DNA of 55,361 bases from an uncultured Bacteroidales bacterium (GCA_946187975.1 CAMHTE010000003.1:1-55361), one strand, 5' to 3'. Shown: positions 1 to 55,361, counted from the first letter of the stretch. Program-made: numbers and translations. The notes: a model not told the origin generated them from the letters alone.

Positions 1-1174
1 TGAGGAGGGCGTAGATGTCGTCCGCCATGGCGTCGACATCCCAGAAGTCCACCTTCAGGGCGTATTTAAGCACTTCGGCGGCACCGCTCTGGTGCGAGAT
101 GACCGAAGGTACCCCGGTGCGCATGGCCTCCAGCGGCGAGATGCCGAAAGGCTCCGACACCGAAGGCATGATATAAACGTCGGACAGGGCGAACATCTTC
201 TGCACGTCGGCCCCGCGGAGGAAGCCGGTGAAGTGGAAGCGGTCCGAAATGCCCAGCCTTGCGACCATGCGTATGGAACGGTTCATCATGTCGCCGCTGC
301 CGGCCATCACGAAACGCACGCCCTTGGTACGCTTGAGCACCTTGGCCGCGGCCTCGATGAAGTACTCGGGACCTTTCTGGAAGGTGATGCGGCCGAGGAA
401 GGTCACTACCTTGTCGCGTACCCCACGCTCCACCTCAATGTTCTCGCGTCCGCTGAAGTCCACGGCATTGTGAACGGTTACAACCTTGGACGGATCGATG
501 CCGTAACGGTTGATGACTATGCCGCGGGTGAGGTCGCTCACGGTGACCACGCGGTCCGCCGCCTCCATTCCACTCTTCTCTATCGAGTAAACCCTGGAAT
601 CGACCATGTCGTCGGTGCCGCGGTCGAAGGAGGTCGCATGAACATGGACCACAAGTGGCTTACCGGTGAGGGTCTTGGCGGCTATTCCGGCCAGATAGGT
701 CAGCCAGTCATGGGCGTGGATGATGTCGAACTCATCCTTGTGCTGCATGGCTATCGTTCCGGCCACCATTGCGTAGCGTGCCACCTCCTCCAGGAGGTTG
801 GAACCGTATTTTCCGGAGAACTTGTACTTCTGTCCGAAACTGACGCTGAAGTCTTTTACCTGACGGGTGCGTTCCTCCTCGACGAGCCTGGAGAATTCCT
901 CGGGATCGGCATAGGGAATGAGGTTGGACCCGACATGTATGTATTTGATGCGGTCGAGGAATTCGTCCACGCTGGTGGCGAACGACTCCACGGCCACGTC
1001 GCTGGCATTTATTATCCTGGTGGCGCTCTGGTCCTCGTCGCCCGAAGCCGAAGGCATTACGAAAATGCTCTCCACTCCGTTATGGGCGAGGCCCTTGACT
1101 ATACCCTCGCAGGCGGTTCCGAGTCCGCCGGCTATGTGGGGAGGAAACTCCCATCCGAACATCAGCACTCTCAT
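1..1174 (-). CDS. Glycosyltransferase family 4 / glycogen synthase-like protein, C-terminus cut by window edge
   Basis: Not in the ORF track (open at edge). Reverse complement from the ATG at 1174 reads MRVLMFGWEFPPHIAGGLGTACEGIVKGLAHNGVESIFVMPSA..., with a later SEPFGISPLEAM motif. ATGA overlap with the stop of the upstream gene at 1171. Confidence 0.85.
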   Translation of the reverse strand, partial: MRVLMFGWEFPPHIAGGLGTACEGIVKGLAHNGVESIFVMPSASGDEDQSATRIINASDVAVESFATSVDEFLDRIKYIHVGSNLIPYADPEEFSRLVEEERTRQVKDFSVSFGQKYKFSGKYGSNLLEEVARYAMVAGTIAMQHKDEFDIIHAHDWLTYLAGIAAKTLTGKPLVVHVHATSFDRGTDDMVDSRVYSIEKSGMEAADRVVTVSDLTRGIVINRYGIDPSKVVTVHNAVDFSGRENIEVERGVRDKVVTFLGRITFQKGPEYFIEAAAKVLKRTKGVRFVMAGSGDMMNRSIRMVARLGISDRFHFTGFLRGADVQKMFALSDVYIMPSVSEPFGISPLEAMRTGVPSVISHQSGAAEVLKYALKVDFWDVDAMADDIYALL

Positions 1175-3111
1175 TTCGACTCCTCCTTTCCGTATTTGTC
1201 AATGAGGTCGGCGACGGTCAGCAGGGCAGCAGTACTGAGGGCCGAAGCGATGGCTCCGTGAGGCTCCTGGGGCGGATCGCCGTCATAAAGTTCGCTGAAC
1301 GCTCCCACGCCGTGCTTGCCGAGATCCTGGAAGAGGCCTTCGCACAGCCATTCGGCCTTCTTCGCGAAGCGTTCTCCCTGAAGGCGGAAGCCTGCGGCGA
1401 CGTAGTATTCGAGCAGGAAGGTGCGGGTGCTGCCCTGATGGTAGGCAAGATCCCTGTCCACCTGCGAGCCCTCGTAAACTCCCTTGTATTTGGGATCACG
1501 GGGCGAGAGGGTGCGGATTCCGCGAGAGGTCTCGAGTTCTCCCGAAACCGAACGGAACACCGCGGGGTGAAGTTCCTCGTCCAGAGGAGAGTACTTCACC
1601 CAAATCGCAATCAACTGGTTGGGACGCACGTCCATGTTCTGGCCGGAAGCGTCCACGTAATCGGCCGGACGGCCCATGGCCGCATTCCAGAACACAGGCT
1701 GGAAGTTGGCTTTCGTGAGGTCCCTGATCACAGTCCACTCGGCCACGAAAGCCTTGTCGCCGCCGAAGCGCGACTCCATCTCGAGGGCGAAGCAGATGCT
1801 GTTGTACCAGAGGGAGTTGGTCTCAATCTGGTACCCGGCACGTTCTGTGACGGGATTGTCCCCGATGTAAGCGTTCATCCAGGAGAGGGCCATCCTGTCC
1901 ATCTGGGCCCAGAGCAGGCCGTTTGGATGCATCGTCACTTCCTGACGGTGACCCGGGAGATAACTGGCAATGATGCCCTTTATGACCTTTCCGTACTTCT
2001 TCCATACGGCGGCGGGGTCGGCACCGAAATCGATGTATTCCTGAAGGATGCTCGCCATATAGAGAGGGGCCTCCACCTGGGTGGTGCGGCGGAACAGGCG
2101 TTCCTGCTCATCCGCTATCAGGTTATCCAGCACCTCCTCGAAGGCGGCGCTATCTCCGTTGGCATGGAGGGTAAGCCCAGGAAGGGCTATGAGGGTCTCA
2201 CGCAGCAGGCCCGTGTACATCCAAGAGAAGCCGGCGGTAATCTTCTTGCGTCCGTTGTGGTTGCAGATGAAGATGTCCGCCCAATGGCGGAGCTGGTCGC
2301 GAAGGCCTCCCACCGGAGGAATGGCCTTGTATGTGGAGTTGAACAGTTTTACGAAAGAAGAGGGATTCTCCTCGTGAAGGGAGGCGGAGAATACAATCAA
2401 ATCGCCCGCCTTCATCACCCCCTCGAAGTATCCGGGGACGAAGAGGTCTTCCCTGCAGTCGAAGCCGCGGCGGTATTCGTCCGAATAGGTTATGCCGTTG
2501 TACCAGCAGGGCTCGTGATGGTATGTGCAGGCCTTCGAAGTCTGGAGGACCAGGTCGGGGAAGCCGTTATACATGCGGAACGACGCACCGTCCTTGACGG
2601 GCGAGTAGTCCGTGCACGCCTGGTCGTTGCAGCCCGTGAGCGCATGTATGTTGCGGAATGCAAGGAAAGGTTTGAGCCTTACGGTCACGTCGGCAGGAGT
2701 CGAGAGCATCTCGTATTTGATGAGGATGCGGTCGGAGTCGGGCATCAGCAGGAGAGTCTTGCGGAACACTATTTCGCCAACCTTGTAAGTTATGGACGGA
2801 ACTGGATCGGCATCGAAGTCCACCACATACTTGTGGCCGCGGGGATCGTAAATGTCGCCGTAGCAGTGTATGCCCAGGTTGAACTGCTTGCTGTCGACGA
2901 TAAACGACTCGTCCACAGACGAAAGCAGGAGGTATTTGTCGCCACCGAAGCGGTCCAGCGTAACAGCCAGCAGTCCATGGTAGCGGCGGGTATTGCAGGT
3001 CACTATGCTCGTGTTGCAGTAGGCCCCCGTCTTATTGGCACATATGATCTCCCTCTTCAGCGAGTAGGAGAGATTCACGAGTTCGGCCTTGTTGAATTTA
3101 AGAAAGGACAT
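1171..3111 (-). CDS. Glycogen debranching enzyme (amylo-alpha-1,6-glucosidase family)
   Basis: 646 aa; bacterial debranching-type N-terminus (CNTRRYHGLLAVTLDR) and C-terminal glucoamylase-like region; sits between a GT4 and GlgB. Confidence 0.88.
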   Translation of the reverse strand: MSFLKFNKAELVNLSYSLKREIICANKTGAYCNTSIVTCNTRRYHGLLAVTLDRFGGDKYLLLSSVDESFIVDSKQFNLGIHCYGDIYDPRGHKYVVDFDADPVPSITYKVGEIVFRKTLLLMPDSDRILIKYEMLSTPADVTVRLKPFLAFRNIHALTGCNDQACTDYSPVKDGASFRMYNGFPDLVLQTSKACTYHHEPCWYNGITYSDEYRRGFDCREDLFVPGYFEGVMKAGDLIVFSASLHEENPSSFVKLFNSTYKAIPPVGGLRDQLRHWADIFICNHNGRKKITAGFSWMYTGLLRETLIALPGLTLHANGDSAAFEEVLDNLIADEQERLFRRTTQVEAPLYMASILQEYIDFGADPAAVWKKYGKVIKGIIASYLPGHRQEVTMHPNGLLWAQMDRMALSWMNAYIGDNPVTERAGYQIETNSLWYNSICFALEMESRFGGDKAFVAEWTVIRDLTKANFQPVFWNAAMGRPADYVDASGQNMDVRPNQLIAIWVKYSPLDEELHPAVFRSVSGELETSRGIRTLSPRDPKYKGVYEGSQVDRDLAYHQGSTRTFLLEYYVAAGFRLQGERFAKKAEWLCEGLFQDLGKHGVGAFSELYDGDPPQEPHGAIASALSTAALLTVADLIDKYGKEESK

Positions 3112-3114
3112 ACG

Positions 3115-5088
3115 TCATTTTGTTTTTTCATACACAGCTGCACATCTGCTCGGAAGATAGAGGTACAGCCTTCCGTCTACGGTGAGGTGGGCTTCCTTCC
3201 CGGGAAGCCTGCCAAAACCGCAGAACTCCGGGTCGTCTGAACTGAACGCGAGGGTCCAGTTGCCGTCCGGAGCTTCGAACCCGTAGTCCCCGAAGGAAGC
3301 TGTCGGGTTGAAATTCAGTGCAAAGATACAATTTTTCCTACGGAAAACGAGGATTTTTTTCTCTTCGTCGGCACGCAGCAGCACCGGTGCTTCCGCGAGA
3401 AGTCCGCGGGATTTGATAAAGTCCACCATTCTGGCGTCGAAAGCCTCCAGCTTTCCGTACGGAAGAGCGGGGTTCGAAGTAAGGGACCAGAGCCTGCGCG
3501 CGTGGGAGAAGCTCCAGCCGTTACCCTCGCGGGGAAAGTCGATCCACTCGGGATGCCCGAACTCGTTGCCCATGAAGTTGAGATAGCCGTTGCCGGCCGT
3601 AGCCGCGGTAACCAGCCTTATCATCTTGTGCAGGGCTATCCCCCGGTCGACGGTGATATTGAATCCGGCCTGGTCCATCGAGAAGTACATGTCCTTGTCG
3701 ATGAGCCGGAAGATTATGGTCTTGTCGCCAACCAGGGCCTGGTCGTGACACTCGGCGTAGCTCACGGTGCGCTCGTCGGCGCGCTTGTTGGTAAGCTCGT
3801 ACCACATCTCCCCCGGGCTCCACTGCTCGTCGCCCTTCTCCTTTATCCACTTTATCCAGTGGTCGGCTATGCCCATGGCCATACGGTAATCGAATCCTAT
3901 CCCGCCGGCCTCCTGAGGGGCTGCGAGACCCGGCATTCCGCTCACGTCCTCGGCTATCGTAATCGCGGCAGGATTGATCTCATGTATGAGGCGGTTGGCC
4001 AGACCGAGGTAGGCCACCGCATTTGCATCCACCCCTTCGCCAAAGTAGATAGAGTAGTCGCCGAAGTCGGTCCCGAGGCCGTGGTCCCAGTAGAGCATGG
4101 AAGTGACTCCGTCGAAGCGGAATCCGTCCAGATGGTATTCTTCCATCCAATATTTGCAGTTGGAGAGAAGGAAGTATTTAACTTCGTCCTTGCCATAATC
4201 GAAGCAGCGGGAATCCCACGCAGGATGATGGCCGGCTTCGCCGGGATAGAAATACAGGTCCTCCCTGCCGTCGAAGCGTCCCAACCCTTCGAGTTCGTTG
4301 GATACGGCGTGGGAGTGGACCAGGTCCATGATTACGGCTATGCCCATTCCGTGGGCGGCGTCCACCAGGGCCTTGAACTGCTCCGGGGTGCCGAAGCGGG
4401 AACTCAGGGCAAAGAAGTTGCTCACCTGGTAACCGAACGAGCCGTAATAGGGATGTTCCTGCAGGGCCATTATCTGCAACACGTTGTAGCCGAGGCGCTT
4501 CACGCGAGGCAGGACGTTCTCGCGGAACCAGTCGAAGTCCGCCACCTTCTCCTCCTCGCTGCTCATGCCTATATGGCACTCGTAAATAAACGGAGCGAAC
4601 CCGGGTTTCGCCGCAAGGGGCGACGGGTTCTTCCAAGCATAGGGAGCAGGGTCCCAGACCTGAGCACAGAAAGCCTTGGTATCGGGATCCTGCACCACTC
4701 GGGTGGCGTAGGCTGGTAAGCGCTCTCCCCCACCTCCGGGCCATTCGATAAACAGCTTGTACAGCTGGCCGTGATGCATCATGAATTCCGGCACCCGCAG
4801 TTCCCAATTGCCATTTCCCAGCGGCTGCAAAGCCCAGACGGGAGCCTTTTTCCAGTTATTGAAATCGCCTGTCAGGTAAATGCGGGTAGCGTTGGGCGCC
4901 CACTCGCGGAAAACCCAGGAACCGGCGTCGTGATGCAGGCCGTAGTACAGGTGATTGTTGACGCCGTCCGAAAGGCTTGCGGCATCGCCACGGATGGCGG
5001 ACGCCTCCTCTTCGAGGCGCTCGCATCGCGCTTCGATCGCATCCTTGTATGGCTCAAGCCATGGATCGGTCCTGTAAATCCTGTCCAT
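3115..5088 (-). CDS. glgB: 1,4-alpha-glucan branching enzyme (GH13)
   Basis: 657 aa; CBM48-like N-terminus, GH13 motifs DLVHSHAV, DGFRFDGVTSMLY, GNEFGHPEWIDFP. Confidence 0.9.
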   Translation of the reverse strand: MDRIYRTDPWLEPYKDAIEARCERLEEEASAIRGDAASLSDGVNNHLYYGLHHDAGSWVFREWAPNATRIYLTGDFNNWKKAPVWALQPLGNGNWELRVPEFMMHHGQLYKLFIEWPGGGGERLPAYATRVVQDPDTKAFCAQVWDPAPYAWKNPSPLAAKPGFAPFIYECHIGMSSEEEKVADFDWFRENVLPRVKRLGYNVLQIMALQEHPYYGSFGYQVSNFFALSSRFGTPEQFKALVDAAHGMGIAVIMDLVHSHAVSNELEGLGRFDGREDLYFYPGEAGHHPAWDSRCFDYGKDEVKYFLLSNCKYWMEEYHLDGFRFDGVTSMLYWDHGLGTDFGDYSIYFGEGVDANAVAYLGLANRLIHEINPAAITIAEDVSGMPGLAAPQEAGGIGFDYRMAMGIADHWIKWIKEKGDEQWSPGEMWYELTNKRADERTVSYAECHDQALVGDKTIIFRLIDKDMYFSMDQAGFNITVDRGIALHKMIRLVTAATAGNGYLNFMGNEFGHPEWIDFPREGNGWSFSHARRLWSLTSNPALPYGKLEAFDARMVDFIKSRGLLAEAPVLLRADEEKKILVFRRKNCIFALNFNPTASFGDYGFEAPDGNWTLAFSSDDPEFCGFGRLPGKEAHLTVDGRLYLYLPSRCAAVYEKTK

Positions 5089-5094
5089 ATGACG

Positions 5095-5295
5095 CTATTT
5101 TGACGATGAATCCATACCGTTCAGGTTCTCGCGCACGCTTCGCAGGTATTCCCTGCAGCCGGCGATCAGCACGTCGGCCCGGGCGATGAGAGCGTCGATA
5201 CCGTCCAGTCCGGTGGCGGGATCCTCGGCCTTTACGGCGAGAGCCTCCAGCTCCTCCAATGCTTTCTTATAGTCAAATTCCTGATCCATAGGCAT
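5095..5295 (-). CDS. xseB: Exodeoxyribonuclease VII small subunit
   Basis: 66 aa; FDYKKALEELEALAVK...; immediately upstream of xseA end. Confidence 0.85.
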   Translation of the reverse strand: MPMDQEFDYKKALEELEALAVKAEDPATGLDGIDALIARADVLIAGCREYLRSVRENLNGMDSSSK

Positions 5296-6396
5296 TTATT
5301 TTACTTCCACATCGACCTTTCCGTCCGCAAAGAGGATGCGCAGCCGCTGTCCTTTTGAGAGGGATGCGGCCGAATTCACCACGATTCCGCGGTCGTCGGT
5401 CACAAGAGAATAACCACGGCTGAGTATGCCCCTGGGGTCCGCAGCCTTGATGCGCTGTTCCAGCATCGCAACGGCGTTTTCCATGGCCGACAGCTTTGCC
5501 GCGAAAGCCAGCCTCAGACGATTGCCGTAGCTGCCTATGCGCTCGTCCTCTGCGGCTGCACAGTCGATAAAAAGGTCGGCCAGGGCCGTTGGCGTCTTTA
5601 CCGCCTCGTGGGCTACAATGTCCGCAACGTGACGGTCGCGCTCGTGACCTATGGCCGTAAAGACAGGAAGGGGGCAGTTGGCGATGGCGAAGGCAAGACC
5701 ATAGTCGTCGAAGCAGGCCAGGTCCAGGTTGGATCCGCCGCCCCGGAGTATCAGCACGGCATCGTAACCGCCCGCCGCCTCAACGCTTTCGAGGGCATCC
5801 ACTATGCTCTCCGGCGCCGACTCCCCTTGCATGGTTGCCGGGAAAAGGTCCACGCGGAACTTAAAGCCGTACGCGTTGTTCGAGATATGCGTGCAGAAAT
5901 CACCGAAACCGGCCGCGTCCTCAGCCGATATCACGGCCAGCGCATAGGGCAAGTCGGGCAGCGAGAGTGCGGCCTGACGGTCCAGCAGCCCTTCCGCCTC
6001 AAGTTTTTCCAGAGTTTTGCGACGTTCCATCTCGGCGGCGCCTAGGGTGAACTGCGGTTCGAGTTCGTCTATGACGAGAGTTAACCCGTAAAGTTCGCTG
6101 TACCCCGCCTGAACCCGGGCCAGTATCTGCATTCCGGGAGCAAGGTCGCTCCCCGTAGCTTCGCGGAAATACTGGCGGAGGGCGAAGTAAACACCCTTCC
6201 AGATGACGGCCCTGGCCTTAGCCAGCAGACGGCCGTCTTCCGATTCGCTCAACTCCAGGTAGCAGTGACCGTTGGCCTTGGCCTGGACGGATGCAATCTC
6301 GGCACGGATCCACAGTTTATCCGGGACCGCGCTTTCGACGCCGTCCCGAATCATTTCCTGCAGTTCCAGCAGGCCGATCGCTTCCGAGTCTGCCAT
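5296..6396 (-). CDS. xseA: Exodeoxyribonuclease VII large subunit
   Basis: OB-fold N-terminus (ASVQAKANGHCYLELSE), RGGGSNLDLACFDD and GHERDRHVADIVAHEAVKTPTALA motifs. The internal Met at 6396 avoids overlap with der; the track start is 6444. Confidence 0.9.
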   Translation of the reverse strand: MADSEAIGLLELQEMIRDGVESAVPDKLWIRAEIASVQAKANGHCYLELSESEDGRLLAKARAVIWKGVYFALRQYFREATGSDLAPGMQILARVQAGYSELYGLTLVIDELEPQFTLGAAEMERRKTLEKLEAEGLLDRQAALSLPDLPYALAVISAEDAAGFGDFCTHISNNAYGFKFRVDLFPATMQGESAPESIVDALESVEAAGGYDAVLILRGGGSNLDLACFDDYGLAFAIANCPLPVFTAIGHERDRHVADIVAHEAVKTPTALADLFIDCAAAEDERIGSYGNRLRLAFAAKLSAMENAVAMLEQRIKAADPRGILSRGYSLVTDDRGIVVNSAASLSKGQRLRILFADGKVDVEVK

Positions 6397-6410
6397 GAGA
6401 GGAGGGGGTA

Positions 6411-7721
6411 TTATTTCTGCCTGCAGTAAATCTGCACCGGGCATCCGGTGAGACGGAAGTTCCGCCGCAGCTGATTCTCAAGGAAGCGCTTGTACGGTTC
6501 CTTGATATACTGCGGGAGATTGCAGAAGAACGCGAATGCGGGGAAACGCGTGGGCAGCTGGGTGACGTACTTTACCTTGACGTATTTGCCCTTCCATGCG
6601 GGAGGAGGAGTTTCCTCGATGATGGGCAGCATCACTTCGTTAAGCCGCGCCGTAGGTATCTTCTGCGAGTAGTTGGCGGACACCTCAGCCACTGCGTCGA
6701 GCACGTCCTGTATGCGCTGCATCTTGACCACTGAGGTGAAGATTATAGGCACGTCGTCGAACGGGGCGAGCCGCGAGCGCAGCGATTTGGTGTACTCGTT
6801 CAGCGTGGAGGAATCCTTAATGAAGAGGTCCCACTTGTTGACCACGATGACGCAGCCCTTGCGGTTGCGGAGGATGAGGTTGAAGATGTTCATATCCTGA
6901 GCCTCCATGCCCGTAGTGGCGTCGATCATCAGCACGCAGACGTCCGAATGTTCGATGGCGCGGATGGACCGCATGACGGAATAGAACTCGAGATCTTCCT
7001 CAACCTTGGCCTTCTTGCGTATGCCGGCGGTATCCACCAGCATGAATTCGTGACCGAACTTGTTGTAATGGGTTTCGATGGAGTCGCGGGTGGTGCCGGC
7101 GACGGGAGTCACTATGTTGCGTTCCTCTCCCAGCAGGGCGTTGGTGATGGACGATTTCCCGACGTTGGGCTTACCAACTATGGCAACGCGCGGAAGGCCA
7201 GCGTAGGGATCTTCGGTGGGGACGTCTTCGGGCAGGGCCTTTACGACGGCGTCCAGAAGGTCACCGGTGCCGCTGCCGTTAGCCGCGGATATGGCGTAAA
7301 CCTCACCGAGCCCCAGCGAGTAGAACTCGTAGGTGTCGTACATCTTCTCGCCGCTGTCCACCTTGTTGACGCACAGCACCACAGGTTTGCGGCTGCGACG
7401 CAGCACGTCGGCTATCTCGGCGTCGTAGTCGGTTATTCCAGTGGCCGCCTCGACCATGAAAAGGATTACGTCCGCCTCGTCGATAGCAATCTGGACCTGG
7501 CGGCGTATGGCGCTCTCGAATACGTCTTCGGAATTGGAGGTGTATCCTCCGGTGTCCACCACGGAGAACTCGCGGCCGTTCCAGTCGCTGCGGCCGTAAT
7601 GGCGGTCGCGGGTAACGCCGGCGGTATCGTCCACTATGGCCTGCCTCATTCCCACGAGGCGGTTGAACAGGGTGGATTTGCCTACGTTCGGGCGTCCGAC
7701 TATTGCTACCAGTCCGTTCAT
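6411..7721 (-). CDS. der: Ribosome-associated GTPase Der (EngA), double G domain
   Basis: Two GTPase domains ([24 protein letters not shown]). Likely start [16 protein letters not shown] at 7721, not the track start 7841. Confidence 0.93.
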
Positions 7722-7722
7722 A

Positions 7723-7986
7723 TCAACATTCTTTAAGTACCGTCTTGCGCTTTCCGGCCGAAGGTCCGAAGGCGCAGTCTTCGCATGCGGAGGTATATTT
7801 GCCGCTGCAGGAAGAGGGCCGGTGAAGGGCGGCGTCCTCATCCGTAAAGCAGACTATCCCGCGCTTGCGCATCTGCTCATTGCTCCCCACGTCGTACTTG
7901 GGAAACCCGCGGTGCATGAGTATTCCCACACTCATCAGCAGCACGCAGATTCCCACGAGTATTATGGCGGCAACGAACACTTTCAT
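7723..7986 (-). CDS. Small membrane-anchored cysteine-rich protein of unknown function
   Basis: 87 aa; one N-terminal TM segment ([24 protein letters not shown]) then a Cys-rich tail; fits exactly between der and prs. Confidence 0.7.
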
Positions 7987-7987
7987 A

Positions 7988-8968
7988 TCAGAACACGAAC
8001 TGGGTGCTGATGGGCTCGTACATGTAAACCCTGTTCATCATAACGGCGAACACGGCCGTCATGCTCACTATCTTGATCTTGCTGTCGGGGCCGATCTCGG
8101 GATGAGGGATGGTGTCGGTGATGAGCACTTCGTCGAGGGCAGACTCGGCTATGCGCTGTTCGGCGTTGCCGGAAAGGACTCCGTGGGTCGCGCAGGCACG
8201 CACGCTATGGGCGCCGAGTTTCTTGAGAACGTCAGCGGCCTTGCAGAGGGTTCCGGCGGTATCGATCATGTCGTCCACTATCACCACGTCCTTGCCCTCA
8301 ACCTCGCCTATGGCCTTGATCTCGGCCACCACGTTGGCGCGCTCACGGGTTTTATGGCAGATGATGACGGGGCACTCGCGACGCTTGGTAAGGTCCTTGG
8401 CATAGGCGTTGGCACGTTTTGCACCACCCATGTCGGGAGCGGCTATCGCGAGGTTCTTGAGATGCAGTCCCTCGATGGCAGGCAGGAACACCTTGCTGGC
8501 GTACACGTGGTCCACCGGGATGTCGAAGAATCCCTGGATCTGGTCGGCATGGAGGTCGCAGGTCATCACACGGTCGGTGCCGGCAGCACGAAGGAGGTTG
8601 GCCACAAGCTTTGCGCCTATGCTCACGCGGGGACGGTCCTTACGGTCCTGACGGGCCCAGCCGAAATAGGGAATGACGGCTATGACCTTGTCGGCAGAGG
8701 CGCGTTTTGCCGCGTCGATGGCAAGCAGCAGCTCCATGAGGTTGTCCGCAGGGGCTATGGTGCTCTGGATGATAAAGACAGTGGCGCCGCGCACGCTGTC
8801 CATATACGACGGCTGGAACTCACCGTCGCTGAACTGCACTACGTCAAGGTTTCCGAGGTTGACCTCTTCTTCCATGTCCGGAAGTTCCTTGAGGTATTCT
8901 ACCACCTTCTCTGCAAAGCTCCTGGAAGCCCTGCAGCTGAAAATCATCATTCTGTGTTCGTGTTGCAT
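7988..8968 (-). CDS. prs: Ribose-phosphate pyrophosphokinase
   Basis: 326 aa; PRPP-binding motif VVIVDDMIDTAGTLCKAA, FSDGEFQPSYMDSVRGATVFIIQST. Confidence 0.93.
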   Translation of the reverse strand: MQHEHRMMIFSCRASRSFAEKVVEYLKELPDMEEEVNLGNLDVVQFSDGEFQPSYMDSVRGATVFIIQSTIAPADNLMELLLAIDAAKRASADKVIAVIPYFGWARQDRKDRPRVSIGAKLVANLLRAAGTDRVMTCDLHADQIQGFFDIPVDHVYASKVFLPAIEGLHLKNLAIAAPDMGGAKRANAYAKDLTKRRECPVIICHKTRERANVVAEIKAIGEVEGKDVVIVDDMIDTAGTLCKAADVLKKLGAHSVRACATHGVLSGNAEQRIAESALDEVLITDTIPHPEIGPDSKIKIVSMTAVFAVMMNRVYMYEPISTQFVF

Positions 8969-8971
8969 CTC

Positions 8972-9568
8972 TTATGGTTTAGATAGTATTGAGTCGATGT
9001 AGGAAAGTATCTCGTCGCGGCCGGCGCCCTTTGCAGATGAGCTTATGAACATGGGCGGAAGCGTCTCCCACTGCGTGAGCAGGATGTCGCTGTCTTTCTC
9101 AACCTGACGGAGGGTGGCCTCACGGCCCTGCTTGTCGCACTTGGTGAAGATGATGGCGAAGGGTATGCCGTGCTCCCCCAGTTCCGCGATGAAGTCGAGG
9201 TCTATCTTGGGGATGTCGAAGCGGCTGTCTACCAGCACGAAGAGGGTCATGAGTTCGGGAGAACCCAGGATGTAGTCGCTGATGACGGCGCGGAGTTCCT
9301 CCCTGTCCTTTTGCGACATACGGGCATATCCGTAACCGGGAAGGTCCACCAGATACCAGCTGTCGTTGATCAGGAAGTGATTGATAAGCCTCGTCTTTCC
9401 CGGGGTGGAAGATGTTTTGGCGAGCTTGGAACTGCCGGCAAGCATGTTTATGAGCGAAGATTTGCCGACGTTGGAGCGGCCGATGAAAGCGAATTCGGGC
9501 AGACGCCTGGAGGGTTTTTGCGAAACCCTGGTACTGCTGCCGACGAATTTTGCCCCCGAGATTCTCAT
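8972..9568 (-). CDS. engB: Ribosome biogenesis GTPase EngB (YsxC/YihA)
   Basis: FAFIGRSNVGKSSLINML, TPGKTRLINHFLIND, DLPGYGYA. Start most likely MRISGAKF at 9568 (or 9574), not the track start 9688. Confidence 0.9.
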   Translation of the reverse strand: MRISGAKFVGSSTRVSQKPSRRLPEFAFIGRSNVGKSSLINMLAGSSKLAKTSSTPGKTRLINHFLINDSWYLVDLPGYGYARMSQKDREELRAVISDYILGSPELMTLFVLVDSRFDIPKIDLDFIAELGEHGIPFAIIFTKCDKQGREATLRQVEKDSDILLTQWETLPPMFISSSAKGAGRDEILSYIDSILSKP

Positions 9569-9609
9569 AATCATTGCAAATATAAAAAATCCCGGGCGAT
9601 TTCCATCAA

Positions 9610-12600
9610 TTATTTTTTGGGATAAAGAATGGCAAAACAGGCGCCTCCCAGAGCGAACGAGCGGCTGTACGAAATCGACGCCCCGCACTTCTCCAGAATG
9701 CTCCGCGAGATGGCCAGTCCGAGCCCGCTTCCGCCCGTCTTGGTGGTGAAGTTGGGAGTAAATAGCTTGTCCACGTTCTCGTCCGCCACTCCAGGCCCGT
9801 CATCTTCGAATACTATGTCGTAGAAGCCTTCCTGCACCGAGTTCCTGAGACTGATGCGGATATGGCCGCCGCCGGCCTCCGCCAACGCCTGCACGGAATT
9901 ATTGATGAGATTGACGAACACCCGGGTGAGCTGGGGTTTGGGACCCATGACGGGCGCCGAAGACAGGCCCAGGAATTCGAAGGAAACCTCCTCACGGTTG
10001 TCGAACATGGAAATCTCTTCCTGCAGCATGGCGGAAAGGTCCAGTTCCGACGGTTCCTCGGTGTAGAGCTTGGCGAAGGTAGAGAATTCGTTGGCCGTGT
10101 CGGTAAGTATGTCGATATGGTCCAGCAGCACCTTGGACACCTCGTCGAATTTCTCCTGCCAGGCGGGATCGCCCTTGGCCTTGAGGCGGATGAGCCTCTG
10201 CAGTTGGAGCTTCATCGGGGTGAGAGGGTTCTTAATCTCGTGTGCAACCTGCCGTGCCATCCCGCTCCACGCCTTGTCGCGCTCGGCCTGCGCCAGTTTG
10301 CGCGTACTCTCGGAGAGTTCCTTCACCATGCGGTTATAAGCCGATACCAGTCCGTATATTTCGTCCTGGTTGTCGTAGCGAATATACTCAAGCGAACCCA
10401 CGTCCGGAGCCTCCATCTTGCGGCCCATCTCCAGCAGGGGGCTGAACATGCGCTGAAGCACGTCGGTCACCATGAAGCGTGCGACAAGCAGAAGGAAGAT
10501 GAACAGCGACAGTATCATCACCAGGTGATTCACCGCCGTGGTTTCGAAGTCGTAGGTCTCGTCGGTGTAGGGCGAGCAGATTATGGCCGCAAGGCTGCCG
10601 TCGTCCGCAAGCAGGGGCGCATACATGCTGTAGTAGGAGCGGCGGCCGTATTTCTCGCGGTTGATGTAATAACGCTCGTTGCCGCGGGTGATGTTGCGGT
10701 AGGCTTCCGCGTTCATGCGGGCATCCACCTGCATCTGGTCGAACACCGCAGGCGCCGTAGACATCATCACCATTCCGTCCGGAGCGTAAAGGGTTATGTC
10801 GGAATTGGTATTGTTACCCACATCCTCGATTACTCGCATTACCTCGGGGCTACGAAGGCCGGATGCGGAAGCTCCCCTCACCCTCGCCGAAACGGACGAC
10901 TGGATAGCGTTTATCTTCTCGGACATCAGCCTGTTACGGTTGACCTCGTTGCGGTTGTAAACGAAGGTTACGCTAACTACTGCCATGGTAACGAGGCTAA
11001 GTATCAGCGACACCATGACCACGGACGAAATGCGCGTCTGGAAGTATGTCTGCTCGAAGGGGCGGAAACGGCGGCGTCTGAAACTGAAGGGCGACAGGGC
11101 CAGGAAGACCAGAAGTCCCACGAACAGCACCGAAACGGCGTAGTTTAGGGCGTTCACCATAGGACGCGAAATTATGACCGCCTCGTCGTCCGCCACTTTG
11201 TACACGAAGTGGGCATAGTCCCCCCAGCGGAGATGGTCCGGGCCGTCGCCGTACACTAGTCTCTTAAGTTTGGCGTCCATCCGCACAGGATAGGCGAAAT
11301 TTCCCCTGAAGGTTATGAGTTTATCGGCGTCGTAGCGCGCGAAGGAATATGCCGGAGGGAGAAGGACCTCTCCCGGAAGAGAAGGCCCCATTATGCTGGC
11401 GTAGCCGCGGTATTTCCAGTCGCTCTTCTGCTCGATGGTAATGATTACGTCCGAGTAGCCGTAGCTTCCGAGGTCGTAACGGAAGGCTCCCACATAGCTC
11501 ACGAAACCGTTGCCTGAGTCGAGGAACACGAAGCGCGAACCATAAACCACGGGCTCTCCGAGGCGCATCCTGGCAAGGTCGCGCGTATCCAGCGACACGC
11601 TCACGTCGTACTCCTGCACCACACGTGCAAGATAGATGTCCGCCAGGCGGCTGCGTATCGACGAACTGCCGTTGTCCAGCACGGACAGGGATGCAATTAC
11701 GGGGTCGGAGGCTATCTGGCCTTCGGCCGAACGTAGCTGCATTTCCAGCGGGATATCACGGCTCACCGCAAGGCGCGACGCCCATACTTCGAGGCTCGCC
11801 TTTTCCTTCCTTATTCCCAGCGAAGCGGTCACGGCCACGAAAATGCCGGCAGCGAGCGCAGCAGTGCCTATGCGGTTGCGCATGGAGAAGGTATCCAGCT
11901 TCAGCATCTGCGCAAGCAGCACTATGCAGATAATCAGCAATATGTAAACCGCATAAACTCCTGCGCTGAGCGCGGAGAAACTGGAAAGCTTATAAAGCTC
12001 GAGCGAGATGTTTGAATTGAGCGTGATGCTCCGCACCGCAACGAAAGCATAGACTATGATGAGGGCAATGAGCGCAATCAGGAGGAAGCTCCAGGCAGCT
12101 ACCGCCGTCCTGCTCTTCAGGCGACGGTTTATGTCGTCCCGTACGATATAAAGGAAGAATACGAGAAGGGCCATCCCGACGACGAAGTCGATATGGGCGC
12201 CCAACGAATAAAACACCGCCCCGTCGGCATATACCGTAGGAGAGAACAGGCTGATGTAGTTGCCGGCCGTCCTGCCCCAGAAAAACAACGCCGCACACAC
12301 CGGCACGATGGGTATGAAGGCTATTACAAAGCGCCTCAACACCGGCTTTGCCGCCACGAAGCAGAAGGCGGCGACGATAAAGAGGAAGAGCCCGAGGAAG
12401 AGCCATCTGGCATCGGCCGAAAGCCTTCCGGGCGCCAGGGTGTCGCATACGAGCTTGAACGCGGGGCTGCCGGCTATCTGCACCTCGGTACCCTCGCTGG
12501 AAGAGAGTGGTTGTATGGAGTAAAACTCCGGGAGCCCGAGCCTGCGGTTGATTCCGCTGTATGAGCGCGCATCGGCATATCCTATGAGTTCCAGGCCGGA

Positions 12601-13059
12601 AACGATGCAGGTACCGTCGCGTGTCAACGCCCTGGCCAGATACCACTTGGGCCCGAAATTACAGAAACTGTATTCATCACCCAGATCCTCGAACGGGGCG
12701 TTGAGTCCCGCACGCGGGTTGGATATGCTGCTGAAGTGCTGACGGGAATGAAGTCCGTCGTTATTTACCGGGAACGTATTGCACCAGCTCTGCAGGGTGT
12801 CGCCGCGATAACGGTAAACCACCATATCGGAGGGAAGGTCGGGCAGACTTATCCAATCAGCCGAAGGCTGGTCGAAGGCCTTTTCCACCTGCCTGTCGAG
12901 CCGTTCCAGACGCCTGTCCAGAAGCTTTCCCAGCCGTGCCGCGGCACGCGAAGAGTCGCTGCCGGAAGTTCCCCCGACTGCAAACGCTATACAGACGGCG
13001 AGGAGGCTCACGGCAAGAAAGCACGCAGCGCACAGGTCTATGATACGGGAATGCTTCAT
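9610..13059 (-). CDS. Large NtrY-like membrane sensor histidine kinase
   Basis: 1149 aa; multiple TM segments, HAMP-like linker, HisKA (MARQVAHEIKNPLTPMKLQLQRL), HATPase (VNLINNSVQAL, GSGLGLAISRSILE). Confidence 0.88.
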   Translation of the reverse strand: MKHSRIIDLCAACFLAVSLLAVCIAFAVGGTSGSDSSRAAARLGKLLDRRLERLDRQVEKAFDQPSADWISLPDLPSDMVVYRYRGDTLQSWCNTFPVNNDGLHSRQHFSSISNPRAGLNAPFEDLGDEYSFCNFGPKWYLARALTRDGTCIVSGLELIGYADARSYSGINRRLGLPEFYSIQPLSSSEGTEVQIAGSPAFKLVCDTLAPGRLSADARWLFLGLFLFIVAAFCFVAAKPVLRRFVIAFIPIVPVCAALFFWGRTAGNYISLFSPTVYADGAVFYSLGAHIDFVVGMALLVFFLYIVRDDINRRLKSRTAVAAWSFLLIALIALIIVYAFVAVRSITLNSNISLELYKLSSFSALSAGVYAVYILLIICIVLLAQMLKLDTFSMRNRIGTAALAAGIFVAVTASLGIRKEKASLEVWASRLAVSRDIPLEMQLRSAEGQIASDPVIASLSVLDNGSSSIRSRLADIYLARVVQEYDVSVSLDTRDLARMRLGEPVVYGSRFVFLDSGNGFVSYVGAFRYDLGSYGYSDVIITIEQKSDWKYRGYASIMGPSLPGEVLLPPAYSFARYDADKLITFRGNFAYPVRMDAKLKRLVYGDGPDHLRWGDYAHFVYKVADDEAVIISRPMVNALNYAVSVLFVGLLVFLALSPFSFRRRRFRPFEQTYFQTRISSVVMVSLILSLVTMAVVSVTFVYNRNEVNRNRLMSEKINAIQSSVSARVRGASASGLRSPEVMRVIEDVGNNTNSDITLYAPDGMVMMSTAPAVFDQMQVDARMNAEAYRNITRGNERYYINREKYGRRSYYSMYAPLLADDGSLAAIICSPYTDETYDFETTAVNHLVMILSLFIFLLLVARFMVTDVLQRMFSPLLEMGRKMEAPDVGSLEYIRYDNQDEIYGLVSAYNRMVKELSESTRKLAQAERDKAWSGMARQVAHEIKNPLTPMKLQLQRLIRLKAKGDPAWQEKFDEVSKVLLDHIDILTDTANEFSTFAKLYTEEPSELDLSAMLQEEISMFDNREEVSFEFLGLSSAPVMGPKPQLTRVFVNLINNSVQALAEAGGGHIRISLRNSVQEGFYDIVFEDDGPGVADENVDKLFTPNFTTKTGGSGLGLAISRSILEKCGASISYSRSFALGGACFAILYPKK

Positions 13060-13526
13060 TCGTGGTGGTAAGGTTCTCCCTTCATTATGGTAAAGGCACG
13101 GTACAGCTGTTCCGCGAATACTACACGGACCATCTGGTGCGAGAAAGTCATTTTGCTGAGCGAAAGCTTGTCCGAAGCGGCGGCGTAAACCTCAGGGCTG
13201 AAACCGTATGCCCCGCCAATCACGAAGCACAGGTCCTTGCCCCCGCGGCTGAGGCGCTTCTGCAGTTCTGATGCGAACTCCACGGAACGGAATTCCTTCC
13301 CCCTTTCGTCGAGAAGTATAATCTCTGAACCTGCTGCCTCCTTGAGAATGAGGGCGCCCTCCTTCTCCTTTATCTGCGCTTCAGACAGGGCTCCGACGTT
13401 CTTCAGTTCCGGAATCTCCTTTACCTCGAAACGCACGTAATGAACAATACGGGATGCGTACAGGTCCAGGCCTGCACGCACCCACGGCATATCTGTCTTT
13501 CCAACTACGAGGAGACGAACCATCAT
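13056..13526 (-). CDS. rlmH: 23S rRNA (pseudouridine1915-N3)-methyltransferase RlmH
   Basis: 156 aa; IILLDERGKEFRSVEFA, DLCFVIGGAYGF, FSHQMVRVVFAEQLYRAFTI; ATGA overlap with the kinase gene. Confidence 0.92.
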   Translation of the reverse strand: MMVRLLVVGKTDMPWVRAGLDLYASRIVHYVRFEVKEIPELKNVGALSEAQIKEKEGALILKEAAGSEIILLDERGKEFRSVEFASELQKRLSRGGKDLCFVIGGAYGFSPEVYAAASDKLSLSKMTFSHQMVRVVFAEQLYRAFTIMKGEPYHHE

Positions 13527-13562
13527 AGATGCAAATATAACCCTTAACGTCCTTTTTTCAAA
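13524..13562 (-). promoter_or_regulatory. Predicted Bacteroidota-type promoter of rlmH (TTTG-N19-TATATTTG)
   Basis: Minus strand: TTTTG (plus CAAAA from 13559), 19-nt spacer, TATATTTG (plus CAAATATA 13532-13539), then 5 nt to the ATG at 13526. Confidence 0.7.
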
Positions 13563-13593
13563 ATCAACTGATTATCCAAGGGTTATATTTGCA
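13530..13593. repeat. 16-bp perfect inverted repeat with 32-bp spacer
   Basis: TGCAAATATAACCCTT (13530-13545) and AAGGGTTATATTTGCA (13578-13593) are exact reverse complements. Confidence 0.95.
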
Positions 13594-13614
13594 ACTGTGT
13601 CCGTCACCTCCACC

Positions 13615-13647
13615 GCCCCCTCTCCGGGGGCCCGTCGGCCGAAGGCC
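13615..13647. repeat. GC-rich double-hairpin element
   Basis: GCCCCC-TCTCC-GGGGGC (13615-13631) followed by GGCC-GAA-GGCC (13637-13647) in a 130-bp intergenic gap. Confidence 0.6.
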
Positions 13648-13656
13648 TCCAAAAAA

Positions 13657-15246
13657 CTACTTCAGGCGAGCGAAGTCTTTTTCCATCTCCGAAGCACGGA
13701 GGAGGATATCCAGCGAAGAGAACGCGCAGTTCACCCAGAACGTGCGGTTGCGGTCCTTGCGGGCGTCACGCCATTCCCAGGTTGTAGGAGTGAATCCGTT
13801 CAGAGGATTCTGCATGCGGGTGACGTTGTCGATCAGAGCCTTCGCCTTCGCAAGGCAGAGCAGGTCGCCGGTGACTTTATAAGTGTCGAGCCAGGCATTC
13901 GCCACGTTGCACGCGCTGTTGTCCACGGGCATTTCGTACTTGTACTGCTCATGAACCGCGGGAGCGTAACGGACGTAGAACCCCTCCGAATTCAAGGGAT
14001 ATGCCCAGTGAACGAACTGATCTTCACTTAGACGTATAAGGTCATCCGCATTGCGGAGGTCCTTTTCGGTATGTCCGGGCTTGGTGAGCAGATACGACGC
14101 ATACGGGGCCGCCGTGCAGTTGGTAAGGTTCTGGTAAGGCTTCAGGCCCTTGACGTTCACATCTTCGAACTGTCCGGTCATGTCGAAGGCCTCCACGGCA
14201 ACTTCGTCCATCCAGCGTTCGCCTTTCTGCCTGGGGGCATCGAACTCATCGTAACCGTAGCCGGCAAGCCTGCGGAAATACTTCAGCAGGGGATGCAGCA
14301 TGGCGCTCACGTCGTTCACGGGCTCTCCCGTAATGAAATCCACCTTGATGGGGAGCGAACCATCCTCACGCTGGAGTTTCACATACGTGCGGCCTATGGC
14401 CACTGCACGCTCCAGCCAGGGCTTCTCGCCTGTAAGGTCGTACAGGTCCAGGAACGCGTGTCCGGCGCTGGCGGCCTCGAGGGTCATGGTCTTACCCTTG
14501 TTCCATTCCTTTTTGGAGGCTTCCTTGTCCAGATAATACGTGGGAGGGAAGAAGGCAAGGGGATCGCCTTCAGGGCGGCTCATGTCGATGAGGAACTGGG
14601 CGGCGTTGCGGGCTATCTCCAGCGCCTCGTCCTTACGTGCGGGCAGCAACTTGGCAACCAGACACTCCACCCGGACGGTCGCACCTATTATCTTGCAGGG
14701 ATAGGTGTTGTGCGGATAGCGCATGTCGGGCACGGTAGATTTGCGCCAGGACTGGATTTCAGGCATCGTGTGTACGTACAGCGCGCCTTTCACGGCCGCC
14801 TCGAGGTAGTCGAGGGAAGGGCCGGGATACTCACCGGGGAAGGGATAGTCCCGCATGAACTTCCGTTCACCTACGCGGCTAAGCACTTTCCCCTTCGCAT
14901 CCACGGCATCCACCGTCAATACAACGTCCCCGACGGGAACCTTGTTCCATACGGGCGAAAGGGCGTCAGTTGGCAGTTTGGAACGGAATGAGAGCGCTTC
15001 CCCGTCCTTCGGCGTTACCGTAAACAGGTAGGCCGCCGCCCCCTCCGCCTCCGGGAAATCGAAGGCGGGGGCATAGATGAACTTTTTGGCGAAGCCGTTC
15101 CAGAAAGGATTGCGGCCTTCCGTTCCGGGACGCACGGGCTTAAGGTACTCCTTACCAGCTTGACGGGCGAGCGACTTAGCGGAACGGGCGGGACATGCCG
15201 TTGCTGCAATGCACAGCAGGAGGGCTAATGTCAGGAATTTTTTCAT
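13657..15246 (-). CDS. Secreted alpha/alpha-toroid-like protein, putative glycan-active enzyme of the SusCD locus
   Basis: Signal peptide MKKFLTLALLLCIAATACPA from the Met at 15246, then helical repeat-like sequence (AASAGHAFLDLYDLTGEKPWLERAVAIGRTYVKLQREDGSLP). Directly downstream of susD (13-nt gap). Confidence 0.55.
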   Translation of the reverse strand: MKKFLTLALLLCIAATACPARSAKSLARQAGKEYLKPVRPGTEGRNPFWNGFAKKFIYAPAFDFPEAEGAAAYLFTVTPKDGEALSFRSKLPTDALSPVWNKVPVGDVVLTVDAVDAKGKVLSRVGERKFMRDYPFPGEYPGPSLDYLEAAVKGALYVHTMPEIQSWRKSTVPDMRYPHNTYPCKIIGATVRVECLVAKLLPARKDEALEIARNAAQFLIDMSRPEGDPLAFFPPTYYLDKEASKKEWNKGKTMTLEAASAGHAFLDLYDLTGEKPWLERAVAIGRTYVKLQREDGSLPIKVDFITGEPVNDVSAMLHPLLKYFRRLAGYGYDEFDAPRQKGERWMDEVAVEAFDMTGQFEDVNVKGLKPYQNLTNCTAAPYASYLLTKPGHTEKDLRNADDLIRLSEDQFVHWAYPLNSEGFYVRYAPAVHEQYKYEMPVDNSACNVANAWLDTYKVTGDLLCLAKAKALIDNVTRMQNPLNGFTPTTWEWRDARKDRNRTFWVNCAFSSLDILLRASEMEKDFARLK

Positions 15247-15259
15247 AGTTGCAAAACTA

Positions 15260-17218
15260 CTAATAACCAGGGTTCTGTACAAGTTTGTGATTGATCTTTA
15301 TTTCCGTGATAGGAATAGCATACCAGTAATTACGAGGATAGGTGAATGTCCTGGGCGCTATTTCTTTCAGGGGAACCAGACGGTAGAAGTCCGCGGCGGA
15401 CTGGGGACCGTCCGAAAGCTTGAACGAACTGTCGCTCGAACGGGTATTGAGTTCCATAGGGGTACTGCCAAGATACTCGTGGGCGACTTTCCAACGACGG
15501 TAGTTATCGTATGCGCGGCCTTCCAGGCAGACTTCGGCCGATATTTCGGCACGCAGGGCCTGACGCAAGTTGTCACCGGTGGGGATTCCGCCCGCCAAGG
15601 CCCAGGAATCGCTGAAGGAAGGCAGGCCGGCACGTGTGCGGACCTTATCGATATACATAATGCTGGTGGCATCCAGGCTTCCATTGAGCTCGAAATACGC
15701 CTCTGCATAGTTCAGATAGAGCTCCGCGAGACGCAGTACCGGCATCCTGTAGTTGACGGGCTTGAAATTCTTGTTGGTCTCGTCGAACTGGGTGCTTTCG
15801 GACACATACTTCTGGAAATAGTATCCTGTGGCGGAGTGGTAAAGCGTACGGCTTCCGCAGTAACCATGGAATTCACCGGCACGCGTATGGATGTAGTTCT
15901 TGTCGCTGCCGTTGTAGATAATATTTCCGCGGTCGAACGCTATGGATGCATAGAAACGGGGATCCCTGCCGCGGTGCAGACGTGCCGTAGAATCACCAGG
16001 AGCAATGTCCAGGAGGTGGTTGGCGGCGAAGCCTGCCTTGGTCTTGGGATCGGCCCAGAGCGGCAGTCCATCCTCAGTGAGGAAGGTGCATACCGCCTGC
16101 ATGGTGGGAGTGTTCTGAGGACGGAAAGAATCCACGTCGGTTCCCGTCGCACCGTTCCAGGTACGAGGAACTCCGTAACGCTGCAGATAATAGTTAAAGT
16201 AGCCGTAAGGAGTATCCGAACCGTCATGGAAACAGGACGACACGAGGTACTCGCACTTGTTGCCCTCGTTCGTGGTAGGCTGGATGAAAAGCTTGTAGTA
16301 GTTGTTCCTACCCCTGTCCTTGTCCGGAAGGGCGGCGCTTGCAGGATCAGTCCACAAGTGGTAGCCATTGGTCTCGGCGAAGGTAATGGCATCGCCCAGG
16401 GCATCCAGTGCATCCTGCCATTTGCCGGGATCGTAGGTCTGGGAAATAAGCGGCGTACCGTCGTAGTTCAGGAAATCGGCGAAATCCGTATTTCCATTCA
16501 CGAGGGGACTTGCGGTATATACGAGCACGCATGCCTTATAGGCCTTGGCAGCGACTGAAGTAGCACGCCCCACTTCCTTATCCTGCCTGGTGGCAGGCAG
16601 ACGGTAGGCGGCCTCGTCGAACATGCGACAAACGAATGCCGCGCATTCGTCCCAGGAGGAGCGCTGAACGATGAATTCCGAAGCCGGGGCGTTAATTGAC
16701 ACCTCATGGTCAACTATAACCACGGGGCCGTAATGCTCCATAAGGATCCAGTGCAGCACGCCTATGAGGTAATATGCCTCTCCGGTGTAGCGTATCGCAG
16801 TAGCGGCGTCAAGCCCGGGAACGCTCCCCACATTGTTTATGAAGTTCCACGCATCGCGTATGCCCTTGTAAAGGTTATACTTCTGCGCATTGCTCTTGGT
16901 GGCGGTGGCGGTGGACCAGGCTCCGAAATAGGTTGAGTTGGCACTCTCTTCGCCATGCAGCATACCTTTCCACGTAGCGTGCCGGACGGCATTCTCATAG
17001 AAAGACACTATCTCCCCGCCGAGGAAGGAGTCCGGATAGTAATGGAATCCTATCTGGTAAGGAAGGTATCCGTACACCCTGTTGAGGGTCCTTTCGGCCT
17101 GCATCTGGGAGGAATACATGTCGGAAGTGGTAGCGGTATCCTCCGGAACCACGTCCAGGAAGTCGCAGGAGGCTACTATAAGCGGAATAACCGTCAGGAT
17201 AAGAAATATCTTTTTCAT
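15260..17218 (-). CDS. SusD/RagB family outer-membrane lipoprotein
   Basis: 652 aa; lipobox IVASCDFLDVVPED, RLAELYLNYAEAYFELNG, VRTRAGLP, FYRLVPLKEI. Confidence 0.92.
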   Translation of the reverse strand: MKKIFLILTVIPLIVASCDFLDVVPEDTATTSDMYSSQMQAERTLNRVYGYLPYQIGFHYYPDSFLGGEIVSFYENAVRHATWKGMLHGEESANSTYFGAWSTATATKSNAQKYNLYKGIRDAWNFINNVGSVPGLDAATAIRYTGEAYYLIGVLHWILMEHYGPVVIVDHEVSINAPASEFIVQRSSWDECAAFVCRMFDEAAYRLPATRQDKEVGRATSVAAKAYKACVLVYTASPLVNGNTDFADFLNYDGTPLISQTYDPGKWQDALDALGDAITFAETNGYHLWTDPASAALPDKDRGRNNYYKLFIQPTTNEGNKCEYLVSSCFHDGSDTPYGYFNYYLQRYGVPRTWNGATGTDVDSFRPQNTPTMQAVCTFLTEDGLPLWADPKTKAGFAANHLLDIAPGDSTARLHRGRDPRFYASIAFDRGNIIYNGSDKNYIHTRAGEFHGYCGSRTLYHSATGYYFQKYVSESTQFDETNKNFKPVNYRMPVLRLAELYLNYAEAYFELNGSLDATSIMYIDKVRTRAGLPSFSDSWALAGGIPTGDNLRQALRAEISAEVCLEGRAYDNYRRWKVAHEYLGSTPMELNTRSSDSSFKLSDGPQSAADFYRLVPLKEIAPRTFTYPRNYWYAIPITEIKINHKLVQNPGY

Positions 17219-17230
17219 AACCGTTCAGTT

Positions 17231-20200
17231 TTAGAAGTAAAGTTGAATACCTGCCTGTACGCTCTTTGTGAGCGGGTAGGATACGCCGGCGGTGTGGGCC
17301 AGTTCGGGGTCCCACAGCTTGAAAGGCGAGATAATGAACAGGTTGGTGCCCGTGCAGTAAACGCGGAACTTGTCCTTATACGACCATCCGAGTTCTACGT
17401 TCTTCAGGCGCAGGAAGCGGCCGTCGTAAAGCCAGAAGGTGGACGCAGGAGTATTGTTGGCATTGTATTCCCAGTCCAGACGCGGGTAAGCGGCGTTCGG
17501 GTTGGGATTATCCTCGCTCCAGTGATTGTCGGCCACCCATTGGAACATGTTGAAGCCGCGGTTCGTCTTGCTGACGAAGGGATGTACGGACGCGTGCATG
17601 AGTATCGAAACCTTGGCACGGCCGGCGAAGAAGAAGGAGAAGTCCCATGACCTGTACTTCATGGAGGCACCGAAGCCGTAGTTAATCTCCGGAACGGTAG
17701 GATTGCCTATGTAGGTCATGTCGTTGTCGTCAATGCGGTCATCGCCGTTCATGTCCAGGTACTTGATATCGCCCGGCTTGTACCCTACCTTATAGGTCTG
17801 GACCGGGGACAGGTCTATGTCGTCCTGGTCTTCGAACAGCCCGAGGGCTACGAGACCGTAGGGGGCTTTAACGGAAACCCCGATTTTCGACTGGTACGGA
17901 TAAGGCTGAACCTCAGGTTCGTCGTACTCGGTAATCTCATTGTGCGCATAGGTGAAGGTTCCGCGTACCGAGATAGAGAATTCCCTGTTGAAAATGCGGT
18001 TGTACTCCATGCTGGCATCGAAGCCCCGGTTACGCACTCCGCCTATGTTACCCTTGGGCGAAACGCCTGTGAGTCCGGCTGTGGCCGGGAGCACCTGACG
18101 GGACATGAAGATACCGGAACGGTTTTCCTCGAAGAGGTCCATGATGAGCTTAAGCCTCTTTTTTACCCCTATTTCGAGTCCGAGGTCATGTTTACGGCTG
18201 ATCTCCCAGGTTGCGTCCTCGTTACCCCAAAGGCTAACGGCATTGCCACGTTCGGCCGAGAATCCGTTCTGGCCGGAGCCCTGGACGAAGCGGCTGTTGA
18301 TATTCATGCTGACCGTGGAGATGTACGGGAAACGCTGCGACAGGTAGTCGTTACCGGAAAGGCCGTATGAATAGCGGATCTTCAGCAGGTCCACGGTGTT
18401 CCGAAGCGAATCCCAGAAAGGCTCGTTGGAAATGATCCAGCCGGCGGCCATCGAAGGGAAGAAACCCCAGCGGTGCCCGCGCATGAAGTTCTCGGAACCG
18501 TTGTATCCGAAGTTGCCTTCAAGCACGTAGCGGTTCAGGAGTGTGTAGGAAAGACGTCCGGCAAAGCCCTGTTCGCGGCGCGGCAGGCGGTCGTTGTAGC
18601 TGGACGCCTGATTGTCCACGTGTTCCTTCTGATGATAAAGCAGCACTGCGTTGACGGTATGGGGGCCGAAACTGCGCGCATACTCTATGTTGGACTGGAT
18701 GTTAACCTCGTGGTAGCCGCTCGAGGACGTGCTGGAAGTCATGAATTTGGAGCCTTCCGTTCCCAGCATAGAAAGGGAATGAACCTCTTCCCCAGTACCG
18801 GGATCGATGGTTACTCCGCTGTAGCGATAGAGCCATGGGGCCTTGCGGAAGGTCAGCGTGGCCGCAGTATAGGAGTAGAAGGAAACCTGTCCCCAAAGTT
18901 TGAGGCCCGGGGTAATCATCTTGAGGTCCTGGTCCAGTCGGACGGAAGTGGCCGAATTCTCGGTAAACTGTTTGCGGTATCCTTCGGAGAGGTCCCTGTA
19001 AGGGTTGCACCAGCCGGTGGTTCCGTCCCATTCGTTGGTTCCTCCGAAAATAACGTAGTCGGCATCGGGAATCCAGGATGTGGGATAGGTGGGCGACACG
19101 TTCACAGGGTTTGCCTGAAGGGCTCCGGCAAAGTAGTGAGAGGTGTCGTAATACGGCATGTTCTTGTAGAACAGGATGGTGGTCATCTTGATGGAGGCCT
19201 TGGTGGTATTGGTCAGCCTCGCTGTGACGTTGCTCTGGAACGAGTACTTCCGCGCATTCAGGCTCGTGTCGAACGGCACTTCCGGCGAGTTGCGTATCAT
19301 ACTGTTCTGGTTCGAGAACATGGCGCTAAGGAAGTAATCGACGCGGTTACCGCCACCGCGGATGTTCACGTCCGCACTCTGGGCGGTCGCGTAATCGTTG
19401 AAGAGCAGGTCGTACCAGTTGATGTTGGGATACTCGTAGGAGTTCTCACCAGCCCTGGCCGCGGCAATCTTGTCCGCGGGATAGTAGTCCCAGCCCCCGC
19501 GGGCGCGCATGGCCTCGTTGTAATTCTCCATATAGGTGAGTCCGTCCGCGATTTCGGAAACCTTGGTGAAGGTGTTCAGGGTGGAATTGAAATGCACGTT
19601 TATGGACATTTTGTCCGACACCCGTCCGCTCTTGGTGGTGATTATCATAACACCGTTTGCACCGCGGCTACCGTAAAGGGCCGTAGCGGCCGCATCCTTC
19701 AACACCGCGAAACTCTCGATGGACTCCGGCGAAATGCCGTCCAGCACCGCAGTGTTCACCTCTATGCCGTCCAGAATGTAAAGAGGGGTGGAATTGGAGC
19801 CGAAGGTGGAAATACCGCGGATCCAGAACTTGGAACCGTCCATGCCGGGCTCACCGGAAGACTGGGTCGAAATAACGCCGGCCAGGTTACCCGCGAATGC
19901 CTGCGAAAGGGTAGGCGTGTGCAGGGCCTTGAGCTTGTCCGGATTGATGGTCTCGACTGACGTGACCATGGACTCCTTTTTCTGGGTGGTACCGAAAGCC
20001 ACCACAACGGCCTCTTCCAGTGCCTGGGTAGATTCGTCCAGGAGCACCATACGGAAGTAATTGGCATTGCCGGAAGTGGCAACCGACTTGTCCAGATAAC
20101 CCAGCATGGAGAACGTAATCTCCTTCACTTCGGGGCCGACGGTTATGGAATAATTACCGTCCAGGTCAGTCAGGGTTCCGTTTGTGGTACCAGGCACAAA

Positions 20201-20620
20201 TACCGTTACGCCAACGAGCGGCGTACGGTCTGTAGTGGACACTACGGTACCCGTAAAAGTACGTTTCCCCGCCGGAGCCGCAGATGCTCCTGAAGGTTTG
20301 CGGGAATCATCCTTCTTGTCCTTGTAAAGCACTATCTGGCGGCCTTCGATGCGTGCGGCCATCTGCTGCGAAGCGAGCGCACGGTTCAGCACCAGCAGTA
20401 TGTCCTCGCCCTTGGTTTCCAACGAAACCTTTTGGTCCATCTCCAGTTCGGAGGTGCGATATGCGAAGGAATAACCGCTCTGCTTTTCGATATCCTGCAG
20501 GAAAGCCTTCACGGTGACGTTCTGCCAGTTGCCGGAAACCTTACGGGTCTGAGCGTCCGCAAGCAACGGCAGGACAGACAGGACCACCAGCAACAGGAGC
20601 CGTCTTACTGTTTTGTACAT
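17231..20620 (-). CDS. SusC/RagA family TonB-dependent transporter with N-terminal STN domain
   Basis: 1129 aa; STN region (VSGNWQNVTVKAFLQDIEKQSGYSFAYRTSELEMDQKVSLE), carboxypeptidase-like domain, plug (IRGISTFGSNSTPLYILDGIEV, SRGANGVMIITTK). Confidence 0.93.
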   Translation of the reverse strand: MYKTVRRLLLLVVLSVLPLLADAQTRKVSGNWQNVTVKAFLQDIEKQSGYSFAYRTSELEMDQKVSLETKGEDILLVLNRALASQQMAARIEGRQIVLYKDKKDDSRKPSGASAAPAGKRTFTGTVVSTTDRTPLVGVTVFVPGTTNGTLTDLDGNYSITVGPEVKEITFSMLGYLDKSVATSGNANYFRMVLLDESTQALEEAVVVAFGTTQKKESMVTSVETINPDKLKALHTPTLSQAFAGNLAGVISTQSSGEPGMDGSKFWIRGISTFGSNSTPLYILDGIEVNTAVLDGISPESIESFAVLKDAAATALYGSRGANGVMIITTKSGRVSDKMSINVHFNSTLNTFTKVSEIADGLTYMENYNEAMRARGGWDYYPADKIAAARAGENSYEYPNINWYDLLFNDYATAQSADVNIRGGGNRVDYFLSAMFSNQNSMIRNSPEVPFDTSLNARKYSFQSNVTARLTNTTKASIKMTTILFYKNMPYYDTSHYFAGALQANPVNVSPTYPTSWIPDADYVIFGGTNEWDGTTGWCNPYRDLSEGYRKQFTENSATSVRLDQDLKMITPGLKLWGQVSFYSYTAATLTFRKAPWLYRYSGVTIDPGTGEEVHSLSMLGTEGSKFMTSSTSSSGYHEVNIQSNIEYARSFGPHTVNAVLLYHQKEHVDNQASSYNDRLPRREQGFAGRLSYTLLNRYVLEGNFGYNGSENFMRGHRWGFFPSMAAGWIISNEPFWDSLRNTVDLLKIRYSYGLSGNDYLSQRFPYISTVSMNINSRFVQGSGQNGFSAERGNAVSLWGNEDATWEISRKHDLGLEIGVKKRLKLIMDLFEENRSGIFMSRQVLPATAGLTGVSPKGNIGGVRNRGFDASMEYNRIFNREFSISVRGTFTYAHNEITEYDEPEVQPYPYQSKIGVSVKAPYGLVALGLFEDQDDIDLSPVQTYKVGYKPGDIKYLDMNGDDRIDDNDMTYIGNPTVPEINYGFGASMKYRSWDFSFFFAGRAKVSILMHASVHPFVSKTNRGFNMFQWVADNHWSEDNPNPNAAYPRLDWEYNANNTPASTFWLYDGRFLRLKNVELGWSYKDKFRVYCTGTNLFIISPFKLWDPELAHTAGVSYPLTKSVQAGIQLYF

Positions 20621-20650
20621 AGAGGTATTGTTTGAAATAGTTATTTTGAG

Positions 20651-21631
20651 TTATCGTACGAGCACCACATGCCCGTCATCTATAAAGCGGACGTTACAGT
20701 CGGCGAGGAAAGACACTATGGAGAAAATCTTCTCCTTGGCCTCGTCCCCCACCTTGAGGGTAATGCGTCTGTCCAGATCCACGTCGCCGGCGGTCGTAAC
20801 CTTGACCAGGTACCTGTGTTCGAGGTTTTCCAGCACCTTACCGAGCGGCAGGTCGTCGAACTCCATCACAGGGCGGATCCAGCTTACGTAATCGCCGGTA
20901 TCGACAGTACGGACTGTGCTTCCGCCAAGCATCCTGTCATAAGTCAGCTGTTCGCCAGGCGAAAGGGTTACGGGCGACACGTTCCCGCCTTCGATACGTA
21001 CGGATCCGGACACCAGGGTAATCTGGTCTTCGTTATAAAGGCCGGAATGACGCACGCAGAAGCGCGTACCCAGTACCCTCACGGTCAGGTCGCCGGCAGT
21101 CACGAAGAACGGACGTCCGTCGCTGACCACATCGAAGTAACCCTCACCCTCCAACGTTACACAGCGCTTGGATGAGCTTGTATAGTTACTCTCGTAAGAG
21201 AGGGAACTGCCGTTGTTGAGCCAGACAACAGTACCGTCGGGCAGGGAGAACTCTCCCTTGGAATGGTTGGAGGTGACCATGCAGATGGAGGAAGGCTCCT
21301 TGCCGGACTTGCTGCGCAGCAGGTGCCAGGACAAATCGGTCAGGGCCACAACAATCGCGAAGGCCACGGCCAGCCTGGCAAGGCGTACCGGCATACGGCT
21401 TCCGGTCCGGCTCTTTTCCGTGTGACGGTGCAAAACACTAAGTTTATTGCGCCGGACAAGGGTAGAGTCGGTAATGTCTTCAGCCGACTTTGCTTCCCAC
21501 TGGCGGTAGAGGGCGTCATCTTTGGCGTCCTGGCCGTCAGGCTCCACAAGCCAACTGCCGAAGGCATCGGCTACCTCCTTAGGGTAGTCGCCTGCCATAA
21601 AGCGGTCTATTATATTTTTCTTCATTCCCAT
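20651..21631 (-). CDS. FecR-family anti-sigma factor
   Basis: 326 aa; FSLPDGTVVWLNNGSSLSYESNYTSSSKRCVTLEGEGYFDV, C-terminal DUF4974-like segment; between sigma and susC. Confidence 0.9.
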   Translation of the reverse strand: MGMKKNIIDRFMAGDYPKEVADAFGSWLVEPDGQDAKDDALYRQWEAKSAEDITDSTLVRRNKLSVLHRHTEKSRTGSRMPVRLARLAVAFAIVVALTDLSWHLLRSKSGKEPSSICMVTSNHSKGEFSLPDGTVVWLNNGSSLSYESNYTSSSKRCVTLEGEGYFDVVSDGRPFFVTAGDLTVRVLGTRFCVRHSGLYNEDQITLVSGSVRIEGGNVSPVTLSPGEQLTYDRMLGGSTVRTVDTGDYVSWIRPVMEFDDLPLGKVLENLEHRYLVKVTTAGDVDLDRRITLKVGDEAKEKIFSIVSFLADCNVRFIDDGHVVLVR

Positions 21632-21653
21632 TTCGTGTATATAAGACTGTTTT

Positions 21654-22190
21654 TCAGAACAAGGACCCCAGTTCCCGCAGTTGGGAAAGTGCTTTTCCCA
21701 TGTGATATTCTACGGTTTTGAGGGCTAGACCCGTTTTTTCGGCCACCTCCGCGTTGGAGAGCCCGAAGTGACGGCTGAGGCGGAACACTCTCTGGCGCTG
21801 TTCGGGCATTGCCTCCAGGGTGAGGTTGACGAGCAGGAGCATGTCCCTTACGTCCTCCTCGCGGGAAAGGTCTCCCCCGAACAGTTCCGGAAGATCTTCC
21901 GGCATAATGTTGCTGTCCTTCGGAACTATGCGGTTCCGCATATAGTGGTCGTAGATGGCATGCCTCACCATGGTGAAAAGGTATGCCTTGAAAGAACGGA
22001 CCCCACGCAGCGATTTGCGCCGCTGCCACACCCTCAGGAACACGTCCTGACATATGTCTTCCGACAGGGATTTGTCCTTGAGCAGGGCGGTAGAAAACGA
22101 CTCGACGAGCGGAGCATACTTCAGATAGAAGTAGTCAAAGACCTCGTATGATCCGCCCGCGAGCCGCTGTATGTACTCAGATTCCTGCAC
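21654..22190 (-). CDS. ECF RNA polymerase sigma-70 factor (GTG start)
   Basis: 178 aa; AEDICQDVFLRVW-type region 2 (SEDICQDVFLRVWQRR) and region 4 HTH (LSNAEVAEKTGLALKTVEYHMGKALSQLRE). Codon at 22190-22188 is GTG, preceded in frame by TGA. Confidence 0.9.
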   Translation of the reverse strand: MQESEYIQRLAGGSYEVFDYFYLKYAPLVESFSTALLKDKSLSEDICQDVFLRVWQRRKSLRGVRSFKAYLFTMVRHAIYDHYMRNRIVPKDSNIMPEDLPELFGGDLSREEDVRDMLLLVNLTLEAMPEQRQRVFRLSRHFGLSNAEVAEKTGLALKTVEYHMGKALSQLRELGSLF

Positions 22191-22195
22191 TCAGG

Positions 22196-24613
22196 TTAGT
22201 TTATATCGACAAATTCGTAACTAAAGGCTGCTCCGGAGCCCATGTTGCCCACGAGGTTAACGCCCTTTTCGACGGCGGCTCCGAGGACCTTAGATGCAGA
22301 GGTAACCGTTTCGTGCTTGTCTTCCGCACCGAGGGTAACGCCTCCGTTGGAGCGGAAGGCCCCGAGGAAAGCACCGGCTGTGCATTCTCCGTCACAGCTT
22401 ATCGTGCAGTTCAGGGTATCGCCCTTCCAGGTCTTGGCATACTTGCCGTTAATCGCACCGCACAAACCGCCTACGCGCACACCGCTGTCGGATGTGGTTA
22501 TGGAGATGTTGCCGTTGCTCGCGTTATCGTCAAGGTTCGCCAGAACGAATCCGATCAGGCCTCCTATTTCGCTGAAATAGTTGACGGTTCCAACAACCTT
22601 GGCCTTCGCGTTGGATACCACCACTTCGCCGTCGTTAGTACAGCCGGTAAGGGATCCGTAGAGACCTCCGCACACTCCGCCGATAAACACATAGGATTCG
22701 GTTGTGGATGTAATTTTTCCGGTATTGGAACATCCGGTCACGGTATGGCCATAAGTCTCGTTTCCGGAGCCGAACACGCCGCCTAAATAGCTTGCATTCT
22801 TCTCGGCATGCCATCCGTTCTGCATCGTGAGGGCGCCGCTGTTGGAACAGTTGGAAACGGTAGTGTTACCGGCATTGTAATGGCCAATAATACCTCCGCA
22901 ACGGAGCTGTTGGGAACAGTTGGTTTCCTGCACAAGGCAGTTGGCATCGAAGGTTACCTCCTTGGCATTTGAGCAGCCGCTCACGCTTCCGTTGTTCTGC
23001 CACCCTATGACGCCGCCGGCACGGAACCAGCGGACACGGGACTTGAACAGTACCGGGGTTGAATTATCATCGTTTTTGCAGTCGATGACAGGCACATTGC
23101 ACCATCCAACTACGCCGCCAAGGTTGGCAGAACTTCCGTTCTCGGGATTCATGTCCAGATCAGTCCTGAGTTCGCCGTAGTTGCTGCAACCGGAAAGGAC
23201 TTCTTCCTCAGAATAATCCTTGCCGCTCACTGCGCCCGCGACTCCTCCGAACACGATTTCGTTGATCTTACCCGCTCCCCTTTCATTACTGGTGCCATTG
23301 GCAAAAGTGCCCGCGAGGGTGACGGATCCGCGGTTGATGCAATCCTTCACTGAGAAAGCAGCATAAGCCACGACTCCACCGACGGCCGGACGGGTACAAC
23401 CAGTTTCGCTTTTATCGACCGTATACGACACAGCGCCTTCGTTGGTACAGGAAAGCACGCGACCCTGGAAATAGCCGGCTACGCCGCCTACGTTGCCATA
23501 GGTTCCGCTATCGTTGGTGCCGATGGAAAAACTAACCGAACCAGTGTTACTGCAACCGCGGATGTTACCGATATTGGCAACGTCTCCGTCAAATTTGGTA
23601 ACAGTGCTGGTGCCTAAAACACCTCCCAGGAAGGTTTTTGCCGGAGTGCCCGTGTAAGCCAGGACAATCTTTCCGGTATTGTGGCAGTCCAAAATAAGGT
23701 CGGCATCCACGGCCGGAGCGGCATCGCAATAACCAACTACGCCTCCTATCACATGCTCGTCGGCGGCGGAAGTCATGGAGAGGGTGATGTCGCCCTTGTT
23801 GGTGCAGCCGCTAATGGTGCCCTGAAGGCGTCCCACGATGGCTCCGAGCCTGGCGGTAGCGGTGAAGGCTTCGGTACGGGTAATGGGCGCGTTGTTGACG
23901 CAGCCGCTTACAACTCCTCCGGCAAGAACGTGTCCGGCGACGAAGGCTATATCGTTACCTTCACCTGCCTCGAGTTTGCAGGAAGCGTCTACGATCAGGT
24001 CTTTCACCGTTCCCTCGAGGGTGGTGAAGAGAGGACCCGTAGCACTGTAGTTTTTGAGAGCCTTGCCGTTACCGTTGAAAACACCGGCGAACGAAGCGGC
24101 AGGTGTTACGGTAAGACCAGTAAGGTCAAGGTCAGCGCCCAGGGTAACCACATCGGTAGCCGCGCAGTCGGCGGCGTATACGTCCAGCCACGAAACGAGC
24201 AGAGCTGCATCGTTGATGGTAAGAGGATAGCTTATCGTCCCTGACGACTCAGTGGCCACATTCGCTATTTCGGACCATTCCGAACGGTTCTTGGAAGAAG
24301 CTATCGCCTGCACGCGCACCTTATATTGAGTTTCGGGTTCGAGGCCGGTAATGCGATAGGAAAGTTCAGTAGTCCTTCCGGCCATGGAGAACTCCGCGTC
24401 GGAAGCAAGGCAGTAATCTACCTGATACTGCCTGGCTCCCTCCACAGCTCCCCATGTAACGGTAAGGCTGGTGGTAGTGGCCTCCACTTGTATTACGGGG
24501 GCCGTCAGATTTACGTCTTTATTCTCCGCCTTTGAAGCGGGGTCTTCCTCCTTGCCGCAGGCCGCGAGGGAAATCGCGGCCAGTGCGGAAAAGATCAAAT
24601 TACGGAATTTCAT
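22196..24613 (-). CDS. FN3 plus GLUG-like repeat surface lipoprotein (paralogue A)
   Basis: 805 aa; lipobox ALAAISLAACGKEED, fibronectin type III-like segment (APVIQVEATTTSLTVTWGAVEGARQYQVDY), then repeated GGVVGYxxxxVxxCxNxGxI units. Confidence 0.8.
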   Translation of the reverse strand: MKFRNLIFSALAAISLAACGKEEDPASKAENKDVNLTAPVIQVEATTTSLTVTWGAVEGARQYQVDYCLASDAEFSMAGRTTELSYRITGLEPETQYKVRVQAIASSKNRSEWSEIANVATESSGTISYPLTINDAALLVSWLDVYAADCAATDVVTLGADLDLTGLTVTPAASFAGVFNGNGKALKNYSATGPLFTTLEGTVKDLIVDASCKLEAGEGNDIAFVAGHVLAGGVVSGCVNNAPITRTEAFTATARLGAIVGRLQGTISGCTNKGDITLSMTSAADEHVIGGVVGYCDAAPAVDADLILDCHNTGKIVLAYTGTPAKTFLGGVLGTSTVTKFDGDVANIGNIRGCSNTGSVSFSIGTNDSGTYGNVGGVAGYFQGRVLSCTNEGAVSYTVDKSETGCTRPAVGGVVAYAAFSVKDCINRGSVTLAGTFANGTSNERGAGKINEIVFGGVAGAVSGKDYSEEEVLSGCSNYGELRTDLDMNPENGSSANLGGVVGWCNVPVIDCKNDDNSTPVLFKSRVRWFRAGGVIGWQNNGSVSGCSNAKEVTFDANCLVQETNCSQQLRCGGIIGHYNAGNTTVSNCSNSGALTMQNGWHAEKNASYLGGVFGSGNETYGHTVTGCSNTGKITSTTESYVFIGGVCGGLYGSLTGCTNDGEVVVSNAKAKVVGTVNYFSEIGGLIGFVLANLDDNASNGNISITTSDSGVRVGGLCGAINGKYAKTWKGDTLNCTISCDGECTAGAFLGAFRSNGGVTLGAEDKHETVTSASKVLGAAVEKGVNLVGNMGSGAAFSYEFVDIN

Positions 24614-24627
24614 ATTATATCTCGCAA

Positions 24628-27444
24628 TTAAAGGATATCAAGATAAGTGTCGACCACGCTTCCGGGGCCTGTACCAAAGTCTCCAACGATGTTGGAGCCA
24701 GTTACAACCGCTCCTTTGAAGCGGGCGGATGCAGCCACTGTTTCGTGGCTGTCTTCCGTGCCGAGGGTCACTGTTCCGGAACTACGGAATGCACCTAGGA
24801 TAGCTCCGCCGATGCAGGCGCCGTCGCAACTGACCGTGCAGCTGATGGTGTCACCTTTCCAGGTCTTGCTGTAATTGTTCTGTCCACCGACAAGACCTCC
24901 TACGCGGACGGACTCATCACAACTGGTAAGCGAAACGTTGCCGTTGCTCTCATTGCCGGTGAGATCTGCCACGGACAGACCGACAAGGCCACCTACTTCG
25001 CTGAAATAGTTGACGGTCCCTACGACCTTGGCTTTTGCATTGGAAATGACCACAGCGCCATCATTCACGCAGTTGGTAAGAGTTCCATACATTACTCCGC
25101 AGAGGCCACCAACCAACAGATAGGAGGCGGAGGTGGAAGTAATGGTTCCGGTGTTGTGGCAGCCGTGAACGTCGTTGGAGTTACGGGCGGAGTCTCCCAG
25201 TATGCCACCCAAGCAACTCTCTTTACTTTCATTGTGCCAACCGTTCTGGAGGGTAAGAGCACCGCTGTTGGAACAGTTCTCGATTACGCCGTTATAGGGA
25301 GCAAAATAACCAACTATACCACCGCAACGGGCCTGTACAGAGCATTTATTGGGAGATCCCGCAGTATTGTTGAGGTCGAAGGTAATATCCTTTGCGTTGG
25401 AACTCTCGTGAACATACCCGGAAGCAACGTATCCCACTATTCCTCCTGCACGAGGATATCCTGCGCGCGTCTTGATATATACGGCGGAAGGAGTGGCCTC
25501 GTTGGCATTATGGCAGTTGCGGATATGAATGTTGCAGTAGCCTACTATTCCACCAATGTTTAATCCTCCGGAAGCGCCATCAGCGCCTCTGACGTCCGTA
25601 GTAAGTGCTCCGTAATTGTAGCATCCGGAAACTTCCTCACTTGCCACAAAGGCCTTGCTTCCGACTCCACCCGCGATGCCGCCAAACAGCATTTCATGGC
25701 TGGCACCGGCGCCACGGTCGTTGGCAGTTGCAGAATAGAATCCACCTTCAAGGGTGACAGATCCACGGTTGATGCAGTTCTTGACGGAGAACGCCGAATA
25801 ACCCACCACACCACCTATTGCAGGACGGCGACAGACACGATTCTCGACTTTTTCCGCTACATAAGATACGGCACCTTCGTTTGTGCAGGAAAGCACGCGG
25901 CCCTCAAAATAACCTGCTACGCCTCCAACGTTGGCGTGCGTTCCGCCACCGTTGGTTCCTACAGAATAGCTTACATCACCGGTGTTTGTGCAGCTGCGGA
26001 TGTTGCCTATGTTGGCAGGGGCCGAACTAAACCCGGTAGCGGTGCTGGTGCCAAGGACTCCTCCGAGGAAGGTCTTGGCAGGTGTACCCGAGTAGCTGAG
26101 GGTAATGTCACCGGTGTTGTGGCAGTCGGAAATCTTGTCCACATCGGTTTCGGCAGCGGCATCGCAATAACCTACCACGCCGCCTACCACATGCTCGTTG
26201 GCGGCAGAAGCCATTGTGAGGGTGATGTTACCGTTGTTGGTGCAGCCGCTCATGGTGCCCTGGAGGCGTCCTACGATGGCTCCGACCTTAGCAGTTGAAG
26301 TAAAGTCGACAGTACGGGTAATAGGAGCGTCGTTGACACAACCGGTAACGCTGCCTCCGGCAAGCACATGCCCGACGATGAAGGCAATGTCGCCTCCGTC
26401 ACCTGCAGCAAGACTGGAAGTGGATGCAATGCTTATGTTCTTGACGGTGCCGGACACTTCAGTGAAAAGTGGTGAGGCAGCGGCCCAGTTGGCTATGGTA
26501 TGGTTCTGTCCGTCCAATTCTCCGGCAAATCCGGAAGCACTCTCGAAGGACTCGGTGGCCGAGGCAAAGTCGATATCAGCGGTGATTACGAATTTGTCGG
26601 ACGCAGAGAACGTGTGGGCGATTTTAAGGAAGCGGATCAGTTCGTCGGCATTCTTAATGGTGTTGGCATTGGCCGGATTGATGAGCAGGAGAGAACTGCG
26701 GTCGATGGTGTAGGCCGATTTACTGGAGAAATGCTTGATAACATTGGAACTGCCGTCCATTACATCCACCGTAAAGGCGTAGGTACCGGTAGGCAGAGGC
26801 ATCCAGAACTCCCTATTGAGAGTGCCAGCAGCGAAGTTGATGGTAACGGACTTTTCGGACGCAGTAAGCGTGGAAGCCGTGGCAATCTGCGCGTCGGCGT
26901 CGGTGTAATCAGCCACCACGAAGGAACCATTGAGCTTGGTATCAGCAGCCACCACGATGCTTTCCGCCGTGGAAGGAAGGTTGCGAAGGTCGAGCTTGAG
27001 CACGCCTGCAAGGTTTCTGAAAGTAATGCTGGATCCGGACACGCTACCTACGAGGGCGGCGTTGTTCTGGGTGCCGTCCAGGGTGTAGGCTGCGGGGAGG
27101 GTCACAGTGAGGGCGTTACCGGCCAGTGAGGGGGCGAGGGCGGCGGGATGCACGGCCATAACGGCGGTGCCACCGTCCAGGTCACCGGTGAAATCCGCCT
27201 TTGCGGAACCTTCGCTGGTGGTGGTGAATTCCTGCCATGCGCTCTTGCTGGTGTAAACCTTAATGGCGTCGCCTGTGTTCCAGGTCATTACGCCTGCGTC
27301 GGTCACCGAAGTACGCATGCTGAGGACTTCGGCGGTAAGGACATCGGGGCCGTTGGATTCAGGCCCGGCTGGCAGCTCGTTTTTAGTACATGCTGCAAAG
27401 GAGAGTGCCGCAACGGCGGCTGCGATAAGCAAATACTGTTTCAT
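24628..27444 (-). CDS. Fimbrillin-like N-terminus plus GLUG-like repeat surface lipoprotein (paralogue B)
   Basis: 938 aa; lipobox ALSFAACTKNELPA, fimbrillin-like N-terminal region (WNTGDAIKVYTS...LLLINPANAN), then the same repeat series as paralogue A. Confidence 0.8.
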   Translation of the reverse strand: MKQYLLIAAAVAALSFAACTKNELPAGPESNGPDVLTAEVLSMRTSVTDAGVMTWNTGDAIKVYTSKSAWQEFTTTSEGSAKADFTGDLDGGTAVMAVHPAALAPSLAGNALTVTLPAAYTLDGTQNNAALVGSVSGSSITFRNLAGVLKLDLRNLPSTAESIVVAADTKLNGSFVVADYTDADAQIATASTLTASEKSVTINFAAGTLNREFWMPLPTGTYAFTVDVMDGSSNVIKHFSSKSAYTIDRSSLLLINPANANTIKNADELIRFLKIAHTFSASDKFVITADIDFASATESFESASGFAGELDGQNHTIANWAAASPLFTEVSGTVKNISIASTSSLAAGDGGDIAFIVGHVLAGGSVTGCVNDAPITRTVDFTSTAKVGAIVGRLQGTMSGCTNNGNITLTMASAANEHVVGGVVGYCDAAAETDVDKISDCHNTGDITLSYSGTPAKTFLGGVLGTSTATGFSSAPANIGNIRSCTNTGDVSYSVGTNGGGTHANVGGVAGYFEGRVLSCTNEGAVSYVAEKVENRVCRRPAIGGVVGYSAFSVKNCINRGSVTLEGGFYSATANDRGAGASHEMLFGGIAGGVGSKAFVASEEVSGCYNYGALTTDVRGADGASGGLNIGGIVGYCNIHIRNCHNANEATPSAVYIKTRAGYPRAGGIVGYVASGYVHESSNAKDITFDLNNTAGSPNKCSVQARCGGIVGYFAPYNGVIENCSNSGALTLQNGWHNESKESCLGGILGDSARNSNDVHGCHNTGTITSTSASYLLVGGLCGVMYGTLTNCVNDGAVVISNAKAKVVGTVNYFSEVGGLVGLSVADLTGNESNGNVSLTSCDESVRVGGLVGGQNNYSKTWKGDTISCTVSCDGACIGGAILGAFRSSGTVTLGTEDSHETVAASARFKGAVVTGSNIVGDFGTGPGSVVDTYLDIL

Positions 27445-27458
27445 GGCATCTTCCTTTT

Positions 27459-27608
27459 TTAATCGAGTTCTCCCACTTCATCGAGTTCTCCCACTTCGGG
27501 AATAAGCTCTTCCAGATTGCCGGACACAGCCTGAAGGAATCCGCTTCCGGCAGCGAGGCGGATTACACCCGCGAAGGGCGCTTCGTAATTAGTGTTTTTC
27601 TTTTTCAT
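27459..27608 (-). CDS. 49-aa small protein, first cistron of the surface-lipoprotein/SusCD run
   Basis: Hand translation: MKKKNTNYEAPFAGVIRLAAGSGFLQAVSGNLEELIPEVGELDEVGELD*. Below the ORF-track cutoff; ends 14 nt before paralogue B. Confidence 0.65.
   Translation of the reverse strand: MKKKNTNYEAPFAGVIRLAAGSGFLQAVSGNLEELIPEVGELDEVGELD
27462..27497. repeat. Perfect 18-bp tandem duplication inside the 49-aa ORF
   Basis: ATCGAGTTCTCCCACTTC x2 on plus strand, encoding EVGELD-EVGELD on minus. Confidence 0.95.
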
Positions 27609-27727
27609 ATAAAGAACAATAGTTATTAGCCGTATTATTCTTATTAAAGACTCTATCTATCCCTTTTTACCCTTGCCTTTATTTTGTAAAAATAATGGCG
27701 CAGAATTTGCAAAAGAACCGGTCCGGT

Positions 27728-28135
27728 ATGAAAACCTCCCTAAGGGTTATTCTTGTCTTTTCGGCACTGCTGCTCGCAGGGCTTTCCGCCCGTGCGCAAA
27801 GCGGTGACTATGATGTCTTCGTACCCATCTCAAAGTACATTTCGCAGGGCAACACCGACGCCCTCGCCGCATGGTTCTCGGACAATCTGGACGTGACCGT
27901 GCTATCCAGGGGAGGAAACTCCAGCCGCAACCAGGCAAAACAGATAGTGGGCGGTTTCTTCGAGGCCCATACCCCCCGTTCGTTCCAGGTAACCTACACC
28001 GCAGGGCGCGCAAATATGAAATACGCCCTCGGCAATCTGAATGCCGGGGGCGAGAACTATCTCGTTACCATTTTCGTGAGTTCCAAGGGCGAGACTTACC
28101 GCATCCAGCAACTCAAAATAGAACGCGTACAGTAG
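27728..28135 (+). CDS. Secreted DUF4783-like protein
   Basis: Signal peptide MKTSLRVILVFSALLLAGLSARAQ from the Met at 27728 (track start 27695), then FVPISKYISQGNTDALAAWFSDNLDVTVLS. Confidence 0.7.
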   Translation: MKTSLRVILVFSALLLAGLSARAQSGDYDVFVPISKYISQGNTDALAAWFSDNLDVTVLSRGGNSSRNQAKQIVGGFFEAHTPRSFQVTYTAGRANMKYALGNLNAGGENYLVTIFVSSKGETYRIQQLKIERVQ

Positions 28136-28153
28136 CCGGTACAGGCTCAGGAC

Positions 28154-28720
28154 TTACACCCTCTGGCCGTAGCTGCGGTCGGTGGTGTTAACCGTGATAA
28201 CGTCTCCCTGATTGATGAAGAGGGGGACCATAATCTTGGCACCGGTCTCGAGGGTAACCTCCTTGAGCGCGGAAGTGGAAGCGGTGTTACCCTTGACGGC
28301 GGGCTCGGAATAGGTAACCTCCAGGGTTACATAGGTGGGGAGCTCGCAGGTGAGGCAGCGCTCTTCTTCTCCGGTAACGAACATCATCTCCACGTGCTGG
28401 CCTTCCTTCATAAGGTCGGAGTTCTCCACCACGTCGTGAGGCAGGGTAATCTGCTCGTAGGTCTCTTCGTGCATGAAGTTGAATGCTTCGCCGTCGTCGT
28501 AGAGGAACTGGTAGGGACGGCGCTCGACCTCGATGGTGTCGATCTTGGCACCGGCGGTAAAGGTGTTCTCGAGGATGCGGCCGTTCTCCAGGTTGCGGAG
28601 TTTGGTCTTGACGAAAGCGGGGCCCTTTCCGGGTTTAACGTGCTGGAACCATACGATCATGCAGGGTTTGCCGTTGAAGTTAAGGTAAAGGCCGTTTTTG
28701 AAATCAGCTGTTGTTGCCAT
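28154..28720 (-). CDS. efp: Elongation factor P
   Basis: 188 aa; GKPCMIVWFQHVKPGKGPAFVKTKLRNL, DVITVNTTDRSYGQRV. Confidence 0.95.
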   Translation of the reverse strand: MATTADFKNGLYLNFNGKPCMIVWFQHVKPGKGPAFVKTKLRNLENGRILENTFTAGAKIDTIEVERRPYQFLYDDGEAFNFMHEETYEQITLPHDVVENSDLMKEGQHVEMMFVTGEEERCLTCELPTYVTLEVTYSEPAVKGNTASTSALKEVTLETGAKIMVPLFINQGDVITVNTTDRSYGQRV

Positions 28721-28779
28721 AAATGTATCTGTATTGAATTATTTACCTGAAATCGCGCAAATTTAATGATTGGCCGGGA

Positions 28780-29682
28780 TTATTGCAAATTTTTGACGCT
28801 TTCCGCCACCCGGTCGAGCAGCCAGCGGGGCGTGGATGTGGCTCCGCAAACTCCCACGTTGTCGTCGCGTCGGAACCACTCGCCCTGGATGTCCTGTTCT
28901 CCTCCTATGCGGTAGGTGCGTATATTGCAGGCCTTGCAGAGGTCGAACAGCACCTTGCCGTTGGAACTCGACTGTCCGGCCACGAAGAGCACCACGTCGT
29001 GGGTGCGGGCGAAGACCTCCAGTTCCCTGTGGCGCGAAGCCACCTGCCGGCAGATGGTATCGTGCACCGTCAGAAGGCGGGGATACACCATGCGGGCGGA
29101 AAGCCACCTGCAGAGTTCGCCGTATTCCACCGGACTCTTGGTGGTCTGGGAGAAGATCTCAACAGGCCTGTGCGGAAGGATCTTCCCTTCTTCGAGAGCG
29201 GCCTTGAGCTGGTCTAGATTCTCCACCACCACGGCGTCGCCTTCCACCTGGCCCACCAGACCAAGCACTTCGGCGTGGCCTATCTTACCGAAAATCACTA
29301 TCTGTCCGAAAGGCTCCGCCGCATGGGTACGGGCATAGGCCTCGCGTATGCTTTTCTGGATGTTCAGCACCACGGGGCAGGTGCAGTCGATGATGCGGTA
29401 GCCCTTGCTGCGGGCGAGTTCGTAAGTGGAAGGAGGTTCCCCGTGGGCGCGGATTAGCAGCGACACCCCTTCGTTCCCTTCGGGACCGGGCATCCCCCCG
29501 AGATCCGCCAGCTGCATGGTTTCCAACCCTTCCGCCTTCAGGCGGTTCAGTTCTGCCTCGTTGTGGACTATCTCTCCTATCGAAATAAGACGGCCACCGG
29601 ATTTGAGGGAGGCCTCCGCCTGCCCTATGGCCCGGATAACACCTCCGCAGAAGCCGGAGTTACGGTCAATCTCAATTTGCAT
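28780..29682 (-). CDS. ispH: 4-hydroxy-3-methylbut-2-enyl diphosphate reductase
   Basis: 300 aa; DRNSGFCGGVIRAI, IRAHGEPP, DCTCPVVLNIQKSI, QSSSNGKVLF. Confidence 0.93.
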   Translation of the reverse strand: MQIEIDRNSGFCGGVIRAIGQAEASLKSGGRLISIGEIVHNEAELNRLKAEGLETMQLADLGGMPGPEGNEGVSLLIRAHGEPPSTYELARSKGYRIIDCTCPVVLNIQKSIREAYARTHAAEPFGQIVIFGKIGHAEVLGLVGQVEGDAVVVENLDQLKAALEEGKILPHRPVEIFSQTTKSPVEYGELCRWLSARMVYPRLLTVHDTICRQVASRHRELEVFARTHDVVLFVAGQSSSNGKVLFDLCKACNIRTYRIGGEQDIQGEWFRRDDNVGVCGATSTPRWLLDRVAESVKNLQ

Positions 29683-30374
29683 TACGCCAGAATCCCGAAT
29701 TTACCTTGGATGAGTCCGCGCATCCATACCAGCTCCTCGTGCATGGTCATGTCGGAATTGTCCAGCACGAAGGCATCGGGGGCCTGCCTCAACGGCGAGG
29801 TCTCGCGATGGGAGTCGATATAGTCGCGCTCGCGAAGGTTAGCCAGCACGTCTTCGAAACGGGGACTGTCCCCCTTGGACACCAGTTCATCGAAACGTCG
29901 CTGTGCCCGAACGTCTTCGGCCGCAGTGACGAATATCTTCAGTTCCGCCCGCGGGAAAACAGTGGTACCTATGTCCCGTCCGTCCATGATTACACGACCC
30001 TTTTCCGCAAAGGCGTGGAGGCGTTCGTCCACCCATGCCCTCACCAACGGCAATGCCGACACCGGACTGACCTTGCCCGAAACCTCGAGGGTACGGATTT
30101 CCTTCTCTATGCAGCGCTGCCCGTCGAACAGCAGGGTCCCTTCTTCGGAATGCACGAAATGCAGGTCGAGCGGAGGCAGGAGCGCCTTAAGGGCGGCTTC
30201 GTCGATGGTCTCCCCCACCGCTCCGCGTTCCATCCCCGCCAGGGTCACCCCGCGGTACATGGCGCCGGAGTCCAGATACAGGAAACCGAATTCCTTCGCC
30301 ACCATCTTGGCAAACGTGCTCTTACCCGTGGACGAGTACCCGTCCACCGCTATTATTATGTCCGGAATTTTCAT
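29682..30374 (-). CDS. cmk: Cytidylate kinase
   Basis: 230 aa; IAVDGYSSTGKSTFAKMVAKEFGFLYLDSGAMYRGVTL, VIMDGRDIGTTVFP. Confidence 0.94.
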   Translation of the reverse strand: MKIPDIIIAVDGYSSTGKSTFAKMVAKEFGFLYLDSGAMYRGVTLAGMERGAVGETIDEAALKALLPPLDLHFVHSEEGTLLFDGQRCIEKEIRTLEVSGKVSPVSALPLVRAWVDERLHAFAEKGRVIMDGRDIGTTVFPRAELKIFVTAAEDVRAQRRFDELVSKGDSPRFEDVLANLRERDYIDSHRETSPLRQAPDAFVLDNSDMTMHEELVWMRGLIQGKFGILA

Positions 30375-30380
30375 AAGCTG

Positions 30381-31520
30381 TCAAAATATTTCGCCGTTCC
30401 AAAGCATCCTGAAAAAGTCCAAAACGTAAACCATCTCGATATCTTCGCTCTTTCTTGTGATGGGTTCCAATGACACAAGAATAAGGCGGCAATCCGGGTG
30501 TTCTTCTTTAAAGGCCTTTAATCCGGCCTTATACTTTGTCTTAACCTGTTCTGAAGATTTTATTTCTATAGCAACGCGGGCATCTCCTATAATGGCATCC
30601 ACTTCCTTCTTATCATACGTGCGCCAATAGGAGATAGTATCCTTTTTGTCGTTATATCCTTTATAAGCGATGATTTCCTGCATAACAAGGTGCTCGAAAG
30701 CATGGCCGTAATCGTCGGTTCCCCGCTTTAGGTTAAGCCTTCCCATCAAGTAGTTGGCAAGTCCCACGTCGAAATAATAGAATTTGGGTGCCTGGACAAT
30801 CTTCCGCTTGACTGCTTTCCTGTATGCAGGAATTTCATAGCCTATCAATGTGTCATAAAGGATTTGGAAATACGACTGGACGGTTTTAACCGATACACCA
30901 CAGTCGGAAGCGATGTTTGAATAGTTCAGAATTTCACCGTCGGAAATGGCGGCAACCTCCATAAAACGCTCAAAAGCTTCCAATTCCCTGACTTCTCCTT
31001 CTTCACGTATCTCTTCATTCAGATACACCTCCACATATCCCTTGATTCGTTTGCTTGCGTCAAGCACCATGTAATGACGGGGAATCATTCCGTTCTGTAC
31101 GGCACGGTCCAGTTGAAAGTCAGTGACTTCCGGCCATACCAGGGGGTACAGGGTTTCAGGAATTGCACGCCCGCCCAGCGTGTTTGCGCCGGATTTCTTA
31201 AGTTTCCTGGCGCTGGAACCGCTGAGTATGAACCACAGCCCTTTGTCAACCATCAGGGAATGGACTACATCAAGCAAATCGGGGACCTTCTGTATCTCGT
31301 CTATGATAACGAGTGTCCCGGACGGCTTATCCTGTAGAGCCTCCTTCAGCGCATTGGGATTCCTCTTGAAGAATTTCCGCCACTCCGGATCAAGTAAATC
31401 ATAGTAGATTCTTTCCTTGAACCTTTCTTTCAGAAGTGTGGATTTTCCCGTTTGGCGTGCGCCAAACAGGAACATTCCTTCGTCCAGTTTGCCCTCGATA
31501 TCAAATAATCTCTTATACAT
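30381..31520 (-). CDS. AAA ATPase with DUF4143 / PD-(D/E)XK-like C-terminus
   Basis: 379 aa; Walker A FLFGARQTGKSTLLKE, Walker B GTLVIIDEIQKV, sensor SGSSARKLKKSGANTLGGRA, C-terminal KKEVDAIIGDARVAIEIKSS. Confidence 0.88.
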   Translation of the reverse strand: MYKRLFDIEGKLDEGMFLFGARQTGKSTLLKERFKERIYYDLLDPEWRKFFKRNPNALKEALQDKPSGTLVIIDEIQKVPDLLDVVHSLMVDKGLWFILSGSSARKLKKSGANTLGGRAIPETLYPLVWPEVTDFQLDRAVQNGMIPRHYMVLDASKRIKGYVEVYLNEEIREEGEVRELEAFERFMEVAAISDGEILNYSNIASDCGVSVKTVQSYFQILYDTLIGYEIPAYRKAVKRKIVQAPKFYYFDVGLANYLMGRLNLKRGTDDYGHAFEHLVMQEIIAYKGYNDKKDTISYWRTYDKKEVDAIIGDARVAIEIKSSEQVKTKYKAGLKAFKEEHPDCRLILVSLEPITRKSEDIEMVYVLDFFRMLWNGEIF

Positions 31521-31536
31521 GCAATGTCATAATTTC

Positions 31537-31576
31537 TGGAGTACACTCCAAATTTTTATGCAAAATTATGGAGTAC
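31537..31576. promoter_or_regulatory. Operator-like motif upstream of the AAA/DUF4143 gene
   Basis: TGGAGT-AC-ACTCCA inverted repeat (31537-31550); TGGAGTAC recurs at 31569-31576, 32 bp from the first copy. Confidence 0.4.
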
Positions 31577-31615
31577 GGTCACAAAAATAATAAAGATTAT
31601 TGGATTACCAAAAAA

Positions 31616-32761
31616 CTACACGAAAGCTTTGACGTCACTGGCGGAGACGGGGTTGCCGCCAAGAATGAGGAGGCGCTCAACTACGTTCTGGAGTTCGCGG
31701 ATATTGCCCGGCCAGCTGCGCTCCTGAAGGAGAGCGACCGCTTCGGGTGCAAAGGGAACGGGACTGCGCCCGGCTTCAGCGCAAATCTGCTCCGAGAAGT
31801 ATTGTACGAGCTCGGGAATGTCTTCCTTGCGTTCGTCTAGCGAAGGGACCTTCACGACGATGACGCTGAGGCGGTGGTAGAGGTCTTCGCGGAAGCGGCC
31901 TTCGGCTATTTCCTTCGTCAGGTCCTTGTTGGTGGCGGCTATCACGCGGACGTCCACCTGTATGTCCTTGTCCGAACCCACGCGGGAGAGCTTTTTCTCC
32001 TGAAGCACACGCAATACCTTCGCCTGGGCCGCAAGTGACATGTCCCCTATCTCGTCCAGAAAGAGGGTGCCTCCGTCGGCCTGCTCGAACTTGCCCTTAT
32101 GCTGCTTGACAGCAGAGGTGAAGGAGCCTTTTTCGTGGCCGAAAAGTTCGCTCTCGATTAGCTCGGAGGGAATGGCGGCGCAGTTGACCTCGATATAAGG
32201 CATTGCGCTGCGGGCACTCTGCTGGTAGATGCTCTGCGCGACCAGTTCCTTGCCGGTGCCGTTGGCTCCCGTAATCAGCACCCTGGCATCGGTGGGAGCC
32301 ACCTTTTCTATAATCTCGCGTATGTGCTGAAGAGGTGCCGACGAGCCAATCATCTGCCGGCCGTAAACCTTCTTTTTAAGGACCTTGTTGTCTTTAACGA
32401 GAGACGTGCGCTCGGCGGCGTTCTTGACGGTAATTAGGATGCGGTTGAGGTCCAGGGGCTTCTGGATAAAGTCGAAGGCACCGCGCTTGATGCAGTCTAC
32501 GGCGGTTTCGATATCGCCGTGACCGGAGATCATCACCATTGCGGAATCTATGCCCTCGTCCACTACGAACTGGAGCACCTCCGTCCCGTCCTTGACGGGC
32601 ATCTTGATATCGCAGAAGACTACGTCGTAACGGTCCTTGCCAAGCATCTCGACGGCCTGGGAGCCGTCTTCGGCGGTCTCGACCTCGTAACCTTCGTCGG
32701 AGAGGATTTCCTTGAGCGAATTGCGTATGGCGCGCTCGTCGTCAACTACAAGTATCTTCAT
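31616..32761 (-). CDS. Sigma-54-dependent response regulator lacking a C-terminal Fis-type HTH
   Basis: 381 aa; receiver domain ([16 protein letters not shown]...[13 protein letters not shown]), AAA+ sigma-54 domain ([13 protein letters not shown]), ends just after [32 protein letters not shown]. Confidence 0.9.
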
Positions 32762-33552
32762 TGCGCGGCCCCCTCCTGACGGGCAAGCTGTTCCTCGTGC
32801 TCACGCTGGGCACGCTCCACCGACACCGAACGCTTGAGCACGAAGCCGGATCCAAGGTACTTGGTACGCACGTCCTCGTCGCCGGCAAGCGATTCGGGAG
32901 TACCCTGCTGCAGTATAGTACCCTCGTAGAGAAGGTAAGCACGGTCGGTAATTGCCAGGGTTTCGCCCACGTTGTGGTCGGTTATGATGACGCCGATGTT
33001 CTTGTATTTGAGTTTTGCGATGATGTACTGGATATCCTCAACGGCAATGGGGTCAACGCCGGCGAAAGGCTCGTCGAGAAGGATGAACTTGGGGTCGATG
33101 GCAAGGGCACGGGCAATCTCGCAGCGGCGGCGTTCGCCTCCCGACAACTGTATGCCAAGGCTCTTGCGAACCTTGCTGAGGTTGAACTCGTCGATAAGGC
33201 GCTCGAGCCTTTCCTTACGCTCTGCCTTGCTCATGGAGGTCATCTCCATTACCGACATTATATTGTCCTCAACGCTCATCTTGCGGAAGACGGAAGCCTC
33301 CTGAGGCAGGTAACCCACACCCTTCTGGGCGCGCTTATACATAGGCAGACCGGTAATTTCCTCATCGTCGAGGAAGATGCGGCCGTCGTTGGGCACTATC
33401 TGCCCAGTGATCATGTAAAAGCTGGTGGTCTTTCCGGCTCCGTTGGGCCCGAGGAAGCCGACGATCTCGCCCTGGTTGACTTCCATCGACACTCCCTTCA
33501 CGACGGTGCGGACACCGTATTTCTTAACAAGATTCTCGCAACGTAGTTTCAT
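32758..33552 (-). CDS. lptB: LPS export ABC transporter ATP-binding protein
   Basis: 264 aa; [51 protein letters not shown]. Confidence 0.9.
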
Positions 33553-33558
33553 ATCAGT

Positions 33559-35478
33559 CTATTTGGCGTCAAGGCCGAGGTCCTTGACAAGATCGCGGAC
33601 TTCGGGGTTGCTGTCTATAAGCACTTTTGCCTTTTCGGAAGGCAGGTATATCTTCGGGCCGCCTTCCTCATCGGGCTGAAGGGTGACGGTGATGCGGATG
33701 CACGAGGTGGATAGCATGCCGTTTAGGGCGTTCTCCATCTTGCGGCGAGGGCCTGAATCGATCCAGCGCTTCTGCGCGTCGTTTACCACCTCGAAACTTA
33801 TCTCCTTGGCTCCGTCCACGTCCGCAAACGAGAGTTTGGCGGAATTAAGGGCGTAGGAAAGACGGGGTTTGCCTTCTGATACGACCTCCACCATGCGAGG
33901 CCAGACATCGAGTACGGCTTCGTCGGTAGGGATGGCTGGGGCCGCTGGGGCTTCCACAGGAGCATCCTGTTCCGGGCTCGCGGAATCATCGGCTTGAGCG
34001 GCGGGCTTGACTGCAGCAACGACAGGGGCAGCGACAGCGGCTGCTTCATCGCTCGCATCCATAAGGCTCTTGATGGAGCGGGATGAGCGCCTGCGGGGTG
34101 CAGGTTCGGCAGGGGCAGGCTCCTCCGCGGGAGCGGCGGCCGGTTTCGAGACAGCGGGTGCCGCCGGCTCCTCCGCCTTCGGCTGAGGGGCGTCGTCCTC
34201 TATGTCAAGGAGTTCGATAACTTCCGGCTCCTCGGAAGCTGCAGGGCTCTTCGCCGGGGCGGGAGCGGGGGCAGCAGGCGCGGCAACAGGTGCAGCAGCA
34301 GGCGCGGCAGGCTTAACAGCGGCTGCGGGGGCTGCTACAGGTGCAGCGGGTGCAACGGGTGCAGCAACGGGCTCCGAGGCGGGAACGCCGGCGATGAATG
34401 CCAACTTCATGAGGGCGAACTCTATATGCAGGCGCTGATTGGTGCTGGTGCGGTAGCCGGCCTCGCAGGCGGTGGTGATATCCAGGGCCTGATAGAGGAA
34501 CTGCACGCTGCAGCGTGCGGCCTGCTCGCGATAGCGACCGGCGAAGGATGCGGGCAGCTCAAGCAGGGACTCAAGTCCGCCGGTGTGGGCGACGAGAAGG
34601 TCGCGGAGGTGTTCGCCGAGGGCGGACACGAAGTGCAGGGCATTGAAGCCCTTGGCGAGTATCTCGTCGAAGATCATCAGCGCGGAAGCGTAGTCCTTTG
34701 CCAGGAAGGCATCCACAAGACGGAACGAATACTCGTAGTCGAGGACTCCGAGATTACGGATTACGTCCGCGTACTGTATGTCATTGCCGCAGAATGCAAC
34801 TGTCTGGTCGAAGATGGTCAGGGCGTCGCGCATGGCGCCGTCGGCCTTCTGGGCTATCACATGTAGCGATTCGTCGTCCACGTGCACCCCTTCCTTGTCG
34901 GCTATGGCGCGAAGGTTACGCACCATGTCGGGGACTCCGATACGGTTGAAATCATAGGTCTGGCAGCGGGAAAGGATGGTAGGGAGGACCTTGTGCTTCT
35001 CGGTGGTGCAGAGTATGAAGATGGCGTATGACGGGGGTTCCTCGAGGGTTTTGAGGAAGGCGTTGAAAGCCGCCGTGCTGAGCATATGCACCTCGTCGAT
35101 TATATACACGCTGTACTTACCCACCTGGGGAGGGATCTGCACCTTGTCCATCAGCACTTTGATGTCCTCAACGCTGTTGTTGGACGCCGCGTCGAGCTCA
35201 TAGATGCAGTACGAGCGGCCTTCCGCGAACGAAACGCACGACTCGCACTCTCCGCAGGGCTCCATGTCGGGACCCGGGTGGAGGCAGTTGATGGTTTTGG
35301 CAAAGATGCGCGCGGTACTGGTCTTGCCCACCCCGCGGGGGCCGCAGAAAAGGTATGCATGCGCCAGCTGCCCGCGAAGAATGGAATTCTTGAGGGTCTG
35401 CGCTATGTTATCCTGCCCTATAAGGCTCCCGAAAGAGTCCGGGCGATACTTGCGGGCCGATACGATATACTCTGACAT
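33559..35478 (-). CDS. dnaX: DNA polymerase III subunit gamma/tau with Ala/Pro-rich linker
   Basis: 639 aa; SARKYRPDSFGSLIGQDNIAQTLKNSI, FCGPRGVGKTSTARIFAK, DEVHMLSTAAFNAFLKTLEEPP. Confidence 0.93.
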   Translation of the reverse strand: MSEYIVSARKYRPDSFGSLIGQDNIAQTLKNSILRGQLAHAYLFCGPRGVGKTSTARIFAKTINCLHPGPDMEPCGECESCVSFAEGRSYCIYELDAASNNSVEDIKVLMDKVQIPPQVGKYSVYIIDEVHMLSTAAFNAFLKTLEEPPSYAIFILCTTEKHKVLPTILSRCQTYDFNRIGVPDMVRNLRAIADKEGVHVDDESLHVIAQKADGAMRDALTIFDQTVAFCGNDIQYADVIRNLGVLDYEYSFRLVDAFLAKDYASALMIFDEILAKGFNALHFVSALGEHLRDLLVAHTGGLESLLELPASFAGRYREQAARCSVQFLYQALDITTACEAGYRTSTNQRLHIEFALMKLAFIAGVPASEPVAAPVAPAAPVAAPAAAVKPAAPAAAPVAAPAAPAPAPAKSPAASEEPEVIELLDIEDDAPQPKAEEPAAPAVSKPAAAPAEEPAPAEPAPRRRSSRSIKSLMDASDEAAAVAAPVVAAVKPAAQADDSASPEQDAPVEAPAAPAIPTDEAVLDVWPRMVEVVSEGKPRLSYALNSAKLSFADVDGAKEISFEVVNDAQKRWIDSGPRRKMENALNGMLSTSCIRITVTLQPDEEGGPKIYLPSEKAKVLIDSNPEVRDLVKDLGLDAK

Positions 35479-35484
35479 AGTTTA

Positions 35485-35514
35485 CAAATTTAGCATTTAT
35501 TTTTAGTAAATTTG
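35485..35514. promoter_or_regulatory. Divergent promoter pair for dnaX (-) and the 212-aa protein gene (+)
   Basis: Outward-facing TAnnTTTG boxes: CAAATTTA 35485-35492 (minus-strand TAAATTTG) and TAAATTTG 35507-35514 (plus). Confidence 0.55.
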
Positions 35515-35519
35515 CGACG

Positions 35520-36158
35520 GTGAAAACGCAAATGAAAAAATATTTGCTGGCCGCCCTGCTCGCACTTCTCTGCCAGGCCCTCTGGGGGCAGGGCAGGCTT
35601 TATACGCGCAAGGTAAGGCTGGAAGACTTCCCCAGCAAAACCACCAAAGTGGTAATGACCGGCCATCCCCTGTTGGACGCCGTGGTGCGTGAGGAAGTGG
35701 CCAGCCGCTGGCGCGTCTCGCCCTTCGAGTTCTGCACGGTCGGCGAATACCAGCGCCTGAGGGCGGGCAACCTTCACTACTTCCTGCGTTTCGCCCAGGA
35801 CGTGGACTTCACCTATTTGGTACTTACGAAAGGCGGTTACAGCGAAGATCCGGACCAGCTGAAACAGGGCTTCGACGTGGTAATGCTGCCGGTTGCCGGA
35901 GCCGACGTGCAGGGATCCGACACCATGGTTCACATGGACGCCTTCGTCGATATCATCCAGGAATTCATCACCCGCGCACAGGAATCCGAAACCGTCGCAT
36001 ACCGCGGTCTGAAGGCAATCAGCAAAGGGCACAAAAGCGGAGAACAGGTGGTGCTGGAGATAGCTCCCTCGTCGGGTTCGAAAAAGGGCTGGCGCATTGC
36101 CTTTACCAAGGACACGCACCAGCTCTGTTCCATACGGAAATACCGCTGCCGCAAGTAG
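35520..36158 (+). CDS. Secreted conserved protein of unknown function
   Basis: 212 aa from GTG 35520 (alternative ATG 35532, MKKYLLAALLALLCQALWGQ signal peptide); RLYTRKVRLEDFPSKTTKVVMTGHPLLDAVVREEVASRWRVSPFEFC. Confidence 0.7.
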   Translation: MKTQMKKYLLAALLALLCQALWGQGRLYTRKVRLEDFPSKTTKVVMTGHPLLDAVVREEVASRWRVSPFEFCTVGEYQRLRAGNLHYFLRFAQDVDFTYLVLTKGGYSEDPDQLKQGFDVVMLPVAGADVQGSDTMVHMDAFVDIIQEFITRAQESETVAYRGLKAISKGHKSGEQVVLEIAPSSGSKKGWRIAFTKDTHQLCSIRKYRCRK

Positions 36159-36161
36159 CGG

Positions 36162-38219
36162 CTATCCTATCTCGGCTCCGTTTACAAGTACCTCCTGAGG
36201 GGTGATGAAGCGCATCTTGCCGTCGCCCTGCTTAGCCATAAGGATCATACCCTTGGACTCGATTCCCTTTATTACACGGGGCTTGAGGTTGGCAAGTATG
36301 CATATCTGTTTGCCTAGCATATCCTCGGGAGAATAGAACTCCGCGATGCCGGACACGATGACACGTTTGTCGATACCGGTATCGATGGTGAGTTTGAGGA
36401 GTTTGTCGGTCTTTGGCACGCGTTCGGCCTCCAGGACGGTGGCGGTGCGGATGTCCATCTTTTCGAAATCGTCGAAAGTGCATTCTTCCTTCTGCGGAGC
36501 CACCTGCGCTGCGGCGGCAGCCTTTGCGGCGGCTTCCTTCTCGGCACGGATGGCGGCCAGACGGTCCAGCTGCTTCTGGATTGCATCGTCCTCTATCTTG
36601 GAGAACAGAAGCTCCGGCTCGGACAGTTTGTGACCTGCAGGAAGGATCTCCGCACTGCCCAGGCTCTCCCAATCGGCCTTTTCGATAGAGAGCATCTTCC
36701 TGAGGCGGGCACAGGCGAAGGGAGTGAAGGGCTCGAAGGCCACTGCCAGATCCGCGCACAGCTGCAGGCAGACATTCAGGATGGTTGCAGTGCGAGCCAT
36801 GTCGGTCTTGGCCACCTTCCAGGGTTCGCTGTCGGAGATGTATTTATTTCCTATGCGGGCTATCGACATGGCGTCCTTCAGTGCCTCGCGGAAGCGGAAA
36901 CCTTCGATATTGCGCTCAATGCTCGCGCGGAGTTCCGGAATCTGCTCCAGCACCTCGCGGTCGGCGGCGGTCAGTTCGCCTGCAGCGGGAACCTTGCCCT
37001 CGAAATACTTGTGGGTAAGAACTACGGCGCGGTTGACGAAGTTGCCGAAGATAGCTACGAGCTCGGAATTATTGCGGGCCTGGAACTCCTTCCAGCTGAA
37101 GTCGTTATCCTTGGTCTCGGGAGCATTGGCAGTGAGGACGTAGCGGAGCACATCTTCCTTGCCGGGGAAATCCTCGACGTATTCGTGCGCCCAAACGGCC
37201 CAGCCGCGCGAAGTGGAGATCTTGTCCCCTTCCAGGTTCAGGAACTCGTTGGCCGGCACGTTGTCGGGCAGGATGAATCCGTCGCCATAAGCCTTGAGCA
37301 TGGCTGGGAACACTATGCAGTGGAAAACTATATTGTCCTTGCCAATGAAATGAACCAGGCGCGTGTCGGGCGATTTCCACCATTTTTCCCAGCTGTCCGG
37401 CAGCAGCTCCATGGTGTTGGAGATGTATCCTATCGGGGCGTCGAACCACACGTAGAGAACCTTGCCCTCAGCGCCTTCGACGGGAACGGGAACGCCCCAG
37501 TCGAGATCGCGGGTGACGGCACGGGGCTGAAGACCTCCGTCGAGCCAGCTCTTGACCTGGCCGTAAACGGTGGAGCGCCACTCCTTATGTCCGTCGAGTA
37601 TCCATTCGCGCAGCCACTGTTCATAATCCTGGAGAGGGAGGTACCAATGGGTGGTCTTCTTCTTTATCGGCTCCGCTCCGCTGAGGCGGGAACGAGGATT
37701 GATAAGCTCCTCCGGGCTGAGCGTGGAGCCGCAGTGCTCGCACTGGTCGCCGTAGGCGCCCTCATGTCCGCAACGGGGGCAGGTGCCCTCTATATAACGG
37801 TCGGCAAGGAAGGTCTTGGCCTCCGGATCATAATACTGCTCGCTTTCGCGGGTAACGAACTTGCCTTCGTCGTATAGTTTGCGGAAGAACTGAGCGGCGT
37901 TCTTTTCGTGCACTTTGGAACTGGTCCGTCCGTAAACGTCGAAATTGATGCCCAGGGCCTTGAAACTGTCGGCGATAATCTTGTGGTATCTGTCCACTAT
38001 ATCCTGCGGGCTGCAGCCCTGCTGGCGGGCCTTGATGGTAATGGGAACCCCATGCTCGTCGCTGCCGCACACATACAGCACATCCTCTCCGCGAAGCCGG
38101 AGATACCTCACGTAGATGTCGGCAGGCACATAAACTCCGGCCAGGTGCCCGATATGCACCGGACCGTTGGCATAAGGCAACGCACAGGTTACCAGGGTTC
38201 TCTTGAACTTCTTTTCCAT
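36162..38219 (-). CDS. metG: Methionyl-tRNA synthetase with C-terminal tRNA-binding domain
   Basis: 685 aa; [28 protein letters not shown], zinc motif [19 protein letters not shown]-terminal [27 protein letters not shown]. Confidence 0.95.
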
Positions 38220-40201
38220 TATTTATATTCTTCTTTTGCTATCTTTTGATGGTACTTTTCCTCCTTGCGACGCTGGACCATGATTTCGGCGAGTATGGCC
38301 TGCTCTTCCTCGGGAGAGACACCCTTCATGCTCTTCTGAAGACGCCTGGCTGTACTCTTCGCCCTTTTCTCCCCGAGATACAGGAGGGTTTTTGGCACCT
38401 GCGCCGCCAGCCATGAAGGGACCGCAGTCATGGAATTGCTGAGACTCTTGAGCGTAAGCGGATATTTGTCCATGGACAATTCCGCAACTATGGATGCGGT
38501 TATCCTGTCGGGGGAATCCATCAGGCGACGCACTATTTCCGACTGCTCCATACCTTCGTCGTACAGTTCCAAATATTTGTCGTAGAGGTCGCGGTACTGT
38601 GAATTGTAAAAAGGCTCGCCCGTCTCGTCGATAGCGGCCGAAATAAACTCCGCAACTGTCATCGGCTCCCCTTCCGGATCGTAATAACGCGAATCCGTTT
38701 CAAACTCCATAGGGTCGCAGCCATGACATAGCAGGAATCCCAGCAGCTCCTTCTCCACAGGGGATACTATGGGATCTTCGGGGATATATTTCTGCGGATT
38801 TGACGGCGTCGGGGACGGTGCGACGGAAACCTCAGTTTCCTGCGCCTGGGGCTCTCCGGAGGCACGGGCCTCGCGTTCGCGCTCGCGCTTCTCTTCTTCC
38901 AGCAGGCGGCTCCGAGTGGCATTCACACGGGTGAAGAGTATTTCCTGGCTGACGTCGAATTTGCGCGCGGCGGCGTCCACGAAGACGGAACGCTTTACGG
39001 CATCCGGGATTCGCGCTATTGTATCAGCGCAATCGTTCACGAAATTGGCCTTTCGGAGAGGGTCGCCAGCCGCCTCGCCAAGGAGTATGTCGGTCTTGAA
39101 GGTCAGGAAATCCTTCCCCTCGTTTTTAATGTAGTCCTGAACCTCTTCCAAAGTGTGCGCACGGGCGAAAGAGTCGGGATCCTCCCCTTCCGGGAGAAGC
39201 ACAACAGTCACGTCCATATCCTCTGCAAGGAGCATGTCGATATCCTTGAGCGAAGCGTGGATGCCGGCTGAATCGCCGTCGTTCATCAACACCACGTTCT
39301 TAGTAAACTTACGTATGAGGCGTACCTGCTGTACCGTAAGGGCCGTCCCGCAGGGGGCTACCACGTTGCAGATTCCCAGCTGGTGCAGCATCACCAGGTC
39401 CACGTTGCCCTCGACTATGATGCATCTGTCCTCCTTCGCAATGGCCTGCTTCGCGAACCATATTCCGAAGAGGATGTTGCTCTTCTTGTAAATCTCCGTG
39501 TCGGGAGAATTGACGTATTTGGCCGGGTTGTCGGAACGCAGCGTGCGGCCGCTGAAGGCTATCACGCGCCCGCTCACAGAGTGGATGGGGAACATCACGC
39601 GCTCGCGGAATTTGTCCGCGAGGGTTCCGTCCTCGCGCTTCACCACCAGACCTGCGTCCAGCAGGTATTCTTCCTTATAACCGGCAGCCCTGGCGGCATC
39701 GAGCAGGTCCGTCTTCCCCGATGGGGCCCATCCGAGCCCGAAACGGGCTATGGTCTCATCCTCGAGCTTGCGGGAATGGTAGTAGGCCATTGCAACGTCC
39801 TTGCCCTCGCCGGATTCGAGCTGGCCCGCGAAAAACTTCTGTGCGAACTCGCTCACAAGCAGAAGGCTCTCGCTGCGCTGACGCCTGACTTCCTCTTCCG
39901 GGGATAGCTCCTCCTCAACCACTTCTATATTATAGCGTTTTGCCATGTAACGCAGGGCCTCCGTGTACGAGCAATGCTCATGCTCCATCACGAAGCCCAC
40001 GGCGGAACCGGCCTTGCCGCAGCCGAAACATTTGTATATGCCCTTTGCGGGAGAGACGTAGAACGAAGGGGTCTTTTCCTCATGGAAGGGGCAGCAGGCA
40101 ACGTAATTGGCTCCGCGGCGCTTGAGCGTCACGAAGTCGCCCACCACCTCTTCGATACGGGCGGTGTCCAGGATAAGGTTGACTGTTTCCTGCGGAATCA
40201 C
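38219..40201 (-). CDS. dnaG: DNA primase
   Basis: 660 aa; zinc finger [48 protein letters not shown]. Confidence 0.95.
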
Positions 40202-42411
40202 GATGCTATCTCACAAAGGAATTTAATACGGACCAGACGCACTTCCATCTCCTCGCAGTCGGGCTCGAGGGCTGCGACGGCGTCCTGCACCGAGTCGGAT
40301 TCGGCCTCGTCGCGAAAGTACTCATATATCTCCTCCACTATCTCCTCGTCTATGTTCTCCTCTATATAGTAATTGAGATCGAGTTTGGTTCCGGTCGCAA
40401 CTATGGCTTCGATCTCGCCCATGAGCTCATCCATGTCCATGCCCCTTGAGGAAGCTATGTCCTCGAGGTCCATGCGACGGTCTATGCTCTGGATTATAAA
40501 TATCTTGGTGGCGCCCTTGCCGGGAGCGGTCTTTACCACAAAGTCGTCCGGACGGGTTATCTCGTTCTGCTCCACATAGCGCTTGATGAGCGCCAGGAAC
40601 TCCTCTCCGAACTTACGGGCCTTGCCCTCGCCCACCCCCTGGCAGTTCTTGAGTTCGTCGAAGGTGATGGGATAAAGTATGGACATGTCCTGGAGCGCGG
40701 AGTCGCTGAAGATGATCCAGGGCTGAAGTCCGAGCTTGTGAGAGAGGGACTTGCGGAGGTCTTTGAGCATAGGCAGGAGCACGGGATCGGCCCCTCCCCC
40801 GGAACGCACCGCGGCGTTGGCGGCTACTGCCTCGTCGTCATCGTCGTCGGGCTCACCGTCGGTTTCGTCGTAACGGGTATCCTCTATCAACTGCAGTTCC
40901 CAAGGGTTCTCCAGGAAGCGGCGGCCTTCGTCGCTGACGCGGATGAGTCCATAGGATTCGATTTCCTTCTCAAGCAGATGATGCACGAGGCCCTGATGAA
41001 TTACAGTACACCAGAAACGCTCGTCGCGGGGGGCGCCCGCTCCGAAGAATTCCAGCTCGTCGTGCTTGTACGACTTTATCATGGCGTTCTCCGTGCCGGC
41101 GAGTATGCAGGCGAGATGCTCGACCTTGAAGTGTTCGGGCAGGCTCTCGATGAGGCGTATCAGCAGGCGCATCTGCTCGCGGCCGTCGAAAACCGGCTTG
41201 GGATGCAGGCAGTTATCGCAGCATCCGCAGTTGTCCTTGGGATAATCCTCGCCGAAGTAGCCCAGCAGCAGTTTCCTGCGGCACTGGCCGGATTCGGCAT
41301 AGGCCACGACCTCGTTCAGTAGCTGGCGGCTGATTTCCTGCTCGCTGACGGGCTTTCCCTGCATAAACTTCTCGAGCTTGCGTATATCCTTGTAACTGTA
41401 ATACGCCAGGCAGATACCCTCCAGGCCGTCGCGGCCGGCGCGACCGGTCTCCTGATAATAGCTCTCGATGCTCTTGGGGATGTCGTAGTGGATGACGAAG
41501 CGCACGTCGGGCTTATCGATGCCCATTCCGAAGGCTATGGTCGCCACAATGACGTCTATCTCCTCCATCAGGAAGCGGTCCTGGTTCTCCGCACGGACGC
41601 GGGCCTCCAGCCCGGCGTGATACGGCAGGGCACGTATCCCATTGATACAGAGGAACTCCGCCATCTCCTCAACCTTCTTGCGGCTGAGGCAGTAGATAAT
41701 GCCGGATTTTCCGGCGTGCTGGCGGATGAACTTTACTATGTCCTTTTCGGCATCGACCTTTCCGCGCACCTCGTAATAGAGGTTCGGGCGGTTGAACGAC
41801 GACTTGAATATTCCAGCGTTGGGGATGCCAAGGTTCTTTAGTATGTCGCTCTGTACCTTGGGGGTAGCGGTTGCCGTCAGGGCGATTATGGGCGCGCGGC
41901 CTATCTCCTCCACGAGGGAACGGATGCGCCGGTACTCAGGACGGAAGTCGTGACCCCACTCGGAAATACAGTGGGCCTCGTCCACAGCGTAGAACGATAC
42001 CTTTATTATCCTGAGCAGAGCGACGTTCTCTTCCTTGGTCAGCGACTCGGGAGCCACGTAGAGTATCTTGGTCTTGCCGGCGATGAGGTCGGCGCGGACG
42101 TCGTCCATCTCCTGCCTCGAAAGTGAGGAATTAAGAAAATGGGCTATGCTCTCGTTGCCGTTCACGAAGCCGCGGAGCACATCGACCTGGTTCTTCATCA
42201 GGGCGATAAGAGGCGAAATTACTATGGCCGTTCCGTCAGCTACCAGGGCCGGAAGCTGATAACACAAGGATTTTCCACCTCCGGTGGGCATCAGCACGAA
42301 CGCATCGCCGCCGTTCAGGACATGGTTTATAACCACTTCCTGATCGCCTTTGAAAGTGTCGTAGCCGAAGAATTCCTTCAGGGTCTTGTGTATTACTTCC
42401 GAATAATCCAT
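40198..42411 (-). CDS. recQ: ATP-dependent DNA helicase RecQ
   Basis: LMPTGGGKSLCYQLPAL, DEAHCISEWGHDFRPEY, HRDC-like C-terminus. Start MDYSEVIHKTLKEFFGY at 42411, not the track start 42441. Confidence 0.93.
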   Translation of the reverse strand: MDYSEVIHKTLKEFFGYDTFKGDQEVVINHVLNGGDAFVLMPTGGGKSLCYQLPALVADGTAIVISPLIALMKNQVDVLRGFVNGNESIAHFLNSSLSRQEMDDVRADLIAGKTKILYVAPESLTKEENVALLRIIKVSFYAVDEAHCISEWGHDFRPEYRRIRSLVEEIGRAPIIALTATATPKVQSDILKNLGIPNAGIFKSSFNRPNLYYEVRGKVDAEKDIVKFIRQHAGKSGIIYCLSRKKVEEMAEFLCINGIRALPYHAGLEARVRAENQDRFLMEEIDVIVATIAFGMGIDKPDVRFVIHYDIPKSIESYYQETGRAGRDGLEGICLAYYSYKDIRKLEKFMQGKPVSEQEISRQLLNEVVAYAESGQCRRKLLLGYFGEDYPKDNCGCCDNCLHPKPVFDGREQMRLLIRLIESLPEHFKVEHLACILAGTENAMIKSYKHDELEFFGAGAPRDERFWCTVIHQGLVHHLLEKEIESYGLIRVSDEGRRFLENPWELQLIEDTRYDETDGEPDDDDDEAVAANAAVRSGGGADPVLLPMLKDLRKSLSHKLGLQPWIIFSDSALQDMSILYPITFDELKNCQGVGEGKARKFGEEFLALIKRYVEQNEITRPDDFVVKTAPGKGATKIFIIQSIDRRMDLEDIASSRGMDMDELMGEIEAIVATGTKLDLNYYIEENIDEEIVEEIYEYFRDEAESDSVQDAVAALEPDCEEMEVRLVRIKFLCEIAS

Positions 42412-42418
42412 GCTCGCG

Positions 42419-43660
42419 TCAGTCCAAAGTGTGAATTGCAAGTCCGGACCGCAGTTTGGGTTCGAACCAGGTAGTCTTGGGAGGCATGATGTTACCGCTA
42501 TCCGCGATACGCACCAGCTGGTCCATGGAGACGGGGTACATTGCGAAGGCGACCGCCATCTCGCCGGAATCCACGCGGCGCTGCAGTTCGCCCAGTCCGC
42601 GGATACCTCCTACGAAATCGATCCGTTTGTCGGTACGCAGATCCTTGATACCCAGGATTTTGTCGAGGACGAGATTGGAGAGTATGGTCACGTCCAGCAC
42701 CCCGATGGGATCGGAGTCGTCGTAGCGGCCTGGCTTCGCCTTGAGCGAATACCAGATGCCGTCCAGATACATTCCGAACTCATGAAGGGCGGAGGGACGG
42801 TAAGGCGAGGATCCTTCGGGCTTAACGTCGAAATCCTTGTCCAATGCAGCGAGGAAGGCAGCCTTGTCCAGACCGTTCAGGTCCTTTACCACACGGTTGT
42901 AATCGATTATTTTAAGCTGTCCGGCAGGGAAACAGACTGCCATGAACCAGTTATACTCTTCCTCTCCCGTATGGTTGGGATTCTGAGCTTTCTTTTCCTC
43001 GCAGACACGGGCGGCCGCCGCAGTGCGATGGTGGCCGTCGGCCACATAGAAGGCCTCGACTCCCCCGGTGAAGAGTTCGGTTATGCGTGCTATGGTGGCA
43101 TCGTCCGAGACGGTCCAGAACTTGTGCCCGAAGCCGTTGTCGTCAACAAAGGAATACTCAGGAGCGGCGGCGGTAACCCCGGCGACGATGGCGTCGAGGT
43201 CCGCGTCGTCCTTGTACGCGAAGAACACCGGTTCGATATTGGCGTTCTGGATGCGCACGTGCACCATGCGGTCGTCTTCCTTGTCCTTGCGGGTAAGTTC
43301 ATGCTTCTTGATAAGCCCGGAAGCATAATCGCCGGCATGGGCGCAGAGCACTATGCCGTACTGGGTGCGTCCGTCCATGGTCTGGGCGTAAATGTAATAG
43401 CACGGCTTGGGGTCGCGGCGGAGCCACCCGCGCTCCTGCCAGAGGCGGAAATTCTTTACGGCACGCTCGTACACCCTGGGGTCGTGGTCGGGAAGAATAG
43501 GGTCGAAATCAATTTCCGGCTTCGTGATATGAAGCAGCGACTTATCGCCGGCGATACGGGCCGCCTCGACGGAGTTGAGTACGTCGTACGGAGGGGCCGC
43601 CACCTCGGTAACGAGGTCGCGCGGAGGCCTTACGGCCGCAAAGGGTTTGACTCTGACCAT
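42419..43660 (-). CDS. DUF1015 family protein
   Basis: 413 aa; VRPPRDLVTEVAAPPYDVLNSVEA N-terminus, YVADGHHRTAAA motif; downstream of serA by 1 nt. Confidence 0.88.
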   Translation of the reverse strand: MVRVKPFAAVRPPRDLVTEVAAPPYDVLNSVEAARIAGDKSLLHITKPEIDFDPILPDHDPRVYERAVKNFRLWQERGWLRRDPKPCYYIYAQTMDGRTQYGIVLCAHAGDYASGLIKKHELTRKDKEDDRMVHVRIQNANIEPVFFAYKDDADLDAIVAGVTAAAPEYSFVDDNGFGHKFWTVSDDATIARITELFTGGVEAFYVADGHHRTAAAARVCEEKKAQNPNHTGEEEYNWFMAVCFPAGQLKIIDYNRVVKDLNGLDKAAFLAALDKDFDVKPEGSSPYRPSALHEFGMYLDGIWYSLKAKPGRYDDSDPIGVLDVTILSNLVLDKILGIKDLRTDKRIDFVGGIRGLGELQRRVDSGEMAVAFAMYPVSMDQLVRIADSGNIMPPKTTWFEPKLRSGLAIHTLD

Positions 43661-43661
43661 A

Positions 43662-44582
43662 TTATTTGTTTACCTGGAAACGGGTATTACCCGTTGCAAA
43701 ATAATCCACTATCTGGCGCGCAGCGGCAAGGCCGGCGTTCATGTTAGCCTCAGCGGTCTGGGCACCCATCTTCTTGGGAGTAGCGAACACCCTGAGTCCG
43801 AAAGCCTCCTGCATGGCGGCGTAATTGTCGGGAGCCACGTCGGTGATGTACTTGAGGTCGGGGCGCTCCTGAAGGGCACGGAAAAGACCGGCCTCGTCGA
43901 TGACCTCCTTGCGGGCCGTGTTAACGAGCGTGGCGCCCTTGGGCATGCCGCTCACTAGCTCGTAACCTATGGAACCTATGGTCTCCGGGGTTGCGGGGAT
44001 ATGGATGGACACGTAGTCGCAACTTGAATAGAGGTCGGCAAGGTCCTTTGCCGGCTCGGCTCCGCCTTCGATTATCTTCTCAGCGGGGAGGAACGGGTCG
44101 ATGGCCTTCACCTTCATTCCGAGAGCCTCGGCTTTTGCACCCACCAGGCGTCCTACGTTTCCGAAAGCCTGGATGCCGAGCGTCTTGCCCTGGATCTCGG
44201 ACCCGGTTGCGGGAGTGAACTGGGTGCGGGCCATGTAGATCATCATGGCTATGGCCAGTTCCGCCACGGCGTTGGAGTTCTGTCCGGGGGTGTTCATAAC
44301 CACCACCCCATGAGCTGTGGCTGCGGCAAGGTCGACGTTATCGAAACCGGCGCCCGCGCGGACGACTATCTTCAGCCCGGGAGCTGCGTCCAGCACTGTT
44401 GCAGTAACTTTATCCGAGCGAACTATCAGCGCCTGTGCATCGGCCACGGCGGCCTTCAGCTCATCTTCGCCGGCATATTTCTCGAGCAGGGCGACCTCGT
44501 GCCCGGCCTTGGAAAGTATCTCCTTTATTCCCGCCACCGCGGCTGCCGCGAATGGCTTCTGGGTTGCTATGAGTATCTTCAT
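43662..44582 (-). CDS. serA: D-3-phosphoglycerate dehydrogenase (short form)
   Basis: 306 aa; [41 protein letters not shown]; linked to serC. Confidence 0.9.
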
Positions 44583-45652
44583 TTCTTGATCTTTTCAAAC
44601 TCCTGCATTGCCGCCACGAGCGCTTCCACGTCTTCCTGCGTGCATGCATTGTAAACCGATGCGCGGAAACCGCCTACCGAACGGTGGCCCTTGATGCCTA
44701 TCATTCCCCTTTCCTTGGCGAAGGCGAGGAACTCGTCCTGCAGCGCCTCGTATCCGGGAGCCATGACGAAGCAGATGTTCATGATGGAACGGTCTTCCTT
44801 CACCGCAGTGCCCGTGAACAGGGAGTTGCGGTCGATCTCGCCGTAAAGGGTTGCGGCCTTGCGCTCGTTGATGGCATGGATGGCCTCCACGCCGCCTATT
44901 CCCTTGAGCCACTTGAGGGTTTCGTTCATCACGTAGATGGAGAATACGGGAGGAGTGTTGAACATGGAGCCCTTGTCGATGTGCACGCGGTAGTCCAACA
45001 TGGTGGGAAGATAACGACTCACTTTGCCCAGGCTGTCCTTGCGTATGATGGCGAACGCCACACCGGCAGGGCCGGCATTCTTCTGCGCACCGCCGTAGAT
45101 CATAGCATACTTGCTTACGTCCACCTTGCGGCTCAGTATGTCGGACGACATATCGGCGATGAGGGGAACGGGGCAGTCGTAGTCTTCCTTAATCTCCGTA
45201 CCGTAGATTGTATTATTGGTGGTGATGTGCAGGTAATCGAGGTCCTTGGGCACGTCGTAGCCCTTGGGGATATAGCTGTAGTTCTTGTCGGCCGAGCAGG
45301 CGATGGCATAAGCCTCTCCTATACCTTGAGCCTCCTTGAGGGCCTTGTGGGCCCAGACGCCGGTGTCGAGATAGGCGGCCTTGTGCTCGAGGTAGTTCAT
45401 GGCCACATAGAGGAACTGCAGGCTGGCGCCTCCTCCCAGGAAAACCGTCTCGTATTCCTCGGGGATGTTCAGGAGCTCGCGCCACAGGGCGCGGGTTTCG
45501 TCCATGACGGCCTCCCATTCCTTAGTTCTGTGCGATATGCTTATAAGAGATACTCCGGTGCCCTTGAAATCGAGCAGAGCCTCTCTGGCGTGCTCTATTA
45601 CAACCTCCGGCAGAAGACAGGGACCGGCATTGAAAACATGAACCTTGCTCAT
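44579..45652 (-). CDS. serC: Phosphoserine aminotransferase
   Basis: 357 aa; [59 protein letters not shown]. Confidence 0.94.
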
Positions 45653-46293
45653 TGCTTTTGAATTTTATTCTTAAAGATACCTATTTTTTCGATATGTTCA
45701 AAAAAAACGTGCTCCTTTCCGGCGGGCACCCTCAGGCGGAATATGCATTCGTCCCCGAAGGACCGTTCCAGCACCTCTATCCCGAAGTTTTTGAGTGCCG
45801 CCATGAAGGACGGCATCGTTTCGTAGGGGAAGCCTACGGACCAAATACGGGCGGCGGTGCATTCCACGGTACCGGCGGCGTCCAGGGCGTCGGCCGCGGC
45901 GCTCCTGTAAGCCCTGATGAGCCCCGGAACACCCAGCAGTATGCCTCCGAAGTACCGCACCACCACTACCAGCACGTCCTTCAAACCCCTGGAATCTATC
46001 TGCGAAAGGATCTGCCTGCCTGCCGTTCCCGAAGGCTCTCCGTCATCGTTCGCGCGCCACAACCCTTCCTGCGAGAGCACGGGCCCGTCAGGGCCTTCTT
46101 CCAGGCTGGAGATACGATAGGCGTAACAGTGATGACGGGCGCCGTGATGCTCGCGGCGCAAGGCGTCCACGAGAGGTTTTACTTCCTCCTCGGACCTGAC
46201 GGGATAGGCATACGCGAGAAAGCGGCTGCCGCTCTCCTTATACAGCCCCTGCGCGGAGGAAGCGATGCCCGTATATTTATCGTCCGGAAGCAT
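45649..46293 (-). CDS. YigZ/IMPACT family protein
   Basis: [47 protein letters not shown]. Start [11 protein letters not shown] at 46293, not the track start 46449. Confidence 0.88.
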
Positions 46294-46296
46294 AAC

Positions 46297-46324
46297 CAAA
46301 TTTAGCAAAAATCTTGTATATTCG
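46297..46324. promoter_or_regulatory. Divergent promoter region between yigZ-like gene (-) and 190-aa gene (+)
   Basis: CAAATTTA 46297-46304 (minus TAAATTTG) and the near-consensus TATATTCG 46317-46324 (plus). Confidence 0.4.
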
Positions 46325-46344
46325 CATCGTATTCGGTTAAAATT

Positions 46345-46917
46345 ATGCCTATGGCCTATAAATACCGCGTCACCCTCGAGGGTATAAAAGGATTCTTCCG
46401 CGTTTACATAATCAACGGCAGCAACACGCTGTACACCTTCCATAAACAATTACGCGCGGACCTTGAGTTCGCACAGGACCAGCAGATTCTCTTCAAGGCC
46501 CTGGATGAGGCCGGTGCGGTCGTGGGACGTTACGCCCTCATGGCCCTGCCCGGCAACAAGGCGGTGGACGAGGTGACGATAGCCGAAACCGTCAAGGCCG
46601 GAATAGTCCGGCTTGTGTATTTCTACGACGTGTCCTCCCGCAAGAGTGTCATCATAAGCTTCGAGGGAGAAGCGCCCGAACGCGGACCCCTGCCCGTCTG
46701 CATCGAGTCCAAGGGCCCGCTTCCCATCGAATTCGAAAACGGTTACGTAGCCTTCGAGGATCTTCCTGACGACAGGCGCCGCCTTCCCGGCGAGAAAGCC
46801 CCGGGCGAGGAGGGAGACGACGATGATGATGACGAAGACTTCGACGAGGAGGACGAAGACGAAGTGGACGAGGACCGCGAGGAGGAAGAAGTCATCTACG
46901 ACGGCGACGAAGAATAG
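46345..46917 (+). CDS. pRiA4b ORF-3 / IS1096-TnpR-like domain protein with acidic C-terminal tail
   Basis: 190 aa; YKYRVTLEGIKGFFRVYIINGSNTLYTFHKQLRADLEF; C-terminus almost entirely D/E. Confidence 0.6.
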   Translation: MPMAYKYRVTLEGIKGFFRVYIINGSNTLYTFHKQLRADLEFAQDQQILFKALDEAGAVVGRYALMALPGNKAVDEVTIAETVKAGIVRLVYFYDVSSRKSVIISFEGEAPERGPLPVCIESKGPLPIEFENGYVAFEDLPDDRRRLPGEKAPGEEGDDDDDDEDFDEEDEDEVDEDREEEEVIYDGDEE

Positions 46918-46919
46918 CA

Positions 46920-46955
46920 GTTTGTTTGCAAAAACGGCCATTTTTGCAAACAAAC
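46920..46955. terminator. Hairpin 1 (15-bp perfect stem, 6-nt loop), possible bidirectional terminator
   Basis: GTTTGTTTGCAAAAA-CGGCCA-TTTTTGCAAACAAAC. Confidence 0.75.
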
Positions 46956-46969
46956 CTTCTTAAAAATCA

Positions 46970-47007
46970 ATTCCGTTCGCAAAAACGCCGGTTTTTGCGA
47001 ACGGAAT
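46970..47007. terminator. Hairpin 2 (17-bp perfect stem, 4-nt loop), possible bidirectional terminator
   Basis: ATTCCGTTCGCAAAAAC-GCCG-GTTTTTGCGAACGGAAT. Confidence 0.75.
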
Positions 47008-47027
47008 CAGTTTAAAGCAGGAGCAAA

Positions 47028-47831
47028 CTACTTTGCCGCCTCTTCCTTCTCTACGTAAGGAGCAACCTTGCAGAGCTCGATGTCGAAGATGAGGGTGGCG
47101 TTGGGCTCGATGCCCTGGTTGCCGCGCTCACCGTATGCGAGCTTGCCGGGGATGAAGAGCTGGATGTGTCCGCCTTCGCCGACCTGCTTCAGACCTTCGG
47201 TCCAACCTGCAATCACGTGATTGAGGGTGAAGCGGATGGAGTCAGCCTCGGGCTTGACCTCGTCGAATACCTTGCCGTCGAGGTTCTTGCCCTGATAGCG
47301 TACCCATACGGTATCCTTGTCATCGACAGGACGGAGTTCGCTTCCGGCCTCGATAACCTTGTACTGCAAACCGCTCTCGAGTTCAACTACGCCGTCCTTC
47401 TCCTTGTTCTTGGCAAGGAACTTCTCGCCGGCCTCCTTGTTGGAGTAGAGCTTGTAGTTGTGGCGCTTCTCGAGGTAGTTGTTGAACAGGTCGTTCATCT
47501 CCTCGGGGTTGATCTTGAACTGCTTGCCGAATTCGGGGTCACGCATGTTGCCCTCGGCCTTGATGAAGTCGATCATACCCTTCTTGATCTGAGCGAAGCT
47601 GAGGTCACCGAAATCGTAACCCTTGATGAACGATCCGAAGTTTACGCCTACGAGGTATGCTACGGAATCCCTCTGGCTCTTGGAAGCCACGAAATCCTTG
47701 GCGGTCTTTACTTCTTCCTGGGCGGCTACGGCAGCCTCACCTTCTTCCACATCAGCCTCTTCCACCTTGGGAGAGCAGGCTGCAATTGCGAGTCCTGCTA
47801 CGAGGGCTGCAAAAAATTTGTTCTGTTTCAT
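47028..47831 (-). CDS. FKBP-type peptidyl-prolyl isomerase lipoprotein
   Basis: Signal/lipobox MKQNKFFAALVAGLAIAACSPK from the Met at 47831 (track start 48218); FTLNHVIAGWTEGLKQVGEGGHIQLFIPGKLAYGERGNQGIEPNATLIFDIEL. Confidence 0.9.
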   Translation of the reverse strand: MKQNKFFAALVAGLAIAACSPKVEEADVEEGEAAVAAQEEVKTAKDFVASKSQRDSVAYLVGVNFGSFIKGYDFGDLSFAQIKKGMIDFIKAEGNMRDPEFGKQFKINPEEMNDLFNNYLEKRHNYKLYSNKEAGEKFLAKNKEKDGVVELESGLQYKVIEAGSELRPVDDKDTVWVRYQGKNLDGKVFDEVKPEADSIRFTLNHVIAGWTEGLKQVGEGGHIQLFIPGKLAYGERGNQGIEPNATLIFDIELCKVAPYVEKEEAAK

Positions 47832-47856
47832 TGTTTTTATAAAATGTTTAACGTTG

Positions 47857-48813
47857 TTATCTTGTTTCCCATGCCAGTGCGGAGGCGCCGAGTATGGCGG
47901 CGTCGGATTCGTCCAGCCTGGAGAATAATATCTTGACCTTTCCCTTCCAGATGGAGAGAAGATTGGCTTCCATCGCATCCAGTGTGGGTTGATAGAGGAA
48001 CTCCTTGGCCCTTGCCAGTCCGCCGAAGAGCACGAAAGCCTCGGGAGCGGAGAAAGCCACGAAATCGGCGAGCTTTTCGCCGAGGAGGCGGCCGGTGAAG
48101 TCGAAGACGCGCCTGGCAAGCTTGTCACCTGCAACGGCGGCCTCGTACACGTCTTTGGAAGTAATGTCGGAAACCTTACGCAGCAGCGAAGGCTCGTCGC
48201 TCGAATCCAGCCATTCACGGGCAGTGCGGGCGACGCCTATCGCAGAGCAGTAGGCTTCGAGGCACCCGCTCTTGCCGCAGGCGCACTTACGTCCGTCGCG
48301 TACGGCACAGGTATGTCCGAGTTCCCCGGCAAATCCGTCGCTGCCGTACAGAACTTCGCCGTTCACCACGATTCCAGAACCCACTCCGGTACCGAGGGTA
48401 ATCATTATGAAGTGCTTCATGCCCTTCGCCGAACCGTAAGTCATCTCGCCCACCGCAGCGGCGTTGGCATCGTTGGTAATGGCAACGGGAAGGCCGTCAC
48501 AGGCTTCGCTGAGCATTGATGCAAAGGGAACCTCGCTGTGAGCAGCCCAGGGAAGGTTGACGGCGTGCGAAATGACGCCGGTATAATAATTGGCATTGGG
48601 GGCGCCGACGCCTATCCCGCGTATCTCCCCCTTCTTTCCGGAAACGTCTATCACCTTACGGACAGCGGCGGCAAGTTCACCGACTATTACCGCTGCATCG
48701 GGATTGTCGCTGGTCTTGATGACCTCGCGCGCAAGCACCTTTCCCGCAGCATCGACGACGCCGAGCTTACAGGTCTGGCCGCCTATATCTATACCTACTA
48801 CGTAATTTTTCAT
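47857..48813 (-). CDS. ROK family sugar kinase (glucokinase-like)
   Basis: 318 aa; GIDIGGQTCKLGVVDAAGKVL, NDANAAAVGEMTYGSAKGMKHFIMITLGTGVGSGIVVNGE, CACGKSGCLEAY. Confidence 0.88.
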   Translation of the reverse strand: MKNYVVGIDIGGQTCKLGVVDAAGKVLAREVIKTSDNPDAAVIVGELAAAVRKVIDVSGKKGEIRGIGVGAPNANYYTGVISHAVNLPWAAHSEVPFASMLSEACDGLPVAITNDANAAAVGEMTYGSAKGMKHFIMITLGTGVGSGIVVNGEVLYGSDGFAGELGHTCAVRDGRKCACGKSGCLEAYCSAIGVARTAREWLDSSDEPSLLRKVSDITSKDVYEAAVAGDKLARRVFDFTGRLLGEKLADFVAFSAPEAFVLFGGLARAKEFLYQPTLDAMEANLLSIWKGKVKILFSRLDESDAAILGASALAWETR

Positions 48814-48815
48814 TC

Positions 48816-50072
48816 CTATTTCTCCGCAGGCTGTTTAACACGACTGCCCACAAGGGCGTAGAAGAGTATGTATGCTGCGCATGCGAGCGGTACGATGTAG
48901 CTGTAAAGACCAATGATATCGTACAGCCAGGCCTGGACGGCCACCATCACGGCGCAGCCGAATACCATGGTCATGAAGATGCCGGAAGCAACGGCAGTAT
49001 ATTTGCCAAGCCCCTCGACGGCCATATTGAAGATCCCTCCCCACATAACCGAGGTGCAGAGTCCTACCAGAAGGAAAGCCAGCATACCGGCGGGAACCGG
49101 CACCCAGCTCATGCTGAGATGCGCCCAGTCGATGCCGGGGACCTTCACCTGCAGGGAAGCGGGAGCAAGCATTCCGATAGCGATCAGCACGCAGGCTACG
49201 GAAGCAACGGTCGCAACCATCGTACGGCTGGAAACCTTTCCTCCGATTACTCCTCCTATCGTACGGCCGATGAACATCATAAGCCAGTAAACGGCGGCTA
49301 TCAGAGTAGCGACCTCCATGCTGAGGCCCACCGCGTCGCTCTGAAGGTAGGAGACCATGTATGTGGGAGTGCCGACCTCAACGCTCATATAGAGGAAGAT
49401 GGCAAGCGCTCCGAGCGCGAAATGACGGTGCTTGAGCGCACCTGTCACGAGTCCGAGCTGCACCGGGGCCTGTTCGGGTTCCTCGATACGGGTAAACAGC
49501 AGCACCACGAAAGCGAGGATGAAGATGACGGCCGCAATCAGCAGGGCAGGAGTGGCGTCGGAAATACCGGTCGTTTCCTTGACGGTTCCCACTAGGGCTC
49601 CCATCAGGATATAAACTATAACCGCAGCTGCGGAGTTGAAGGCGCCGCCGATCTGAATGAACTGGTTGCCTTTCTTTCCGCCTCCGCCGAGGATGTTGAG
49701 CATGGGGTTGACAACGGTGTTGAGCATGCACATGCAAAGGCCGCTGATGAACGCACCTATGAGGTACACCACATAGCTTTCCACCTGTCCGCTGAGGAAT
49801 TCGAATGCAAGACCGACAAGTCCCACAACTATGGCCGCGAGCGCGATCTTCTTATAACCGAACCTCGCCACAAGCATTCCCGCGGGTATTCCCATCAGGA
49901 GGTATGCGATGAAATTGGCGTAGTTGCCGACCTGAGCGGCGAACTCGGAAGCTCCGAACTGGTTCTTGACGATGGTAGCCATCGGGGAGCACAGGTTCGT
50001 CACGAAGGCAATCATGAAGAAGAGGAAGAACATCATCACGATCGCCGCGTAGTTGATTTTCTTATTGGTCAT
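48816..50072 (-). CDS. MFS transporter (probable sugar permease)
   Basis: 418 aa, about 12 hydrophobic segments; VTNLCSPMATIVKNQFGASEFAAQVGNYANFIAYLLMGIPAGMLVARFGYKK; 2-nt gap to the ROK kinase. Confidence 0.85.
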   Translation of the reverse strand: MTNKKINYAAIVMMFFLFFMIAFVTNLCSPMATIVKNQFGASEFAAQVGNYANFIAYLLMGIPAGMLVARFGYKKIALAAIVVGLVGLAFEFLSGQVESYVVYLIGAFISGLCMCMLNTVVNPMLNILGGGGKKGNQFIQIGGAFNSAAAVIVYILMGALVGTVKETTGISDATPALLIAAVIFILAFVVLLFTRIEEPEQAPVQLGLVTGALKHRHFALGALAIFLYMSVEVGTPTYMVSYLQSDAVGLSMEVATLIAAVYWLMMFIGRTIGGVIGGKVSSRTMVATVASVACVLIAIGMLAPASLQVKVPGIDWAHLSMSWVPVPAGMLAFLLVGLCTSVMWGGIFNMAVEGLGKYTAVASGIFMTMVFGCAVMVAVQAWLYDIIGLYSYIVPLACAAYILFYALVGSRVKQPAEK

Positions 50073-50092
50073 GGTATAGTTCTGATAATTAA

Positions 50093-52018
50093 TTAAATAG
50101 ATTCAATGTTCTTAGGGTTGAGCAGCTGCTTTCCCTCGGGGGTATAGGCGTAGTCGATGCGATCGGCATAGAACTTCTCTACCTTTCCACGGACTATCTT
50201 GGACGTGGAATTCACGAGTCCGTTCTGCTCGGTGAAGGGTTCCGGCAGTACGGCGATGGCCGAAGGGAGCCACTTCTCAGGGAACATCCCCTCGTGCGAA
50301 CCTCCCTTGCGGTAGGAGTCGCATTCGGCCTGGATGCATCCGAGCATGAGTTCCTTGCCCTCGACTGATTCGGGATCGACTCCCGAGTGCTTCTCCTTGA
50401 GCCAGCGGCGCAGGGCCTCCTTGTTGGGAACTATCAGAACGATGGTGTAAGGATTCTGGTTATTGTGTATGATAACCTGGTCGATGTATTTGCTGCCGTC
50501 GGTGAGGCTGTCCTCGTAGCCTTCGGGAGAATACTTCTCGCCGTCGGCGCTGATGAGAAGGCTCTTGAAGCGCCCGGTCACGTAAAGGTACCTGCGGTTC
50601 TTTGCGTAAAGATATCCGCGGTCGCCGGTGTAGAGCCAGCCGTCAATGATCGTGGAGGCGGTGGATTCGGGATTCTTCCAATAGCCGGCCATGACATTCT
50701 CGCCGCGGATGACTATCTCGCCCGTCTCTCCGTCCGGAAGAGGATTGTGGTCCTCGTCGCAGATCTTTATGTCCATGGGCTCCACGGTACGTCCGGAGCT
50801 GCCGAAGATGGCATGTCCGGTGGAATTGGCGCAGATGATGGGAGTAGCTTCGGAAAGACCGTAACCCTGGAACACGGGCACCCCGATTGCGCAGAACCAG
50901 CGCTGTAGTTCAATGTCGAGCAAGGCTCCTCCACCCACGAAGAAGCGCATCCTTCCGCCGAAAGCGGCGTCGCGCACGGGCTTGAAGAGTTTGCGGTCGA
51001 AGAAGTGCAGCAGGGGCTTCTTCCAGAACTGCTTGATCCAGGGCTTGCCGGCATTATAGTACTCGCGGTTGTATCCTATGGCGAGCTTAACTGCATAATC
51101 GAAGAGTTTTTCGACCTTGGGGCCCTTTGCGCGGACCGCGGCCTCGATGTTCTTCTTGAAGTTACGCGAAATCGCAGGAACCGACAGCATTATGTGCGGA
51201 CGCACGTCCTTGATGGCCCCGGGGATGTTGCGCAGCGTGGCGAGCTGGGTCTTGCCCACGGGAACGGTGGCTATGCTGCCGCCGTACATCATCATGGTAT
51301 AGAAACCGGCCACATGCGCGAAGCAGTGGTCCAGGGGCAGAACTATCAGCATTACGGCCCCTTCTTCTATGCCGATTACGGAAGAGCCCTGCTCTACGTT
51401 GGCGGTATAGTTGCGATGCGTGAGCAGTATGCCCTTGGGGTCGGCCGTGGTGCCGGAAGTGTAGCTTATGTTGGCGTAATCGTCGGGCCCGATGGAGGCG
51501 ATGCGCTCCTCGAGCTTGTCGGAATGGTCCTTAAGGAAGGCCAGGCCCATGCTGCGGAGTTCCCCGATGTACATCTCGCCCTTCTCGAGGGGTATGTCAT
51601 CGAGAAGGATAACCTTCTTGACAGCGGGGCACTTGCCGATGACGCGGCGTATCTTGTGGATTTCGCCCTCCGAAGCCACCACATAAACCGAATCGGAGTG
51701 GTTGATGCGGAAGGTGAGGTCGTAGTCGGACTCGAGCTTGAACGAAAGCGGAACGTCCACGCCGCCGGCATACAGGATGCCGAGTTCGGTCATGATCCAG
51801 AGGTTGCGGCCTTCGCTGAGCAGCGACACCTTCTCGCCTTTCTTGAGGCCCAGCGCCATGAAACCTGCTGCCAGGATGCGCCCCTCGTCACGGGTTTTCT
51901 TGAACGACGTTTCGGTCCAGGAGTCGCCCACCTTCTCGCGGAGGAAGGTATTGTCGGCGAAACGGGCCGTGTACTTCTCGACGAAGTCGATTATCGTGGG
52001 ACGGAGATTCTCTGCCAT
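50093..52018 (-). CDS. Long-chain acyl-CoA synthetase (AMP-forming)
   Basis: 641 aa; ISYTSGTTADPKGILLTHRNY, VFQGYGLSEATPII, GWLYTGDRGYL. Confidence 0.9.
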   Translation of the reverse strand: MAENLRPTIIDFVEKYTARFADNTFLREKVGDSWTETSFKKTRDEGRILAAGFMALGLKKGEKVSLLSEGRNLWIMTELGILYAGGVDVPLSFKLESDYDLTFRINHSDSVYVVASEGEIHKIRRVIGKCPAVKKVILLDDIPLEKGEMYIGELRSMGLAFLKDHSDKLEERIASIGPDDYANISYTSGTTADPKGILLTHRNYTANVEQGSSVIGIEEGAVMLIVLPLDHCFAHVAGFYTMMMYGGSIATVPVGKTQLATLRNIPGAIKDVRPHIMLSVPAISRNFKKNIEAAVRAKGPKVEKLFDYAVKLAIGYNREYYNAGKPWIKQFWKKPLLHFFDRKLFKPVRDAAFGGRMRFFVGGGALLDIELQRWFCAIGVPVFQGYGLSEATPIICANSTGHAIFGSSGRTVEPMDIKICDEDHNPLPDGETGEIVIRGENVMAGYWKNPESTASTIIDGWLYTGDRGYLYAKNRRYLYVTGRFKSLLISADGEKYSPEGYEDSLTDGSKYIDQVIIHNNQNPYTIVLIVPNKEALRRWLKEKHSGVDPESVEGKELMLGCIQAECDSYRKGGSHEGMFPEKWLPSAIAVLPEPFTEQNGLVNSTSKIVRGKVEKFYADRIDYAYTPEGKQLLNPKNIESI

Positions 52019-52022
52019 GGCC

Positions 52023-52658
52023 TTACTGCTGATGGTTTTTCTGACCGGGGAAGAGCCCGTATAGCTGGGCGTCTATCATGTCGGTGATCTTTTCGAAGTC
52101 CTCGGGCTTGTTGCCGAACTTGATGTTGTCGGCGTCTATGATGAGCAGGTTGCCCTTGTAGTCCTTGATCCAGTTCTCGTACTTCTCGTTGAGACCGGTG
52201 AGGTAGTCGATACGTATGCTGCGCTCATACTCGCGTCCGCGCTTCTGGATCTGTGCGATGAGGTTGGGAATGCTGCTCCGCAGGTAGATGAGGAGGTCGG
52301 GATAGCCCACAAGCGACATCATAAGGTCGAAGAGGTCCGAGTAGTTCTCGAAGTCGCGGGTGCTCATCAGCCCCATGTCGTGCAGGTTGGGAGCGAAGAT
52401 ACGGGCGTCCTCGTAGATGGTGCGGTCCTGGATTATCACGTCGTCGGTCTTGCTGATATCAACCACATCCTTGAAGCGCTTGTTAAGGAAGTAGATCTGC
52501 AAATTGAAAGACCAGCGGGACATGTCCTCGTAGAAATCGGCAAGATAGGGATTGAAATCGACCGATTCGAACTTGGGGATCCATCCGTAATGGGCGGCGA
52601 GCATCTTGGTAAGGGTCGTCTTGCCGCTTCCGATATTACCTGCTATGGCGATGTGCAT
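52023..52658 (-). CDS. Deoxynucleoside kinase, paralogue 1
   Basis: 211 aa; MHIAIAGNIGSGKTTLTKMLAAHYGW, QDRTIYEDARIFAPNL. Confidence 0.9.
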   Translation of the reverse strand: MHIAIAGNIGSGKTTLTKMLAAHYGWIPKFESVDFNPYLADFYEDMSRWSFNLQIYFLNKRFKDVVDISKTDDVIIQDRTIYEDARIFAPNLHDMGLMSTRDFENYSDLFDLMMSLVGYPDLLIYLRSSIPNLIAQIQKRGREYERSIRIDYLTGLNEKYENWIKDYKGNLLIIDADNIKFGNKPEDFEKITDMIDAQLYGLFPGQKNHQQ

Positions 52659-52693
52659 ACGTTATAGTTGTTTAATCTTACAAAAATAATCAA

Positions 52694-53308
52694 TTATTTG
52701 AACAGTCCGAACAGTTGGGCGTCGATACGGTCGGTGATGGCCGCGAAGTCCTCGGGATTGTTCTTGAAGTCGATATTGTCGGTCTCGATGGTGAGAAGGG
52801 GACCCTTGTAAGAGCCTATCCATTCCTCGTAATGACGGTTGAGTCCGGCGAGGTAGTCGATGCTTATGCTCTGCTCGTAGTCGCGTCCGCGCTTCTGGAT
52901 GTTGGCCACCAGGTGTTCGATGCCGGATTTGAGGTAAATGAGAAGGTCCGGCTGACGCACGGTGGACATCATGAGTTCGAAGAGCTGCATGTAGGTGGCG
53001 TAGTCCCTGTCGGAGAGATTGCCCATCTCGTAGTTGTTGGCGACGAAGATATAGACGCCCTCCATGAGCGTACGGTCCTGGATTATGACCTCCTTGCTCT
53101 TGGCTATCTCGAGTACGTCCCGGAAGCGCTGCGCGAGGAAGTAGGTCTCGAGATTGTACGACCAACGGGCGATGTCCTTGTAATAATCTTCCAGATACGG
53201 ATTATAGGTAACGGACTCGAACTGGGGCTTCCAGCCGTAGTGCTCGGCCAGCATTCTGGTAAGCGTGGTTTTGCCGCTCCCGATGTTTCCTGCTACTCCA
53301 ATATGCAT
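52694..53308 (-). CDS. Deoxynucleoside kinase, paralogue 2
   Basis: 204 aa; MHIGVAGNIGSGKTTLTRMLAEHYGW, QDRTLMEGVYIFVANN. Confidence 0.9.
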   Translation of the reverse strand: MHIGVAGNIGSGKTTLTRMLAEHYGWKPQFESVTYNPYLEDYYKDIARWSYNLETYFLAQRFRDVLEIAKSKEVIIQDRTLMEGVYIFVANNYEMGNLSDRDYATYMQLFELMMSTVRQPDLLIYLKSGIEHLVANIQKRGRDYEQSISIDYLAGLNRHYEEWIGSYKGPLLTIETDNIDFKNNPEDFAAITDRIDAQLFGLFK

Positions 53309-53314
53309 ATGCTA

Positions 53315-53342
53315 CAAATTTAGCATTCTTTTCTTAATTTTG
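53315..53342. promoter_or_regulatory. Divergent promoter pair for deoxynucleoside kinase 2 (-) and MBL hydrolase (+)
   Basis: CAAATTTA 53315-53322 (minus TAAATTTG) and TAATTTTG 53335-53342 (plus). Confidence 0.55.
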
Positions 53343-53364
53343 CAGGCCCTCCGGACAAAAAGAG

Positions 53365-54093
53365 ATGACAAAAACCAAGACATTTTTCTGCAACGCCCTC
53401 TACGAGAACAGCTATGCGGTTTCGTCGGACGGAGTGTGCGTAATCATAGACCCGGGATTCGACGGTGACGCCGAACTGGCAAAGCTGTATTCGTACCTCG
53501 GGAAAGAAGGGCTCACCCCCTGCGCCATCCTGCTCACTCACGCACATGCAGACCATATCGTGTCGGTCGGCGTACTGCAGCGCAAATACGGCATTCCGGT
53601 TTACATGGCCGCGGCGGAAGAAGCCGTGCTCGCCGCCAACGATTCCCTTGCCGCAGCGTTCGGGGTTCCGCTCCCGAAAGAGATAAGCCAGTTCAAGTTC
53701 TCCCCCGTCGAGGATGGCGAAACGCTCGTGTTCGGAGAGGCAATCCCGCCAGCACATCCCGCCCTCAGTTTCAAGGCAATCGCCACGCCGGGACATACGC
53801 CCGGAGGAATATGCTGGTACGACGAAGCCGACGGGCTGCTATTCAGCGGCGACACCCTCTTTGAGGGTACGATAGGCCGCACCGACCTGCCGCTCGGCGA
53901 ATACGACGACCTAATTCGGTCGGTTATGGAAAAACTGATAATCCTGCCCGGCGAAACTGTCGTTTATCCCGGCCACGGGCCTTCTACCGAGATATCCGTC
54001 GAACGCACTTCAAACCCCTTCCTGGAGCCGTTCAACGAGCCTGAGCCTTCTTTCGATCAGCCGCATCATACAGAAGCTCCCTTTGATGCATAA
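53365..54093 (+). CDS. MBL-fold metallo-hydrolase (glyoxalase II-like)
   Basis: 242 aa; LLTHAHADHIVSVG, ATPGHTPGGICWY, LFSGDTLFEGTIGRTDLP, VYPGHGPSTEI. Confidence 0.9.
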   Translation: MTKTKTFFCNALYENSYAVSSDGVCVIIDPGFDGDAELAKLYSYLGKEGLTPCAILLTHAHADHIVSVGVLQRKYGIPVYMAAAEEAVLAANDSLAAAFGVPLPKEISQFKFSPVEDGETLVFGEAIPPAHPALSFKAIATPGHTPGGICWYDEADGLLFSGDTLFEGTIGRTDLPLGEYDDLIRSVMEKLIILPGETVVYPGHGPSTEISVERTSNPFLEPFNEPEPSFDQPHHTEAPFDA

Positions 54094-54541
54094 CGAGCCA
54101 GCGTTCGTTATTCGCCCTACGGCCGGCTTCGGGATCGGCCAGAAACTCCTGCTTCTCCTTTTCCATATTTTCCTTAAGATTCAGGTGCACCCTCATCTGA
54201 GGAGGTATTCCTTCTACTGTGCGGTTATTGGTGCGAATTTCTTTCTTCAGATGACGGTAGAAAGCCATAGGGATGCCATTTTCGCGGAAATAGGCGCGGT
54301 CTGCCGCAAGGCGGGTGAAACCGTCGTCGGTAACCTCCACCATAGTCTTGCGGATTACATCGATTTTCCGCACCAAAGCCTGTTCTTCGGCGCTTAACAA
54401 GCTGTCCGGCAGGTTTGTGAGCTCGTAGCGGTGTTCGTCCACGATGCGATACACCAGTGCGTTGTCTCTGGCGGAGAAGCAACCGGAAAGCATTGCAAGG
54501 CCCGGCAGAATCAGGCAGACCGATAACAGGAAGCGTCTCAC
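54032..54541 (-). CDS. Hypothetical lipoprotein
   Basis: 169 aa; lipobox LILPGLAMLSGCFSARDN; ATGA-type overlap with the upstream nucleoside kinase. Confidence 0.7.
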   Translation of the reverse strand: MRRFLLSVCLILPGLAMLSGCFSARDNALVYRIVDEHRYELTNLPDSLLSAEEQALVRKIDVIRKTMVEVTDDGFTRLAADRAYFRENGIPMAFYRHLKKEIRTNNRTVEGIPPQMRVHLNLKENMEKEKQEFLADPEAGRRANNERWLVMHQRELLYDAADRKKAQAR

Positions 54542-55361
54542 AGCGTCTGCCCTCCTATGAATTCCCTCATGATGGACGTGGGCGGAATGGCCGCGATTTC
54601 CGCAGGCTTGAGCGCGATTACAGGCTCTATGAACGCGAGCAGGTCCTTTGCTTTGGCATAGGCGGGGGAAGATTCCGAAATACCGTAGAGGAGGGGCTCC
54701 GCATAGTATTTAAGGAGCGGCAGGTCATAAAGCGTGGAGGAATTGAACACCACGCGGGCGTTCTCCTCGAAGGGGAAGATATTCACCGTCTCGCCACGGC
54801 GGACGCTGGGCCAGCGGAGGATGTTTTCCTCTGGACTGATACCGCGCACGCGGTTGTCGCGCACTATGCGGCGGAGCAGGCGCTTATCGGTGGTGGAGCC
54901 ATGCACCTTTTTTCCACCGGGAAGAGCGGAAAGGGCGGAAATATAAACGTTGTAGATCCTGTCCCTGTCCACGTCCGGAGTCAGTGCCGGGTTGAGTGCA
55001 TGGATGCCTTCCATAAAGAGCATATCGCCATCTTCGAGTTTCATGCGACGGCTCTCGTCCATTATCTGACGGCCCTCCTTGAAGTCGAACTTCGGAATTA
55101 TTACCTCCTTTCCGGCAATCAGGTCGTTGAGCTGACTGTTAAGCAGAGCCACGTCCATGGCGCCGAGGCACTCGAAGTCGAAGTTGCCGGCCGCATCGCG
55201 TGGCGTACGGTCCCTGTCCACGAAGTAGTTGTCCAGCTCTATCACCTTAGGGCTGAGGCCCAGGACCTGGCACTGTTGAGCGATACGCAGCGAGCTGCTG
55301 GTCTTACCGCTGGAAGACGGGCCCGACATCATTACGATACGTGTCTTTTTCTTGTGCCAGA
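54538..55361 (-). CDS. Uridine kinase-like nucleoside kinase, N-terminus beyond window
   Basis: P-loop VMMSGPSSSGKTSSSLRIAQQ. Frame stays open upstream of the track start (HKKKTRIV...), so the gene continues past 55361. Confidence 0.85.
   Translation of the reverse strand, partial: WHKKKTRIVMMSGPSSSGKTSSSLRIAQQCQVLGLSPKVIELDNYFVDRDRTPRDAAGNFDFECLGAMDVALLNSQLNDLIAGKEVIIPKFDFKEGRQIMDESRRMKLEDGDMLFMEGIHALNPALTPDVDRDRIYNVYISALSALPGGKKVHGSTTDKRLLRRIVRDNRVRGISPEENILRWPSVRRGETVNIFPFEENARVVFNSSTLYDLPLLKYYAEPLLYGISESSPAYAKAKDLLAFIEPVIALKPAEIAAIPPTSIMREFIGGQTL

Follow-up and report, generated by a model that had tools for sequence, protein, structure and literature searches.

Eight consecutive minus-strand genes of an uncultured, gut-type Bacteroidales bacterium probably constitute a single transcription unit, a movable sigma-FecR-SusCD operon for nutrient uptake and sensing at the surface, with one ECF-type promoter at 27645-27673 that is most likely read by the operon's own sigma factor. 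On our best reading of the comparative evidence, what is new within this known kind of ECF-sigma/FecR/SusCD signaling is the pairing of a conserved promoter-like element with a regulator gene that lies downstream of a surface lipoprotein. The genes occupy positions 13657-27608 of the window, our term for the whole 55,361-nucleotide stretch analyzed; the draft genome to which it belongs, as contig C3, totals 1.68 Mb in 103 contigs and is 82% complete.

Reading along the minus strand, the run opens with an ORF for a 49-residue micropeptide (27459-27608), followed by two lipoproteins with GLUG repeats: lipoprotein B (938 aa, 24628-27444), which has a fimbrillin-like N-terminal domain ahead of its GLUG solenoid, and lipoprotein A (805 aa, 22196-24613), which carries an FN3 domain and a GLUG β-solenoid. 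These are followed by a FecI-type ECF sigma factor (178 aa, 21654-22190) that begins 5 nt past the lipoprotein A stop, a FecR-type anti-sigma factor (20651-21631) with one hydrophobic segment from residue 87, a SusC/RagA TonB-dependent receptor with an STN domain (17231-20620), a SusD lipoprotein (15260-17218), and a last gene (13657-15246) whose product is modeled with an α/α-barrel fold. The successive gaps measure 14, 14, 5, 22, 30, 12, and 13 nt. All eight ORFs listed in an earlier note on this DNA are present, with the FecR-SusC gap, given there as a range, fixed at 30 nt, and family searches bear out its gene identities (sigma-70 regions 2 and 4, FecR, SusC, SusD, and Glug in both lipoproteins). 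Three details needed correction: the sigma start codon is GTG; the last gene, described as encoding a secreted protein, encodes a predicted lipoprotein starting at ATG 15246; and the two GLUG lipoproteins differ in their domains, with FN3 in A and a fimbrillin-like N-terminal domain in B.

The signaling components are recognizable at differing strengths. The sigma factor matches PF04542 (57.4 bits) and PF08281 (44.0 bits) and contains regions 2 and 4 only, as expected of the ECF class; its score against TIGR02985, 124.1, falls just under the cut-off of 126.4. FecR (PF04773, 50.6 bits) combines a single membrane segment with a periplasmic FecR domain and is related to the solved anti-sigma factor 4m0n. 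SusC matches TIGR04056 with 866 bits, and the adjoining SusD matches PF07980 with 146.3 bits. The STN match of SusC is weak (PF07660, 22.3 bits, below the cut-off of 28.4), and we searched 400 congeners for the nearest SusC relatives and read their surroundings, scoring STN as present or absent by the point at which each match to the window's SusC starts. A fecR gene lies upstream of 20 of the 21 STN-bearing relatives and of none of the nine STN-less ones (30 nearest relatives; Fisher p = 7e-7), the one STN-bearing relative with no FecR detected being that of G410:C8. Because STN tracks FecR among these relatives, we take the SusC encoded here to be of the signaling type, and the proposal of a trans-envelope ECF-sigma/FecR/STN-SusC locus is upheld.

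The order GLUG lipoprotein, ECF sigma, FecR, STN-SusC, SusD, and last-gene product is conserved in all seven congeners with a contig that extends to the GLUG gene (G252, G442, G258, G410, G450, G023, and G027). The first five of these have a single GLUG lipoprotein, sigma, FecR, SusC, SusD, and a homologue of the last gene in that order, with SusC split over two frames in G450; the G023 operon ends in SusD, its last gene being cut off by the contig end, and the G027 contig begins inside the GLUG gene. In two further congeners, G273 and G394, the operon is visible from FecR onward. Because six of the eight genes recur in identical order, the arrangement goes beyond chance. In every relative that reaches this junction, the GLUG stop and the sigma start are -1 to +5 nt apart, mostly as TAATG. 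The G023 GLUG gene (L044:4160-6509) is frameshifted relative to its orthologues, which is either real or an assembly error.

Protein identity across the unit ranges from 53 to 76%, with lipoprotein A the lowest at 53% and the other genes at 59 to 76%. Among the relatives read, neither the micropeptide nor a second GLUG gene occurs in any copy of this operon, so we dropped both micropeptide and lipoprotein B as parts of the ancestral locus. The description of the run as one locus is thus supported for the core from lipoprotein A to the last gene but not for the two genes in front, an addition to the operon seen in the window genome only; the linkage of a GLUG lipoprotein to the sigma-SusCD block is kept in every relative whose contig extends that far. 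Over the GLUG region, identity is 57% between A and B, 56% between A and the G252 protein, and 49% between B and the G252 protein, from which B resembles a copied A solenoid joined to another N-terminal domain.

Both lipoproteins exceed the Glug (PF07581) gathering score of 20.5, with 37.3 and 48.3 bits. The FN3 domain belongs to A only, and B has a different N-terminal domain that we call only fimbrillin-like because it gives no match to the Pfam fimbrillin model, a relative of the domain in L126 scoring 17.5 against a cut-off of 27. A structure model of lipoprotein A (three sequences, pLDDT 72.9) shows the FN3 domain followed by a β-solenoid that weakly resembles the IgA1-protease structures 7uvk and 3n6z; the closest known counterparts are the IgA1-protease-like solenoid stalks of GLUG-repeat proteins. 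In contrast to those stalks, no protease domain was found here, and an N-terminal FN3 (A) or fimbrillin-like (B) domain sits on a lipoprotein anchor. Our literature search on GLUG proteins returned nothing relevant.

To place the position of the sigma gene in context, we took a census of 58 distinct sigma-FecR pairs in the genus; in 18 of them, another gene on the same strand ends within 40 nt of sigma. A tight position within a run, which had been considered unusual, is therefore not unique in itself; what sets this orthologous group apart is that it alone places a GLUG gene directly before sigma. The genes just before sigma in the 18 cases are varied: two encode SusD, Pfam assigns others to an FAD oxidoreductase, a GH3 enzyme, a GDSL lipase, and a metallophosphoesterase, and there are housekeeping genes, judged by inspection. 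A GLUG-like gene stands two places before sigma in G044, and G032 has both a micropeptide and a GLUG gene between FecR and SusC. At L150 and L181, sigma-FecR follows SusD rather than preceding SusC.

The candidate ECF-sigma promoter, AGGGTAAAAAGGGATAGATAGAGTCTTTA (27645-27673, minus strand), lies 36 nt before the first ATG of the run. Its conserved blocks, AGGG(T/A)AA-N15-GTCN(T/A)TA, are shared with equal spacing by the window genome (G000), G252, G410, G258, and G023, and stand 36 to 41 nt before the first ATG, whichever gene comes first. Between the window and G252 both blocks are identical (18 of 18 positions), an agreement reached by none of 400 simulated pairs. G442 differs from the element at one position, and the G450 assembly has Ns there. 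Within the window the element occurs once, against 0.05 expected with up to one mismatch. Across 15 whole genomes, exact matches fall at the five operon sites just named and at one other place: contig C15 of the window's own genome carries a paralogue of the last gene, unlinked to the operon (L213:6209-7915), with the element 36 nt ahead of its start, so that the element is restricted to two places in that genome; the searched genomes that lack the operon contain no exact match. As the element was derived from the operon upstream regions, the C15 match is its sole independent test, at one site. It cannot have been copied along with the gene, because the operon copy comes last and is separated from SusD by only 13 nt. 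One-mismatch matches are no commoner than with a reversed control, and a loose form of the element turns up ahead of other sigma genes at close to the chance rate (5 vs 2.0), so we claim no wider regulon. From these observations we regard the element as most likely the promoter that the operon's own sigma factor recognizes.

A strong independent promoter and terminator between lipoprotein A and sigma would speak against a single transcript, as the earlier note pointed out, and we detected no internal promoter in the run. A scan for the Bacteroidota housekeeping type found none inside it and gave candidates before rlmH and efp, the rlmH promoter (13532-13563, minus strand), which lies outside the run, serving as positive control. 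A scan for E. coli-type promoters was rejected; it did no better than chance, and the top-scoring site directly adjoins the start codon of lipoprotein A. The promoter scans cover two known promoter types.

The surroundings of the run indicate how it came to lie where it does. We read 20 congeners, selected for having efp and rlmH on one contig and, in most cases, near each other, and in 16 of them DUF4783 and rlmH are direct head-to-head neighbors, 18 to 163 bp apart by tblastn. In the window about 14.1 kb separates DUF4783/efp from rlmH, and both halves of the shared DUF4783-rlmH intergenic region persist at the two ends. Given that adjacency and the split intergenic region, the run is most simply one inserted unit, approximately 13545-27685 with ends good to about ±20 nt. 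Direct repeats were found at neither end. At the downstream end, a 22-nt inverted repeat (91%) at 13524-13599 contains the rlmH promoter element AAGGGTTATATTTGCA.

Operon sites differ among relatives. Besides DUF4783/rlmH, the operon is found after uvrC-acpP in G023, between a 192-aa gene and pyrH in G252 (gene names by inspection), and next to tRNA-Ser in G442, G410, and G450; a tRNA-Ser gene is a common integration site. The uvrC-acpP site in G047 and G048 holds only a homologue of the last gene. At L255, L257, and L258 the orthologous operon lies beside a tRNA-Ser(cga) gene (about 5.6 kb, 5.6 kb, and 2.3 kb). At L249:10055-10696, a shortened last-gene homologue with an internal deletion sits beside frr/pyrH, with the full operon about 8.5 kb away in the same genome.

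Taken together with the known parts, this architecture suggests how the locus might operate. A ligand would be bound at the surface by a complex of SusCD, perhaps with the GLUG lipoproteins, and the STN domain of SusC would relay the signal to FecR, causing it to release sigma. Sigma would then transcribe the whole operon, surface lipoproteins first and SusCD with the sugar-active-type enzyme last, and would raise its own level by positive feedback, since the operon contains the sigma gene. It would also transcribe the unlinked enzyme-gene paralogue on contig C15.

The GLUG lipoproteins may be co-receptors or capture ligand, as the earlier note proposed; what the sequence shows of them is an architecture for co-expression. 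We give an even chance to the reading that the operon is one unit in which they are mere output, co-regulated adhesins or surface binders with no part in signaling. GLUG proteins are widespread in the genus away from sigma/FecR neighbors, the position of lipoprotein A as the least conserved gene is what a variable surface binder would lead one to expect, and the census, with GLUG directly before sigma in this group only, implies that signaling does not generally need it. Yet the GLUG gene is strictly kept beside sigma in every relative that reaches it, its stop codon overlapping or nearly overlapping the sigma start, and GLUG-like proteins turn up near sigma/FecR in the two other arrangements of G044 and G032. 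At the other extreme, the locus could be a commitment switch, with GLUG an obligate part of the sensor, sigma translation coupled to it, autoactivation leading to an all-or-none uptake state, and the micropeptide an addition that modulates the fimbrillin-like lipoprotein or helps to assemble it. We hold this to be unlikely; were it true, the regulator would be made only when the surface sensor is made.

The junction gaps of 5 to 30 nt leave no intergenic room for a further start site, but a sigma-FecR-SusCD promoter could in principle be placed inside the lipoprotein A coding sequence, leaving the upstream element to the lipoproteins only or to another regulator. Many sigma-FecR-SusC blocks of the genus have no upstream lipoprotein, the scans were limited to two promoter types, and the match of element to sigma is itself indirect. 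However, the run contains no further copy of the element and no housekeeping-type promoter, and the second genomic copy precedes a paralogue of the operon's last gene, which makes an internal promoter improbable in our judgment. Quite unlikely, finally, is that the genes are linked by joint horizontal transfer of a cassette rather than by functional coupling. The unit does appear at several sites, one of them beside tRNA-Ser, with clean empty sites elsewhere; against this, order, spacing, and upstream element have been kept while the proteins diverged to 53 to 76% identity, and no direct repeats were found at the ends.

The preferred reading, a single operon driven by its own sigma factor, can be set beside two known systems. 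For the trans-envelope glycan loci of B. thetaiotaomicron, a SusC to anti-sigma to ECF-sigma signaling model has been described, and its ECF-sigma/FecR/STN-SusC loci show the same order of sigma, FecR, and STN-SusC, then SusD and a sugar-active-type protein (PMC3878776). The locus described here differs from them: its sigma gene follows surface lipoprotein genes, the stop and start codons overlapping in relatives; its one conserved candidate sigma promoter is found ahead of the lipoprotein instead of ahead of sigma or susC; and the element has a second site, at an unlinked enzyme paralogue. The same kinds of signaling part make up the E. coli FecI-FecR-FecA ferric citrate system, which consists of a sigma factor, an anti-sigma factor, and an outer-membrane TonB receptor with a periplasmic signaling domain. 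The Fec regulator genes form an operon of their own that is not known to be activated by the Fec sigma factor, whereas here the sigma gene lies inside the operon that sigma probably drives.

Bacteroidota have many ECF sigma/anti-sigma pairs tied to SusCD, and the promoters that these read are mostly unknown. Predicting ECF-controlled promoters was called a challenging task in B. thetaiotaomicron comparative genomics (PMC3878776), and the motif sought for SigW-1 in a later comparative-genomics study was not significant (PMC12596196). In the present case the candidate promoter is narrowed to a 29-base stretch. It comes with a sigma factor of its own, a second predicted target, and a clear prediction of autoactivation through the surface lipoproteins, which makes the wiring question directly testable. 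This short and specific prediction is the main value of the locus, a rare example of wiring in which a switch protein is encoded behind surface proteins and probably activates the single start site of the whole set.

The last gene is a 541-codon ORF with a 529-aa product from ATG 15246. Checked as the possible CAZyme-family member of a polysaccharide utilization locus, it scores 19.7 bits against GH127, below the cut-off of 24.9, and it has weak isomerase similarity. We modeled it from 12 sequences, its own and those of eleven homologues in Bacteroidales MAGs; the model has a mean pLDDT of 74.6 and shows an α/α-barrel like that of GH76, GH88, and sugar epimerases. Among its best matches to solved structures are GH76, unsaturated glucuronyl hydrolase, and sugar 2-epimerases, at 9 to 15% identity and a TM by target of up to about 0.6. 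The modeled fold points to a likely sugar-active enzyme.

The micropeptide provides a second lead, as it belongs to a family with no significant match in Pfam or NCBIfam; a literature search on short peptides before fimbrillins also found nothing relevant. Members are about 40 to 54 aa long, share the pattern Y..P...G.L..S..., and are encoded immediately ahead of lipoproteins whose N-terminal domain is fimbrillin-like (27459-27608 in the window, and L058, L059, L060, L061, L065, L069-L073, L260, and L271). An order-wide profile search returned only the window's own copy at E≤0.001, the profile being short and the family divergent. A search of 12,733 small ORFs with a profile built solely from the 12 peptides first seen recovered 13 further ones at E<0.1. 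Each of these ends -4 to +19 nt from a lipoprotein start, 11 of them before the fimbrillin-like N-terminal class, and 29 of all 12,733 small ORFs are so placed before fimbrillin-like-domain lipoproteins. This placement ties the micropeptide to lipoprotein B and not to the sigma locus. With an iterated profile, a peptide precedes 19 of 33 fimbrillin-like-domain lipoproteins and 2 of 268 others, counts that include the seed peptides and come from loci chosen mostly for a GLUG or FecR gene, which means that the frequency does not apply genome-wide.
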